Shown: positions 1 to 64,000 of the stretch, in pieces
How positions within the stretch are numbered: position 1 is the stretch's first letter
Layout of the letters: each line of letters starts with the position of its first letter
Source of the DNA: Polytrichum commune
Taxonomy: Eukaryota; Streptophyta; Polytrichopsida; Polytrichales; Polytrichaceae
Direction of reading: 5' to 3'
Length of the DNA: 64,000 bases
Assembly (NCBI GenBank): GCA_950295325.1
Contig: OX485806.1
Location: 23,622,001-23,686,000 of the forward strand
Translations under genes and position numbers: made by a program
The notes under the pieces: generated by a model
Seen by the model: the letters and a program-made list of their open reading frames with translations, nothing else
What the model was told of the DNA's origin: nothing
Database searches by the model: none

Positions 1-9
1 AGAATGAAT

Positions 10-165
10 TCAAATTATCCTCACATCTCCTTATTCCATAGTGTCACATGCTACACTAATTCCATAGTATCACGCATCCATGTTAACACTACAAAACTCC
101 ATAATATCACGTGCACTTTGGTTGCCACGGGTGTGATATTACGGAGGTTAAAGTGTACCACTCAA
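10..165 (+). repeat. Dispersed repeat G, partial copy
   Basis: This stretch shares long runs of similarity with 21555-21735 (same orientation) and 20936-21130 (opposite orientation). Shared words include CACGTGCACTTTGGTTGCCA, ATTCCATAGTGTCACATG and GATATTACGGAGGTTAAAGTG. The complete copy at 20936-21268 has inverted ends, so this is probably a fragment of the same MITE-like element. No coding potential is seen. Confidence 0.65.
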
Positions 166-846
166 ATAAAGATGTTGCAATGATAAGAAAAAGTAACCAA
201 ATAAGGGCTGCCTACTACCGTAATGTTATGATTGCTTGGTCGGTTGCTGGTTGAAGCCCCGGTCAGGTCAGGTGAGTTCAATTCAGGTTAGGTCAGGCCA
301 CTCCGGGCGGGGGCTGGGCTTGCTTTGCTTTGCTTTGCTTCTCCCTCCCTCCCTCCCTCCCTCCCTTTGTGGCAAGTGTGTGGGCGGCCGACATTGTAAC
401 CTAATAAGTTCACACTGGCCTAACTAACTTAACCTGCATAACTTGGGTACAATCGACTCTCATAATAATTGCGGAATAGCAGTGTAACTTCCACACAGCC
501 TGAACTTCCGTCCTTCGACCCACACTGACTGAACTAAGTTAAGTTACTGGGAGGATGGAGCTCGCGTTCTGCATGTGTGCTGTATGTGTGATCCAGTTTG
601 TTTTATAATGCAATCCCCGGCTGGCTGGCTGGCTGGCTGGCTACTTAGTAACGGCCGCCGTCATAACTTCATAACACACTAGTTTTTTTATGAGTGTCGG
701 GCCTCTCCCTCTCATTTTCAATTCCTCCTCCCTTTCAATTCAATCACTCCTTGGACCTTACTTGTCTGCGGGCGGGTGCAGTGAGTGAAGCAACCTGACC
801 TGACCTGACCTGACCTGACCTGGTCTGATGAAAACAATAATAATAA

Positions 847-877
<31 letters not shown>

Positions 878-1200
878 AAGCCTTGGAATTTGGCCGCCAG
901 TTTGGCCGGTGGGGTTACTTTATTACACACAGGTTATGGTGTTCTTAGGAGTGTCGCGCTTAACTAGAGTGGAGGCGCCTATTACCCGATCACTTAAGAG
1001 ATTTTGCGCCAGGTCTGGAGAAGTATAAGGCGGTGCAAAACTTTCCCATGTAGGAGAAGTCAAAAATCGAGAGGACTGCAAAAAGAAAAAGAAAAAGAAA
1101 GAAATTTCCGTGTAGGAGAAGTCGAAAATCAAGAGGACTACAATTTTTTATTTTTTATTTTTTTTAAGTCATTTTATTGCTCGACTGAAATTACCGCAAT
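166..1200. repeat. Microsatellite-rich intergenic stretch
   Basis: No gene is supported here. The stretch holds several simple repeats: TGCTT units then CTCC units (about 320-366), GGCT units (619-643), ACCTG units (793-823), AAT then AAG units (835-880), and A- and T-rich tracts at 1080-1165. A direct repeat of about 35 bp built around GTAGGAGAAGTC recurs at 1050-1078 and 1113-1141. All short open frames here are low-complexity artefacts. Confidence 0.7.
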
Positions 1201-1203
1201 TTT

Positions 1204-1462
1204 TTGAAGCCGAAAGTTGGTCCAAACGTATTGTCAATGTCCAGAGTCTTCCATAACCGCTCGTTCCTCCTCGCTTTAGCATTCAATACCAGGACATGTG
1301 TCATGGCATTATTGGTTTCGACCTCATCAAAATTCAGTCCCAACCATATGAAAATTCATTCCCAGTCCGATCGAACTTTTGTCCCAACCGTATCGAAATT
1401 TTGGTACCCTATGGATTGTCCATGGGGTCCTAATTGGGAATAGGTGCTTCTACTATAATAGT
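1204..1462 (+). repeat. Dispersed repeat D, copy 1
   Basis: This copy aligns along its whole length with 27537-27760. Both begin with GAAACC/GAAGCC then AAAAGTTGG/GAAAGTTGG, contain CATAACCGCTC and ACATGTGTC, and end with GGGAATAGGTGCTTCTACTAT or the equivalent GGAATAGGTGCCTCTACTAT. Divergence is roughly a quarter of positions. No protein or terminal structure was recognised. Confidence 0.7.
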
Positions 1463-1815
1463 GTTACTTGCCCTATAACGAGGCCTATCATGCGTTATAC
1501 TAATGATCAACAAGGCCGGTCATTAGTGTAACCACATAACATTTTTCATTTGCATGTTCAATAGTATCATCATGTAACGCCATCATAATAATAATAATAA
1601 CAATAATATTGTCTCACACACTGGTCTAATGTGCTACATTGAATGTCGTAATGTAAATAACTTGTGTGCTTCAAACACTTACTTATATTGAGAAATAATG
1701 GCATGTTGACAATTAGCAGATATGATTGACACTACTAGACTTCTAGACATCTAGTTTAGGCCCTCTGCAAATAGTGTATGTGACACTAAATACCATAAAT
1801 AGTGTAGTACTCATA
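1463..1815 (+). mobile_element. MITE-like repeat C, related to 20129-20605
   Basis: The right part (1620-1812) aligns with 20425-20605. Both share AATGTGCTACA, a GTCGTAATGTAAATA-like word, TAGACTTCTAGACATCTAG, and the right end GTGACACTAAATACCATAAA. That end motif is the recurring terminal word of repeat family C (also at 5811, 6003, 7318, 8755 and 18338). Left-end boundaries are uncertain. The element is non-coding. Confidence 0.55.
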
Positions 1816-1974
1816 TTGGAAGCCCATTTGTTGATCCCCAACATTACTCTCAGAGGTGTCAATTTTTTTTAATGAATTACGTGATGGTTTGTAAAACCTT
1901 TGAAGAAGTATATATTGTTAGAAATAATTTTGGTCTATGATTAGAATCATCGTATACTATATTTGACACAACCT

Positions 1975-2345
1975 AAGGTAAGTGGGTCTTGAACAAACAC
2001 TTATATCTATCCACCCACTTCCTATAGGATACAAAAACATGCAATTAGTGCAAGATGATTAGCAAATCCAAATCGTGCATGTCATGGCTACTTTCCTCAT
2101 ACTTCTTGTAGCTTGTGTGAATTTTCTATGCATTGTCAAAGTGAAGATTCTTTGAGTCATTAAATGATCATATAGGTTCCTCCAATTATGTCGACTATTG
2201 AACCTAGAAAAGTGATTGAATATTGAGCACGTAGTCCAGTCTCTAATCAACACACGTCATTTTGGTGTCCACTCTTAGGTTCACACCCAACAATACACCA
2301 CTCAAATATAGGTTTCCACTTAAGATCGGAAACCAAATTAGGCAC
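1975..2345 (+). repeat. Dispersed repeat B, copy 1
   Basis: This copy aligns in order with 4210-4590 and 43905-44290. Shared blocks are a GTAGATGGGTCTT-like start, CTTCTCCTAGGATA-like and CATGCAATTAGTGCAAGATG words, GGAGCTTGTGTGAA, CATATAGGTTCC, ATTGAACCTAGAA, and a right end with CACACCTAACCA and CCACTCAAATA. Partial copies lie at 23690-23840, 31200-31410 and 59510-59650. No protein is encoded. Confidence 0.7.
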
Positions 2346-3227
2346 ATCTACTTGAAGTTACTACAAAGAGTGAGTGACCCTTACAAAATTTTAGGTAAGA
2401 AATAGTCTCAGGTATTTACACAAGATGAAAAATAATAAATAATGAAATATCTAACATACACATACTCCAGAATGATGATGCCTATAACACTCCCCCAGGG
2501 GGTTGGACTCTTCATTAGAACGTAAATGATGTGTGTGAGTCACTATGAAACTAAACCCCCTATATACAAGATATTTATAGAGAAAATCAATAAATCAATA
2601 AATAATTATATGTACCAACTGTGAGAGTTTTAAAAAGTGGTCCCCCACATGCTCTCAAAGAAGAGTGCTCCCTACGGGGGATTGGGAGGAAGAAGTTTGG
2701 AAGGAAAGAGTTTTGAAAGAGGGTAGAAGAGGGTAAAACAAACCAACCCTAACAAGCCCTAAACCCTAAACAAGCCCTTGAAGCTCCTTAAGGCTAACAA
2801 TGCAGTTACCTAACCATTACAATTGCAGATCCAATATTGCTTAGCAAGCAGGTTAGCTAACCTAAAATTGCTTGCTAACTAGCAGAAGTCTATGTCCAAG
2901 GGTAATGTGTTTTTTCATTCACACTAACCCTTGGTTAGATGTCTCTTTGTGATCATAGTTTATCATCTATGTGTTTTGGTAGTAGCTTGGCCATTTAAAC
3001 AAACATTTATGTGGCGGAATTTTGTAAAGCAAACCACGTGAAGATACTTGTTGTACCATCCGGGCATGTTCCGCTAATGATGGCCATATATATGTTTGAT
3101 TTCTAAAGAAAGGCTTTTAGATGACACACATTTCTGCATTTTCTCAAAAAATTTAGGTTCATATATGATATCATTCTTAAGATCCAGATAACCCAACCGA
3201 GAGCTAACCTCTTTGCCTCAGAGCCAC
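2346..3227. other. Intergenic sequence without recognisable gene
   Basis: I see no coding region. The stretch contains two adjacent plant telomere-like heptamers (CCCTAAACCCTAAA near 2758-2771) within ordinary AT-rich sequence, and a CT/GA-rich patch near 2690-2740. Two telomere units are too few to suggest an interstitial telomere. Confidence 0.5.
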
Positions 3228-3790
3228 TTCACACTATGGTAGTCCAAGTTGAGAGGCCGTGGGATTGAATGGCCAAACTTTGTTGAGAGTCCAATGAAAT
3301 GGGCTGAAAATAACCAATAAAATATAGGAATTGGAGTCTTCGGCTGGGTATAGTGTGAAGTTTCCAAAGGCCAAGCCCAAAGTCCAAACCTTTGGCCATA
3401 AACTCCCACGGCCTCTCGACTTGGACGGTCATAGTGTGAAGCCTCCAAAGGTCAAGCCCAAAGTCCAAAAAAAGAAGGAGCATCCCACTTTATTCCATGT
3501 CCGAAACAATCCCTCCAATCTAATGGCCAAGATCTTGTCAATTTTTTACTCTTTTTATGAGAAAAAATGAACGGCCTCTTGACCATAGTTTGGGTTTCCA
3601 ATCATGTCCGACCCAAACTTCCTTCAAGAGTCCGTCACCTTGATCAAAAAGTACTGCCATGTTGACATTTTGAAGAGCGACGGCCTTTGGACTTTGGTCT
3701 CTAGTGTGAAGGTCGAGAAACCGAATTCTTGGTTTCTTGCAAATTGATTGGTGAAAATCAACGGCCTCCGACCTTCAGCCATAGTGTGAA
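3228..3790. repeat. Inverted and direct repeats with CTTCACACTATGG ends
   Basis: An inverted repeat of about 38 bp pairs 3228-3266 with 3403-3441 (CTTCACACTATGG...GAGAGGCCGTGGGA against its complement). A 40-bp direct repeat follows (3350-3389 and 3431-3470), centred on CCAAAGGCCAAGCCCAAAGT. Further CATAGTGTGAAG words occur at 3700 and 3779. The pattern suggests a rearranged TIR element, but no clean target duplication was found. Open frames on both strands here come from the repeat itself. Confidence 0.6.
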
Positions 3791-4209
3791 GCTAGCATAC
3801 CTTCAGCTAGCATATTGAAGGTAAATTTGAACCCATGAAAGCTATCTTGAACACATGAAATCAGTTCAAAACTAAATTTATTATGATTGCTACAATTACT
3901 TTTAATTCCTCATCTAGGAATTGTTACATTACGACCTTCATTTTTTAAATGCATTTCCGATTATTTTGAACAATTTTCCAATATTTTTAAAGAGCATGGT
4001 GCTATAATATATAAAGCAACACTAACACCAAATGTATGTGACCACCCAAATGAATGGGAGGGTTTCATTACAGATAGCATATCTAGGGCTTCCAAGGATC
4101 TCTCACTCATTACATCTCTCATGAAACAAGTAATCCTTGGCTTTCCAAGATTTGCATTTTAGAATGAAGCCCTCATGTTCATTTCGGTGGTCATAGGCTC
4201 GATGATGAT

Positions 4210-4590
4210 GTTGGATTAAGCTAAGGTAGATGGGTCTTACATGGCTATTTTTTCCCTTTTGACTAGCCAACTTCTCCTAGGATATGGAACACGTTATTAG
4301 TACAAGATGGTTTTTGAATCTAGATCAAGGCCATAGCCATTTTCCTTATAATTTTTGGAGCTTGTGTGAACATCTCATTTACTATCTAAGTGAAGAATCT
4401 CATGCTCATTACATGGTCATTTAAGTCCATACCCCCCCCCCAATACATGTTCACTATTGAACCTACAACAATTTTTGATTTTTGAACACGTAGTCCAATC
4501 TTTTCTTAACACACGTCTTTTTGGTAATTGTTCTTGGAGCCACACTTAACCACATGCCACTCAAACATAAATTTTCTCAATACGAAAAAG
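4210..4590 (+). repeat. Dispersed repeat B, copy 2
   Basis: Co-linear with 1975-2345 and 43905-44290, including GGTAGATGGGTCTTACATGG, CTTCTCCTAGGATATGGAAC, TTTTTGGAGCTTGTGTGAAC and CACTTAACCACATGCCACTC. A C10 run at 4431-4440 interrupts it. No coding potential. Confidence 0.7.
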
Positions 4591-4664
4591 TGACCAAATA
4601 AGGGCTATCTATATTGCATTATATCTACAAGTCCAATGAATGGGGAGTAGCACTCGATAATTAC

Positions 4665-4865
4665 AAATGAACCAGTTAGATGTGAGAAACAACCCTAATT
4701 GAAGTTCAAGACTTCATGAAAATTACCAATCATTTTAGAGGAATTTATAGAATATACCCTAATTTATTAAAGGAACACCAAAAGATGTCAACATGTAACC
4801 GCTTGGACTTGGAAACACTCGAACTTCGACCAATCATGCCCAAAAATCTTTGTGGGCACTTGTCC
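4665..4865 (+). repeat. ACCGGTT-type MITE family copy (diverged)
   Basis: This copy aligns with the element at 9967-10433: both contain ATTTTAGAGGAATTTATAGA, a CCCTAATTTATTAAAGGAA-like word, GATGTCAACATGTAACCG and ATCATGCCCAAAAATC. The short frame across it is translated repeat rather than a gene. Confidence 0.65.
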
Positions 4866-5019
4866 AAGTTAGCTCGCAATAAGGAGGTCGGCCGAAGAGT
4901 TTTCCACCATTTTTTATTGTCCCGCCGACCAACATGGCCTTTCATGTGGTGTAGTACTCTTGAAACCGTTGAGTGGGCACAAGCAAATTTGCTCTAATAA
5001 GTATCACGAAAGAGAAGAG

Positions 5020-5750
5020 ACGGAGCTCATACGTTGCGTGCTCAACCTCTTCATCTCATCTCATGCCATTCACCCCCGTTCATGGAGACTATAATACATG
5101 GAGTTGATTTGAAAGCAAGGACCGTCAATACCTAACGGCCATGGAAACTCAAAGCGTGCATGGTCCACAAACTTGCCCAACATGCCTTGGTTTTTGGTGG
5201 TAACTTATGTTCACGATAAACACTTCCATCATGACATTTGCGAGTCTATGTCATAAACCCCGTTAGTGGAAGACTATGTACGAAGTTGATTTGGAAACGG
5301 GAACCGTCAATACCTAACGGCCATGTAACCCTAAAGCATGCATCGTCCGGGAACTTGCCCCTAATATGCCAATGGTTTTTGGTGGTAACTTGTGGTCACG
5401 ATAAAAATAAAAACCATCGTGTCGTTTGCAAGTCTACTACTAGCATGTCGAAAGAGATGGGGTCGATATTACGTTTACTTTGTGTGTGCTCAACATTGTC
5501 ATATATGAGATGAATTCAAACCCACTTCATGAAGACCATGAACCCGGGTTTAGAAGAAGAAGCATCAATAGTTGACGACCTTGTAAAAGCGTGGTCCGGA
5601 AACTTGCCTACATGCCATGGTTTTGGTGGTAACTTCTATTCCAAGTATGATCACTTACGTATTCATCATGACATAGACTACGTTCTAGTCACCACATGGA
5701 CCACGGGTCTTTGCCATTGGTTCTTTGTCACTAGGAGGTAGATTTCAGGT
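5020..5750. repeat. Degenerate direct repeats in intergenic DNA
   Basis: Three loosely similar blocks occur at about 5085-5230, 5255-5420 and 5535-5660. Each holds a version of GAACCGTCAATACCTAACGG, then AACTTGCC...ATGCCATGGTTTTTGGTGG, then TAACTT...GTTCACGATAA. No protein family was recognised in the short frames. Confidence 0.5.
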
Positions 5751-5802
5751 TTCCAAAATCTAACAGTATGAAACCTAAGATCTATCTCTTAATGGCAGTG
5801 AA

Positions 5803-6028
5803 CTACACTATTTTATGGTATTTAGTGTCACTTACGATTTGGTGTTACGTTGTGTTATGTATTTCTACTATGAATTCCATTTCTTACCAACAAAAGGTCA
5901 AATTGGTTGTTTGGACATTATATAACATTATGAAATTTACTTGGTAAACAACTACATTAACAATAAAATGTTATAGCAATGCGTAACTAGGAATAGTAAG
6001 TGATACTAAATACCATAAACGGTGTACA
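5803..6028. mobile_element. MITE-like element, family C, about 225 bp
   Basis: The left end (5803-5850) and the reverse complement of the right end (about 5980-6028) match imperfectly over roughly 45 bp. Shared core words are TTATGGTATTTAGT and TCACTTAC, followed by a GTTACG-like word. The interior is AT-rich and non-coding. A target duplication could not be fixed with certainty. Related ends occur at 1780, 6991, 8750, 18338 and 20129. Confidence 0.65.
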
Positions 6029-6990
6029 CTAAATAGTCTTACTAGTGTGGGGTCATATTGTTACTCTAGAGGTCACGTAAATTCTCGTGATGAAAATTAA
6101 TGTGGGTCAAGTTGATTTTCAACCCACACCAAATCTCTAGTTCAAAATTAGTGTTGGCCATGTTAAAGTTATTCCTAGGAAATTGATGTGGGTGTACATT
6201 GAATTTTATACTAATTGTGAGGTGAGGTGACTATATTAATTTATGTAAGAGGTATAACTTGGTTAGAAATCTCAAGGAAGATTGAGGGAAAACCTCAGGT
6301 CTTGGTTTGAAGTTCTTTCTACCCCAACTAGACAATTAGAGTGGCCCATGCTAATTTTCCACCCACTATAATAAGAACAGTTAGTGTAGTAGCAACGACC
6401 CATGCTCCTTGTAGTGAGTGCATTTGTGCTTTGTCATGTGAAACTATATGCAACAATTGCAATTTAGAGGCTCATCTAGCATTTTGCCTCTAAAATGTTT
6501 AGGTATGTGGGCAAAAGTCGGACACTTATATTTAAGCCACAAAATGTAGCAAGGTTGGTTCTGAATGGACATCAAAAGGACATGTGTTATGATGCTATTT
6601 GACTATATCCTCAAAGTGTAAACATTATTGTAAGTTCAATAATGAACACAATTGGGAGGGCCTATTTCATCATTTACAAAGTAAGCGAACCTTTACTGTG
6701 GATTATTAAAATTATTCCATTTTAAAGCCGATTATGAAACTTGAAATGACAATATGTGTCATTACAATTACTGAAGTGGATTGAAACAATTATTGAGTTG
6801 ATCCAACAGCCATAAACGTATGTGGAGTTTGGAAGTGCCCACAATAAGGCCATGCCGCACTAGGGGCAATGGCAGTAGGGCAAATCAAAATCAAGGAAGA
6901 TGATTAGTGTCCACAAACTTAGTTCCATGGCGACTACCACACTATGGCCATCGTGCACTCAAAACTACACTCAATATGATATTTAGTATC

Positions 6991-7345
6991 ATATGGTATT
7001 TAATGTCACTATGGTAACTTTTTGAGTGACACTTCTTATGAATAAGTGAACGAATATTGTCATGGATGATGGATGAGTTCATCCATTGGCCAAAACCCTA
7101 CCTTCTCTTGTCAGCAACTTGTGATGAAATGTCGTCATGGATGATTGAAATTTGGATGAAGAATCACTTGGCAAGTGATGGTAATTGCAACACTATAAAT
7201 CTATAATCCCCCAAAATCCTTACAAGGAATGACCAATAATGTGGGGTTAACATTTAGTGTTGGTGACACTATACCGCGGTTTCCAATTAGTATGAGCAAG
7301 ACAATTGGAATTGGTGACACTAAATACCATATTTAGTGTACTTAC
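6991..7345 (+). mobile_element. MITE-like element, family C long form, copy 1
   Basis: This copy aligns over its whole length with the reverse complement of 8750-9113. Shared blocks, in order, are TGTCACTATGGTAACTTTT, CATGGATGATGGATGAGTTC, CCATTGGCCAAA, AACTTGTGATGAAA, ATCACTTGG, TAATTGCAACA, and the right end AATTGGTGACACTAAATA. Its ends carry the family C terminal word. It is non-coding. Confidence 0.75.
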
Positions 7346-7830
7346 CCGGAGATTACATGGTGGCCATACTTGTTTTGTAGGATTTCTAAGCACGACACCA
7401 TTCATGGTACTTTGTGTCACTTAACACATGTGACAATCATGTAACACATGATTTTATTTGTAACAAAGGATAATCATGTAACAAAAAAAAATTTACTTGA
7501 CCCTTTCAAACTCTCGCATCTCAACCCCAATTATGAAACTAAAAATGACACAACTGAAATTGGAAGTACCCACAACACGACATAGGGTAAGCGAAACCTA
7601 ATTTTGATTATGCATCTTCATGAGAGACCTATATTTGAGCGATGTGTGGTTAGGTGTGGATCTAAGATAAACATGGTTGCAGTATGTGTTCAAAAGGCTT
7701 CAACATTATTTGAAGGAGGAAGGGGGGTCAAGTATATATGACCATTTGATGAGGTCAAGAATTTTCACTTTGATAACGAATAAGATATTTACATGAGATC
7801 TAATCGGTAGAAGTTGGAGAACATGGGGAG

Positions 7831-7854
7831 AAAAAAAAAAAAAAAAAAAAAAAA
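7831..7854 (+). repeat. Poly(A) tract, 24 A
   Basis: An uninterrupted run of 24 A follows AGTTGGAGAACATGGGGAG. The same AGTTGGAGAACATGG word occurs inside dispersed repeat A copies on the minus side (42810 and 58457). The tract may be a polymorphic microsatellite or the tail of an ancient insertion. Confidence 0.6.
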
Positions 7855-8006
7855 CGAATAACACCCACCACATACCTTACCTTAATAAGTTACAATGTGT
7901 TTGTGGATTCTCATGTGAAACTAGATGCAGCCATAGCAAGATAGCGGGCTTGACTAGCAACTTGGCCTTTGAAAAGTGCATAAGGTGTACCAATATACTG
8001 AAGTTA

Positions 8007-8519
8007 TGCCCCCTTCCCACATGACTTTACCAAAGTATTTCCTAAAAACCGGGTAAAGCTCCCTCGGTTATAGCAGAGGCATCCAACTATCCCAATGCAC
8101 TTACAAGAACTTGCTCCAGAGATTTTCAAGTAGGTTTTAGTTAAGTAGCTTTCACACATGTTCATTGTTTTATCTACCAAGCAATGAATGTTGAGTAGTT
8201 TTTGTCCCATCCCCAAATGCCTTACTACTCACCTATCTTACCCTCGGTTTTTTTTAATGGAGCTCTTCGTGCTCTCATAGCTAAGACTAAAAAGCAACCA
8301 ATCACAAGGGCGGGAGGCGACACTTTTAAAGCTCTTATATTCTTGCCTCATGTTTAGGTACCAATGGGAGGGTTAGTGTTTGAGGCTTAAAACCTCCACT
8401 TTTAAGCCATGCCACATCATTTGCCAACTAGGCTCGGCACTAGGAAATGTCGATGGTGTGAAGGCCAGGCTTTTAGAACCAACTTTTAGTCTTAGCTAAA
8501 GTCAGGTGGGAAGGGGGCA
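8007..8519. mobile_element. MITE-like TIR element, 513 bp, TTA target duplication
   Basis: The two ends are inverted repeats of about 25 bp with two mismatches. The left reads TGCCCCCTTCCCAC then TGACTTTA, and the right is its complement (GGTGGGAAGGGGGCA). The element is flanked by TTA on both sides (8004-8006 and 8520-8522). A 3-bp TWA duplication is the signature of PIF/Harbinger (Tourist-like) elements; the terminal bases are not the usual GGG, so the superfamily is an inference. No transposase is encoded. Confidence 0.75.
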
Positions 8520-8534
8520 TTAGTCCTAGTAAGG

Positions 8535-8748
8535 CAACCAAACTAAAGACGTCAAGTGTAAGGAGAGGATTTTGGGCATAATTGGTCAATTCCTATTGTT
8601 CCAAATATGAACCGGTCATATGTTGACATCTTTCGGTTTGTCTTTCTTGAATTGAGGAATATTCTGAAAATTCTTCTAAACGGGTTGGCAAGTTTCCTTA
8701 AGTCTTGAATTCGAACTGGTTAATTCTCCAAACTCAACTGGTTCATGT
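8535..8748 (-). repeat. ACCGGTT-type MITE family copy, minus orientation
   Basis: It resembles the reverse complement of 9967-10433 and runs parallel to 10461-10676: TTTTGGGCATAATTGG, ATGTTGACATC, then CTTGAATTCGAACTGGTTA and CTCAACTGGTTCATGTGTAA. It directly abuts the family C element that starts at 8750. Confidence 0.6.
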
Positions 8749-8749
8749 G

Positions 8750-9113
8750 TAATGACACTAAATATTTAGTGTCACCAATTCTAATTGTCTTTGTCATTAC
8801 TAATTGTGAATTGTGGTATAGTGTCACCAACACTAAATGTCAAACCCAACTTTATTTGTCATTCTTTGTAATTTTTTGGGGGATAATAGATTTACAATGT
8901 TGCAATTACTGTCACTTACCAAGTGATTTTTCATCTGGATTTCAATCATCCGTGACCTTATTTTATTTTCATCACAAGTTGGTGACAAGAGAAGGTAGGG
9001 ATTTGGCCAATGGATGAACTCATCCATCATCATCCATGACAAAATTTGTTCACTTATCCATAAGAAGTGGCTTCCGAAAAGTTACCATAGTGACATAAAT
9101 TACTATATGACAG
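8750..9113 (-). mobile_element. MITE-like element, family C long form, copy 2
   Basis: This is the same element as 6991-7345 in opposite orientation. The pair forms a large inverted repeat with about 1.4 kb between arms, and that interval holds the 513-bp TIR element. Both terminal words (ACACTAAATATTTAGTGT and ACTATGGTAACTTTTCGG when reversed) are preserved. Confidence 0.75.
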
Positions 9114-9960
9114 CTAAGGGGTTGTTTACATCATGGGCCATGAAGTCGTCCCAAGGCCTTGTAAAATTTGTGATTGGTTGCTGAACTCGTCTTGGGATCA
9201 CTTCGGTTTACGCCAAGGAGAAAAAATTTGTCAAAGTGACCACGGAGTTCAAGGTCCCCAAAAGAAATATTTTTAAGACTTACATTATCCATTGACATGG
9301 TCCAATGGGCTTTGCGGTGGGAGAGGAAAAAAGAGATCTTCTAATAGAGGTGGAAAAGGCAAGGGCCATAGCATAGAAATATTCTTTTAATAAAACTTAA
9401 ATGAATCATTTTTTGGGGAAATGAAGATGAAGACAAAAGAAGACATAAGAATGGTCAAACTTGAAAAAAGAAAAAAGAAAAAGAAAAAGAGAAATACCTT
9501 TCTTGAGTATATAAATAGATAGATAGATAGATAGAACACTCAACACATTCACTTTTTGGGTGCATGGTCATTCCTCTTGGTCCACATTCGGTTTACACCT
9601 AGTGAGGGGTAAATCAATGTTTTTAAGGAATGGGACCATGGAAGTTGGGACTGGGGTGAACCAACCAACATGTACAGTGGTTCCTTGTAGGCCAAGGTTT
9701 ACGCATCCAACAAGGAACGAGTGTATGGGTTGGTTTGCCCACATCGGAAGTCTCAAGTCGGACCATGGGGAAAAAGGTTGTCCTCCATGGTCCGACTTCA
9801 CAGTCCATGGTGTGTGTGAACTGGCCCTGAATATCATGCTTGTCGGCTCTCCCCCCAGCCATTGAAACCAACATTGAATTTTGGGGACATCACCATTTCG
9901 GTGTTGTGGTGTTGTGCCACAACAAAAACAACAACGACGGCAGGCAGGCAACAAGGAAGG
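9114..9960. other. Intergenic sequence with short open frames, one segment repeated at 14.1 kb
   Basis: Overlapping frames of 101 aa (plus, 9560-9865) and 128 aa (minus, 9568-9954) show no recognisable domain. A block around 9690-9745 (CATCCAACAAGGAACGAGTG then ATGGGTTGGTT) recurs at 14105-14140, which suggests repeat DNA rather than a gene. A TAGA microsatellite lies at 9515-9534. Confidence 0.5.
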
Positions 9961-9966
9961 AACAAT

Positions 9967-10433
9967 GATGGGGGAGAACCGGCAGTTAGTTACAAATGAA
10001 CCGGTTGAGTTTGAGAGATAACCGGTTGAAGTTCATCAAGACTGCAGGAAAATTACCAATCATTTTAGAGGAATTTATAGAATACACCCCAATTTAATAA
10101 AGGAAAACCGGAGGATGTCAACATGCAACCGGTTCAGTGATCGGGGAGATTTTTGGGCACAATCGGTTGAGATACTAGTGTTTGCAAGTCCAACCCGTTA
10201 CATGTTCACATCCTCCAACGTTTCCTATTTTAATTTGGGGGTATATTCCATGAATTCCTCTAAAACGATCGGTAAATTTTCTGCAATCTTGGAGAACTTC
10301 AACTGGTTGGTTATTTCTTAAACTCAACCGGTTCATTTGTAACTAATTGCCGGTTCTCCCTGATCATTGAACCGGTTGGCCTTGCAAACACTCGGATCTC
10401 AACCGATTACGAATGCCCAAAAATCTCCCCAGT
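9967..10433 (+). mobile_element. ACCGGTT-type MITE, split by a nested copy
   Basis: The outer copy runs 9967-10134, is interrupted by a minus-orientation copy of the same family (about 10137-10362), then resumes at 10363-10433 (GAACCGGTTGGCCTTGCAAAC ... CCCAAAAATCTCCCC). Both ends carry forms of GATCGGGGAGA and are flanked by GGAAGG repeats. The nesting leaves long inverted arms (ATTTTAGAGGAATT at 10060 against AATTCCTCTAAAA at 10253). The 68-aa frame here is an artefact. Confidence 0.7.
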
Positions 10434-10460
10434 CACTTGGAAGGAAGGAACGAAGCAGTT

Positions 10461-10676
10461 ATCGGGGAGATTTTTGGGCATAATCGGTTGAGATCCTAAT
10501 GCTTGCAAGTCCAAACAGTTACATGTTGACATCCTCCGGTTTTCCTTCATTGAATTAGGGTATATTCTATAAACTTCCCTAACATGATGGGTAATTTTCC
10601 TGCAGTCTTGAACTTCAACCGGTTATTTCTCAAACTCAACCGGTGCATCTGTAACTAATTACCGGTTCTCCCCGAT
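10461..10676 (-). mobile_element. ACCGGTT-type MITE, complete 216-bp copy
   Basis: It starts ATCGGGGAGA and ends with the exact complement TCTCCCCGAT, giving 10-bp TIRs. It contains ATAATCGGTTGAGATCCTAA, ACATGTTGACATCCTCCGG, and two AACCGGTT-type palindromes. It is parallel to the nested copy at 10137-10362. Flanks are GGAAGG-rich, so the target duplication cannot be separated from the microsatellite. Confidence 0.7.
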
Positions 10677-11450
10677 CATTGGAAGGAAGGAAGCAGGGAA
10701 GCAGGTGGCATGTGAGGGGGGGGGGGGGCGCGGGGGCGACACTGACAATGAACAAGCTCTGCACATGAAACCTAGCTATTGCAGTCTGAGTGAGTGAGTG
10801 AGTGACACTGACTGACTGACAGGCAGCCACCCAGCGTCCCCCGCATTATTAACACAGGTCTTCTGACACTCACCACCCATTACGGCTCGACTGTAATTAA
10901 CTTACTCCCACCCATCGAGGAAGGAAGGAAGGAAGGAAGGAAGGAAGGAAGGATTATTAGTCTCCGGGAGTCTCCAAGGGGCTGAGAGGCCCGGTACCTA
11001 GCATAGCTAGCTAGGAACTAGTATAGTGTGTCATTATAGTGTCCATCCTCGAAAGGGGAGAGTAGTATTGCCCCAATGTCCCCTTGTCCAGTGGGCATCG
11101 GGTCATTGACATTACGAACGGACACTTTATTCACGCCGGCCCCTTGCTAAAAAGGGATCAGAGTTTCTATCTATCTAGCTAGCTCTATGAGAGCTGATGC
11201 GCACATGATGTCGGTCCGCCCTACTAGTCGTCTGGCGGAGGTCCACGTGGCCCGCTTACAGTTGGCTGGCCAGTCGGGTGTGTGTAGTGAGCTCACACGC
11301 TAGGTGGGCGGAGAGCGCCTTGCTACCCTAGCCTCCGCCTCCGCCTGCTTCACGCGTTCATTTATCCTGACTTTCTTATACCTTGGTATGTGTCTGTGAG
11401 TGTGAGAGAGAGGGTGTGTGAGAGTGTTTCTGCAGTAAGAAACGTGCCAG
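10677..11450. repeat. Microsatellite and low-complexity cluster
   Basis: Contains a G run (10717-10728), GTGA and CTGA units near 10790-10822, GGAA units at 10918-10953, AGCTAG words near 11005 and 11175, and GT/GA-rich sequence at 11395-11430. GC content is higher than the surroundings. No gene is recognised. Confidence 0.55.
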
Positions 11451-11453
11451 GGA

Positions 11454-11810
11454 ATGCTCCGGCGGAGGCGGCGAACCCGGGGCTTTCCGGTTTGGGGTGG
11501 ACGGTCTGCCGCTTCGCCACCCTCGCCGGCGGAGCTGGATGAGATGCGGCGCTTCCACCAAGCAGAATGGCTGATGGTGGCTCATGTGTACGGCACCATG
11601 ATCCATTGTGGAGCTCACCTCGTGGAGCTCACAGTGGCATTGGTCTCTGAGGCGTTTATTGTTTGTGAGAAAAATCATGGGATTTCTCAGCTCAAACAAT
11701 CAAACTTGTTGAATTACGGTCTAGGAAGGGAGGGAGTTATCGCATGTGAGTGGAGGCCACACACATTCAGAAACACCGGTTTTGAAATGGAATTTGGTAA
11801 GCCAAGGTGA
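11454..11810 (+). other. Unassigned open frame of 118 codons
   Basis: This frame has a locally GC-rich first half and encodes an Arg-rich start followed by a segment with ELDEMRRFHQAEWL. I do not recognise a family. A comparable frame is open on the opposite strand (11376-11699), which weakens the coding case. It may be an exon of an undetected gene or chance; I treat it as unproven. Confidence 0.15.
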
Positions 11811-14288
11811 AAGAATGTTGGTCGTGACACGTGCCTATCTTTGAGGAGTTGGGGTGCGAGGCCACTCCTTCTTTTATTGGTTAAAACCGTCCTCTCAGCC
11901 TTGTCTTTGACCTCCGGTTCCTTAAACTGAGGTTTGTCTCCAAGTTTGCATACCAAATATAGGGGTTGTCCCTTTGTTTACTTGAAAGCCATCATATACA
12001 TTTGAATCAAAATGAACAAGTCAATTACAAAGAGGGTGAAATACAATCACAAGTGAACAAAATCCAAAACCAGGGTTTCAAAGGGAAGCTAAGGGATAGA
12101 ACCCATATGCATACCTATCTCCATAACCTTCAAAGTAACCCTGATATTGCTCCTTTGAACAACCATATTCTTAGCACACCAAATTGAGCCAAAACTCTCA
12201 TGGGTGCCATCTTGAGCAAAAGACTTAGCCTTCTTAACCCCTAACTTCCCACATCCAATTTCCCTCCAATCTGCCTAGAATGTGTGACCTCAATTTCAAC
12301 GACTGTAGTCGAAGATATTCAAACTTTTTTTTGACAAATCTAACCATACAAATGTTTACAAGTTAGAGACGACCATCTCCAAATTTTACACATTAGAGTT
12401 ATGTTATGTAGGAGATTATAATAGGAATGTCAATAGTGGTCTTGACAGGCAACAATTTAGAAACTAAATTGGGGTTGGTTTTTTAATCAAGCCTCCACTC
12501 AAATCATCTCCAAATCGAACTGGGAGGATTGAATGGAAACGGACTCTCATGGATTTGGAAAAGGCCGTAGATGTGGCCTACCAAGACATTCTTAACAAAT
12601 TCAATTCGACCTGGGGGGGGGGGGTCAAAGGCCTTATTGTGACCAGGAGTAACTTAGTTGTCGCGTGGAAAGTAGGCCGCAAATGAGCATTATTTCTTAA
12701 TTATCACTTGGGTTGCGCTAGTTTGCCTGGGTCGATTGTATTATGGGTTCCTTCTTGCAATCAAATTTTCAATTTGTACCAACAAAAAAGAAAGAAAGAA
12801 AAAACTTTGATCCAATATCCACCAACGCTATTCATTCACCGCAAGTGCTTTGTGATTGTAGAAATACGGAAAGTCTTGTAGTCTAAGGTAGAAATACCAT
12901 AACCCGTTAACCACCCTCTAGCCGTGCACTAGACCGCCGTCATAATGATGAAGTGCCATTTCTAAAACCGAACATGGCTCAACGGCAACTTCAATGCGTG
13001 TACACTTAGTGTAGCCAATGGGAGTCAAGTGTTAATGTACTCATGAGGTAACTGATATAGGCGATGTTTTGTATGAAAATGCAGATTACCATGTTCGGTG
13101 TAGGGAGAATCTAGTGAACGAGTAGGGGTTTGGACAACTTTCCACTCACGGGGAGGTTTTATTCATTGTCAAATTGACACCACGTGTGGACAAAGTTTGC
13201 TACCCCTATATTACATGTCATATGTAATTTTAAAATTTATGATATTTTTTCTACATATACATAACCATTGATAGTATCTTTTTTATATACTTTATATATT
13301 TTTTAGTCATCTTTATATTTTTAGTAAATTTTTAAGTTCAGATCTGTGTCATTCTAGTTAGAAACGGTATGTTTTATGAAAAAAGAAAATCATCAAATTT
13401 AGTTACCACTTTTAACTATGTCATAGGTACTGTGTATATCTACTCATGATAAAATTTTGATAAAATTTTGACCCATTTTGGTGGTGCAACTTACCAAAAG
13501 AAGATTTTTTTTGGTCGCACGTGGTGTTCAACTTGACAATGGAGTGATCTACCCGTGTTTCCACTTTGAAAATTGTAGCAGTTTTTGTATAGGGCATAAA
13601 ACATATGAAACAACTTGCATTCATTCTTCATGAATCCTTCTCGTCTATCTTGGAAAATTATCTCATGATTGTCAGACCCGATCTTCAATGTGAATCACCT
13701 TATTTTCACGGGTTATGGTATTTCTACCTTACTCCATGACTTCACACATACCATGCAATATGATGGCCGCACAATAACATCATCCCGGAGCAAAACGGAA
13801 CCCTAATCTCATTCTTGGTTAAGATTGGGTGCAGCACGAGTTGAAGCTTTAGAAAGTTTGTTCCAAAGTGGTGTGTTCCCAATGCACGAGTCGAAGTTTT
13901 ATGCAAGTGCAAATCTTGACAGTATTCATTGTCACCGCTTGCCGACTTTGAAAGGCACTCTATGATCAGCAGGTGCAATAATTTTGCTTTGAGAAGTTAC
14001 CTTCATGGGACGAAGGTGGTGACAAAGAGGTGTCTCCGCCCACATATGACATAGGCTAGGGCGAACTAACCCGTACACTAGATCCTTGGAAGCAAGGGTT
14101 TAGGCATCCAACAAGGAACGAGTATATGGGTTGGTTCGTCCAAATCATGAGACGTACATATCACCTGGTATGGTGGATCTTTTTTTTTATCTCACGAGTT
14201 CTATTTGGAAAAGGAAAAGAGTCTAGCAAAATGTCAGTCTAAATTATGAGTGTACTAAGGTAGAGGGTGCTAAAACCAACACCTATAA
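11811..14288. other. Intergenic sequence without recognised gene
   Basis: No convincing coding region. A G10 tract lies at about 12610-12620. One short frame at 12535-12600 translates to LMDLEKAVDVAYQDILNKF, faintly like a reverse transcriptase D-x-x-K-A block, but nothing else in the surroundings supports this. 14095-14150 repeats a block of 9690-9745. Confidence 0.5.
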
Positions 14289-14715
14289 GGGCGTCCCCAG
14301 CAGCCTCGCCATAGGGCATGCCAACGCCAAAAATGGGGCATCCCGGGTTCTTAGGTGGCGGTACCGGCATAAATTGATCCCCACCAATGTCCGGTCCGGC
14401 ATAATTTAGAAGCGGCCCGGGTATAGTAAAGGCCTTCCAACGCCATAAATGGTTCATATGGCGGCCCTCCTCCGGCCCGCCAAGAGATTACTTTAATATC
14501 AGATACTCCGATATCCTACTTTATCCCATGTCAGATAATAGGTGTCGTTGTCTTATTGATTGCTTCCTAATTATACCGGGGGTATGCCTAGGCTTTGGTG
14601 GGCTCTGACTCAAGATGAGCGGCCCCGCCCAAGATGGAGGGCTCCCCAAACACCCTAAACACCATATAATATATTATTTTTGGCGGGTTGCTTACTATCT
14701 CTCCTGGGGATGCCC
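14289..14715. mobile_element. Tourist-like (PIF/Harbinger) MITE, 427 bp, TAA duplication
   Basis: The left end GGGCGTCCCCAGCAG and the reverse complement of the right end GGGCATCCCCAGGAG match at 13 of 15 bases. TAA is present directly outside both ends (14286-14288 and 14716-14718). GGGC-type TIRs with a 3-bp TAA duplication are characteristic of Tourist/Harbinger MITEs. The interior is GC-rich (several GGCGG and CCGGCC words), unlike its AT-rich surroundings, and codes for nothing. Confidence 0.8.
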
Positions 14716-15360
14716 TAAATGCCTCCCAATCACCAACACTGTACTACCTTGAAGCATTTCCACATGGTAAATGGGCCCACAGAGTGACGCTTTTAGGTGT
14801 CATTAATGGCGCCACCTCATAGCGACCTCCACTACCTTCATGTAGGGTACTAGGTAGCGGGCTTCACTCTATCTTGGGTTGGTTCAAGGTGAATTTAGGG
14901 TGGCTTATCAATGAATATTCTAGCCATTCTATACACTACAGGGGAGGGGGGGGGGGGTTATAGCCATGTTATTCACAAAGGCACGGAGGTAGGCCCACAA
15001 AGCACAAAGGGGGTTGGCAACTAGGATGCAAGGTGATGGTTTTGCAAGCGAACTAGGTGGGATCGTGGAGGTGGCCATGTGGCTTTGCGCACCGTTACTA
15101 GTTGGTCGTTGATCTAGCTTGGGTCTAGTACCCAACTATGTTGTGTTGGTTTTAGGCAACGGAGGTGGGGATCCTCATCATATCCAAGGTCATCACAAAC
15201 GGGGCCTATATATTGGTTTAAGGAAGTTAGTGGTTTTGACTTTGAATATCCATCAAATATCTAATTGAGGCTAAAAATATTTTTTCTTTCTTTATACCTA
15301 TGTTTAGAAAAAAGGCTAATATGAACATATATATATATTTTATATTGACCATGTAGCCAT
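14716..15360. other. Intergenic sequence, no recognised feature
   Basis: Nothing beyond a G-rich tract at 14941-14957 and AT repeats near 15326-15337 stands out. Confidence 0.5.
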
Positions 15361-16355
15361 ATTGTAAACGCAATTTTTGGGCTATCGCCTAGCTGGAGAG
15401 CTAACATTTTTCAATTTAGTGACAATTAGCGGCGATAGTCACTTAGGGGCAAATTGCCAGTGTGAACAGAGGGTAATAGTCGCTCCGCAGACAGTTGCAA
15501 CCGCCTTCGTCTCCCCCGCTGATAAGGAGGAGGCCGGCCATTGTCAGAGCATATTATTTTCAAAGCATAGAATCAGACATAGTCTCACAGAGTAGAGCAA
15601 TAGGCTTTAGCAGCATCAGATCTCAGTGATTGAGACTGAGTGCAATTAGTCTTTCTCCGAGAGGGAGAAGCAACAATAGCCGTATGAGAACTGAGTGATT
15701 CAGTCTCATGCAATGTTACATTTGAATATGAGTAAAGCATCATTTCAATGAGCAATAGTCTTGTGTGTGTGCAATGTGATTGTGATGTAGACGTAGTCAT
15801 CCGGTACCAGGGCGAGTTGTCTTGAGTTGAATTGAGTCCATGGTAGTAGCAAGTAGTAAAGTGTGTATGTTTTGATCTGAAAAAGAACCGTGAGGGCAAG
15901 TACATCCTGAGACATTCTGGCAATAGCCGCGTTGAAACAAACAAATCATCCGCCAAGAGGGCGAGGAAGAAACAAGCAATGTCTTGGTAATAGCAATGGT
16001 TGAAGTCTGAATATGGCCATAAGCAGAAGAGAGACTTCTCTTAGTCTGACGTAGTGATCAAGGGCTATTTGCCGAGAGTGGATGAAAGGGCAATGGCCGA
16101 GAGAGCGCAGAAGAGCGTTGGCTAATAATCCAGAGAGCACAATAGAGTCTTGAGCCGTTGTGAGGTCAGAGACAAGATCTTGGTAATAAGCCAGTATCGG
16201 GAGGAGTCGAGAGAGAGAGAGGAACCAGCGAGGGCAAATAGTCAAAGAAGGGCTATCGCATGTGACCTTTGGCTATCGCCTACATGAGATCAGAGAAGTA
16301 CAGACGAGAGGGTAGAGGCGTATAGGGCTATAGACGTTATAGGTGTCGTCCCTGA

Positions 16356-16402
<47 letters not shown>

Positions 16403-17060
16403 GCTTGATAGAGCATAGCCGGATGCCTACTCCAAGACATTACCAGGCGTGAAGCCAATGCAGTGAATGCAGACAAAATGTAATTAGAAGCAGGCTATAA
16501 GCTACAAAAGACATTATCATCTCGAGGAAAAGAAGTTACTTGATTAGTGTAAGACATTACCAAAGGCAAATCACCTTGAGATTATAATGGACTAAGGCCT
16601 TAATCAAGGAGTATCGCCTACATTGTTGATGCTTTGATTATATATGATCTTGTGGATGTATGTGATGACAAGTTGCCAGATGAATTGAAGATGACGATGA
16701 TGATTACAGTTTTGAGAAGATTGCCGAACGACTGTAAGTCAAATTAAAATGAATTAATCTGAGATTATTGCAAAGTTTAATTCTTGAGATGCAAAGACGA
16801 TGTGGTTGCAAAAAGACATTACCCCGGACTATGTCTTGACGAATTGCCAATGACTACTTGCCAAGCTTTTGAGCTTCACAACTGGAATAGGTTAAAGACA
16901 TAGAGTGATAGAAACTTTCCCAAAGATAGGACGGAATCACTCGCGACAAAGGAAGCACAAAGGAACCATAAGAGTGGAGAATAAGTGGAATTAAGAAGGA
17001 ATGAAGGAAGAAAGACCTTAAGTTGTTATTATAATCCTTAATCCAATGTGACATTAACCC
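15361..17060. repeat. Region of recurring GGCAATAGCC / GGCTATCGCC words
   Basis: Short related words recur at irregular spacing on both strands, for example at 15379, 15599, 15675, 15753, 15922, 16055, 16092, 16253, 16268 and 16324. AAGACATTACC-like words recur from 16432 to 16820. A GA microsatellite occupies 16356-16399. Base composition is purine-rich and differs from both flanks. Frames up to 123 aa on the minus strand have no recognisable domain. It may be a non-coding part of an LTR element, but no LTR pair was identified. Confidence 0.45.
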
Positions 17061-20000
17061 TTATAGACACTATCTCAGTCTTCCTGGAGACTTGGTTCCC
17101 TGGGTTTGTTGTTTTAAGTCATAGCAAAAACCTAACTACACATATGTATGTGGAATAGCTTAAAGTGTTGGTTTAAGCACCCTCTACCTTACATACAAAC
17201 CTATCCCTAATTCATACATTAACAACCTTTAAATTGTAGATATATCTTTAAAAGGGTATAGGTTCACTTAGGCCCATCTTTGCTTAGTAGGCAATCCAAT
17301 AGAGCTCAATATCCTTTCAACCAAACCAAAGTGGTGCATCAGTGGCCAACAGTGTTGGATTTAAACATGAGAATAGTTGTGAATATTCCTCAATTGGTTG
17401 CTCATAATCTTAGAGTGACTCTTTACAGGGCAATGGGGTTGGGTTGAGGACTGGCCCAATTCTCAAGCATTAAGTTTTAAATTGGATTCAATTTCATCGA
17501 CTTTTTTTTTAGGTTTAACCTTGTCACATGGAAAGAGATGAGGCTTGATTTTAGGTCTCAATGTTCTTGAGGGGAAAGATTAATGAAGAGAATTTACCTT
17601 TCATGGATCGATGATAGAGATGTTCATTATCCAATGGATGAGCCCAACCTGGTCCATGTTGAGAGTTTGAGCCCTTTGAAAACCTTCTCTTTATTTTTTT
17701 CAAGCCAGCCCAAATATTTGACTCCAAATTTATGCCACATAGGACACCACATAAGATGAGTAAATGTTTGGCCCAACCCTAGAGTAAAGCCCTTGGACAA
17801 GATATGATGGAATCAAACAATCCTATTGGTTGAAATTGTTTAGAGTTTGGGCCAACCCTCAATCTGGCCATGTGTATCAAGTGGACCTTAGTGACATCTC
17901 AAAACACGGGATTCAAAAGCTCAACAAATTTCAGAACATTCATCGGTTTGGCTTCCATGTTTGGTGCAATCAGCTAGCCTAGCTACTTGCATAACATGAC
18001 TGAACCAATGAGTTGTGTTCAATTGCTTTGATTCCAGATTCAATACAAAGCAGTGGGATTCCAACATCCGGAGTCTTTATTCTCAAATCTATTATTGGGC
18101 ACATGAACACATCTCATCAATTTTTTAGGAATGAATTGTAAAATGGTCACATCATTATAAGATGTTTCCATACTAAAATTAACTTGCTCAACAGGAAAGT
18201 TATTTTGTATTTAGTTAATTGAACATAAGATCCCAAAGGTGTGTAGGAGACATGTGGAGCCGTATTGACTTGAATTGTCTTGAGCTCTCAAAGAATGTTA
18301 TGTTCACATATGTGTTATTTTGTACACACAACTGCAATGTTTATGGTATTTAGTGTCACTTACTATTTGTATTGATGCATTTCTGAAGGGGTCTATGTGA
18401 CTTGAAAATGTCAAATAAGAGTTTGACTTTTAACATTTCTATAGAAATTAGGGATGCGACATGAATCATGCAAGGTAAATGTCGTTGTGCTCATAACGCC
18501 ATTGCTATTTTAAATAAAATATTGTATAATTTGTTTAGGCTAGGTTAGGGACCGTATAAGTGCTCAAAGTGTCCGCGATTAGTACTTCTACCTTAACAAG
18601 TTAGAGTTATGTCATATAGATTGTTGTGACTATACCCAAAGTCAATTGGCTCAAGAATTTATGTAATTTATTCTATTCCAAAATTCATATCAGACTAGGA
18701 TAATGTTCCAATGTGTTCCAACATGTAAATTAGCAAACCTTTACATGTTGACTTCACTGCATGGGGTGACATGTCTCTTGGAGGGAGAAGATTATAGTAT
18801 ATGAGCATATCTCTTATTCATCCAAACAAAAAACTTGGACCCTTCTTAGGTTTGTTGTTGATTCATTTCAAATGATCTCGGATAGATTAATTTGGACTCT
18901 TTAATCCTAAACATCATGGGCCACCACAAAGTGGTCAAAATTTGGTCAATAAGTCAAATCGTCAATTTCCAAACCTTTGTTGAAGATACTGCTCTTACAA
19001 GATGTTTAAGCTAGGTTATGATGCACCTCTTGATTGTTGGGATTAGGCAAAAAAAAAACCTAGTTTGTAGAGTCTTCACCATTGAGAGAATTTAGTTTTG
19101 AGTGCCCAAAATGCAATCTTAATTTTAGGGATGCTTCAATCATATGTGTCTTGTATTTTTTCCATTAAATTTTCCTTACCTACTAGCAAATACATATTTC
19201 CTCTATAAAAAATGAAATTTGGATGAAATTTTATGCTTATAGTATTTTAAAAAAAATTACATGCAAAAATCAAAGCTAATTCAAATATGGTCGAATCATG
19301 TTGGAAATTTGGTTGTGGTGTCAATATATATTTTCCTATTTATGTGGGATTTCACTTTTGAGTTTGTGCTCCTTCAAGTAAAAAACAATACTCATATGCA
19401 ATGCTTTGGCTATTTAAAAATAAGCCTAGGCATTTAAAGGTTAAAGCTAATCCCAACATCAAATCCACCAAAAAAAAGTAACCTCCGTGATGCATACTAT
19501 TTAGGGCTTTTAAGTTGGATGAATGAGAGGTGCACTCATATATGATATACTCTTTCTCCCTCCCAGCTTAGGATTTGCGGCATTTGTGTAAATTCATTCA
19601 TTGTGGATGAAGGGACTCTAGTAAAAGCAAGTCCCCTATAATATGGAGGGTTGATTTATCCCAGCTAGACTCCACTACACTAATTTGGAGTGTCTGAAGC
19701 TATTTCTTGAGTCAACACTTCTATAAATAGTCATTTATAGGCTATCATTATATTTTCACCTACATAATGGATGATTTCATGTAGACACCACAAATCCATA
19801 GCCCTCCATGTCGACCTCCTCCTTTATAGTTTCCTACAAGGTTGATAGTCTAGGTGGGCTTGGAATTTGTGGCTCGTGCATAAACTCATCCATTGTGGAT
19901 GAAGGGCCCCCAATATAAAGTCCTCTACAAGATTGAGGGCATATTCATTCCAATTCGACTCCACTACATTGATTATCTTGATTGGTAATGGAGGGCTAAT

Positions 20001-20128
20001 AGTGTGTGTAGAAAATTAGTGAAGGTGATGCTAAATTTCTTTACGCTATGAAATTAATGCCACCAAAAGATCTAAGAAGCATTGTTCATCCCGACATTAT
20101 TCACTGAAAATACTATGCAAAGTGCATC
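17061..20128. other. AT-rich intergenic sequence
   Basis: No gene is supported. A family C end word (TTTATGGTATTTAGTGTCAC) sits at 18340-18359 without an identified partner. A loose direct repeat involving CATTGTGGATGAAGGG occurs at about 19600 and 19892, in similar contexts (AAATTCATTCATTGTGG, AAACTCATCCATTGTGG). Confidence 0.5.
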
Positions 20129-20605
20129 ATTATGGTATTTAGTGTCACATGCGTAATCGTGTCACTTACCCTATTTTCATGCGTACGCTAAGTAACATCA
20201 GATATCAACAACTTCATCGTTAGTGTCACCTCATGACACTTCGTGTTCAAGTGCACTTACTAATATCTTGGCATGAGTATGTTCAATAATGTTAGGAGGT
20301 GTATGTCTATGTTACAGAAAGGTCTACAAGCTTACTAAAGCTTACACCAATGACACTTGGCATTAGTATGCTCAATAATACCTTCCCCTAATATACTTAA
20401 ATGCAAAACTATCATCTAAAATATCCCAATGTGCTACACTATATGTCATAATGTAAATATTTTTTCACATAAAAGACTTACTTATGTTGACAAGTAGTAC
20501 CATATTGGCAATCAATGGACATGACACTTTTAGACCTCTAGTCATCTAATTGAGGCCCTTTGCAAATAATGTACGTGACATTTAATGCCATAAACATTGT
20601 AGCAC
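20129..20605 (+). mobile_element. MITE-like element, family C, about 477 bp
   Basis: The left end TTATGGTATTTAGTGTCACATG is matched by the reverse complement of the right end (TTTATGGCATTTAATGTCACGT). The right 180 bp align with 1620-1812. The interior is AT-rich and non-coding. Confidence 0.6.
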
Positions 20606-20935
20606 TATTCACTAAAAGTACTAGCATTATTCATCTTGCCATTATTCACTGACAAGCATATGTTTGCATATAAATTTTTATTGCTCTACAAGCACCTTAG
20701 AGCACACATTAATTTCTTGAAATGTGTGGGAATTGAACATGTATTCAAGAATTTTAGTATCACTCGGTAAAAATTCTAGCCCTCACTAATTTTGAGAGTT
20801 GGCAAAATAGTGTGTATGTCAGGAGTTAGTACCACACCCATTGATGCGGATAATCAATGTTGATTAATTTGAGGTCTTTGACTCTATTTTTGAAGTTAAA
20901 TTCTCTAAAAATAGTCAATTACAAGTTCTACTATG

Positions 20936-21268
20936 CACTCTAACCTCCCTATATCACGACTATGGTAACCAAAGTGCATGTGATATTAAGGAGGTATGTA
21001 GTGTTAACTTGGAAGCATGAAAATAAAGAATTAGCATAGCATGTGACATCATGGAATAACACAAAGTCAACATTGTAATAATGACAGTAATGACAACATG
21101 ATACGTGCGAGCGTATGGTTTGAATTCTTTGGTAGATTACATTAATGTCAAAACATGTGATATGTAGAAAGAAAAATTGACAACAAGGAGAGCGATTTAA
21201 AATAAGCACATTCGTACCCTAGGGTTTCAAGATACAAGAAAAGGAGTGACATTACGGAGGTTAGGGTG
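20936..21268 (-). mobile_element. MITE-like element, family G, about 333 bp
   Basis: The left end reads CACTCTAACCTCCCTATATCAC and the complement of the right end reads CACCCTAACCTCCGTAATGTCAC, giving a TIR of about 22 bp with few differences. Its left half is the reverse complement of 21555-21735 and of 10-165. No target duplication is obvious and no transposase is present. Confidence 0.65.
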
Positions 21269-21554
21269 TTAGTTTCACTGCATTTTCAGCTTTGCAATGG
21301 ATGAGTATACGTAGACACCACGAATCTCTAGCCGTCTAGGTACATGTGTACTTACTAAAGAGTCGGCTAAACTTAGGGCTTGATGGTACACAAAGATGGA
21401 TGGAGCTAGAGTTTAGACTACTATAGTGGCCACTAAAACTACTGGGACAACAAAAATATTTGGGTTTTTTTGAGGGGAGAAATTTGCCATGTGTCGTTAT
21501 CACATTTGTGGGGACTCAAATAATTCCCATGTGGAATCCACCGTAGAATTCAAA

Positions 21555-21735
21555 CCTCACACTTGCACGCATCACATTGTCATTATTGTAATGTTGACTT
21601 TGTGTTATTCCATGAGTTCATATGTTACACTAATTCCCTATTATTATGCTTTCATTCCAACACTATAGCTCTCTTGAATATCATGTGCACTTTGGTTGCC
21701 ACATGTGTGATATTAGGAAGGTTAAAGTGTATTGC
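21555..21735 (+). repeat. Dispersed repeat G, partial copy
   Basis: Shares CACATTGTCATTATTGTAATG, TTGACTTTGTGTTATTCCATG and ATCATGTGCACTTTGGTTGC with the reverse complement of 20936-21130. The short frame across it is translated repeat. Confidence 0.65.
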
Positions 21736-24592
21736 AATAATTTTTCTTGACCTATGTCATTTTGCAGATCACGGTATTATATGTTTAGAAGTAGGAATTT
21801 GGAATCATTATTTTCTATACAAATATGAATTATTGTGGGTTGAAAGTATAACATCATCATTAAACTAGATTATCAATATTTGGTATTATATTACTATATT
21901 ATTATGACCAAGCATAGGGCACTTTAATCATCGAATTTGTTTGGCCTTGGAGAAAATAGCATAAAGAGATCCTCAACCTTGATTTTCAACTTAGACATAA
22001 CATATAGCAGAGCACATTATTTTCTACCCAATACTCAGTGTTATATAATCCAAAACAATAATAGTGAATCATGTTAAGGATATTAATAAGATGTTATTAT
22101 AAATGTTTTTTGTAAACTACATGATATACATCCATAAAAGTAGATTCTTAAGTATGCGAAACCCACTTCCATAATAGTAGGAATTTGGAAAGTAAGAGTG
22201 TAGTAGATCTTCAGAGTATGTATTTTTCTCCAAATGTTGTGGTGCACTAACATACAATATGACATAAATCATAAGAAGTTTTGAGATGAAATAGGTTCCA
22301 ACTTAAATCAACTTCCCAGTTTAGGATCTACTTCATATGTATCTTCATAACACCAATGAGGCATAGAAATTGTACTATGTTTGATTCAAACTCATTGGAG
22401 GGCTCCATGATTTTGGAATACCCAATCTGTTGTAGCGGAATGACATAACATACAAAATTGAGTGCTTCCCTTACTATATTTGGAAAAGTATCATAGTTGA
22501 AGGGCATACCACTTGTCTTGTTCACTTGTTTGTGCTCAAGCCCCACACCAACTTTCAACCCACAATAATAGATGTAGAAGGTGTATTTACCAATGATACA
22601 TTAGTATGATTGCATAATAGAGTTTTGATCATTACAAGTTTCAACTTTATAAGGATTCTCCATAGTTGTCATTTTCCCACACGTGTGTCAGTGACCTAAA
22701 GGAAAAAAAAAGGTTGAGATTTTCTTTCTTTCTTTTATTCTAAGACAATTTTGTCTTTATAGAAAGAAAAAAATATTTGGGAAGTGCCCCAGGGCCGGGG
22801 GGGGGGGGGAGGACTCCTTTGTACTAATATGAACCATTGAGATAAAGGGTATATTTAGAGGGGCTATCTAGAATTGTGTCCATATTTATGGGATGTTTTG
22901 CATATTTCATAAAATTTACAAGAATATGTCTAACATACTCTTAAAATGAAATTCCATTGGCCCAAATTATTTTAATATTTAGTAATTGTATTAAATGGGA
23001 CGCTATCTTTTATGCACCTCATTTTCTAGTGGAATGGATGGTCAATCCCCCCCCCCCCCTCCTTTGGCAAGTGCACAAGTGGTGAGAGGAGTAAAGCATG
23101 CCTAGATAAGACATGCGCATATAGGTGACAAAATGAAGGACAATAGTCTTAATTACATAAACAAAGAAAATGTCAACACATGAAACTCAAAGAAGCCCTC
23201 CAAGACTCTCCATCAAACAAGGGGCCACAAGTTAGGAGACTTCAACCTCAATTCAATCCCCAAAATTTAGGATTAATTCTAATAAAGGCTTGGAATTTGA
23301 ACCTATATTAGATCGGTATCGTATTTTTTTTTAATAACACCAATCATGTTTATACAATAAGGTTTTTTTTTTGTAATTAGGTCCTAGGTATGGTATTCGT
23401 ATTTGAGGATTTCTCGTTGCTTTAGGTCCAATTCTAGGCTCATGGTACTATCCTTGGTCAGTTTTCAACACTCATGGACATATAGGACTTCCCATGCATG
23501 GTATAATATATGCAACCCTATTGTGGGAACTCTCAACTCCCCATTCACGTTTGCCTCACCCAATTAGCAATCACAAGTTACAAAGATTGCCGACTCAAGT
23601 TCAAAATTGCAGTAAGTTGAGATGCAAAAGTTAAGGGGTCGGAATGAAGATTATCTTTAGGTTTACTTATCACGTAGCCCCCCCCCCCCAATTTTTTTTA
23701 TAAATACAAATAAAATTGTGTTACCAATCAAACATAGAATGATTAGTATATTATGAGCCTATACTCCAATCTCTCATAGCACAAGCCTTTTTGATATCCA
23801 TTCTTAAATACGATCCTTGTCGCACATCACTCATAAAGCCCACATATCTTATAATTGCCCAACATTGGTACCTAGGAGGTTATACAAATGCCACACCAAT
23901 TGCAACTTAAGATGTGTGAGACTATATAGTCTCTCGTCATGATTGGATACCCACATCTAAGTGACATATGGCAAGTCTATAGTTTATGAATGGACACCAC
24001 AAAGACATGTGTTGTGATGAGATTGGTATACATACCCATTCCAAGTTTAATTGTGAACACAAGTGAGAAAACCTATGCAATCACTCAGAAAGGAATAATC
24101 TTATATTTTTCGTATTTGATTAGCGATTCTAAAAGTTGACACAAAGAATCTTGGTGATTCACAATGTTGCCATGTAAACATGACAATTCATGATACGATC
24201 CAACAATCATTACATTCGTTAATTAGAGACTTTGGAAAGTCTCAAAATAAATCCAAATGGTTTAATATCTAAATCAATTTCTTATTGTGATGACATGTAT
24301 TTGTGCCAAGTTGGTTAGTGCCACCCATGCAAATCACTTTATTAAGTGACATTGAATAAATTTTGTGTAATTCTTGTTCTTTATTTGAAAACCACATCCT
24401 TAAATAGTCTCAAAATCATGAAAAAGTCTTCGATTATCGAATATAGTGATAACGGTAGAAATTGTTTGTGTGAATTGGAAGAAGTGCCCACAATAAGACC
24501 ACATAACATAAGTATGCCTTACATTTTCCCACTGCAAGCGTGTGCTCGCAACCTCACGAGTTGTTACACAAGAACTTAACAATACACCACTC
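21736..24592. other. AT-rich intergenic sequence
   Basis: No gene recognised. Long homopolymers occur: G at 22799-22809, C at 23046-23058 and C at 23680-23689. A partial repeat B copy lies at about 23690-23840. Confidence 0.5.
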
Positions 24593-25021
24593 CTATCGTA
24601 GCTCTCTAGCAGCTTGGGCATAAATAATTGATTTTAAAGGTGCCTAGATTTCTAGGAAATTGATTTTGTTGAGTATCCAAAAACTAAAGAAATAACATTC
24701 AAAGAGTGCCTAAAACCACAATAATGCTACCTCCTTCTCCGTAGTTTTCTCCATCTCCAATCTTTTGCCTAAGCTCTCAAGTCCACGCTCCACATGTACA
24801 TACATTTCCTCTCTATCAATGGATTTAAACATACATTGCAATGTCTACTGCCTTGCCGTTGTCACACTTCTCAAGCTTAACCTCTCACAAACACTAGAAC
24901 AACATAGTCTCTCACAAAGACCACTCCGTATAACTCTTACACAAAGCAAAACCCTAACATACAAGTAAAAGACAAATTTTATAGGCAAAAAGGTGCCCAA
25001 GCTGCTAGAGAGCTACGGTAG
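24593..25021. repeat. Inverted repeat with 28-bp arms
   Basis: 24593-24620 (CTATCGTAGCTCTCTAGCAG...GGGCA) is the reverse complement of 24994-25021 with one mismatch. The 373-bp interior is AT-rich and non-coding. The right arm coincides with the first bases of the 185-bp tandem array, so the array may have grown from the end of this fold-back unit. Confidence 0.75.
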
Positions 25022-25562
25022 CATGCTACGCAATCATCACACGTTAATGAAAAAACAAACACGAATCTACCACTGGGGCTAGATTCGCAAATGTTCCAGT
25101 TACATAGGACAAGTCTCCGGTGACGTCGGTCGATTGCCTAGGACTCATCGGTTGGTAAAGTTAGTGCACACGCAACTCCCAAAATCCACCCAGAGAGCTA
25201 CGGTAGCATGCTACGCAATCGCCCCATGTTAATGAAACAACAAACACAAATCTACCACTGGGGCTAGACTCACAAGTGTTCCAATTACATAGGACAAGTC
25301 TCAGGTGACGCCCGTCAATTGCCTAGGACTCATCAGTTGGTAAAGATAGTGCACACGCCGCTCCTAAAATCCACCCAAAGAGCTACGGTAGCATGCTACG
25401 CAATCGTCCCACATTAATGAAAGAACAAACACAAATCTACCACTGGAACTAGATTCGCAAATGTTCCAATTACATAAGACAAGTTTCCGGTGACGCTGGT
25501 CAATTGCCTAGGACACATCGGCTGGCAAAGTGCAAAGTTAGTCCACACGCCGCTTTCAAAAC
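25007..25562 (+). repeat. Tandem array, three units of about 185 bp
   Basis: Units start at 25007, 25192 and 25378, each with AGAGCTACGGTAGCATGCTACGC near the start, then ATCTACCACTGG, TTACATAGGACAAGT, TTGCCTAGGACTCATCGG, and CACACGCCGCTCC near the end. Each unit carries the perfect palindrome GTAGCATGCTAC. A diverged single copy lies at 35525-35660. No protein is encoded. Confidence 0.85.
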
Positions 25563-25588
25563 CAGGTGGGGCCATTTGCCATCCATCC

Positions 25589-25638
25589 GTCAGTCAGTCA
25601 GTCAGTCAGTCGGTCAGTCAGTCAGTCAGTCAGTCAGT
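25589..25638 (+). repeat. CAGT microsatellite
   Basis: Twelve CAGT units with one substitution (CGGT) separate the 185-bp array from the 297-bp array. Confidence 0.9.
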
Positions 25639-25795
25639 AATAAATTATAATTAGACTAGCCTTATTAGCACGAGAGTGTCTTTAATTTGGGCCCCATTGG
25701 TGATAGCCCCGGAAGCGGAGTAGGTGGCGGTGGTAGAAGAAGGGGCCATAGAAGGGATCTCCTTATCACTCACTCCCCCGATCCCCGACAACTAC

Positions 25796-26990
25796 TGCTG
25801 CAGAGCTAAGCACAGAACTAAGGCACCAGGAGCAACTCCAGTGGCTCCCCAGGACGGACTAACTTACTTAGAAGACAGCCTCTGCCACCACCCCCGCCAC
25901 CCACTACTCTACTCGTGAAATTGGCCCTCACTTATATTATCTCCACCCGTATGTATGTGAAGTGTTGTTTGGTTGGTTCTCCAATTGCTACCGTCTAGAT
26001 TTACATCATTAGCAAATCTCCGATGAAGCATATGCAAAAATTGGATTGAAAATCGGACCTCCCTTGATTTAGTTATGGTTATTGGAAGTGCAATTGCTAC
26101 AGAGCACGTAGAGAACTAAGAACCAAGCACGACTCCCGTGGCTCCCCGGGACGGACTAACTTAGAAGACAACCTCTGCCAACCCCCGCCACCCACTACTT
26201 GTGGAATTGGCCTTCACTTATATTATCTCCACCCGTATGTATGTGAAGTGTTGTTTGGTTGGTTCTCCAATTGCTACCATTTAGATTTACATGCATTTGC
26301 AAATCTCCGATGAAGCATATGCAAAAATCGGATTGAAAATCGGGCCTCCCTTGATTTAGTTATGGTTATTGGAAGTGCAATTGCTACAGAGCACGTAGAG
26401 AACTAAGCACCAAGCACGACTCCCGTGGCTCCCCAGGACGGACTAACTTAGAAGACAACCTCTGCCAACCCCGCCACCCACTACTTGTGGAATTGGCCTT
26501 CACTTATATTATCTCCACCCGTATGTATGTGAAGTGTTGTTTGGTTCATGTATCACGTTGGTTCTCCAATTGCTACCGTTTAGGTTTACATGCATTAGCA
26601 AATCTCCGATGAAGCATATGCAAAGATCGGATTGAAAATTGGACTTCCCATGGTTTAGTTATGGTTATTGGAAGTGCAATTGCTACAAAGCACGTAGAGA
26701 ACTAAGCAACAAGCGCGACTCAAGTGGCTCCCCAAGATTAACTTAGGAAAAAGGCCTATGCCACCCCGCCACCCATTCCTCGTGGAATTTGCCTTCACTT
26801 ATCTCCAACCATATGTATGTGAAGTGTTGTTTGGTTCGTGTATCACGTTGGTCCTCCAATTGTTACCGCTTAGATTTACACGATGAAAACTTGCGTTACA
26901 TTAGCAAATCTCCGATGAGGCATATGCAAAAACCAGTTTGAAAAGCAGACCTCCCTTGGTTTAGTTATGGTGACTGGAAGTGCATGGTTG
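25796..26990 (+). repeat. Tandem array, four units of about 297 bp
   Basis: Units begin near 25796, 26094, 26391 and 26690 with GCTACAGAGCACGTAGAGAAC-like sequence. Each continues with CTCCCCAGGACGGACTAACTT, CTATTATCTCCACCCG-like, ATGTGAAGTGTTGTTTGGTT, ATGAAGCATATGCAAAAAT, and TTGATTTAGTTATGGTTATT. The second half of each unit matches dispersed repeat A (29278, 40365 and others), so the array is an expansion of part of that repeat. Neither the 64-aa frame at 25724 nor the other frames are conserved between units. Confidence 0.85.
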
Positions 26991-27150
26991 TTGATTTCTT
27001 AGTTGGATACATAGGTGCTACCGCGAGTGCTCACTATCGATTGTAGAATGATTATTAATGTTGAAGATGTAGTCCAATCTCTTTCAAACAAGTGTCTTTA
27101 TGATGTTTGCTCTTTGATCCTCACTAAACCGCGTGCCAATCAAATACATG
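26991..27150 (+). repeat. Dispersed repeat A, right part
   Basis: Continues from the last tandem unit with TTGTTGATTTCTTAGTTGGATACATAGG-like sequence, AGTCCAATCTCTTTCAAAC, and TGCTCTTTGATCCTCAC. This is the same order seen at 29760-29940 and 40520-40690. Confidence 0.65.
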
Positions 27151-27536
27151 GTTTTAATTAAGAAAATGAGCCATTTAAGGCCCATCCACCTTATAGGGTA
27201 CGTACCAACCAATAGTTACACTAAGGTAGACAAACCCATTTTTGATAACTTAAGCAATTTTGCATGTTAAGTGTGATAATAAAGTGATAACAAAGTGATT
27301 TTGTTTTACTTGTATGGAAATTGATATCACAATCTCTCCCAACCCATATTCACAGCGTAGGTCAACCTATTTTGATAATTGGTAGACAAAAACTTGAGCA
27401 CATCCAATGCCCTCATGTGCTCAAGTTGACTTACTTTTTTCCATCATGTTGAGCTCCTCAATAACTATAACTCCTCTCTCACTTGGTCACTATCTATTTC
27501 TAACATTCCAAATTAGAGAACGACGGCTACATGTGT
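27151..27536. other. Intergenic sequence, no recognised feature
   Basis: AT-rich, with no gene or clear repeat boundary. Confidence 0.4.
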
Positions 27537-27760
27537 TGAAACCAAAAGTTGGCCCGAACATATTACCAATAGCTAGAGTCTACCATAACCGCTCATTTTA
27601 ACCACCCACTTCTCCTCAATATGACACTCAAAACTAAGACATGTGTCTTGGCACTATTGGTTCCGGCTTAATCGAAATTCAACCCTAGCCTGATTGAAAT
27701 TCTAGTTTCCTATAGATTGCCAATGGGTTCCTGATCAGGAATAGGTGCCTCTACTATATA
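27537..27760 (+). repeat. Dispersed repeat D, copy 2
   Basis: Second copy of the unit at 1204-1462; see that entry for shared words. Similarity starts at GAAACCAAAAGTTGG and ends at GGAATAGGTGCCTCTACTAT. Confidence 0.7.
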
Positions 27761-29020
27761 TCTGATTTCTATGGGTCACAACCCACAATAATAAACATCA
27801 AGACATGTGGGTGTTATTAGGTTCAATTTTCATGTTCTCCACCCTCCACTGGTCATATTTATGCAAGGAAGGTTGTGTTGTATTAGCAAACTTATGATGT
27901 TGCATTAGCAAAAGTTGCTACTACTACTACCCCCACCCACAACTCGTGAAATTTGTTTTCACCGATTTCAATAGTATAAGGTGCATGCTGCACATAAGGG
28001 CTGCCAACCCATATTTACACTATATATTTGATTTGTGTGGACCAGAATGCCCATTGTCGACCCATGAATCACAACAATGACCACTAAGATATGTGGATGT
28101 TAAAAAGTTCCATTTTCATATTCTCTGACTTCTAGTGATCAAATTTACACAAGAAAACTTGTGTTGCATTAGCAAACTTGTGATGCAACATCAACAAGAG
28201 CAACCAAAAACCATATTCAAAGCCAACCATTCTCCTTAACGTAGTTACGATCACAAGACATGCATTTGTGCCGATTCTATCTAATTGAATTACCTAGGAC
28301 TTCCAATTGTGTGTGTTGACTGCTGCGTCTAGAGAGGGAGGTCGGTCGATTGATTTCGAACACGACAACAAGTCCAATCTCTCTTAAACACTATGCCATA
28401 TAGTTGGAACCCGTCCTTAATTACATGTAACCTAAACCACACACCGGTGCTTTTAGTGTCCGTTTAAGGTCCACTTTTACCTTAGTTGCGATGCATGCCA
28501 ATGGAGAAAATTGGAAGGAAGGAAGGAAGGCGGGCCGGCCTAGCTAGCAATTTGGAGTGAAGTTGTAATCATAAAGGGCGGCCTTGCCGGTGGGTTTGGG
28601 ATTGGGATATTCTATTCAATTACTTCCGTTCTATTGAGGACGGTACCAGGCCCACTTGTGATGAATGGAAAGGGAAAAAGGCTCCGGGATGGGAGTCGGT
28701 GTGAAGTAGACTACCAACGTAGGCCTTTGGGCTCCACAAGTGGGAAAACAAAACGTACCCGGGGCCGGGAACAAAGAAGGAGGATTCTATCCGGACACAC
28801 AAGTTGATCGCCATGAGACAAAAAGGAACACACCAACGATGACACACGACAATGCTTTTCGACGTCCCCCATGTGGGAACTTAACACATGTAAGTTAGTT
28901 TCAAGGTAGATGCACTAAAGGAAGGTATGTGTGTGTGTGCGCGTGCATGTGTGTGTTATTTGGCCCGTCGTCTCCCATGTTTTCCAACTTACTTAATATC
29001 TATTTCAACGGAGAAAAGAT
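27761..29020. other. Intergenic sequence with fragments of repeat A
   Basis: Fragments of repeat A appear at 27840-27910 (TTCATGTTCTCCACC then TTGTGTTGTATTAGCAAAC) and 28130-28200. A GGAAGG microsatellite lies at 28512-28530, next to CGGGCCGGCCTAGCTAGC. A GTGTGCGC-rich tract lies at 28927-28957. No gene is supported. Confidence 0.5.
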
Positions 29021-29021
29021 A

Positions 29022-29164
29022 TAAGGTAGGTATATCCAAAACCATCACCGAACCTAAAACCAACACTATGTACCAAATGCGTACATTTGTTGCTTCCACA
29101 TGCATGCATGTGGTACATATTGGTGGTTTTAAGTTCGGTGACGGTTTTGGGTATATCTACCTTA
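29022..29164. repeat. Long hairpin: 53-bp inverted arms, 37-bp loop
   Basis: 29022-29074 and 29112-29164 are reverse complements at 47 of 53 positions without gaps; shared blocks include CACCGAAC and TATGTACC. Four of the six mismatches are transitions. The loop region holds a perfect 18-bp palindrome, CCACATGCATGCATGTGG (29096-29113). Overlapping frames on both strands are consequences of the fold-back. It could be a small MITE or a hairpin RNA source; no flanking duplication was established. Confidence 0.8.
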
Positions 29165-29277
29165 GCACCGTGTAAATCCAAAGAGTAAGTCACGCTCAAT
29201 ATCATATTTGGTGTAGTAAGAAAGGTGGATGTACGTGACACCTCGACCTAACATCAAGTGTCCAGGATGACGCCGAT

Positions 29278-29940
29278 GAGGTTTATACAATAAAACTCGT
29301 GTTGCATTAGTATATCTATAATGAAACGTATGCGAAAACCGGATTGAAAATCGGACTTTCCCTGATTTAGTTATGGTTATCGGAAGTGCATGTAACTGGT
29401 TTCTGAGTAAAACTGGACTAAGTCCGAGTCCATAAGTATAATTTGTTGAATTCTATCATAGGTTCCTAAGATATGATTGGATGATAAAATCCTCAATAGA
29501 ATTTGCAAATACGATTATGATAATATCATAGCATTTGTTTTGGTTGTGTTTCCATTATTCAACAATTAGTTATATAGGTTTATTATTTAAAATGTGATTA
29601 AAGAATTCTCATCGTATTTTAATAGCATAACATTCAAGAGATCGCTAGGGACTCACATATCGCTTGTAAAATTAAGGTACATAAAGTGTATCGGTTGACC
29701 CGCCCATAGAATTGAAGCAACCAAAAAGTTCAATTTTTGAAAGCATGTCCAAAATCACTTAGATACGAGTTATGTTTGTTGATTTCTTAATCATATACAT
29801 AGGTCCTCCCAATTGTGTTCACTGTTGAGTGTAAAATCGTTATTGGTATTTGAAGATCTAGCCCAATCTCTTTTAAACATGTGTTTTTATGATATTTGCT
29901 CTTTGATCCTCACCGAACTTGCCACATACCGATCAAATAT
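29278..29940 (+). repeat. Dispersed repeat A, copy interrupted by about 360 bp
   Basis: The left part (29278-29393) contains CTCGTGTTGCATTAG, AAAACCGGATTGAAAATCGG and GATTTAGTTATGGTTAT. The right part (29760-29940) contains TGTTGATTTCTTAATCATAT, CCCAATCTCTTTTAAACATG and TTTGCTCTTTGATCCTCAC. In the copy at 40365 these parts are adjacent, so the AT-rich 29394-29759 is probably an insertion. Confidence 0.65.
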
Positions 29941-32839
29941 AAAGATCCGATGAAGAAAACGAGGCACTTAAGACCCATCTACCTTAGTAGGAAACATGGT
30001 CCTAAAACGCACTTCTCATTTGACATGTGCAGTCACTAGAACATGTCGGTTTAATTGACAAGAAACACGCCTAATCTACAAATGATAGACAAGGGCCCAA
30101 CAATGCATGATAGGTGAAATGATTCATACTTGGGTGTTAGATGAGGACTTCCATATGGTTTGAAGCACTCTATGGTGTTGAGGCATTTCATATGGTTTGA
30201 ATTGACAACATGATGGTATGGCAAAATTGCTACCCATGTATAAGACTCTTCTTGGATAGACTCTCTACTTGCACTAATGTTAATGCACATTAGTCTTTGT
30301 TGCAAGAGTGTTGAACCATGCTTGTGGGTTTCTGTTCTGTTGCATACACTTGAGGTTTGAAGTACATAAACAACACTTGGAGGATGTGAAAAGACTATAC
30401 TTGTAAAGTGTGATGTTGGCATTAATTGATGCCATGTACACTTGAAATTTGCACTTGAGCAAGAGCAAAGGATGTTCTTTACATATTTAAAGTCTCATAG
30501 GATTTTTTGCACAATTCTACAACTTGTAACTAAGATAGCCTCCCTTTTAATTGCACTAGGACCAAAATTATAATTATTCTTAGGCCCCCCAATAAACCCA
30601 ATAATCAAAGAATTAGAAAATAACAGAGTACCTAAAATTTCCCCAACCCCAAGAAACACCCCCTAGATACATACATATCATTTGCTCGTAGGTATAATGA
30701 AAAAAATTCTAGAGGGTGTAACCCCCAAGTGAAGGCCACATATAGTATCTAAATAATTCTAGATTTTTAACTAGTCTAGAATTATGCAGGCCTTGTGTAA
30801 TAGATTAAAAAAAAACATAGCACAAACATACAATTACATCATCATGAAGACAGGATAAACACCAATTAAAGCCGCATACGAAGCAAAACAACAAATTTGT
30901 TATGGGAAAAAAATCACAATAATGAGGGGGTCTAGAGGATGATGTCAAGCACCGATTTTGTATGCAATTGGCCAATTTGTGCAAAAATTATCTAAATCCA
31001 ACACTAATTATCCCAATTAGTGTGTGTCATTATATGGATTTAAGTTGTGCAACAATGTCTTACTCAAAATTGAAATTTTTACTTACAAAATCAATAAGTT
31101 GTTTGGACAGTACATACCATAAATTACATTCCTTGGTAATATACTAGAATAGTCATAGCACCGTGTAACTCCGAGTAATAATGCGCACTAATTGGGATAA
31201 ATAATGTAGTTTCACGTAGATTCACCAATTGTGTTGACTATTAAACCTAGAATGCTTAGCAAATTTTGAACATACACTCTCATCTCATTCAAACACGTGT
31301 CTTTTTGGTGCCCATTCTAAAAAGGAACTGATATTTTAGTGATACGAATTGAATAAATCAAACCCAAAAGCATGTGCCGAACAAGTGCAATAACCAAATT
31401 AGGCCTATCTACTTTACACCCCCCCCACACCTCAAAAAGAAGAAGAGAACACCCTTAGAAGGTCGCCACCATTCCTCCAAACAAGGGAACGTGGCTTCGC
31501 CACAAGAGGCCCTGTCCTAAAACAACATTCTATAAGTAACTTTTCTCTACTAACTCTTCTTATATGAAATTGGAGATGTCATTGAGCTTCCACTGAGCTT
31601 CACCAAACCTTATTCATCGAGAACTGACATGTATTACGCAGGACCCTGTTACCATTCAACGGTAGTCCCCAGAATGCCTCTATCCCATGACACAACCAAC
31701 AAACAAACCCATCATGGCAATTCACACACACCCACACCCGACTCCCCTACTCCGCACATTGGCCAGTTCGTAAGCTTAGTTATTAGAGAGGCTTATACAT
31801 ACACTCATGGCCCAGGCCGCCATTAATGACACGTTCCCTCTGACACGTTCCCCACTGAAGCCGTCAGCGACTACTGCGGCACCCGAGGCGGCGTCTCCAA
31901 GAACCCCTTCACGTTCTCACGAGGTTTCGCAGACCGCGGGGAACGCATAAGGAACGCACGTTCCCACTCCCTTCCCAGACTTGGGAGGGGGCAGGTGGGT
32001 AACCGTTTCCGTGATCTGCGGCCAAGGTAGTTGCCCACTGCCTGGGTCGGAACCCGCTCTACCTACCTACCTGAATACCTACCTATCTATTTTCATACCT
32101 GCCTACTTACCTACCGACCGACCAACCGACCGAGCTCAGCCACTTAAATGACCGTCCCCGCCAAAGGGCTGCGACTCAATCTGTACGCTTTGTGGATTCA
32201 AATTGCATCTCCGAAATCTACGGAATCACAGATACGTCGTGCTAGATCTACAGGATACAAAGATTTCGGGAGTCATGGATCTAGGTGGTCTCTAAAGTAT
32301 GGCTTCAACATTTAAGTTAGGCAGTGAGTGGTAGCAAGTGCAAGAGCAGTCAATGCCAGTTACTTATTAGTACAAGGTTGTAAGTTAGCATTTTTTTAAA
32401 TAAATAAATAAATAAAATAATTATTTATACCTTAGGTGTAAAAGGGAAAGAACATTGTGATGAGGGGGGGGGGGGGGGAACTGACCGACGTGAGCGGTAA
32501 TAAAAGGAAAAGTGTAATATTGTGTACAAAAACTGAATCTCTTTACTTTGTCAGGATGGTAAATTTTCTAATTACTTTTTTTTCTTCTAAAAAAAGGATA
32601 TTGCATAGGTCCATCCTGTTATGGAATTGCGACATCATTGGGGGTCGTAACATTATTTAGTTGCTATCAACCATTCCATTCTAATAATGACAGTGCATTG
32701 CTTCACCCGAGATTTTCAGCTTGAATTTTGTCAATGCAATGTTCTACTGTGAGAGTAAACATAGTGTAGTTCCGATAAGAATCTAGCTTATTCCCCGCCC
32801 CACCCAACGTACAAACTCAATTGAACAATGTTATGATAA
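29941..32839. other. Intergenic sequence without recognised gene
   Basis: The longest frame (minus, 30051-30422, 123 aa) has no recognised domain. A GC- and CpG-richer patch lies at 31825-32035, followed by CTAC/CGAC-type short tandem units (about 32057-32135). Poly-A/T and TAAA repeats occur near 32390-32415, and a G run at 32464-32478. A partial repeat B copy lies near 31200-31410. Confidence 0.45.
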
Positions 32840-34420
32840 TGAGGTGTTGAAGAACTTTGATCATGGTCCTCACCACATCCTCATGTCTTTTTACAATGGA
32901 GGACGTGTCATCTACATATTTGCCACAATTTCCTGTGCCAAGTTGCTCGACATTGTAACTCCTCTCAAATTGCCTTCATTATTGGCTTTCTTCACTATGT
33001 GGTTGAGGACTTACGCTATGATGAGGAAGCGGTATGGTGCTAGAGGGCACCTTTGCCTTACTCCCCTTTGTATGTGAAACGGCTTGGTGGGCTTGAGTTT
33101 AGCAAACATTACAATTATGGTCACTCTACTATGGCCATGCCACTGCTTCATGTGTTAACAACGCAATATCCAATATGTGTATTGAAGCTAGGAAGGCAAA
33201 TTGGTCCAGGCTAATAATCTCAATGAGGATTGGTTGTAGCCTACCCTACAAGGCTTTAGCAAAGTTCTCAAAGATTACATTTAGGAGCATAATTGAACTT
33301 AGTTTGTAGGTTTTGGCTTGCTTATGTAGGAGGATAATGCATCCCTTCATCATTCATGTTGGGAAATGTCCCCTTCCTACTACCTCTCTTATGATCTAGA
33401 ATAAGTCCCCCCCCCCCCAATAATATGCTAGTAGTGCAAAAAGAACTCAATAACTTCCTCGTTAGGGCTAGGTGCTTTGCCCATTGCCATTGCCTTCACT
33501 GGGTGCTCTAGCTCCCTCTAACTAACTTCCTGACCATTATCATCCTCCCACTCTTTAAGGAGGGCAGATTGTGACCTTTCTTTTACATCTTCAAAGATCT
33601 CCTTGGTCACGGTGTACCCTTTTCCCCTCCATTTTGTTTGTGACCTAATCTCTTGACTCTCAACTTTGCACCGTTCAAATTTAAGAAGACCTTGTTTGCA
33701 TTCTCCTACTTTATTTTGTAGACTTGGATCATATGGATTCCTTTGCAAGGTGTCATTAGCCTTTCCTAGTTCATACCAAAGATGATCCCCATCATTTCTC
33801 CATTTCTCTGCTTGAAGTTTGTAGTGGTATCTATAGAATCTTATGACTTTTCGAGACTTAAAGAAGAAAAGGTTTTTCTTTTATATTTTACATTTGATAT
33901 CCTATTGATGGCTTCCCCTACCTTAGGTTCTTGAAGGAATCTTGTGTTCATTTTGTCAAGACATTTAGGAGAATAAAGCAATATAGTTGGCTATGAAATG
34001 AGTTCTTCACCGGCCGAGTTTTACACAACGGCCAAGGCTTCTTTGGTGGAGAACTTCAAGTATGGATGAAAAAATGGCATGGCTACCAACATGATAACAT
34101 TTTTTGTTAGGGGAGTTCTTTGGAGGTCAATTTTCTTGGGCAACTTCAATCCCTTGGACAAGGAACTTGACCTCTGGAGATTTCCAACTTGAGGTTGATT
34201 ATTATTATTATTTTTCCATCTTGTCCACCATACCAACCATGGCCTCAAATAACCTTGTCTTGGGCTGAAATTCTTGAGTGACCGGTGCACTTCTTCATCG
34301 TAGTCCGAATTGGCCCTTACATAGGAGTCTTGACCTACATCTAAAAGTAAAGTGACTACAATATTCACATTGACCAATGAAGAGAAGAGCCATCTCTTGC
34401 TCATACTAACTTACATGTGG
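32840..34420 (-). pseudogene. Decayed L1-type LINE, reverse transcriptase fragment
   Basis: Conceptual translation of the minus strand gives broken reverse transcriptase blocks in the expected order. A linker with LQNKVGECKQ and LLKEWEDDN (33748-33518) comes first, then MMKGCIILLHKQAKTYKL, then SIMLLNVIFENFAKAL, then GRLQPILIEIISLDQFAF (around 33340-33190), then RGVRQRCPLAPYRFLIIA (around 33080). These correspond to the N-E-G-x-I, R-P-I-x-L-L-N, K-x-x-A-x-x-L/Q-P-x-L and R-G-x-x-Q-G-C-P-L-S-P blocks of plant LINE reverse transcriptases. Several stops and an internal deletion before the last block (the catalytic A block is not seen) show it is dead. The 127-aa frame at 34404-34021 may be its upstream, diverged part. 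Confidence 0.7.
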
Positions 34421-35300
34421 TATCCAACATGTGGAACATTAATTGGCTGAAATGCACATGATTCTAAACTTAGCATTTCTCACCATAGGGACATGTAGTG
34501 TTGCCATAGTCCTCTTCCACTACATGATTTTATGCTCTATGAATATGATAAGAGTCATTTTTATAACCATCTAGGAGAACCAGTGATAAGACCATGTCAT
34601 TCATGTAGTGTCTTAAAGCCACAATTTGACTTGCAAAACCAAGTGCACAAGAGCATCCCCGGACTAGGGACAACCATTTGCGAATTCATGCTCTTAATTG
34701 TACAGGTGAACACTAGCCTGCACTTGGGTGTCATGTGTGTTGCTTACTTGTGCCTTGCTACCTAAGATTTTATGACTCAAGGCTTCAAAATAATAAGTTA
34801 ATGTGAAGCAATCTAAAAACTAAAAAAATCTCTTCATAACATTATCAAGTAGTGTGCGCTCAATTTGTGGGTCTTGAGAATGTAACCATGGGGTGTTAGG
34901 AGCTCAATCTTAATCTAAGTCTCCTTGCGCAAGTCACCAACATCATCCATATGCACGTGATGCAGAATGTATTTTTGAGTGTGATGTTTGTTGCTCTTTG
35001 TGTAGGCACTTGCAAAGCCACCTTATACAATGTGAATCTCACTTGAATGCCCATTCAAAATACTGTACAATGCACTCTATTTTGCCTTGACCAGTGCCAG
35101 AGAGTAGTTTGCACGTGAGATTGGAGTGGATCTCATCCAATGCCGGAATGACACATGGCACAAATTGAGAGGAAATAATGATTTTGTATTGTAATTATGA
35201 ACTCTCTACGGAATACTTTGTTAGTGATCTAGATAACATCAAAAAATTGGGAAGGTTGCCATTTTGTACGTCTGTCAAGCTTGTGAATATGGAGTTTAGT
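34421..35300. other. Intergenic sequence, no recognised gene
   Basis: Moderately AT-rich. The 77-codon frame at 34532-34765 shows no recognised motif. Confidence 0.4.
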
Positions 35301-35304
35301 GAAG

Positions 35305-36560
35305 TGGCCTATACACTAGGAATAATATCATGTAAGTTTCTTGCTTCTTTGAAGTAGGCGTGTCATGCTTGTGAGACCACCTGCAATTAAATGGAGGGAG
35401 GGAATTATCACATAGTACCACTGTACCTCTCATTCATCCAAACATAAAAGCCTTGAAATATTATGTAGCCTGTAGATTAGTACTTTTGGTTGATATAACA
35501 CCAGAATTAGCACTACTAGAAGATGAGTCCTAGCGTAATCGTTCCACGTTGATGAAAGAACAATATAAATCTACCACTATGTTAGATTTTCATAGTTTCA
35601 AGTTACATACAACAAGTTTTCAAGAACGTAGGTCGATAGTCTAGGACTCATATGTTTGTAGTGTAGATTTAAAGGCCCTGAATTAGCTTAGTCCAAGTCA
35701 TTTGAGACAAATTGGCCACAAACCTACATGATGTTAGGTTTTCACGTTGGATGGATGAGACTCGGTATGATCATATGCAATAATCTAGGAAGATTATCGT
35801 GTAATTTTCTTGCTTCATTGAAGTAGGTGTGTCATAGTTTTGAGGCCGCCTACAATATGATTGACTTGCGTTGGGTGAAATAGAGAATAAAACTGTCCAA
35901 TCAAAGGGAAAGAAGTTATCAAGGTGATGTACGCAATCCAAAGATTATCAAGGACATAATTAAGGGAACTGGAGTTTAGTGAAGTGACATAACAACTTTT
36001 CCGTCTTTGCTTTAAGGCGTAGATCTCCATGATTGGAGGACCAAGATCAAGAGATGACACCCAAATGGTTATGTCTGGTAACATCCCCAGACCACCCATC
36101 CCTCAAGGGTTACCTAGTCCCAATAAGCTAGGAAGGTTTTCATGTAAGCTTTTTACTTCCTTAGGGAATAACACCGTTCAGTCAAAGGGAAAAAAGTTAT
36201 CAAGGTGATCTATGCAATCCAAAGATTGTCTAGGGGCATAATTAAGAGATTTAATGAAGTGACGGAACAACTTTTTCGTCTTTGCTTTGAGCCGTAGATC
36301 TCCGTGAGTTAAGGACCAAGATCTAGAGATGACGTCCAAATGGTTATGTCTGGTAACGTCCTTAGACCACCCATCCCTCAAGGGGTTACCTAGTCCCAAT
36401 AAACTAGGAAGGTTATCATGTAAGCTTCTTGCTTCATTAAAGTACGCGTGTCATGCTTGTGAGGCCGCCTACAATTTTAATTTACTGCATTGTGTGAGTT
36501 TGGGAATTAAAACCGTAGGCAAAGGGTACAAGCTTATATGGAGGTGATCTACTGGAACTC
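35305..36560 (+). repeat. Degenerate tandem duplication upstream of the pectate lyase
   Basis: The anchor TAGGAAGGTTATCATGTAAGC (with changes) recurs near 35319, 35785, 36128 and 36406. It is usually followed by TTCTTGCTTCATTGAAGTA and TGTGAGGCCGCCTACAAT. The block GGTTATGTCTGGTAAC then CCACCCATCCCTCAAGG recurs at about 36065 and 36342. Copies diverge and have lost different segments. The last copy ends about 470 bp upstream of the pectate lyase start codon. Within 35525-35660 lies a diverged copy of the 185-bp unit from 25007-25562. Confidence 0.75.
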
Positions 36561-36686
36561 GGAGATCGACCGGGACGGAATTAGGGGAGACGGAGATTTG
36601 GTGTCAGGGGCCGACATGCGAGACGAGGTGAAAGTGAAACCCCGGGATGCTTGTGGCCGGAGAAGGCAGTGGGTGGTTCCCTGCAG

Positions 36687-36695
36687 TTTATAAGG
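36687..36695 (+). promoter_or_regulatory. Possible TATA box of the pectate lyase gene
   Basis: TTTATAAGG lies in GC-richer sequence 340 bp upstream of the chosen start codon and would place transcription start near 36720. No better TATA-like word is seen between here and the GA tract. Confidence 0.4.
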
Positions 36696-36962
36696 CTCTA
36701 ACCTTCGACTATTGCTCTCATCAGCCTGCTCCTGCCACTTCCTCGCACACTGTAGTACTTCACTCCAGCAGCTCAACTGCAGCGTTGAAGTACCCGCTGC
36801 AATCGGCTCATTGCTTCACATCAAATCGCATCTATTGCGGTGAAGCTTGAGTGAGCGAGTGAGTGAGAAGAGGTATTTGGTAGTTGTTTGAGAGCAGTCG
36901 CGGAGGTTGTAGTTTAGCTTGCATCGCAGGTAGTTGAGTTCCCGTTTGAGCGCTCATTCTTG

Positions 36963-36964
<2 letters not shown>

Positions 36965-37033
<69 letters not shown>
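36965..37033 (+). repeat. GA microsatellite in the 5' leader
   Basis: An uninterrupted run of about 34 GA units ends 1-2 bases before the pectate lyase start codon. It is also in frame with an upstream ATG-like codon (36960) and would encode an Arg-Glu repeat if translated. Confidence 0.9.
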
Positions 37034-37034
<1 letters not shown>

Positions 37035-37037
<3 letters not shown>

Positions 37038-39586
37038 GGGAGCCCGCGGGTGTGGCAGCAGGTTCTAGAGGTTTTTGTTGTTGCATTGGCGTTGATGCAA
37101 TCGGAGTGGCTGCAATGTGGAGCTGTTAGACCTCTGGTCTCCGACGCAGTGAAGAACGCTCAGCTGCCAGCTGCATATCACACATCTGCTGTCGCGGAAC
37201 ATGTTTCTGGCGACATGAACATCGAGATACGGTATGTAATCAATTTGACTGTGTGTAGAGTAGTAGTGTCCTGTGTAGATAGTTAGAATTAATAGATCGT
37301 CACCAAATGCGATCAGCATTGGAGCACTTCCGTAAGAAAGTAGAGCAGACGTAGAGGTTGAGCACTTCCACGTTAGAGCATTAATTTTTTTGCTTGAACA
37401 GATAGGTGGAGACATATAGATTTCTGCAGGCTCGTACAGAGGATTGTAGCCCCTTTCTTGCTCAGCAATGGTGGGACATTTCAGTAAAGAAAGCCATGCC
37501 TTCCTGCGATAAGCCTCTGGAAACAATGCCATCGCCATTTTTCTCTTCTAGCTTCTAATCGTGCAGTAAACCAATTATTTTTTGCCGCTCTCCCTTCTGA
37601 GAACGTCAGAGCTGCAATATCTATGGGCAGGCTCTCCTACATTACGAACCTTTCTTTCAGCAGGCATAGCTTGAAAGAAATTCAATGGCAAACATGTGAA
37701 GCGACATTGTTATCCATGAGTCCACAATCAATAAGAAGGAATCAGGACTGAGTATCCATTAACCTTCACCTTAGTCTCTAGATAAGCTTTGTAAATAATG
37801 TTCACTAACTTATAGGCTCGTGTATTCTTTCTTCGGCGTGCTCTAACTCTGATTATGTGCGTCGTCGGTCTTCTCAGAGTCTTTGCTCACTTGGAGTGTT
37901 TATCTTGTGATGCAGCGACGTGGAAAACATAACTCGCAGGCATCTGGGAGGCTGTGGAACCGGAAACCCCGTCGACGACTGCTGGAGGTGCAATGGGAAC
38001 TGGGAACAGAACCGGCAGTCTCTTGCAGATTGCGCCATTGGATTCGGGAAGAATGCAGTCGGTGGTAAAAACGGGCAAATCTACGTGGTGACTGACGACA
38101 GCGACGACGATGTCGTGAATCCCAAGGTAGGAACACTTCGCTATGGCGTCCTCCAGGCCGAGCCACTCTGGATTATATTTTCGCGCAACATGAACATCAA
38201 ACTCAAAGAGGAGCTCATCATGATGAGCTACAAGACCATCGATGGTCGTGGCCAGAATGTCCACATTGCCGGAGGGGCATGCTTAGTGATTCAGTTCGTG
38301 AGCAACATCATTGTTCACAACGTTCACATCCACGATTGTAAGTCAACAGGCCCTGCGACAGTGAGAAGTTCTCCATCGCACTTTGGCAGCCGAGGCAAAA
38401 CCGACGGAGATGCCATTTCCATCTTTGGATCACACGACATCTGGGTGGACCATTGTTATTTCGCCAACTGCGCTGATGGCCTTGTAGACGCCATCCAAGG
38501 TTCCACTGACATTACCGTCTCGAACAGCTACTTCGAGAATCATGATAAGGTGCGACCTGAAAATAATCTTTCACAGTCAGTAACGTCCTTCCCCATGCGG
38601 CCTATGCCAAAGTGTCGTGACCGTTTTGAAATCGTGAGCTAAATAATTTGTTTGCAGTTTTTTTCATTTTCGTTGTTAAGGCGGGGGGCTAAGTACATTG
38701 TGTCTGTGACCTTGCTACTCGATAACAATTTTTGTTCTCTTCGCGTAGAAACCTACACCTGGACTCTGGTTTGATATTTTCGTGCTGGTTCGGCACAGGT
38801 GATGTTGCTCGGTGCTCATCCACAAGATACAATGGACAACAACATGCAGGTTACCATTGCCTTCAACCACTTCGGGCAGAACCTCATTGAGCGCATGCCG
38901 AGGTAATAAAATATCAAACATATTATTGCGCTGTTTGCGTTGCAGAGGATCACAATCAGTTTCATATAGTCCATGCCTTGAATCTTTCATATAGTGATCT
39001 TTCGCTTTTCCCTAACTTTCAGATTTGAACTAATGCAGATGCCGACACGGAAAGTTTCACATCGTGAATAACAACTACCAGGAATGGGGAATGTATGCCA
39101 TTGGAGGGAGTGAGAACCCGACCATCAACAGCGAGGGAAACCGATTCTTCGCTTCCAATGACAGGAACTCGAAGGAGGTGAGCCCGCAGCTTTTCGGTGC
39201 ATATTCAAGTATTTGATATGCCTCCATGGATGAACATGATGATCTCCCATGTTCTTAGTGTAGTCCTTACTAGTAAGCCTACATGCTTATATGACTGTCG
39301 AGCCTTATACTATGTGACGACTACCTAGTTGTAATGAATAAATTCCTCTGTAATATAGGTCACCAAACGTATCAACGACGGAGGCCCCGGAAACGAAAAC
39401 AACTTCAACTGGAGGTCTTCTGGAGATCTCTTCTTGAACGGCGCTTTCTTCACCGCATCAGGAGCATCTGGCAGCTCTCAATTCTACGCGAAGGCTACCA
39501 GCTTTAGCGCTCGCCCGGCTTCTATGGTTGCGACCATGACTCTCGACGCAGGCCCCGTTGCTTGCACCTACGGAACCAGTTGCTGA
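37035..39586 (+). CDS. Pectate lyase (polysaccharide lyase family 1), five exons
   Basis: This secreted enzyme cleaves de-esterified homogalacturonan in the cell wall by calcium-dependent beta-elimination. Exons fitted to GT-AG junctions are 37035-37231, 37916-38549, 38799-38902, 39039-39177 and 39359-39586, which join in frame to 433 aa, normal for plant members. Residues 1-30 form a signal peptide with hydrophobic core VFVVALALM. Family motifs in order are [15 protein letters not shown], the calcium-site segment DGDAISIFG (residues 229-237) with WVDHC and [16 protein letters not shown], the Arg cluster ERMPRCRHG (308-316) at an exon junction, and [11 protein letters not shown]. All family hallmarks are present, so it is probably active. 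The start at 37035 is chosen because an upstream in-frame start would put an Arg-Glu repeat before the signal peptide. The next gene on the strand, a pectin methylesterase, acts on the same polymer. Confidence 0.95.
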
Positions 39587-40364
39587 TGATCGATGGCTTC
39601 ATCCTCCCTACACTGTCTTTGCGATGATAATTGCATCAGATATGACTCACGCCTGAGTGCAATTTATGCTTGTAGAACAAATTGTTGGAAGTAGTGTTAC
39701 TTTTAATACCGTCGTGGTTTTGTCATATAGGCGAACATCCCATGTGTTGACGAATGAGTGCTGGCCATTTATGGTCGGCCTAGCCCGTGAATACAAGGCG
39801 ATGCCAATAGGTAGGTAGCTCATTAGGAGTAGGTTTTCGGAATTTACAATGTAGGAGAAAAATGTGCGTGGTTGCTTTGCAATGCAGGAACTGTAGAATA
39901 TCATCCTCCACTAGACGCTCTTGAGTGTGAGGTGCTGCGGAGGTGGCCCGCACTCACTTGCTGATTCTGTACTGTAACCAAATGAGCCGCAATGTGGTGA
40001 AGGGGCACAAGATGGAAACGATGTTATCACGTCTTGTGTCTCACTCAGATTGGTGGTGTTGACCACCCCAGAGTGCGCCCAGACAGTGGCAAGAACCAAG
40101 AACTTGTCGGTATATAGGTCTAGACGTAGCTCCACCAATCGTCGCTATATTCAAGAGCTTGAAAAAAGATTCGACCAGTTCAATATATGTGATCCTTCTT
40201 TTACTTTTGTGTTTGCTATCGACCTTCAAATTGCTGTGACATTGATTTCTTGTGGATGCTTTGTTGCCTCAGCTAATCTCCTGCTGGCTATGGCCACAGA
40301 CGGAAGTCGAAATTGACAGTGAGTTCCTCAATCCTGAAGCTATTTTCTCTAGAACGCTGCAACA
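39587..40364. other. Downstream region of the pectate lyase
   Basis: Probable 3' untranslated and intergenic sequence. No canonical AATAAA was found close to the stop. The 88-codon frame at 40050-40316 shows no recognised domain. Confidence 0.4.
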
Positions 40365-40715
40365 TAAGGTATGTGGGTGTTGTTTGGTTCGTTTCTTCAT
40401 GTTCTCCAACTTCTACAGATCACATTAACACAACGAAACTTTTCGTATATTAGCAAATCTACAATCAAGCATCAACTAAAATTGGGCCGACCCTGATTTA
40501 GTTATGGTTATTCCAAGTGGATATTTTGATGGTTGACATTGGTTTCTTAACATAGATCCTCCCAATTGTGTTCACTACTTAGTGTGGAAATTGTTAATAA
40601 AATTTGAAGTAGTCCAAACTCTTTGAACATGTGTCTTTATGATGTTGGTTCTTTGATCCTCACCCAACCACACTCCAAACAAATATTAGTGTCCAATGGA
40701 GAAAAATGCATGAAT
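40365..40715 (+). repeat. Dispersed repeat A, near-complete copy
   Basis: In order it contains GTATGTGGGTGTTGTTTGGTT, TTCATGTTCTCCAACTTCTA, ATTAGCAAATCTACAATC, CCTGATTTAGTTATGGTTAT, CCTCCCAATTGTGTTCACTA and TTCTTTGATCCTCACCCAACC. It is the reference copy for the fragments at 26991, 29278, 42500 (minus) and 58190 (minus). Confidence 0.7.
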
Positions 40716-42499
40716 AATACTTGTGTACCTTATACTAAATACATAAATTTTGTATATGTGAACATAACATTATTCAGTTGCAATTAGTCGTTCCATTCTA
40801 ATAATATTCAATGATTTTGCTTCACCCGAGTTTGTTAGGTCGAATTTGCTTAGACAAGCATCCATAAGGTATATTTCTAGCACCTCAACATGACATATTC
40901 CTTGTCCCACCCAATCTGGTCACTTAGTTGAATAATGTTAGGAAAATTTTGATGCAGACCTATGGCCTGAAAGTATCATGCTCCTTTCTCAGCTGACTAA
41001 AAATTGGGCTAAGACCACTTTGCTGGTCACAGCGTCCAACATTGTCCACTTTGGGGGTCTTCTATGCACAGTTCAAAGAAATGGATCTTTGCAATGTAAC
41101 CAATCCACTTTGCACTGCAAAGGAATCTTGACTTTCATCAAACATATGTAAATCACACAATGTTGGAATGTGATGAACTGAAGTGCATTAACCTCATGCA
41201 TTTGCTAAATTCTGGAATTGATTTGTGAGAGGTTTCATACATGAGAGCAAGCGCTATCAATTCATTTCCAACAAAGGCCACATGTTCTTGTCGAAGAGTG
41301 ATGTTAGAAGCAAGTGAGAAACCGATTGCATGTAAGAAGGCACTACATGAATCGCGGTTCTTTACCACTGGTTCTCTTCCATTGGATGGTTAAATGATCT
41401 ACTACTATAATAAATTTCCAATCCAAATTCACAGATCCTAAACCCGTCGATGGGAAGACAACGAGTAGTAAGAAACTGCAATTCCCCATAGTGAGAGCTC
41501 TCTGGATATCATCAAAGTGTATATTTTAGACTCAACTGTCAAGTAAGTATTAATGAAGATGCACAGTTTGAAAATATCATGGCAATGTACAGTATAGAGA
41601 AATGGATATTTGCAGAAACAGGTCAATCAATCGATCAATCAATATATTGGCTCACGAGTCCATGGCTACCGATCCTCATCCTACAAATTTGTGTGTTGTG
41701 GTAATATTTTCACACTTGAGTTTCCCCAGGCGAAACTTTCAGACACGATATTTCTCAGATTCCTTCAATGCTGGTCGACACTAGCTACTAGATGGAAGAA
41801 ATCTTGAATACATTCATTCTGACTACATCGTGTATATACGAAATTTGATGGCCATAAAATTGTGTTGTGTTCAGCCTTTGGTATTCGGTGACAGGTCAAA
41901 TTATTAAAGGGTTCAAGTGCTCTCCTGTTGAATGCATATTTGTTTTGTTACCCTTCCAAAGTTGGTAATGCAAATTTGACCTGTTTCTTCTTGCCATAGA
42001 GATGATCTGGAATTTCTGGATGTCCATGACAAAGATCAATTTCTGAACGGGTGCATTTGGGCGCAGATTCTGGCTATGGCGACAATTGCTCGTACTGACC
42101 AGGAGGCCTTCCAACTCCAAGATTGGATGATTTTGTTCACTTGAAACACTTCATTGGCCATATATTTTGGCTCCATCATATGCTGTTGAATTTCTCTTGA
42201 TTTCTCGAAGGAATGACTGGTAGTGTTGCAACCCTTGTCTTGAGCTGTAATGTATGACCGATTATGCATGAGGAAATATTAGGTAACATTCTCCATTCGT
42301 TAACCCCAGCGCATTATCATAAAATAGTAAATAAGGATTTTCCACCAACTCCATCAGCAGAATTCTGCACAGAGAATTTCCAGGTCGATCACCTTAGCCT
42401 CCTACCCGTAGACACACCCACTGCCATGGGTGCGATCAAATCATCAGAGGGAGAAAGATAGAATTGTAAGGAATGCGGGTGCTAGTAGGTTATTTTTCT
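40716..42499. other. Intergenic sequence with unassigned minus-strand frames
   Basis: Minus-strand frames of 71-77 codons (41368-41153, 42120-41896 and 42269-42036) read like remnants of a coding sequence but match nothing I recognise. A GATCAATCAATCAATCAATC-type tract lies near 41625-41643. Confidence 0.4.
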
Positions 42500-42830
42500 T
42501 AATCAAACACGTATATTCGACTAGTGTGTGGTTCAATGACGATCGAAGAACAAACACCAGAAACTTGACACATGTTTAAAACAGATTGCATTGGATCATT
42601 TAAAAAAAAAACCACTTCACGCTCAATACTGAACACCATTGGGAAGACCCATGTATTAGTTAAGGAATCGACAATAATACATTTCCGATAAACATAACTT
42701 AATCAGGGCAAGGTCCGATTTTCAATTCAGTTTCGGTGGACACTTCATCATAGTTTCTCTACTGCAACACAGGTTTCTTCATGTAAATCCAATCAGTAGA
42801 AGGTGGAGAACATGATAAACAATACGAATC
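42500..42830 (-). repeat. Dispersed repeat A, minus-orientation copy
   Basis: The reverse complement carries ATGTTCTCCACCTTCTACTG, CTGTGTTGCAGTAG-like, TGAATTGAAAATCGGACCTT, and AACATGTGTCAAGTTTC, in the order of the copy at 40365-40715. The same order occurs at 58190-58480. Confidence 0.6.
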
Positions 42831-43204
42831 ACACCCACATACCGTTTCATGTAATGCAGGATGTAAGCATAAAACATTTCTACAAGGGCATCATAAATCC
42901 AATGGGCGTGTCACAAGTAGGGTATTGAAGGTCATGGGCTGGGTGCAGGAACCACATGATTGCCCAGTTCCTCCCAAGCTTCTTAATTATACGGATCCGT
43001 GGAGGGAAGCTTGTGAGTGAGACGCGTGTACAATTCGGATAGTTGCACCCACTCTTTATGTGAAGCCGGTACCTTCTTATCTACTGCACATGTTGCCACT
43101 AAAGAGCAAATCCTCGGCCATCATAGCCCGCACCGTGATCCTCCCCACGCCATTTCATTTTATCATCAATATCGCTCGCACAGCCATAACTGGAGCAATG
43201 AGCA

Positions 43205-43480
43205 GGGAGAACTGACTGCGAGTAGTTACGGATGAAGCGGGTTGAGTTGGAGAAATAACCGGTTGAAGTTCAAGACGTTGGGAAAAGTACCCACCATTCT
43301 AGAGGAATCTATAGAATCTATCTATCTATCTATATATATATATATATAACAATAAAGAAAAACTGAACGATCACAACACGTAACCGGTGGCTGGCCGCCT
43401 TGGAAAACACGAGGGTTTTGACCCATTATGCCCAAAAGTCTCCCCCCGATACTGAACCGGAGGGCAGTGTTGATTTTTTT
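43205..43480 (+). mobile_element. ACCGGTT-type MITE copy interrupted by an AT microsatellite
   Basis: Matches 9967-10433: AGGGAGAAC, GGGTTGAGTTGGAGAAATAAC, CGGTTGAAGTTCAAGAC, TCTAGAGGAATCTATAGAAT, ACACGTAACCGG, TTATGCCCAAAAGTCTCCCC. A TATC/TA microsatellite (43312-43348) has expanded at the centre. Confidence 0.65.
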
Positions 43481-43904
43481 GGTTTTATGAGGAACTGCAT
43501 GTTGGCTGCACAATGCAAAATGCAGTATGACACTGGGTTTTTTTTTTTTTGCTTGTAGTATCCGAATTCAAAGTTGGCGATGGGATGCGAATCTGTTCCT
43601 AGAATTGGGAGCTAGGTCAGAGTGTGGGGGGTTGTTATTTGGTGATACGTTGGCAATGACATAGGTTGTGTACATGAGATTCGATATAGATTAGTTGGCT
43701 ATAACCTGCCAAATCATGTTGTCCCATTGGTTTTTTTTATCAAATTTTTCAAGTTTTGATTCTAAAGGGAAAAAGAAAGAAAGTACATTCTTATTTGGTG
43801 CAATTTGGCTGGCTTCATGAAGCCAAAAGGAAAAGATAAAAATCTCTCTATCAGAGGGGTACTGGAGCTTGGCCTTCCCTCATGAGATCTAATTTGTACT
43901 TGTT

Positions 43905-44290
43905 AAGGTAGATAAATGATTTCTTTTTTCTTTTTCTTTTTTATTTCCAACTAGTCCACTTCTCCTAGTTACAATATATGAAACATGCAATTAGTGTGAG
44001 ATGATAAGCAAATCTTCCAAATAGTCCCAATAGCCATTTGCCTCATAATTTTTGGAGCTTGTAAATCTTATTCATTACTAATTAAAGTGAAGATGCTCGT
44101 GCTCATTAAGCGATCATATAGGTCCCCCACCAATCATGTTGCCAATTGAACCTAGAATGGTTAGCATATTATGAGCGCATTGTTCAATGTCTTGTAAACA
44201 CATGACACCTTTTTTGTGTCTGTTCTTAGATCCACACCTAACCATATAACCACTCAAATATTGCTTTGTTCGATTTGGGCACGTCTACCG
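43905..44290 (+). repeat. Dispersed repeat B, copy 3
   Basis: Co-linear with 1975-2345 and 4210-4590: GTTAAGGTAGATAAATG, CCACTTCTCCTAG, ACATGCAATTAGTG, TAATTTTTGGAGCTTGT, GATCATATAGGTCC, ATTGAACCTAGAATGGTTAG, CACACCTAACCA. Confidence 0.7.
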
Positions 44291-45241
44291 CAAGTGCCTT
44301 CTTTATTAAGTGAGTGGATTGAGTCGACTCTCCCAAGGATTTCAAGAGAGGAATAATCTGCGGATTGCTGGATTGCTATTCTTCCGGTTTCTTTGCTAGA
44401 TCATGTCCACACTTCTCTTCCAATGTGCACCCTATCTCATGGTCATGATGTTCGGAGGAGCTTGATTTCCTGCACATCATCCCTCTTCCCCGAGATTTTC
44501 CACCAATTTCTACCAATCAACAAGCACTTGGATCTCTTCAGCATGCGCCAGTTGATGAGTTCTTTAATCGTTGTTCTTTCAGGGCGGGTGTAGTGTTTCT
44601 GAAAAATCTGTTATTTATCCCTGGCTAATGATATTTACCGATCTGTTTTTCTTTAACTGAGTCGTCATCAACAACTGAATTCAGAGAAGAACAATATGGC
44701 TCTCATAAAGATCTTAGGCTCCAGAAAAATTACGGTAAATTGAACCGTGACCTCTATGATATCTCAGCAGTTTCACGAGTGTCCTGCCGGCAGCCTTGAC
44801 CAACCTGTGAGATCAAAAGTAACTCTAAGTATGTACTGCGGACTCATGTTGCAGTGAGCTGAAGACAAATCTCGGCCTCTACGAACAGCCGCCATCATCC
44901 TGCCCAGTTTTTTTGCATTACAGAGAGTAACACTAATTTGTGTGTGAGTTTGGTTGGATTTTAGGCGACTAGGAAATCTCTATCCGTCGGGAAGCCAAGA
45001 ACATGTGAGGCTTTGGTTCGTACTGTGAGGTTTCTGCTGGTCTGCTTCCTCTGTACTTGAGGACGTTCTGGACAGCCTGCAGATTTCCTTCAATGTACAC
45101 AGCTGTCGATTTGTAAGCAAGAAGGGCCGCCATAGCCATATCCATCAGAGCCAGGGCTTCAAAACACTTCCTCGCACGCCGATCGAGCTACGTCAATAGT
45201 AGACCCAGCCAGCAGCTCACTGCAGTAGTTTCACACTCACA
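44291..45241 (+). other. Upstream region of the pectin methylesterase
   Basis: Probable promoter and leader. GC content rises towards the gene. I see no clear TATA box at a usual distance. The 66-codon frame at 44393-44593 is unassigned. Confidence 0.4.
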
Positions 45242-48200
45242 ATGGACCACAGGTGCACTTTCCGCCTTGCTGTGGCGGCGTTTTGCATCGTCTACGGATG
45301 CATAGCCTTTGCTATGATCGAAGGCAGAGGAGTTTCTCCAAACATGTCATCATACATGCATCGTCCATTCGAAGGGCACGAGCCGTCGAAGCCGGCGCAA
45401 AGGGAGGATGACGACTTCATGAGCTGGGTGAGGAGGATGGGTGAAATTCATAGACAGAAGCAATTGTTGCTGCAGCGGCAATCTACTACTACTGAAGAAT
45501 ACTCAGGACGTGAGGGGGTGAGAAATCCAGTGGCGGCCATGACGTGGTTAGACTGGAAGCCCACAATGGTGACGCCCAAGACGCTTATCATCGTCGACCA
45601 GAATGGCAACGGCGACTTTCTCACCATAGCCGAGGCAATTAACTCAATACCACGAAACATGTATCGACCATACCGGGTCACAGTGCAGATCAATGCTGGT
45701 GTCTACCGGTAATATGCCGATCCATCAACATACATAGAACTCATGTATATATACATGGCTAACATAACATCACTATAATAGATGCAGGTTTGTTGAAATA
45801 CTTACAAGTTAAGCAGCAGAGTTTGTACATCACCTTGCAAATAAAGTTGTAATTCATGTGGTGTAGGGAGAAGATAGTGATACCGAAGAATAAGCCCATG
45901 GTGACGCTACAAGGATATGGGCAGCCCATGATCGATTGGAATGACGCGGCGTTCATGACATTCAACTCCACACTTGATAGTGCTACGGTGGGGATCAGCG
46001 GCGGCTACTTCATGGCGCGCAACATCACATTTCAGGTGAATACTTCTGCATTGAAAGATGTTAATACACATGCTTTGTCGACATGTTTTTGTCTCCCAGA
46101 GATGGATAGCCTCTTGACAATTCGGGCAAAGTGGAGTGTTATATTGGCTGTGAGAACATGTAGTATGCAATCTGGGTTGAAGATTCCTGGCTTTGCATGT
46201 AATAGAAATTCACAAATTTCTGTTTCATATATTGAGATTATTATGGAAAATGATCACTTCGAGAACATGTAATATGCAATATGGGTTGAATCATAGCTTG
46301 CATATAATAGAAATTCATAGCTTACATTTCTGCTTCACATATTGAGATTATTATGGAATATTTAGCGATCACTTTGACAACAGGTATGCAATGATGCAGA
46401 ACTCTGCGCCACAGCCGAGCGAAGGAGCGGTGCGGCACCAAGCTGTGGCGCTTCGTGTCTCGTCCGACCTTGCAGCTTTCTATGATTGCGCATTCATTGG
46501 TTACCAAGACACTTTGTATGACCACCACGGTCGCCATTACTTCAAAAACTGCTTCATCCAGGGCAACATTGACTTCATCTTCGGTGATGGCCTTTCCATC
46601 TACAAAGTAAGCGTCCAACCTAAGTCACAGAGAAAGGGGGGTGGGGAACTCATTGAAGGAAAACGAAATAATTGTGATCCAGTGTTACAGATGTGCACGA
46701 AAATGTCCTTGAAACCGCAATCTGCGGTCGTGTTCTCTGCGGCCCTTGATTTTGTGAGTGGGGACTCCTTAACCCCGGAACCTATGGGAAGTTGGAAATC
46801 TGAGGTTAAGTCGCCTAATGCCGGAATAGCGCTTGGATGGTTGAATTTCTTGACTTGATTTCTAGTGAATCTTATCTATTGTGGTCCACTCAATCAAAAT
46901 CATGGGGCCATCTGGATGAACCGGATATCTTCAATCAACCATGGGGGCTTGTCCTTGGGGAAGATAATTAAGTGTAGGCCAACTTATCTGGCGTTCACCT
47001 TTGATAGGAAGCAAGAACCCTTGAGGTCTCTCTATTTCTCGTGATGCCTGTTTCGATATGTATAATACACCCCTTGCACACGGCGAACGTCAGATGTTTC
47101 TGAACGTCAAGATCCTTCCTGCAAGTTGGGAAGCGACCTTTTGGTGCACTTTAACATTGGACGACCGAGAACGTTCGACGTCCGATTGCGGTGTACTACA
47201 TGGTTGTCGAACGTTTTGAACATTCGACGACTCTCAAAATATGATAATCAGATGAAAGACCAAATTATTGTCCTCGTCATAAATTCTGGCTTACGATTGG
47301 TGACAACGTATTGGTTTCTCATCCTCGTATCTGAGTCATGACTTTCTACCAGAACACTTTCACCTTTACCCAATCGTTGGACGTTTCGGAACGTTCGAAG
47401 TTTCAAAACTTTTTTGCACTCGTACTCGCACATGCACACGCAAATGCAACGATTGTCAACTCTATTGGTTTTGAAAACGTCTGACGTTTGGCGATTGCGA
47501 GCGGTGTATAATATTCAAGCTGATGGCAGCATCAAGTCATCACTTCCTCCTCTTTGAGCTAATGTTAAATAAGAAGCTCTCGGCTCACGTACCTTTTGTT
47601 AATATGTAGGGGTGCACCTTGAATGTCGTCCCATCCGGGTGGGGAGCAGTCGCGGCGCAGAAGAGGCAGAATGCAATCGAGAATACAGGATTCTCTTTTG
47701 TGATGTGCACCATTACAGGCTCTGCTGGTCAAGTCTACTTGGGGAGAGCGTGGGGGGCGTATTCTCGAGTTGTCTATTCCTACACCTACATGGCAGACAT
47801 CATCAACCAGCAGGGCTGGATGGACTGGGGCATCCCCGAGAGGCAATTGTGAGCCCCTCAAAACTCCTCCCTTCTTCAACCCTCTCCAAATTCTTTATCT
47901 TTCTGCAGCATTTCTTGAGCACTTTACAATATGGCCAAGGGGCTTTACTCCGAGATTGTGAGCTCATCCGAAATTGGTTTCACCATGGACAATTGGACAT
48001 GGGTTTTGTGTGGATACGGCCTCTAAGCGTCGTGTACAGACATACAAGCGGCCGGACTCTCCACTGAATGCTATTTCGTTACCATCCTATTCACGTACGA
48101 CTTGTTTTGGTCGGGAGTTGGTTGTTTTGCATACAACACTTTCCATGCTCAATAAGTTTTCGTGTTGAATGGAGTTTGTGTTTGAAGTTTTAACAAAGGA

Positions 48201-49021
48201 CATTTGTATATCGGTTCGTTGAGGGTCAAACTCATTTTTGGCACGTCAGGAGGTGCTTGAAATATATATATATATCTTTTTCGAACCTCCACACCGGCTC
48301 CATTGCAGCATGAATCGGAAACCTATAGAACATGGAATGTGTTGTACGCAGAAAACCAACTCCCCACCAAAACTCCGGTTAAATTAACGGGTAACCCTAC
48401 TGAGTTCTAATAAACCAAGGTTTGTGAAATTCTAAAGTGTGTCATGGTCTCCTGGTTTTTGTGTTAGACCCACCTCAACAAGGTGAGCTTGATGTAAAAT
48501 ACGGTAGACAATGAAACATTATCCATTGCATGTCGTGTAGAACTCCATGTACGTGAATGTGCAGTGTAGGCGAATCCATCCATTCACCTACTTTACACCG
48601 TTCATAATTTCCATACATCTATTCAAACTTCCTTGGACCCGTAGGCCCTGAAGCTCCAGTTTATAGTTTCAATGAAGTGGGACGGTCTTGGCACATTCCG
48701 ACAACGAGAGATTTCAATATTTTTTATGGTCACAGGCCCTCAATCTCTAGCAGTGTAGAATGCCCCTTAGAATGATGTTATTGCGCACCAACCTGCAACG
48801 TTGCACATCCTTGCCGATGAAATTGGTTGCTGTTGCATGAACTGAAAGAATGTGTTTTGGAGATATGCAGGACAGTGTTCTACGGACAATACAGATGTAC
48901 AGGTCCCGGGTCGCTGGAATATGGCAGAGTGCCATGGTCACACGAACTTACAGATGAAGAAGCGGCCCCCTTTCTCTCTCTCTCCTTCATCGATGGCGAA
49001 ACTTGGGTTCCCGAAGTGTAG
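45242..49021 (+). CDS. Pectin methylesterase (carbohydrate esterase family 8), five exons, no inhibitor domain
   Basis: This secreted enzyme removes methyl esters from homogalacturonan in the cell wall. Exons fitted to GT-AG junctions are 45242-45708, 45867-46035, 46400-46606, 47610-47848 and 48871-49021, joining in frame to 410 aa. Residues 1-26 form a signal peptide. A ~75-residue linker follows in place of the PMEI pro-domain, so it is the type without an inhibitor domain. The catalytic set is complete: Gln226 (HQAVALR), Gln248-Asp249 (GYQDTLYD), Asp270 (GNIDFIFG), Arg327 and Trp329 (YLGRAW). Spacing between the first four agrees with the well-studied carrot enzyme. The C terminus has [26 protein letters not shown] and SFIDGETW. 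Intron 3 (1003 bp) carries a TIR element with a target duplication; intron 4 is 1022 bp. Pectate lyase upstream uses the product of this reaction. Confidence 0.95.
47068..47506. mobile_element. MITE-like element in intron 3 of the pectin methylesterase, 7-bp duplication
   Basis: The left end CACCCCTTGCACACGGCGAA and the reverse complement of the right end CACCGCTCGCAATCGCCAAA continue into a shared ACGTCAGA, giving imperfect TIRs of about 34 bp. TATAATA flanks both ends exactly (47061-47067 and 47507-47513). The interior repeats GAACGTTCGA-like words. The duplication length and CA start are closest to hAT elements (8 bp usual), but the assignment is tentative. It lies wholly inside an intron, so coding is unaffected. 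Confidence 0.8.
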
Positions 49022-51312
49022 TGAGCCAGCCATGCATCAACATTGATTACTTATCCTTGTAGAGAATTGAACCCCAATTGAACCATTGTTTGTGTGCTGA
49101 TGGCTTCAGATTCTTAAGGTCGCAAATTGACTAATTTGTTCCAAGGCTCATATAAATTATGTGTAATTAAACCACAAACACCGGCCTGTGTGCATGCATC
49201 TTTTGATCAGCTGGATTCATTGGGGCTGACGTGTATGGAAAGGGCATTGCTCGGTGTGACTCATTCTGGAGCGAGGAATCTGATGTCGATTTTTTTTTTT
49301 TTTTTTGGTTGTCTGATTGAAAATAATTAATGTCTGACTCGTGCTTCAGGTGAGATTATGATCAAGGACGTCATTGGACATCCCCCGGGATACAAGTAAA
49401 ATACTTTGATTCTGTTCACCTACACATGACTAGTATGGTTGTCCGAGCCCGTTTGCACTCGTGGATATGAATTGATATGAATTGATATCCCATATGAACC
49501 CAACTCCATGCACCATGCAACTATATGCCCATGCTCATGCGTACCTGTCATATATTTTGTCTTCTACTGGGCATGCGGAAAGAAAATTCATGTCTACATC
49601 GTGTAAGGCCCACTAGTTGGAAGGATGCCATCAAAAACTGCTTGACGTGTGCCCTTCTTTCCATTGCAGCTCAAATTTCACTCTTTCATACATGAAACTA
49701 TATTTGTTTCCCTCTTATTTACCTTTTACTTGCCCAACAAGAGATGGGTTTCATTTATTTCCTAGACCACATTCCCCTTGGGGTAACTTTTGACTACTAT
49801 GAGTCTGGAAGTGGCTGCTCAATGTGTCACAATTGTTTGCTATACCTCCTTCCCCGTTGTAGGTGAGTTGGTGCCTCAATTTCATTGATTATCGTTTGAA
49901 TTAAGGTAATCTCTCAAAAAGTCATATTTCTCTAGGCTTTCAACTCTTCATAGCTCTTCACCGTGTTTGGGACTTTGCCTTGCCATTGTCGTTGTCTCTC
50001 ATGGCCACAACCACTTTGCTTGAATAGAAAACATGATTTGTTTTAAACTTTCAAGTGTGCATGTGGGAGAAAGCCTTCGACAAGGCTGCTCAAACCTTTC
50101 CCTAGCACCTCGAATGGCATGAGAAAGATTTCTGATCCGCATGAAGTACCACAACATGTAAGAGCTTATTCTTGAATTTGACAACATATGGCATCATGAG
50201 GGTTTAGGGTATAGGGTTCGATGATTGCGAACTGCAAGAGACAGAAGGTGTGCAACTTCAAAGACAATGCCAATGTATGGCAAGAAAGTTGTTCCCACTT
50301 ACAACTGCACTCCAAAGTCTTGGAATATACTAGCATGTCAGCTTGAAGATGAGGAAAAGAAAAGAAAACCCTTAGAAATGAGATCTAGGGTAGCTAAGGT
50401 GCGAATTCAAAAAGGAGGCATCCACAACTTCAGGCATCTAGGCGCCACAGGAACCATCCCTAAATTTGTAATTACCTCAATCCCATGGGAATTAGGGAGT
50501 TGTAATGGAAGGTATGCATGTGTTGGGGACAACATGCTTCAATGATATGTTAGTTGAGTGTTGTAGGATTTAGGAATTCACAAAATGTGGTTTTGTGGAC
50601 AAGGTGCTCCATTTATGTGTTGCTAGAGTGTTGTATGGTTTTAGAAATGCCCGCCAAAAAATGGTGAGAAATATGCATGTGAGTAAGGTAATGATGAGAA
50701 TCATTGGCATCTATAATGCACTACACATTGAAAGCATGTAAGGATTAGTGTAGTTGGTGATTAGAATAGGGAGATGAATTTAGCATGGCCAAGGGCAACA
50801 ATTGTGTTGGATTATTTCTTGAGGAGATCATGTCCAAAATTTACCCCTTCTTAAATATTTTAAGAAAGCAATGCTTGACTGCTTGTCAAACATGAACGAA
50901 TTATAAAACGTGTAAAGTCAACATAGTACACAACATGAGAGAAAGTAAGGGTTTGAAAGCTTCTTTGCAATTAAGTAGAACCTTTTCAAGGAAAATATAT
51001 GTGTACGTCGATGTTGAATTAAATTTGAGCATGGCTAGGTGGTTACATACATTGTGAATTATGCAGAGGTCATATGCATGAAAATGAGGGACTATACAAT
51101 ATTTTAGAGATGTTGGTATATATGCTATGCATTGTGAGAGGGATGTCATGCACAAGCAACTTCCAACCGTCTCCCATGGTTAGACCATGGGACATACCCC
51201 TTAAATCCCATGGGTCACAATGTTATAAATGGGAAGTTTGTATGTCCTATGATAGAGGGGAATCATCATAAAGTGCTTAAAAGCCCCCTTATTACACGTG
51301 TAATGTGCAATG
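49022..51312. other. Intergenic sequence downstream of the pectin methylesterase
   Basis: No AATAAA close to the stop codon. A T17 run lies at 49291-49307. The 106-codon frame at 50225-50545 is unassigned and has no recognised motif. Confidence 0.4.
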
Positions 51313-51425
51313 AGTTGGTGGCTAAGGTGTTGAAGTAGGGTTGTGAGGTCTAAGGCTTGCAATTGAATCCCTCCGTCAATACCCCTAGCTAGGCCTCATA
51401 AGTGGGAAGGGGCTACCTATAGCTT
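51313..51425 (+). repeat. Possible tRNA-derived SINE head
   Basis: GGTGGCTAAGGTG (51317-51329) resembles a pol III A box, and GCAATTGAATCC (51359-51370) resembles a B box (GGTTCGAATCC), at about 40 bp spacing. TCCGTCAATACCCC and a GC-richer block follow. It does not fold as a tRNA by eye. Boundaries and tail are not evident. Confidence 0.3.
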
Positions 51426-54400
51426 AGACCAAGCTTATGGAATGTATATGATTATTTAATTTTAAAAATTTCCCTTTGAAAAAACTCCCAAGTAGCATAT
51501 TCCCATCATCCATACAAAATGTCCCATCTACATAATTTCCCATGTCCAACTGAACATTCCCATTATCAATCAAGGGACATGAGCAAAATTCCCACTCTTT
51601 CCACATCCTTTTCCAAGCCTTATGAACCATGGGACATGAAAGGGAATTTTGGGAAATTTCCCTATTGGGACACAAGTGAAAATTCCATGTGATGTTTCAT
51701 CTCTCCTCAAAATCTAGGGCACAACCAATAGGTTAAAGGGAAAGTCTTTGGGACGATGCATTGTGGAAATTGTGGATGTTGTGTGTGGCAACACAACACC
51801 TTTGGCAAAGTGCCTACACACAAGGAGATCATAATTGCATAATAAGGTGGATGGCATAAATTAGAGCAAGCCACAAGATTGAAGGGAAGTGTAGTTCAGA
51901 AGAAGGCATTGAAAATGAACAACACAAAGCCATGCCAACTATTGCAAAGCCAAATTTGTAGATGGGAATGCATGCACCCCAACATGTAGGATCCAATGAG
52001 CAAACAAAAAGATTCTTCCAAGGCATCTGATGAAAAAAAAAAAAGGTTGACAAAATAGATACACATGGATTACTTCACCCTTGCTAAGTGAAATCACAAT
52101 TGCGTAGGTCTCAAAGAGCGGGATAGAAAATTATGAATGGTGTTATATGTTACCTAATAGTAGTTTGCATTATGAGTGAAGAAGGTTAGCATGCGTGTAA
52201 ATCCACACTGGTTTTGGACTAAATTGTGAAACTTATTCTCATTCTAGAAGACTAGCAAGAGATTGGTCTTGTTTTGATTGAAGTAGGCATGTTGATGATA
52301 TGTAAACATTGACCATCTTGATTACATGGGACATCTACAAGGGTCAAAGTGCAATCTGCTTATTATATTGTCTTAGAGGTTGCATGTACACAACAAAACA
52401 ATTGCAATTATTTTTTGTACATGAGGTGTTTTGACCATTTTGGGTCACTCGTGGAATGTATGTAGGGTTCGAAAAATCACTAGATGAGGAAGAGCAACCC
52501 ATTTTGGAATTCGTGGATTGATTCATCTCTTGGATCCTAATATTAGGTAGATATATAATTACAACCACTATATATAATATGAAATATATAATTGGGTTCG
52601 TATTTAAAATAATAATAAATTATGAAGTGGATTACGTAACGAAAAACCACAATGGAGAAGAGCACACTAGTTGTGAATTGCCAAAAACAACCAATGAATA
52701 GGTGTGAAAATGACAAAATGGAGGTAATAACAATGGAGTTAAATATGGAAACGCAAAGTTAGCCATTTTCATGTGAAATATACAAAGTAAAACATAAACA
52801 ATCACTATAAAATATTTCTAGCTAGGATTCGAATTGTAAAGTGGCGAAAGGAGTGTAATACATAATATCATGCAATTATATAATATTTTCAATTATTTTA
52901 TTATGTGAATTGAATAGACAAAGATAAAGATGCTGAAAATCTTTTAGGCTCCCAAAATAGCATGAATCTGTACGCTGGCAAAGCAAGGGGGCCCACCGAT
53001 TGTCTTTTCTAAATTCATCAGGAATGTGTCAATCGGTATCAACACACACTCACACTAATTACCGCAAGTGTTGGTAACTACCCCTCAACCTAACAGTGAA
53101 TCCTACTTTGTCCTATTGCCCATGCCATGGTGCCAACCTTACCTCCATGGCCACTACCCTCTCTAGATTCCTTACCATGCCCACCTTTTGCACTTGTAAT
53201 TCGTCACCTTTCCACATTTGTTTCATCTTTTCTTTTGTCATATGTTCGTTATGGGAATATATATAAATATAAATTTAATTTTTTTTTGACATGTGGCCCT
53301 TTTTTTTGGAAAGCTAGTTGGACATGTTTCCATCTTTTGTAGACCACCACCTTCACCACGAGCTCCGTGGTATTTAGATAACCTAATTTGGATTCATAAC
53401 ATTGTATGTACAAACAAGAAATAATAGGACCATAGAGATCAATAGTCACAATCTTAAGCACAAACGCCTTGCTTTTGTGCCTTGACATATTTTTCCACGA
53501 CATCCATGTCATTACATGTATAAGTACCTATAGTAAAATAAAGGTCATAATATATGGGTGCAAGCACGGTAAAGTGAACAAATCTTGATTCATGCCTAGT
53601 GTTAAGTGAAAGCGATTCAAAACTGTACTTCACAAAACTTTGAATTTTGTGAAGAAAAAAATTATAAACATTTAAAAAAATATTGATCTACAAAGCCAAG
53701 CAATTTGTAATGACAAAAAAATTCCGAGAAAAGTCTACACATTTTAGAAGATTGTGCAAATGGTGTGCAAGTAGGTGATATTGAAATTACAATAAAATTA
53801 CATTAAAATGATGGTTTACTACAAATTTTTGGGATGATGCCCTCAAATAGATAATGAAGTCAAGGAACATGAAAAATTATTCCAACTTCAAAATATTTAA
53901 GTTCATGAAATCAACGTCCAAAACCATATTCAATCATTTGCTTTTGAGCATCACTTTTAGTGAAAAGTTCTGAAGATCTCAACTTGATATTCTACATTTG
54001 AATATTTAACACAACAATAAAAGTCATCATGGAAAAAGAAAAAAAATCCAATTGAATCAACACTTTGCTACTACTTTTAGGCCTTTGACCAAAACATTTA
54101 TGATTTCAGGACACTAGAACACTATTTTGATCCACTTTACGATGCTTACACACATATATATATATATGACTATCTGTGACTCTCCCTATCATCACTTGAT
54201 TTTTGTGCCCATAGCCAGCTCACGTCCTTGTACAAGATGTTTGCACATCTAATGCACAGGACAGGTGCAAAGGCACTAGGTGAATCCACCATAGCCACCA
54301 TGATATTTGGCCAGGAGAGGAAGTGAGTTTTGGTCCTTAATCTTCATGTATTGAATCTATTGAAATGTACCTTAATGTTACGCACATATTGTGACACCTG

Positions 54401-54698
54401 TTGTTGTCATCACCCTCTGCTTGAATGTCAAATACCTACAACGCATTTGCTGGATGGAAGTGGTATGTGATACAAGACCAGTGGCAATCTCCTCTATCTA
54501 CAATTGTGATCCTTACACAACTGTAGTAATAGTGCTAGGTCATCAATTAGTTCTCTCTGGAGACGGATGAAGCATTTGTTTCATTGCTAAAACCCTAAGC
54601 GGCACTTTCTCAAATTTGACACAAACCTCAAAAGTTCACTTCAAGAGCATGATTGTGTCCTAAGCTTGTGAATTGATGTGTAGAATGTAACATGCCAT

Positions 54699-54699
<1 letters not shown>
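51426..54699. other. AT-rich intergenic sequence
   Basis: No gene recognised. Short CCATGGG words cluster at 51170-51220 and 51620-51640, and CCCAT/ATGGG words form loose inverted repeats at 51470-51670. An (AT) tract lies at 54153-54166. Confidence 0.45.

Positions 54700-54731
<32 letters not shown>
54700..54731 (+). repeat. CA microsatellite
   Basis: About 16 AC units, ending 8 bp before the TIR element at 54740. Confidence 0.9.
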
Positions 54732-54732
<1 letters not shown>

Positions 54733-54739
54733 CAAATGC

Positions 54740-55110
54740 TATACCGTAACACCATAGCAGGTTCGCCACCTGCCGCACGAATATTTAATTTTTTTGAAAA
54801 AATAAGGTTCGCGTTCCAAAAATAGATTTTTTTGAAATTCGTCTTCTCATTTATTGGATTAAAAATCATTCGTGTTTAGGGTGGGAAAGATGTGCAGAAA
54901 TTTCATCCTAATTGCGTTTTTCATCCATTTATGACGGCCCAACTTGTTTAAACCTATGTCATTCCCTAATCTTGATTTTCTGTCTTTTCATTTTTATCAC
55001 AGTATAATTTGAGAGTTATTCGTTTCTCTTTGCCTGTAATTTCTATTTTTTTACGTTTTTTTTTTTTTTGGAATTATTTATGAACGAACCTGCTATGGTG
55101 TTACGGTATA
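54740..55110. mobile_element. TIR element of about 370 bp with perfect 26-bp ends
   Basis: 54740-54765 and 55085-55110 are exact reverse complements over 26 bp (outer bases TATACCGTAACACC, inner AGCAGGTTCG). If the outermost TA is the target duplication, the element is 54742-55108 and resembles Tc1/mariner-type MITEs, which duplicate TA. The interior is AT-rich with T and A runs and no coding capacity. Identical ends suggest a young or still mobilisable copy. Confidence 0.85.
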
Positions 55111-55831
55111 TGTTAGCAATAAACTAAAGCTTTATAAGTCTAGTGTTTCCGTGGAATCAAAGACACTTTGAATATGCCAGCATCAAAAGCCATGAAAGAC
55201 ATTCATTTGCAATTTCAAGATGATCTAAGAACGTTTGAAGGCTCTATGTCTTACGATAGGCTCACTATTGTAATGAGCTCGTATAGGCCGGCTTCAGATG
55301 AAATTGGGTATGCACAAGGGTGACCTAGATATCATGCAAATTTCATTGATATAGGGAATGCATACCATGAGCTACGGGATATGCAACTCATGCTAGAGCT
55401 CATCTCGACAGCAGACAAGATGAAATCAGACCAACGATTGTCCAGTAATTCAACAATTTCAATACAATCTTCCAACACAATCGGCACTCCAGCCCATAGC
55501 TGGTGTTTATTGCACCATCCTGATGTACTTTCAGTCCCATTAGCCTTTTCGGCTTCCCAGACTTATAAATCAATTTCATTTCAATGTAAGTAATTTATGA
55601 GCGTTGCAGCAGAAATGCTCTAGGTCCACTATCTAAGTAATTGGGACCACTGAATAAGTAATGCGGGTCACCCCACTGGTGATAGGCAACAAAATTTAAC
55701 ACACTCGAATCCTAATTCCCTGACCTGAACATCCAAGCCGACAGCGCGAATTACGATTGAGTGCGTATTAATTTACTAGCACTGGGTAACTGGTATGAAT
55801 CACTGGATAACGAACTGTTCTTATATATGAT
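55111..55831. other. Intergenic sequence downstream of the Root_cap gene
   Basis: Includes the likely 3' untranslated region of the minus-strand gene. The 70-codon plus-strand frame at 55381-55593 is unassigned. Confidence 0.4.
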
Positions 55832-57001
55832 TTACCTGCGGCAAGCGATGCCGCCAGGAATGCCGTTGGGGAGGCCGCTGCTCCCGCACACGGCGTTGAA
55901 GCTGGGCATGGCGGAGCCTTCCTCGATGGCGGTGGCCGTGTACCGGCTCACCTTGCAGTCGGTCGCCAGGAGTGAGGAAGAGAAGAATTTGTCGGCCCCT
56001 CCCATGATGGGCATCACCACGCCCCTCTTGGTGGGGTTCACGAATCCGGGCTGGTACGTCTGGCCCAGCACCCCGTTCACCGACGACGACAGGTTGTGGA
56101 ATCGGAATTGCATGTCCAGGTGGGCGAAGCAGTCGTCGTCGGTGATCCCGTACCCGTGCCCGTCGCTCTCCTTCTTGCTGATGGGCACCACGCTCAATGC
56201 CACACCCATCTTCTCCCTGATTCTCACGTCCACCGTGTTGGCGGCGCCGATGCGCTCGAGCGTGACCAGCTCGTCGGCCGAAGTCCAGGAGGACATGGGC
56301 GCGTTCTCGATCTCCACGGCAACGCCGTCGTAAGAGAATTCCAGGTGGTCCACGCTGTTGTCCCATTTGGCCACGGGTTTAGCCGACACGGTGAGCGCGT
56401 GGGATCCGAAGACGAAGCCGAGAGCTTGCACCCACGTGAAGTCGCGGGGGCGGCCCTCGGGGCGCTTGCCGATGAAGTGGGCGTTGATGTGGAGGTCGCT
56501 GTCGGAGACGAGGCAGAAGTCCTGGTTCTTGCGGCCGTGGAAGTAGAACATCACACCATCGCCTCCCACGATGCGGGGGTCTCCGCACACACCACCGCGC
56601 TTCTTGCAACCCGCTGTCACAGTAGTTCATTGACAGATAGACAGCACAAAAACCATCGTCAGCGCCTTCACGTCAGCTTCCCATACAATTTCATGGAGAG
56701 TTAAACAGGCTGAACGATCTGTAATATGTATACATAGTGAGGTAAAATCGACTGCACATACAACCATTGTCCAAACTTGTTATCCATTAGAAATCTGAGT
56801 GGGATAGGTCGACCACATACGCTTCTTCTTCTTCCCGGCGTCGCCATCCTTGTCGGGGTTGTCTTTGCCTTTGCCTTTGGCTGCAGCAGTAGTAGCAGCA
56901 GTAGTAGCAGCAGCAGCGGCGGCGGCGGCGATGCCTGCTTGCATGAGCAGCATGCAGACTACCAGAGACAGGAGCAACAGCGAGGACTTCTTGGACTCCA
57001 T
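55832..57001 (-). CDS. Root_cap / LEA-related secreted protein, two exons
   Basis: Exon 1 is 57001-56821 and exon 2 is 56613-55832, with a 207-bp GT-AG intron (donor GTATGT, acceptor GACAG). They join in frame to 320 aa. The first ~25 residues are a signal peptide (LLLLSLVVCMLLMQAG). An Ala/Thr-rich then Lys/Asp-rich linker (GKGKDNPDKDGDAGKKKK) leads to the domain that starts with CKKRGGVCGDPR and IVGGDGVMFYFHGRK, continues with FCLVSDSDLHINAHFIG and RDFTWVQALGFVFGSH, and ends with FNAVCGSSGL and GIACRR. This order and the Cys positions match the plant Root_cap family (annotated as LEA-related), whose biochemical role is not established. The family is secreted, so a cell-wall or mucilage setting is likely. 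Start at 57001 is the only ATG giving the signal peptide. The coding region is GC-rich, which produces long shadow frames on both strands. Confidence 0.92.
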
Positions 57002-57025
57002 AATCAATCACACCAGCAAAATGCC

Positions 57026-57039
57026 TGATCACGTGATCA
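57026..57039. promoter_or_regulatory. Perfect palindrome with G-box in the 5' leader
   Basis: TGATCACGTGATCA is a perfect 14-bp palindrome centred on CACGTG, 25 bp upstream of the Root_cap start codon and between it and the TATA-like box. G-box cores bind plant bZIP and bHLH factors and are typical of ABA- or light-responsive genes. Function here is inferred. Confidence 0.5.
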
Positions 57040-57130
57040 AGCAAAATGCTTGCAGCAGCTGGGATCCCAACAGCAATTGGAGCTTGAAAGTCAGGAGCGC
57101 TGTTGGATGACTCGAGATTCAGGGTGCCCT

Positions 57131-57140
57131 TAATTTATAG
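57131..57140 (-). promoter_or_regulatory. Likely TATA box of the Root_cap gene
   Basis: On the minus strand this reads CTATAAATTA, 130 bp upstream of the start codon, giving a leader of about 100 nt. An ACGTG core lies further upstream at about 57234-57238. Confidence 0.6.
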
Positions 57141-58180
57141 TGGCCATCCATTCGGAGATCCATCCTTGAATGAGCAGCCCATAGAGTGCTTGCTTGGCAT
57201 TGCACAAGCTGGCTAACTTGGCTGTAGCAAGCTACGTGCACAGTGCACATGATCATGTTTGGGACAAAGCGAGCGGTAGCTGTACTACTCCGTGAAAGAA
57301 ATTCTTTACATTGGCCTCACGTCTGCTTGACATGCCTCGAATGCTGCTGCTGATGATGATCTCCGAGTTCTTTCTTTCCAGGGACTCCCATCGTCAGCAT
57401 CTCCTTCAGTTGCCTCCACCAGCGCTCAAGCATCTTCTAGTAACAAAGTCAACACCTCATTGTCACTTCAAACAGCTCCATTTCCAGTGAGTTTGAACAT
57501 TGAAGCCCTAAAGTCTAAAGTTGTGCAAGTGGGTGTTTTATATATTTATATATATGTAAATACATATACGGTTACTTTGCTTAATCAGACACGTAGATTT
57601 GAGGGTCAAAGCATGGTAAAGTGGACAAGGAAAAATGCGTGTCTTTGTGAAACATTTTTCACACATAGAAGGGGAAGTAGGCTCAATTCTATATGAAATG
57701 TCATTCCAAGACTCATGGAGTCTCGGACCAATGGAATTGATCTAAATGAGGCACAAAATTTGTGCCTCATTAGTGTTATGAAAATATGTATGAAGAAGAT
57801 TGAGTGGTGAGTTTGAGCTAAAACGTACTTTATTCCAGAATTTGTTATGATTTGTGTGTAAGTTGGAGTATTTGGCAAGATCATGTTGTATGTTAGTTGA
57901 TGCGCCACAAATTTTGAAGAGAAATACCTTTACTACTTCACTCTCACTTTCTGAAAACCGACAATTACGGGAGTAGATTCTACAAACTCTAGAATCTGCT
58001 TCTATGGATGTAAATCATGTAGTTTGCCAACATATTTATGAAAACATCACAATCCACCTTATAAATAACCTTATTTTGAATCCTTATAATTTTTTGAGTA
58101 ATATAACTAGAAAATGTGGCCACTTGCCCCTCTTAACTAACAGAGTACATTTTGTGTTCACATTACCATGCATTGGCCCT
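57141..58180. other. Promoter-side and intergenic sequence of the Root_cap gene
   Basis: 57141-57300 is GC-richer and probably promoter. The remainder is AT-rich with no recognised gene. Confidence 0.4.
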
Positions 58181-58480
58181 TGATGGTGGGTGGTTAGGTG
58201 AGGATCACAGAACAAACACGATTAAGACACATGTTTGAAAGAGATAGGGTTGCGTCTTCAAATTTTATTAACTAATTCACACTCAATCATGAACACAACT
58301 AGGATAACCCATGTATTTAGTTAAAGAATCAACAAATGTACACTTCCAATGTTACCATTATAACTAAAACATGGGGGATGGTCTGATTTCTGTTGATGCT
58401 TCATGGTAGATTTGCTAATGCAACACAATTATTGTCGTGTAAATCCAATCAATAGAAGTTGGAGAACATGGAAAACGAGC
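58181..58480 (-). repeat. Dispersed repeat A, minus-orientation copy
   Basis: The reverse complement contains ATGTTCTCCAACTTCTATTG, TGTGTTGCATTAGCAAATCT, ACCATGAAGCATCAACAG, AACATGTGTCTTAATCGTG and GATCCTCACCTAACC, in the order of 40365-40715. The span 42500-42830 is in the same orientation. Confidence 0.7.
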
Positions 58481-59669
58481 TGAATAACACACACCTATCT
58501 TACAAGGTTTTGGGGATCCCGTTGTGGGCTTCACATACACACCATACTTGGAATTTGTACCTTGGGAATATACATCTTGACATGATTGTTTGGGAGGTAC
58601 AGTTACGGAAGCTTGTAGTTTTGGAAGGTTATACTCCTTGACACCTGACACACAAAGTAGCTTGGAAAGAGTAACTTTGGTGAAGATTTCAAGTCATCAA
58701 GTGTAAAGAGAGATTACACACCTAGTATGAAACTGCTAAGAGTGTTTCACTTGGGCTTGGCTAATGGTTCCAAAAGTATAACAAAAGAATCTGCAAGTGA
58801 TGTCTGTCCTACATTACTTTGTTTCTATTTGTGAATCTTGGGCTCATATTACTTTGCACGTGTTCCGAAATGAGTTGATTTATCTTTGCACTAGAAGAAT
58901 GTTTTTTTCCAGTACAACCATTCATTGTGACTTGTCCGTCGCGACTCATGGTTAGAAAATGCATAAATAAATCATCTACCAACCAAAGGTTTTTAGTCGT
59001 GATTTATGAAGAACTAGCAACTAGAACCATCTGATGGGCAATCAAAATAATTTAATCATATACGCACTTATTTTTGCCACGAGTCGTAATGAACAAGTCA
59101 CAATGGATGGTTGTAATGGACAAATTTTCTTCAAGTCTCGGAGGCAAGATACTTATTGGAGGTACATTATCTCAATTGCCTAGGCAAGAGCTTTGTGGAG
59201 TATGTAAAGTTCTTATTTGTTCAAAGGTGAACTAGACGAAATAACCACTAGTATAGTTTGGTTTCATTAGTTTTGGACAACTTGACTACATAAATGACTT
59301 TAGAGGTCCCAATTTACATTAGTGGTCTAGAATGGATTGGTCCTCAATCCTATACTAGGGAGATCATTGGTTTACTTACAGCAACTTCATCCATGATGGA
59401 TGAGTTTCCATAGACACCACAACTTGTTTCATCCACATATCTAATTGTATGAATATATGGGCTATGGTAAACACAAGTCTCATATAAAACCTAGATAGAC
59501 GATTGATTCATTCCAATTAGACCCCACTAATTAAAACTCTAATTTGAGTACACAGCCCAATCTCATCATAACAAATGTATTTTGGGTGTCCGTTCTTAAC
59601 TATAAGCCAAATAGCCATGAACCACGCAAATCTTTTTAAGTCTCCAGACTATATAATCTCACATATATA
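58481..59669. other. Intergenic sequence up to the LINE junction
   Basis: No gene recognised. A partial repeat B fragment is at about 59510-59650. The LINE starts abruptly after ACATATATAG. Confidence 0.45.
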
Positions 59670-62600
59670 GATTTCCAGAATGCCTTTGGCTCCATAGACC
59701 ATGCCCGACTACTAGCCCTCATGGAAGACCTAGGCTTCCCAATGAACGCAATAGAAATAGTCGGAAACATCTACAAAAATTCTACCACGTCCTTCACCGG
59801 AAACCACTTCGGAACAACACCCCCAATCACGATTAGCCGGGGTACCATACAAGGGGATACCCTAAGCCCATACTTATTCATCATATTCCTCGAACCATTA
59901 CTAAGATGGTTGGAAAAAAAATAACATGGGATACCACTTTAACACCTCTATCTCCACATGTACCACCACCGCATACATGGACGACCTAGCAATAATCTCC
60001 GATAATATCAACCACATCCAACCACAAATACTTAAATTACAAAAATTTGCAGAATGGTCCCACATGGACCTCAACCTCGCCAAATGTGCCATTACGGGTT
60101 ACCCTAACAAATCAAAGTTCAAACCCAACACCTTCAAAGCATATATACAATCACAACACATCACATACAAAAATAAAAACTTCCCCATCCTCACACAAAA
60201 TGAACCATACACATACCTAGGTATACAATAAACAACATCACTCAAATGGCACCTACAAAAAGAAATTACCCTCCAAAAAGTCAAACAACAAAGTAAACTA
60301 CTCACCCTATCACCGGCTAGACTCAAGCAAAAAATTAAAATCTTAAAGATGGTCATTAAACCCCGCATCGCATACGCATATTACGCAGTCCCGTTCTCCA
60401 AACCTGATATCAAGAAAGTAGACAGAATAATTAGCAAATTAACCAAAAAAATATGCAATATCCCCAAAAGCACGGCCAACATACTAACACACCTCCCCAC
60501 GAACACTTTGGCATAAATGTAACCTCCTACTCCCGGACTACATCCAGTGCATAGGCCAACAACTAATACACGCCCTCAACAATCCCGGTCAAATCGGTAC
60601 TATCTACCAAGGATTAACTAAGTACATAACATCTAAATACGGAGGCTCACTTCACCTACAAGCAAACAACAAGCATATACAAGATCTCCCATAGCAAGAA
60701 TGCTCTTCCTACTAGAAAAGGAATATAAAATACACATTACCACCACAAACCGTGCATTCCCCATTAAAAAAAACCCCACTAGAACAAGCATGGAAATCCA
60801 ACCCAACATACCCCAATCTCCTAAACAATGACAAAAAAAAATCCCAAACGTACTTAGACAAACTATACATTCACGGAATCACAACATTAGAGCAAATCCA
60901 AAATAAAGACACTATGGCTATACTAAACCCCGAAGAATTCCAAACCATTTACAAAACCAAGTCTAAAACCATCAAAGCCGCATTACAACAAGCCACACTA
61001 TTATTCCCCCCCCCCCCACACCATCCCCTACACCACACACAAACCATATCCCAACACCACAACAATTACTCGCAAATAACATAATAGCCCCCAATCCTCC
61101 GTTGCAACCAATCCTAGGACAAACAATCCACACCAAAACTAATGATAAAATTACCACACGTAAAGACAAATGGGGTGCACAAGCCATCAAGAAAACATAC
61201 CTATGCCAATGGCAAACCACGCAAGGCAACACACAACAATGGCGCACGGAAGAGGACCTACTACACCCAGACAACATACTACTCGACCACAATCTACTCC
61301 TCATAACACAATACCAAAACAAAAAGAAGATACATAATACCACCCAAATATACACGGACTACCTTAAACACACCCAAACAAAAGACGCAAAATACATATG
61401 CCCCCTCTACAAATCACCAACCTCAAAACATACACACAGGAATGTAACCCTGATAAAGACATTATATGCCATAAACCAACCATTCAAATGCAAACCTTGG
61501 AATCCAACATATATGACTCAAATGGAAGACACATAGCCACCATCACTACGGAAAGACTACAATGGTTATGGAATCAATTCACTCACAACAACTCCCCACA
61601 ACTAACCAACTTCCTACAACCACCCCCACAAGACTTTGAAACCGAAATACTATGGCTTATGCAAAGATACATATCTATACTCCCCAAGAAAAAACCCAAA
61701 AATATCCAACCACACAACCGGCACCACACACTGCATCCAGAAATCACCAAATCACTAATTGAATCATTTAAAATCACACACTCCTATTATTCATCACCTC
61801 TCACCTGCCCCACCCAACTTACACACTATAGCTCACCTCATAACCGAGATATGCTATTCGGCTCTCTGGGAAGAGCACAATCATCAAGATGGGAAGGCAT
61901 AGGCATGGCATTCCCCCCGAACCATAATACAACCTTAGAAGCCATCCATTGGGCTAGGATGGCCGCCAAAGAAGATACACAAACAAGCACTTTACTCATA
62001 GTCAACCACGACGAATGGACGTCACAACAACTCCCACTCACAAACAACATAGACATCCACATCATAGCAACCATCCCACCACACACTATACAATACAACC
62101 CCACACCAGAATGGCCCCAATACTACCAACATACGGAACCATCACTCACATCCATCATATATATACACAACCAAGAGAATCCAACAATAAACTCTCAAAC
62201 ACCACATGAACTACAAGGAATACTCAAGAAGATAACAAACATACATATAGACATTAACCCGATCAAGCCTACAATCCCACACTACAATGTTAAATTCTCC
62301 AATGCATGGAAAAACGCCCCCAAAATCAACACCATTACTCATAACCACACCACACCAACATCACCCCTGCCCACCCCTGCCCACCACATACAACCACATC
62401 CATCCCCTCAAATACCCACCACAACAATGTATATACACGGATGGCTCATTCATCCCACCCTCCCAGAACTCCGAAGGCCAAATAGTGGGCAATATTGCAG
62501 GCTCAGGGGTATATAGTCCATACAAGAATACCCGAATTTCGGAAAGATTACATGGCTACCCAAATATCCTAAGAGTAGAGCTCAACGCAATACTCATTGC

Positions 62601-64000
62601 AACTCAAAATATATACACAACACACAACAAGATACATACATATTCACAGATAGCCTCAACAACACATATTTAATCAAGAACCATATACAACACCCAACAT
62701 CCCAACACCATCACCCAAATAAATTACTCATAGCAGCCATCGTACGACAAATATATTGGACCTCAAACACAATCTACATACACAAAGTAAGAGCACACAC
62801 GGGCATTAGCGGCAACGAAATAGCGGACACACTAGCCAACGAAGGAACACTAAAAGAGAAACTAGACACAACCCCACACATACACATAGCCCACACTACC
62901 CCCTACTGGCTAGCAAGTTGCCCAACAGCCACACACGACGGAGCCATACGCAACTTAAGAACATTCATAACAAAAACACATGAAAATCAAGAAGCCACAC
63001 TAGCCAAAAGTAAATTCTCATATGTTGACAAATGGCTCTCAAACGAACGAATCAACCAAAAACTCTCCAACCACTTCTGGAAAAATACAAATATCCCAGA
63101 TACCCAAATTACCCAAACTCTAAAATTTAGATACGCCCAATACATGGGTAACCATAGGAAAAATATTTTATGGCCCCTCACCTTCCCAAACCCAAATTGC
63201 ACACTTTGTCGCAATAACGACAGAGACACGTGGCCACACTTACTATCAACATGCGAGCACTCGTATCTCAAAGGATTAAGAATTGCAAGACACAACAAAG
63301 TAACACATCTCATTACCCACACACTACAAGCCAACAAAAATACCAAATTCTACACCTTGACAAACGTTGGTAACCTAAACAACCAACCCCAGGACCCCAC
63401 AGTTCTAGAATGGCTCCTAAAATGCACATGCCCTCAACACCCCTGCCAATGCCACGCCAAATTAAGACCCGACATCCTTTGCATAATTGGCGCCCCCAAT
63501 CAAACACAAACACCTATCTCACCCTCCACAAATTACACGGTACAATTCATAGAATTTACCTACTGCCATGACAGATTCCCGGAGCAAGCCATAACACACA
63601 AACACACCAAATACGACCCTCTAATCCACAACGTACAAAATACTGGATGGCAAACCAATCCCCTCATCACAATCACTGCTGGAGTAAGAGGGGCCATCCA
63701 TGAACACTCTATCGAACAACTCCACAAACTTAAAATCTCAAGGTCTAGCATTAAAACACTCATGAAGAACTTACACCAAAATGCCATCAAATACCTCACC
63801 TACCTAGTCCTAAACAAAAGGAAACTTGATAACAAACAAATCCCTGTCCCCCCTCCCAAGAGAGAAATTGACCTAAGTTACACCACTGGAGCCCACCTCC
63901 CAAAGAGGCATAACGCCCCATACTGCATCATGGGTAACATGATCAGTATCGGGCTAACGGGCTCCCATTCATGCCGGTACATGGTACAGGCGTTATTTTT
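59670..64000 (+). pseudogene. 5'-truncated non-LTR retrotransposon: RT, PCIF1-like domain, RNase H, CCHC, restriction-like endonuclease
   Basis: Coding blocks share one orientation but are broken by at least six small shifts and a stop. In order: RT block A DFQNAFGSIDH at 59670, GTIQGDTLSPYLF near 59840, AYMDD at 59971-59985, YLGIQ then a stop at 60229-60231; a thumb region to about 60700; a linker; a central domain (61398-62280) with FGSLGRAQSSRWEG; RNase H with D (62440), E (62578), D (62649) and D (62826); a CCHC finger, C-x2-C-x9-H-x4-C, at 63198-63254; and an endonuclease-like block with RPD (63465) and FIEFTYC (63546). Shifts fall at homopolymers, e.g. A8 at 59911 and C11 near 61007. 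The 5' part, including any N-terminal endonuclease, is missing. The right end lies beyond the window. CCHC plus RLE marks R2/CRE/Dualen-type LINEs, and RNase H with RLE is known from Dualen. Confidence 0.85.
62640..64000 (+). CDS. Open C-terminal frame of the LINE: RNase H end, CCHC finger, restriction-like endonuclease
   Basis: From the last frameshift (near 62640) to the window edge there is no stop, about 450 codons. The frame starts at YIFTDSLNN (third RNase H acidic residue), then HTGISGNEIADTLANEG (fourth), then the CCHC finger CTLCRNNDRDTWPHLLSTC, and a second Cys cluster KCTCPQHPCQCH (63420-63456). The endonuclease-like region follows: RPDILCI, VQFIEFTYCHD, a THKHTKYDPL helix and ITITAGVRGAIHE. 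PD...E-x-T followed by K-x-x-K-Y and a G-A/V-R-G segment is the layout of R2-type nucleases. No own start codon is expected, since this is the 3' part of a longer polyprotein. Its continuation lies outside the window. Confidence 0.8.
   Translation, partial: MFTDSLNNTYLIKNHIQHPTSQHHHPNKLLIAAIVRQIYWTSNTIYIHKVRAHTGISGNEIADTLANEGTLKEKLDTTPHIHIAHTTPYWLASCPTATHDGAIRNLRTFITKTHENQEATLAKSKFSYVDKWLSNERINQKLSNHFWKNTNIPDTQITQTLKFRYAQYMGNHRKNILWPLTFPNPNCTLCRNNDRDTWPHLLSTCEHSYLKGLRIARHNKVTHLITHTLQANKNTKFYTLTNVGNLNNQPQDPTVLEWLLKCTCPQHPCQCHAKLRPDILCIIGAPNQTQTPISPSTNYTVQFIEFTYCHDRFPEQAITHKHTKYDPLIHNVQNTGWQTNPLITITAGVRGAIHEHSIEQLHKLKISRSSIKTLMKNLHQNAIKYLTYLVLNKRKLDNKQIPVPPPKREIDLSYTTGAHLPKRHNAPYCIMGNMISIGLTGSHSCRYMVQALF

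Follow-up and report, generated by a model that had tools for sequence, protein, structure and literature searches.

LINEs of the Dualen/RandI kind were reportedly described by Kojima and Fujiwara in 2005. The presence of an APE together with a restriction-like endonuclease (RLE) defines Dualen, whose RT is expected to branch between the RLE and APE groups; a cysteine protease also occurs in Dualen, perhaps without defining the clade. APE-type LINEs with 2A peptides are said to have been described by Odon et al. in 2013, and DIRS-type retrotransposons carry a DAM-like methyltransferase domain. By what means LINE proteins recognise the RNA that encodes them, and carry copying through to its 5' end, is a long-standing question. 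Dualen/RandI elements are mentioned in PMC4640811 and PMC8226300. PCIF1-like domains are described, in the passages covered, as cellular or phage proteins.

Analysis of the window, that is the whole stretch of 64,000 nucleotides, showed a non-LTR retrotransposon copy at its end, with RT, central domain, RNase H, CCHC finger and RLE-type block all on the + strand, as the preliminary description had stated. The different features of the copy are shown in Table 1. The family of this copy was read as a large dual-endonuclease LINE of the Dualen/RandI kind with the anatomy given below and target-primed copying, a joint reading with a probability of about 0.8 that excludes the role of the central domain. 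The window copy itself was decayed and 5'-truncated, and it is dead, with at least 7 frame changes or stops. It spanned positions 59651-64012, starting before the position 59670 first proposed and ending not at 64000 but 12 bases past the window (L028:6001-6012). A perfect 15-bp repeat bracketed the element, with the 3' copy of the target-site duplication, TTAAGTCTCCAGACT, at L028:6013-6027, and a match of at least 14 between shuffled flanks occurred in 0 of 2000 shuffles. The strand composition changed sharply near 59650, with a GC skew of -0.3 to -0.6 and an AT skew of mostly +0.24 to +0.49 inside the element. All the window pieces (10/10) were collinear in the alignment with a single 2924-codon frame of another copy, and for one of the ten there was, in addition, a weak match outside this order (7e-4). 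The composition break and the ordered alignment indicate that the arrangement is more than chance.

Table 1. Features of the retrotransposon copy in the window
Feature	Position	Strand	Basis
5' target-site duplication copy, TTAAGTCTCCAGACT	59636..59650	+	Exact 15-bp match with the 3' copy
5'-truncated, decayed non-LTR copy	59651..64000	+	15-bp duplication, ordered alignment, composition break
Reverse transcriptase (RT) from motif A on, two frames; AYMDD at 59971	59658..60228	+	Pfam RVT_1 and translation
Post-RT linker, several frames	60232..61478	+	Pieces collinear with the L021 linker, 29-51% identity
PCIF1/CAPAM-like methyltransferase domain, single uninterrupted frame; AFPPN (61908-61922) in the position of the catalytic loop	61479..62252	+	Pfam PF12237
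RNase H, frameshift between 62598 and 62622	62404..62852	+	Pfam RNase_H and motif residues
CCHC finger, CX2CX9HX4C	63198..63254	+	C, C, H, C invariant in 6/6 copies; translation
Second cysteine cluster, CxCx4CxC, directly before the nuclease block	63423..63452	+	By visual inspection, cysteines kept in 5/6 or 6/6 copies
Putative restriction-like endonuclease block: RPDI 63465, E 63552, KHTKY 63600-63614	63465..63680	+	Motifs in 6/6 copies
Structured 3' end of the element RNA	63885..63995	+	z-score -5.0 in the window copy

Relatives were searched in the 408-Mb genome that contains the window, which neighbouring genes mark as that of a plant; almost every locus was chosen for carrying the methyltransferase-like domain. 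Four copies were 12.5-13.5 kb long, and the open frames of the relatives reached 2924 codons. The missing 5' end, which had been expected to be recoverable from genomic copies, was supplied by intact-looking relatives as an upstream ORF, a 2A-like peptide and an APE. The order in their single giant ORF2 was 2A-like peptide, APE, RT, methyltransferase-like domain, RNase H, CCHC finger and RLE block, with RNase H after the methyltransferase-like domain in 32 of 32 loci picked for that domain. Pfam on ORF1 of one copy (L033) gave nothing above cut-off. Among 11 relatives, 6 had the E form of the 2A-like peptide, as did L052, while 4 had the K form and 1 the H form. The 2A core is given in PMC12846837 as (D/G/C/N)(V/I)ExNPGP, with H listed as an active variant and K not listed.

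The RT sequence in the window began shortly upstream of motif A and matched Pfam RVT_1 in two overlapping frames (2.4e-10 and 3e-8). An RT profile of 5 subfamily-A copies, excluding the window copy, preferred R2 (1.8e-31) over L1 (1.4e-18) in the PDB; a firm place of the RT in ordinary L1/RTE, which had been named as the outcome that would speak against the first interpretation, was not seen in this comparison. RNase H was matched by Pfam RNase_H at 6.7e-7 in its larger, second part and at just 0.095 in its smaller, first part, while two intact relative frames gave 3.2e-12 and 2.9e-12. The motif positions D, E, D, H and D (YTDGSF, RVELN, FTDSLN, RAHTG and EIAD), which include the acidic residues reported earlier, were readable over one frameshift. 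The position of RNase H between RT and CCHC/RLE had been called unusual, but downstream of RT is its ordinary place; it is the upstream placement in Utopia that PMC4640811 calls unique.

The preliminary description noted an extra central domain, which is present, but missed its identity as a PCIF1/CAPAM-like methyltransferase sequence. PF12237 was matched by the window domain at 4.8e-9 (36.5 bits against a cut-off of 31.1), by the longer frame at 1.2e-8, and by every one of the 9 aligned copies (E up to 1), the best at 8.1e-14. A genome search with PF12237 gave at least 150 places, every listed one over the cut-off. The domain profile of the copies retrieved only PCIF1 chains from the PDB at E up to 1, matches that are weak alone (0.031 and 0.1), and the alignment spanned the catalytic loop. 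Single window proteins retrieved no PCIF1 from the PDB (one search gave just unrelated chains at 0.38 or worse and another gave none), and the PDB was informative only with profiles built from copies. No WW domain was reported for the element. Two subfamilies, A and B, carried the methyltransferase-like domain and were 41% identical there. Judged by titles and abstract openings, the literature covered on PCIF1, CAPAM and PF12237 did not place the domain in a retrotransposon; the 2016 adenine-methyltransferase survey of Iyer and co-workers lay outside this scope, and a prior mention is possible.

The catalytic NPPF of PCIF1 was replaced in both subfamilies, with Asn changed to His in A and to Phe in B. 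Exact patterns searched genome-wide gave 301 sites of the His form and 0 of the Asn form for subfamily A, and 57 sites of the Phe form and 0 of the Asn form for subfamily B. The 40 loops counted were HPHN (19), HPHT (7), HPPN (2), FPTD (9), FPPN (1), FPPD (1) and FPPG (1); Asn was absent from the catalytic place in 40/40, and the fourth place was N, T, D or G, never aromatic. Around the loop, SSP-TC, SP--RD--FG--G and W-G-G-A-P were invariant in 9/9 aligned copies. Purifying selection acts in subfamily A, where the dN/dS of the methyltransferase-like domain was 0.09-0.23 (9 pairs, subfamily A only), within the range of neighbouring domains. The adjoining linker had similar ratios (0.09-0.29), and therefore the methyltransferase-like domain is not specially constrained.

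The preferred, still tentative, reading of these sequences is that the element captured its central domain from a cap methyltransferase. The domain would have lost the standard N6-adenine chemistry of PCIF1 and may bind the element's own transcript at its capped 5' end or in the RNA next to the cap. Such putative binding would aid cis-preference or full-length copying. The fuller version, put forward with slightly more reserve, is that a plant Dualen-type LINE lineage acquired a cellular mRNA-cap methyltransferase domain whose usual catalysis then disappeared, and that selection preserves the domain because it reads the capped 5' end of the element's transcript, so that the RT would gain a handle on both ends of the template; this suggests a selfish element that borrowed part of the cell's cap machinery. 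A LINE whose two divergent subfamilies both retain such a domain would provide a physical connection with the 5' end of the transcript that can be tested, and PCIF1-like domains would extend to retrotransposons.

The main rival, somewhat less likely, is a methyltransferase that remains active but with changed chemistry, whose HPHN/HPHT and FPTD loops would still methylate RNA, DNA or another target. The invariant residues surrounding the loop look as if a ligand pocket was kept, and both subfamilies retain a defined loop and not random decay; however, changes of N553 and F556 in NPPF inactivate PCIF1 according to PMC10544176, and the 40 loops lack both the Asn and an aromatic fourth residue. 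The chances are lower again, at perhaps one in four, for a domain that serves only as a scaffold joining RT to the C-terminal nuclease, or that persists as a passive relic. Its location in a long linker region and the similar ratios of the adjoining linker agree with this, but for a mere relic the ratios are well below 1 and motif residues are invariant in two subfamilies.

The APE was matched by Pfam Exo_endo_phos_2 at 3.3e-9 in L029 and in at least 150 genome places; among the 150 matches listed, 72 had a same-strand methyltransferase-like match 2.5-6.5 kb downstream and 0 had one upstream. Its catalytic motifs were conserved in 5 of 5 aligned relatives, and the window copy was truncated before it. 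The frames of L021 and L023 gave no APE match in Pfam (E up to 0.1); for these we infer a putative APE from similarity to L029, and the APE profile had no match in the PDB at 0.001. With the same Pfam threshold, L023 and the L021 frame read from codon 201 gave no cysteine protease.

By its motifs, the C-terminal block is a candidate RLE. The RLE motif is defined in PMC5678591 as KX2KY with a catalytic K and conserved RH and PD, and KX2KY, RH and PD were all found in this C-terminal region. PDI, E and KX2KY were invariant in 6/6 aligned copies, with R or K preceding PD, and the dN/dS of the RLE region was 0.09-0.14. The CCHC spacing (6/6 copies) was one residue over the published CX2-3CX7-8HX4C, and in the second cysteine cluster L031 had CAC instead of CTC. 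GXW beyond the fourth strand was not seen in the aligned copies; GW was conserved instead, with uncertain correspondence. Lack of any RLE profile match had been named beforehand as counter-evidence and did not occur: the profile of the CCHC/RLE region against the PDB (E up to 5) matched only R2 sequences, though weakly (E = 2), over the CCHC-RHNK stretch and outside the nuclease core. Pfam on the same region gave no RLE match, just weak unrelated names under their cut-offs.

It is very improbable that this is a common LINE with just one of the two endonucleases, RLE or APE, and with motifs arisen by chance at its other end: the RLE block has no Pfam match and Pfam reports no APE in 2 of 3 frames scanned, but over-cut-off APE matches recur upstream of the methyltransferase-like domain at a regular spacing, and the RLE motifs are invariant with low dN/dS. 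The weakest alternative, a spurious PF12237 match arising from the A/C-rich coding bias of the element (L021 ORF2: A 38%, C 29%, G 11%), draws on that bias and on the weak PDB match, and it can practically be dismissed, as scrambled window-domain controls matched in 0/5 cases, 9/9 divergent copies did match, and PDB hits were solely to PCIF1.

APE, RLE and RNase H together fit Dualen/RandI, and thus the earlier Dualen-like interpretation was largely right, although the PCIF1-like domain had escaped it. The element probably differs from Dualen/RandI in having this domain after RT and ahead of RNase H, as well as a 2A-like peptide preceding the APE. With R2-type RLE LINEs it shares RHNK, PD, E, KX2KY, the CCHC finger and an RT nearest R2 among solved structures, but it differs in its second endonuclease, its RNase H and its upstream ORF, and its seven duplications showed no fixed target site. 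The likeness to the cap-adenosine N6-methyltransferase PCIF1/CAPAM lies in PF12237 and the alignment through the catalytic loop; in contrast, the domain of the element has no reported WW domain, has NPPF replaced and lies inside a retrotransposon protein. APE-type 2A LINEs likewise combine an NPGP 2A-like peptide with an APE, whereas the plant element also has the RLE block. DIRS-type elements are likewise retroelements with a methyltransferase-like domain of unclear role, but are tyrosine-recombinase elements with another methyltransferase family.

The window copy and 6 of the 11 relatives had target-site duplications of 11-15 bp; these seven duplications differ and do not support a fixed target site. 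The 5' truncation was variable (two relatives were truncated at ~7.6 kb) and there were no terminal repeats, which with the duplications are non-LTR hallmarks. Two copies were 99.67% identical across 13.3 kb. Copying was recent, and the family is large, abundant and recently active, giving nearly identical long-frame copies of a rare dual-endonuclease LINE type in a plant. The proposed mode is target-primed reverse transcription, with the action of each enzyme predicted from its sequence. The ORF2 protein would bind its own RNA at the folded 3' end, an endonuclease would nick the target, the RT would then copy the RNA, RNase H would remove the template, and a second cut would leave the duplications.

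Viral contigs were also scanned twice for relatives with window proteins; the first scan matched no pattern, and the single stretch matched in the second was not borne out by tblastn. Visual inspection of the 3' UTR had suggested an antisense segment resembling a tRNA, which was rejected, since ARAGORN with bacterial settings found none in 7 loci, and Rfam on 5 loci gave nothing relevant. The 3' RNA fold was conserved, with the same layout in subfamily A and different stem sequences.

On the + strand of the window (C4:23622001-23686000), the region examined proved to be a dead copy of a retrotransposon. The strand that encodes it was A/C-rich and G-poor, with a GC skew of -0.3 to -0.6 and an abrupt onset near 59650 in a composition scan, and a perfect 15-bp direct repeat at both ends set its limits as listed below. 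The copy contained at least 7 frame changes or stops. Pfam reported RT in two frames (2.4e-10 and 3e-8), RNase H on either side of a frameshift (6.7e-7 and 0.095), and PF12237 "PCIF1_WW" in the middle of the copy (1.2e-8). The CCHC finger and the RLE motifs claimed in the preliminary description were borne out on translation, which read CX2CX9HX4C for the finger and RHNK, RPDI, E and KHTKY for the RLE. A second cysteine cluster, CxCx4CxC, was conserved between the finger and the nuclease block, with a deviation at one inter-cysteine place in L031, another locus of the genome. The neighbouring plant-type genes indicate a plant host.

Coordinates of features in the window and in other loci of the same genome
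Feature	Sequence	Positions	Remark
Retrotransposon copy	window	59651 to equivalent of 64012	+ strand
15-bp direct repeat, first	window	59636-59650	
15-bp direct repeat, second	L028 (locus overlapping the window copy)	6013-6027	immediately 3' of T-rich tail
Second cysteine cluster	window	63423-63452	
Pectate lyase, pectinesterase and root-cap family genes or gene pieces	window	37911-38642, 46346-46858, 55832-56626	
3' UTR, subfamily A	L021 (A copy)	8173-8460	matching in L022, L024, L031
Five domain matches	C6 (G000)	30013837-30746615	spacing 67-253 kb

The assembly searched comprised 408 Mb in 64 contigs. All 150 places scored with PF12237 (best 150 of 697 candidates) matched above the cut-off; with the window's own PCIF1-like domain as query, all 147 places scored (best 147 of 2478 candidates) also matched, these being the window itself and others at 59-88% identity. 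The two lists had no place in common, and the domain therefore occurs at at least 297 genome places. Two subfamilies, A and B, were distinguished among them, and the window copy belongs to B; against the A copy L021 it showed 41% identity in the PCIF1-like domain, and 72% and 52% in two RT pieces.

A single open frame of 2924 codons, of which the first ~500 or so are possibly non-coding, ran across the adjoining loci L033 and L021 and contained, in order, a 2A-like NPGP peptide, APE, RT, a linker, the PCIF1-like domain, RNase H, CCHC and RLE. From codon 201 of this frame, Pfam reported RT (1.2e-29), RNase H (3.2e-12) and PF12237 (1.3e-10) and no APE, the last likewise in L023. In L029, 66% identical to L021 in APE, the domain was reported as Exo_endo_phos_2 (3.3e-9), and the APE catalytic motifs were conserved in 5/5 aligned copies. 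Among the 150 best Exo_endo_phos_2 matches listed, 72 (20 from the A list and 52 from the B list) were followed on the same strand, 2.5-6.5 kb downstream, by a PCIF1-like match, and none (0/150) had one upstream; both lists hold best candidates only, and the remaining 78 may pair outside them. In the subfamily-B copy L052, HGDIELNPGP preceded APE, and the APE and PCIF1-like matches shared one 2422-codon frame. Relatives F21-F25 also had an ORF upstream, its length ranging from 747 codons to at least 1492, and the one scanned gave no Pfam match above the cut-off.

The 2A-like peptide preceded APE in this plant genome in all 11 relatives (L021, L022, L024, L029 and L031 among them) as well as in L052. 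The relatives read GDI[E/K/H]xNPGP, the bracketed residue being E in 6 of them, K in 4 that are near-identical, and H in 1. PMC12846837 gives the 2A core as (D/G/C/N)(V/I)ExNPGP, with H as a rare active variant; the K form is absent from the variants given there, and the same paper reports no evidence found of natural 2A use by plant viruses.

Judged by Pfam, the PCIF1-like domain is a real sequence homologue. PF12237, described in PMC7641849 as a CAPAM-like methyltransferase family and not a WW domain, scored 36.5 bits in the window against a cut-off of 31.1. With an E limit of 1 it matched 9/9 aligned copies, 8.1e-14 being the best value, and 0/5 scrambled controls of the window domain. A PDB profile search at E up to 1 returned PCIF1 chains only, weak alone (0.031 and 0.1), with an alignment passing through the catalytic loop; PCIF1 was not recovered when the window protein by itself was the query. 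RNase H followed the domain in 32/32 loci (L001-L032) and the linker preceded it in 31/32 (exception L001), most of these loci having been picked for the domain, with L002 and L022 being one place and L028 holding the window copy.

The NPPF loop is required by PCIF1 (PMC10544176). Of the 42 distinct copies fetched, 40 had a loop readable by pattern, and the catalytic Asn was found in 0/40: the forms were HPHN (19), HPHT (7), HPPN (2), FPTD (9), FPPN (1, the window), FPPD (1) and FPPG (1). L008 and L014, with a stop beside the loop, likewise read AHPH. Genome-wide, exact patterns for A gave 301 His forms and 0 Asn forms, and those for B gave 57 exact Phe forms and 0 of a slightly looser Asn form; these patterns demand flanking residues and skip very common words, so that an occasional copy with Asn may exist in a different context. 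Backwards-pattern controls gave 0, and the residues neighbouring the loop were invariant in 9/9 aligned copies. With Asn missing, the sequence makes it unlikely that the domain performs standard adenine N6 chemistry.

Within subfamily A, dN/dS was 0.09-0.23 for the PCIF1-like domain (9 pairs), 0.05-0.21 for APE (5 pairs), 0.06-0.11 for RT (5 pairs), 0.06-0.24 for RNase H (7 pairs), 0.09-0.14 for the RLE region (4 of 5 pairs, one saturated) and 0.09-0.29 for the linker (5 of 6 pairs, one saturated), the distant-pair ratios being rough because dS was high. Close pairs gave 0.14 (L021-L024) and 0.09 (L021-L031) for the PCIF1-like domain. The domain has thus been kept in subfamily A, though no more tightly than the parts around it.

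A cysteine protease is a feature of Dualen elements, and none of that type was found by Pfam in two frames. APE with RLE, plus RNase H, is common to Dualen/RandI (PMC4640811) and the present element; Dualen is mentioned for green algae in PMC8226300. With an RT profile, R2 scored best among solved structures in PDB. PCIF1-related enzymes are reported in phages (PMC7824862), and no paper on a PCIF1-like domain in a retrotransposon was found in a literature search thin on subscription papers, including a 2016 survey.

The last 111-126 nt folded better than shuffles in 5/5 sequences (z -3.4, -3.4, -4.0 and -6.7; window -5.0). Subfamilies A and B shared one layout: an outer stem around two hairpins, ATTCA and GCCGG or CCGG, and a terminal hairpin. 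Across 7 aligned sequences, 90.5% of cells paired and 8 of 41 pairs changed on both sides, the slid-version control reaching at most 43.8% pairing and 4 pairs. On four of five measures 0/500 shuffles reached the observed value, and on the fifth (further pair types) 457/500 did so; the test is biased in favour, the structure having been drawn from one of the aligned sequences, and the window aligns poorly mid-region. By eye, the subfamily-A 3' UTR held an antisense TTCGA-type, tRNA-arm-like stretch; ARAGORN reported no tRNA in 7 loci.

Target-primed reverse transcription is the established copying route of LINEs generally (PMC5678591). In the present element the 3' RNA would serve as a handle for RT, the two nucleases may divide the first and second cuts, RNase H would remove the template, and a possible role of the PCIF1-like domain is to hold on to the capped 5' end. 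Catalytic-dead Drosophila Pcif1 reportedly regulates gene expression, a precedent for non-catalytic use.

The family is a recently active non-LTR element. Exact 11-14-bp repeats were found at the tail in 6/11 relatives (F22, 14 bp; F23, 11; F24, 12; F25, 12; F26, 13; F27, 12). The search gave none in F21 (5' end outside the sequence examined), F29 and F32, and only 10-bp matches off the tail in F30 and F31. In F23, F26 and F27 the repeat lay at most 7 bp from the start of similarity to F21. Lengths reckoned from the ends were 12.5-13.5 kb for four copies and about 7.6 kb for two truncated ones, the 5' ends of F24 and F25 resting solely on the 12-bp repeats, with outermost 1.8-2.0 kb that do not align to each other. 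F21 and F23 were 99.67% identical over 13.3 kb. Each tail was built of a short repeated unit, which was TATC or TTC in subfamily A and TTTTC in the window copy, and the duplications were unlike one another, so that no fixed target was seen. F24 (L036/L024) and F25 (L037/L025) were 99% identical over 10.7 kb with apparently unrelated 5' regions inside the duplications, as if 5' regions had been exchanged or the ends misjudged. On C6, five near-identical domain matches with identical stops suggest that a large local duplication multiplied one dead copy.
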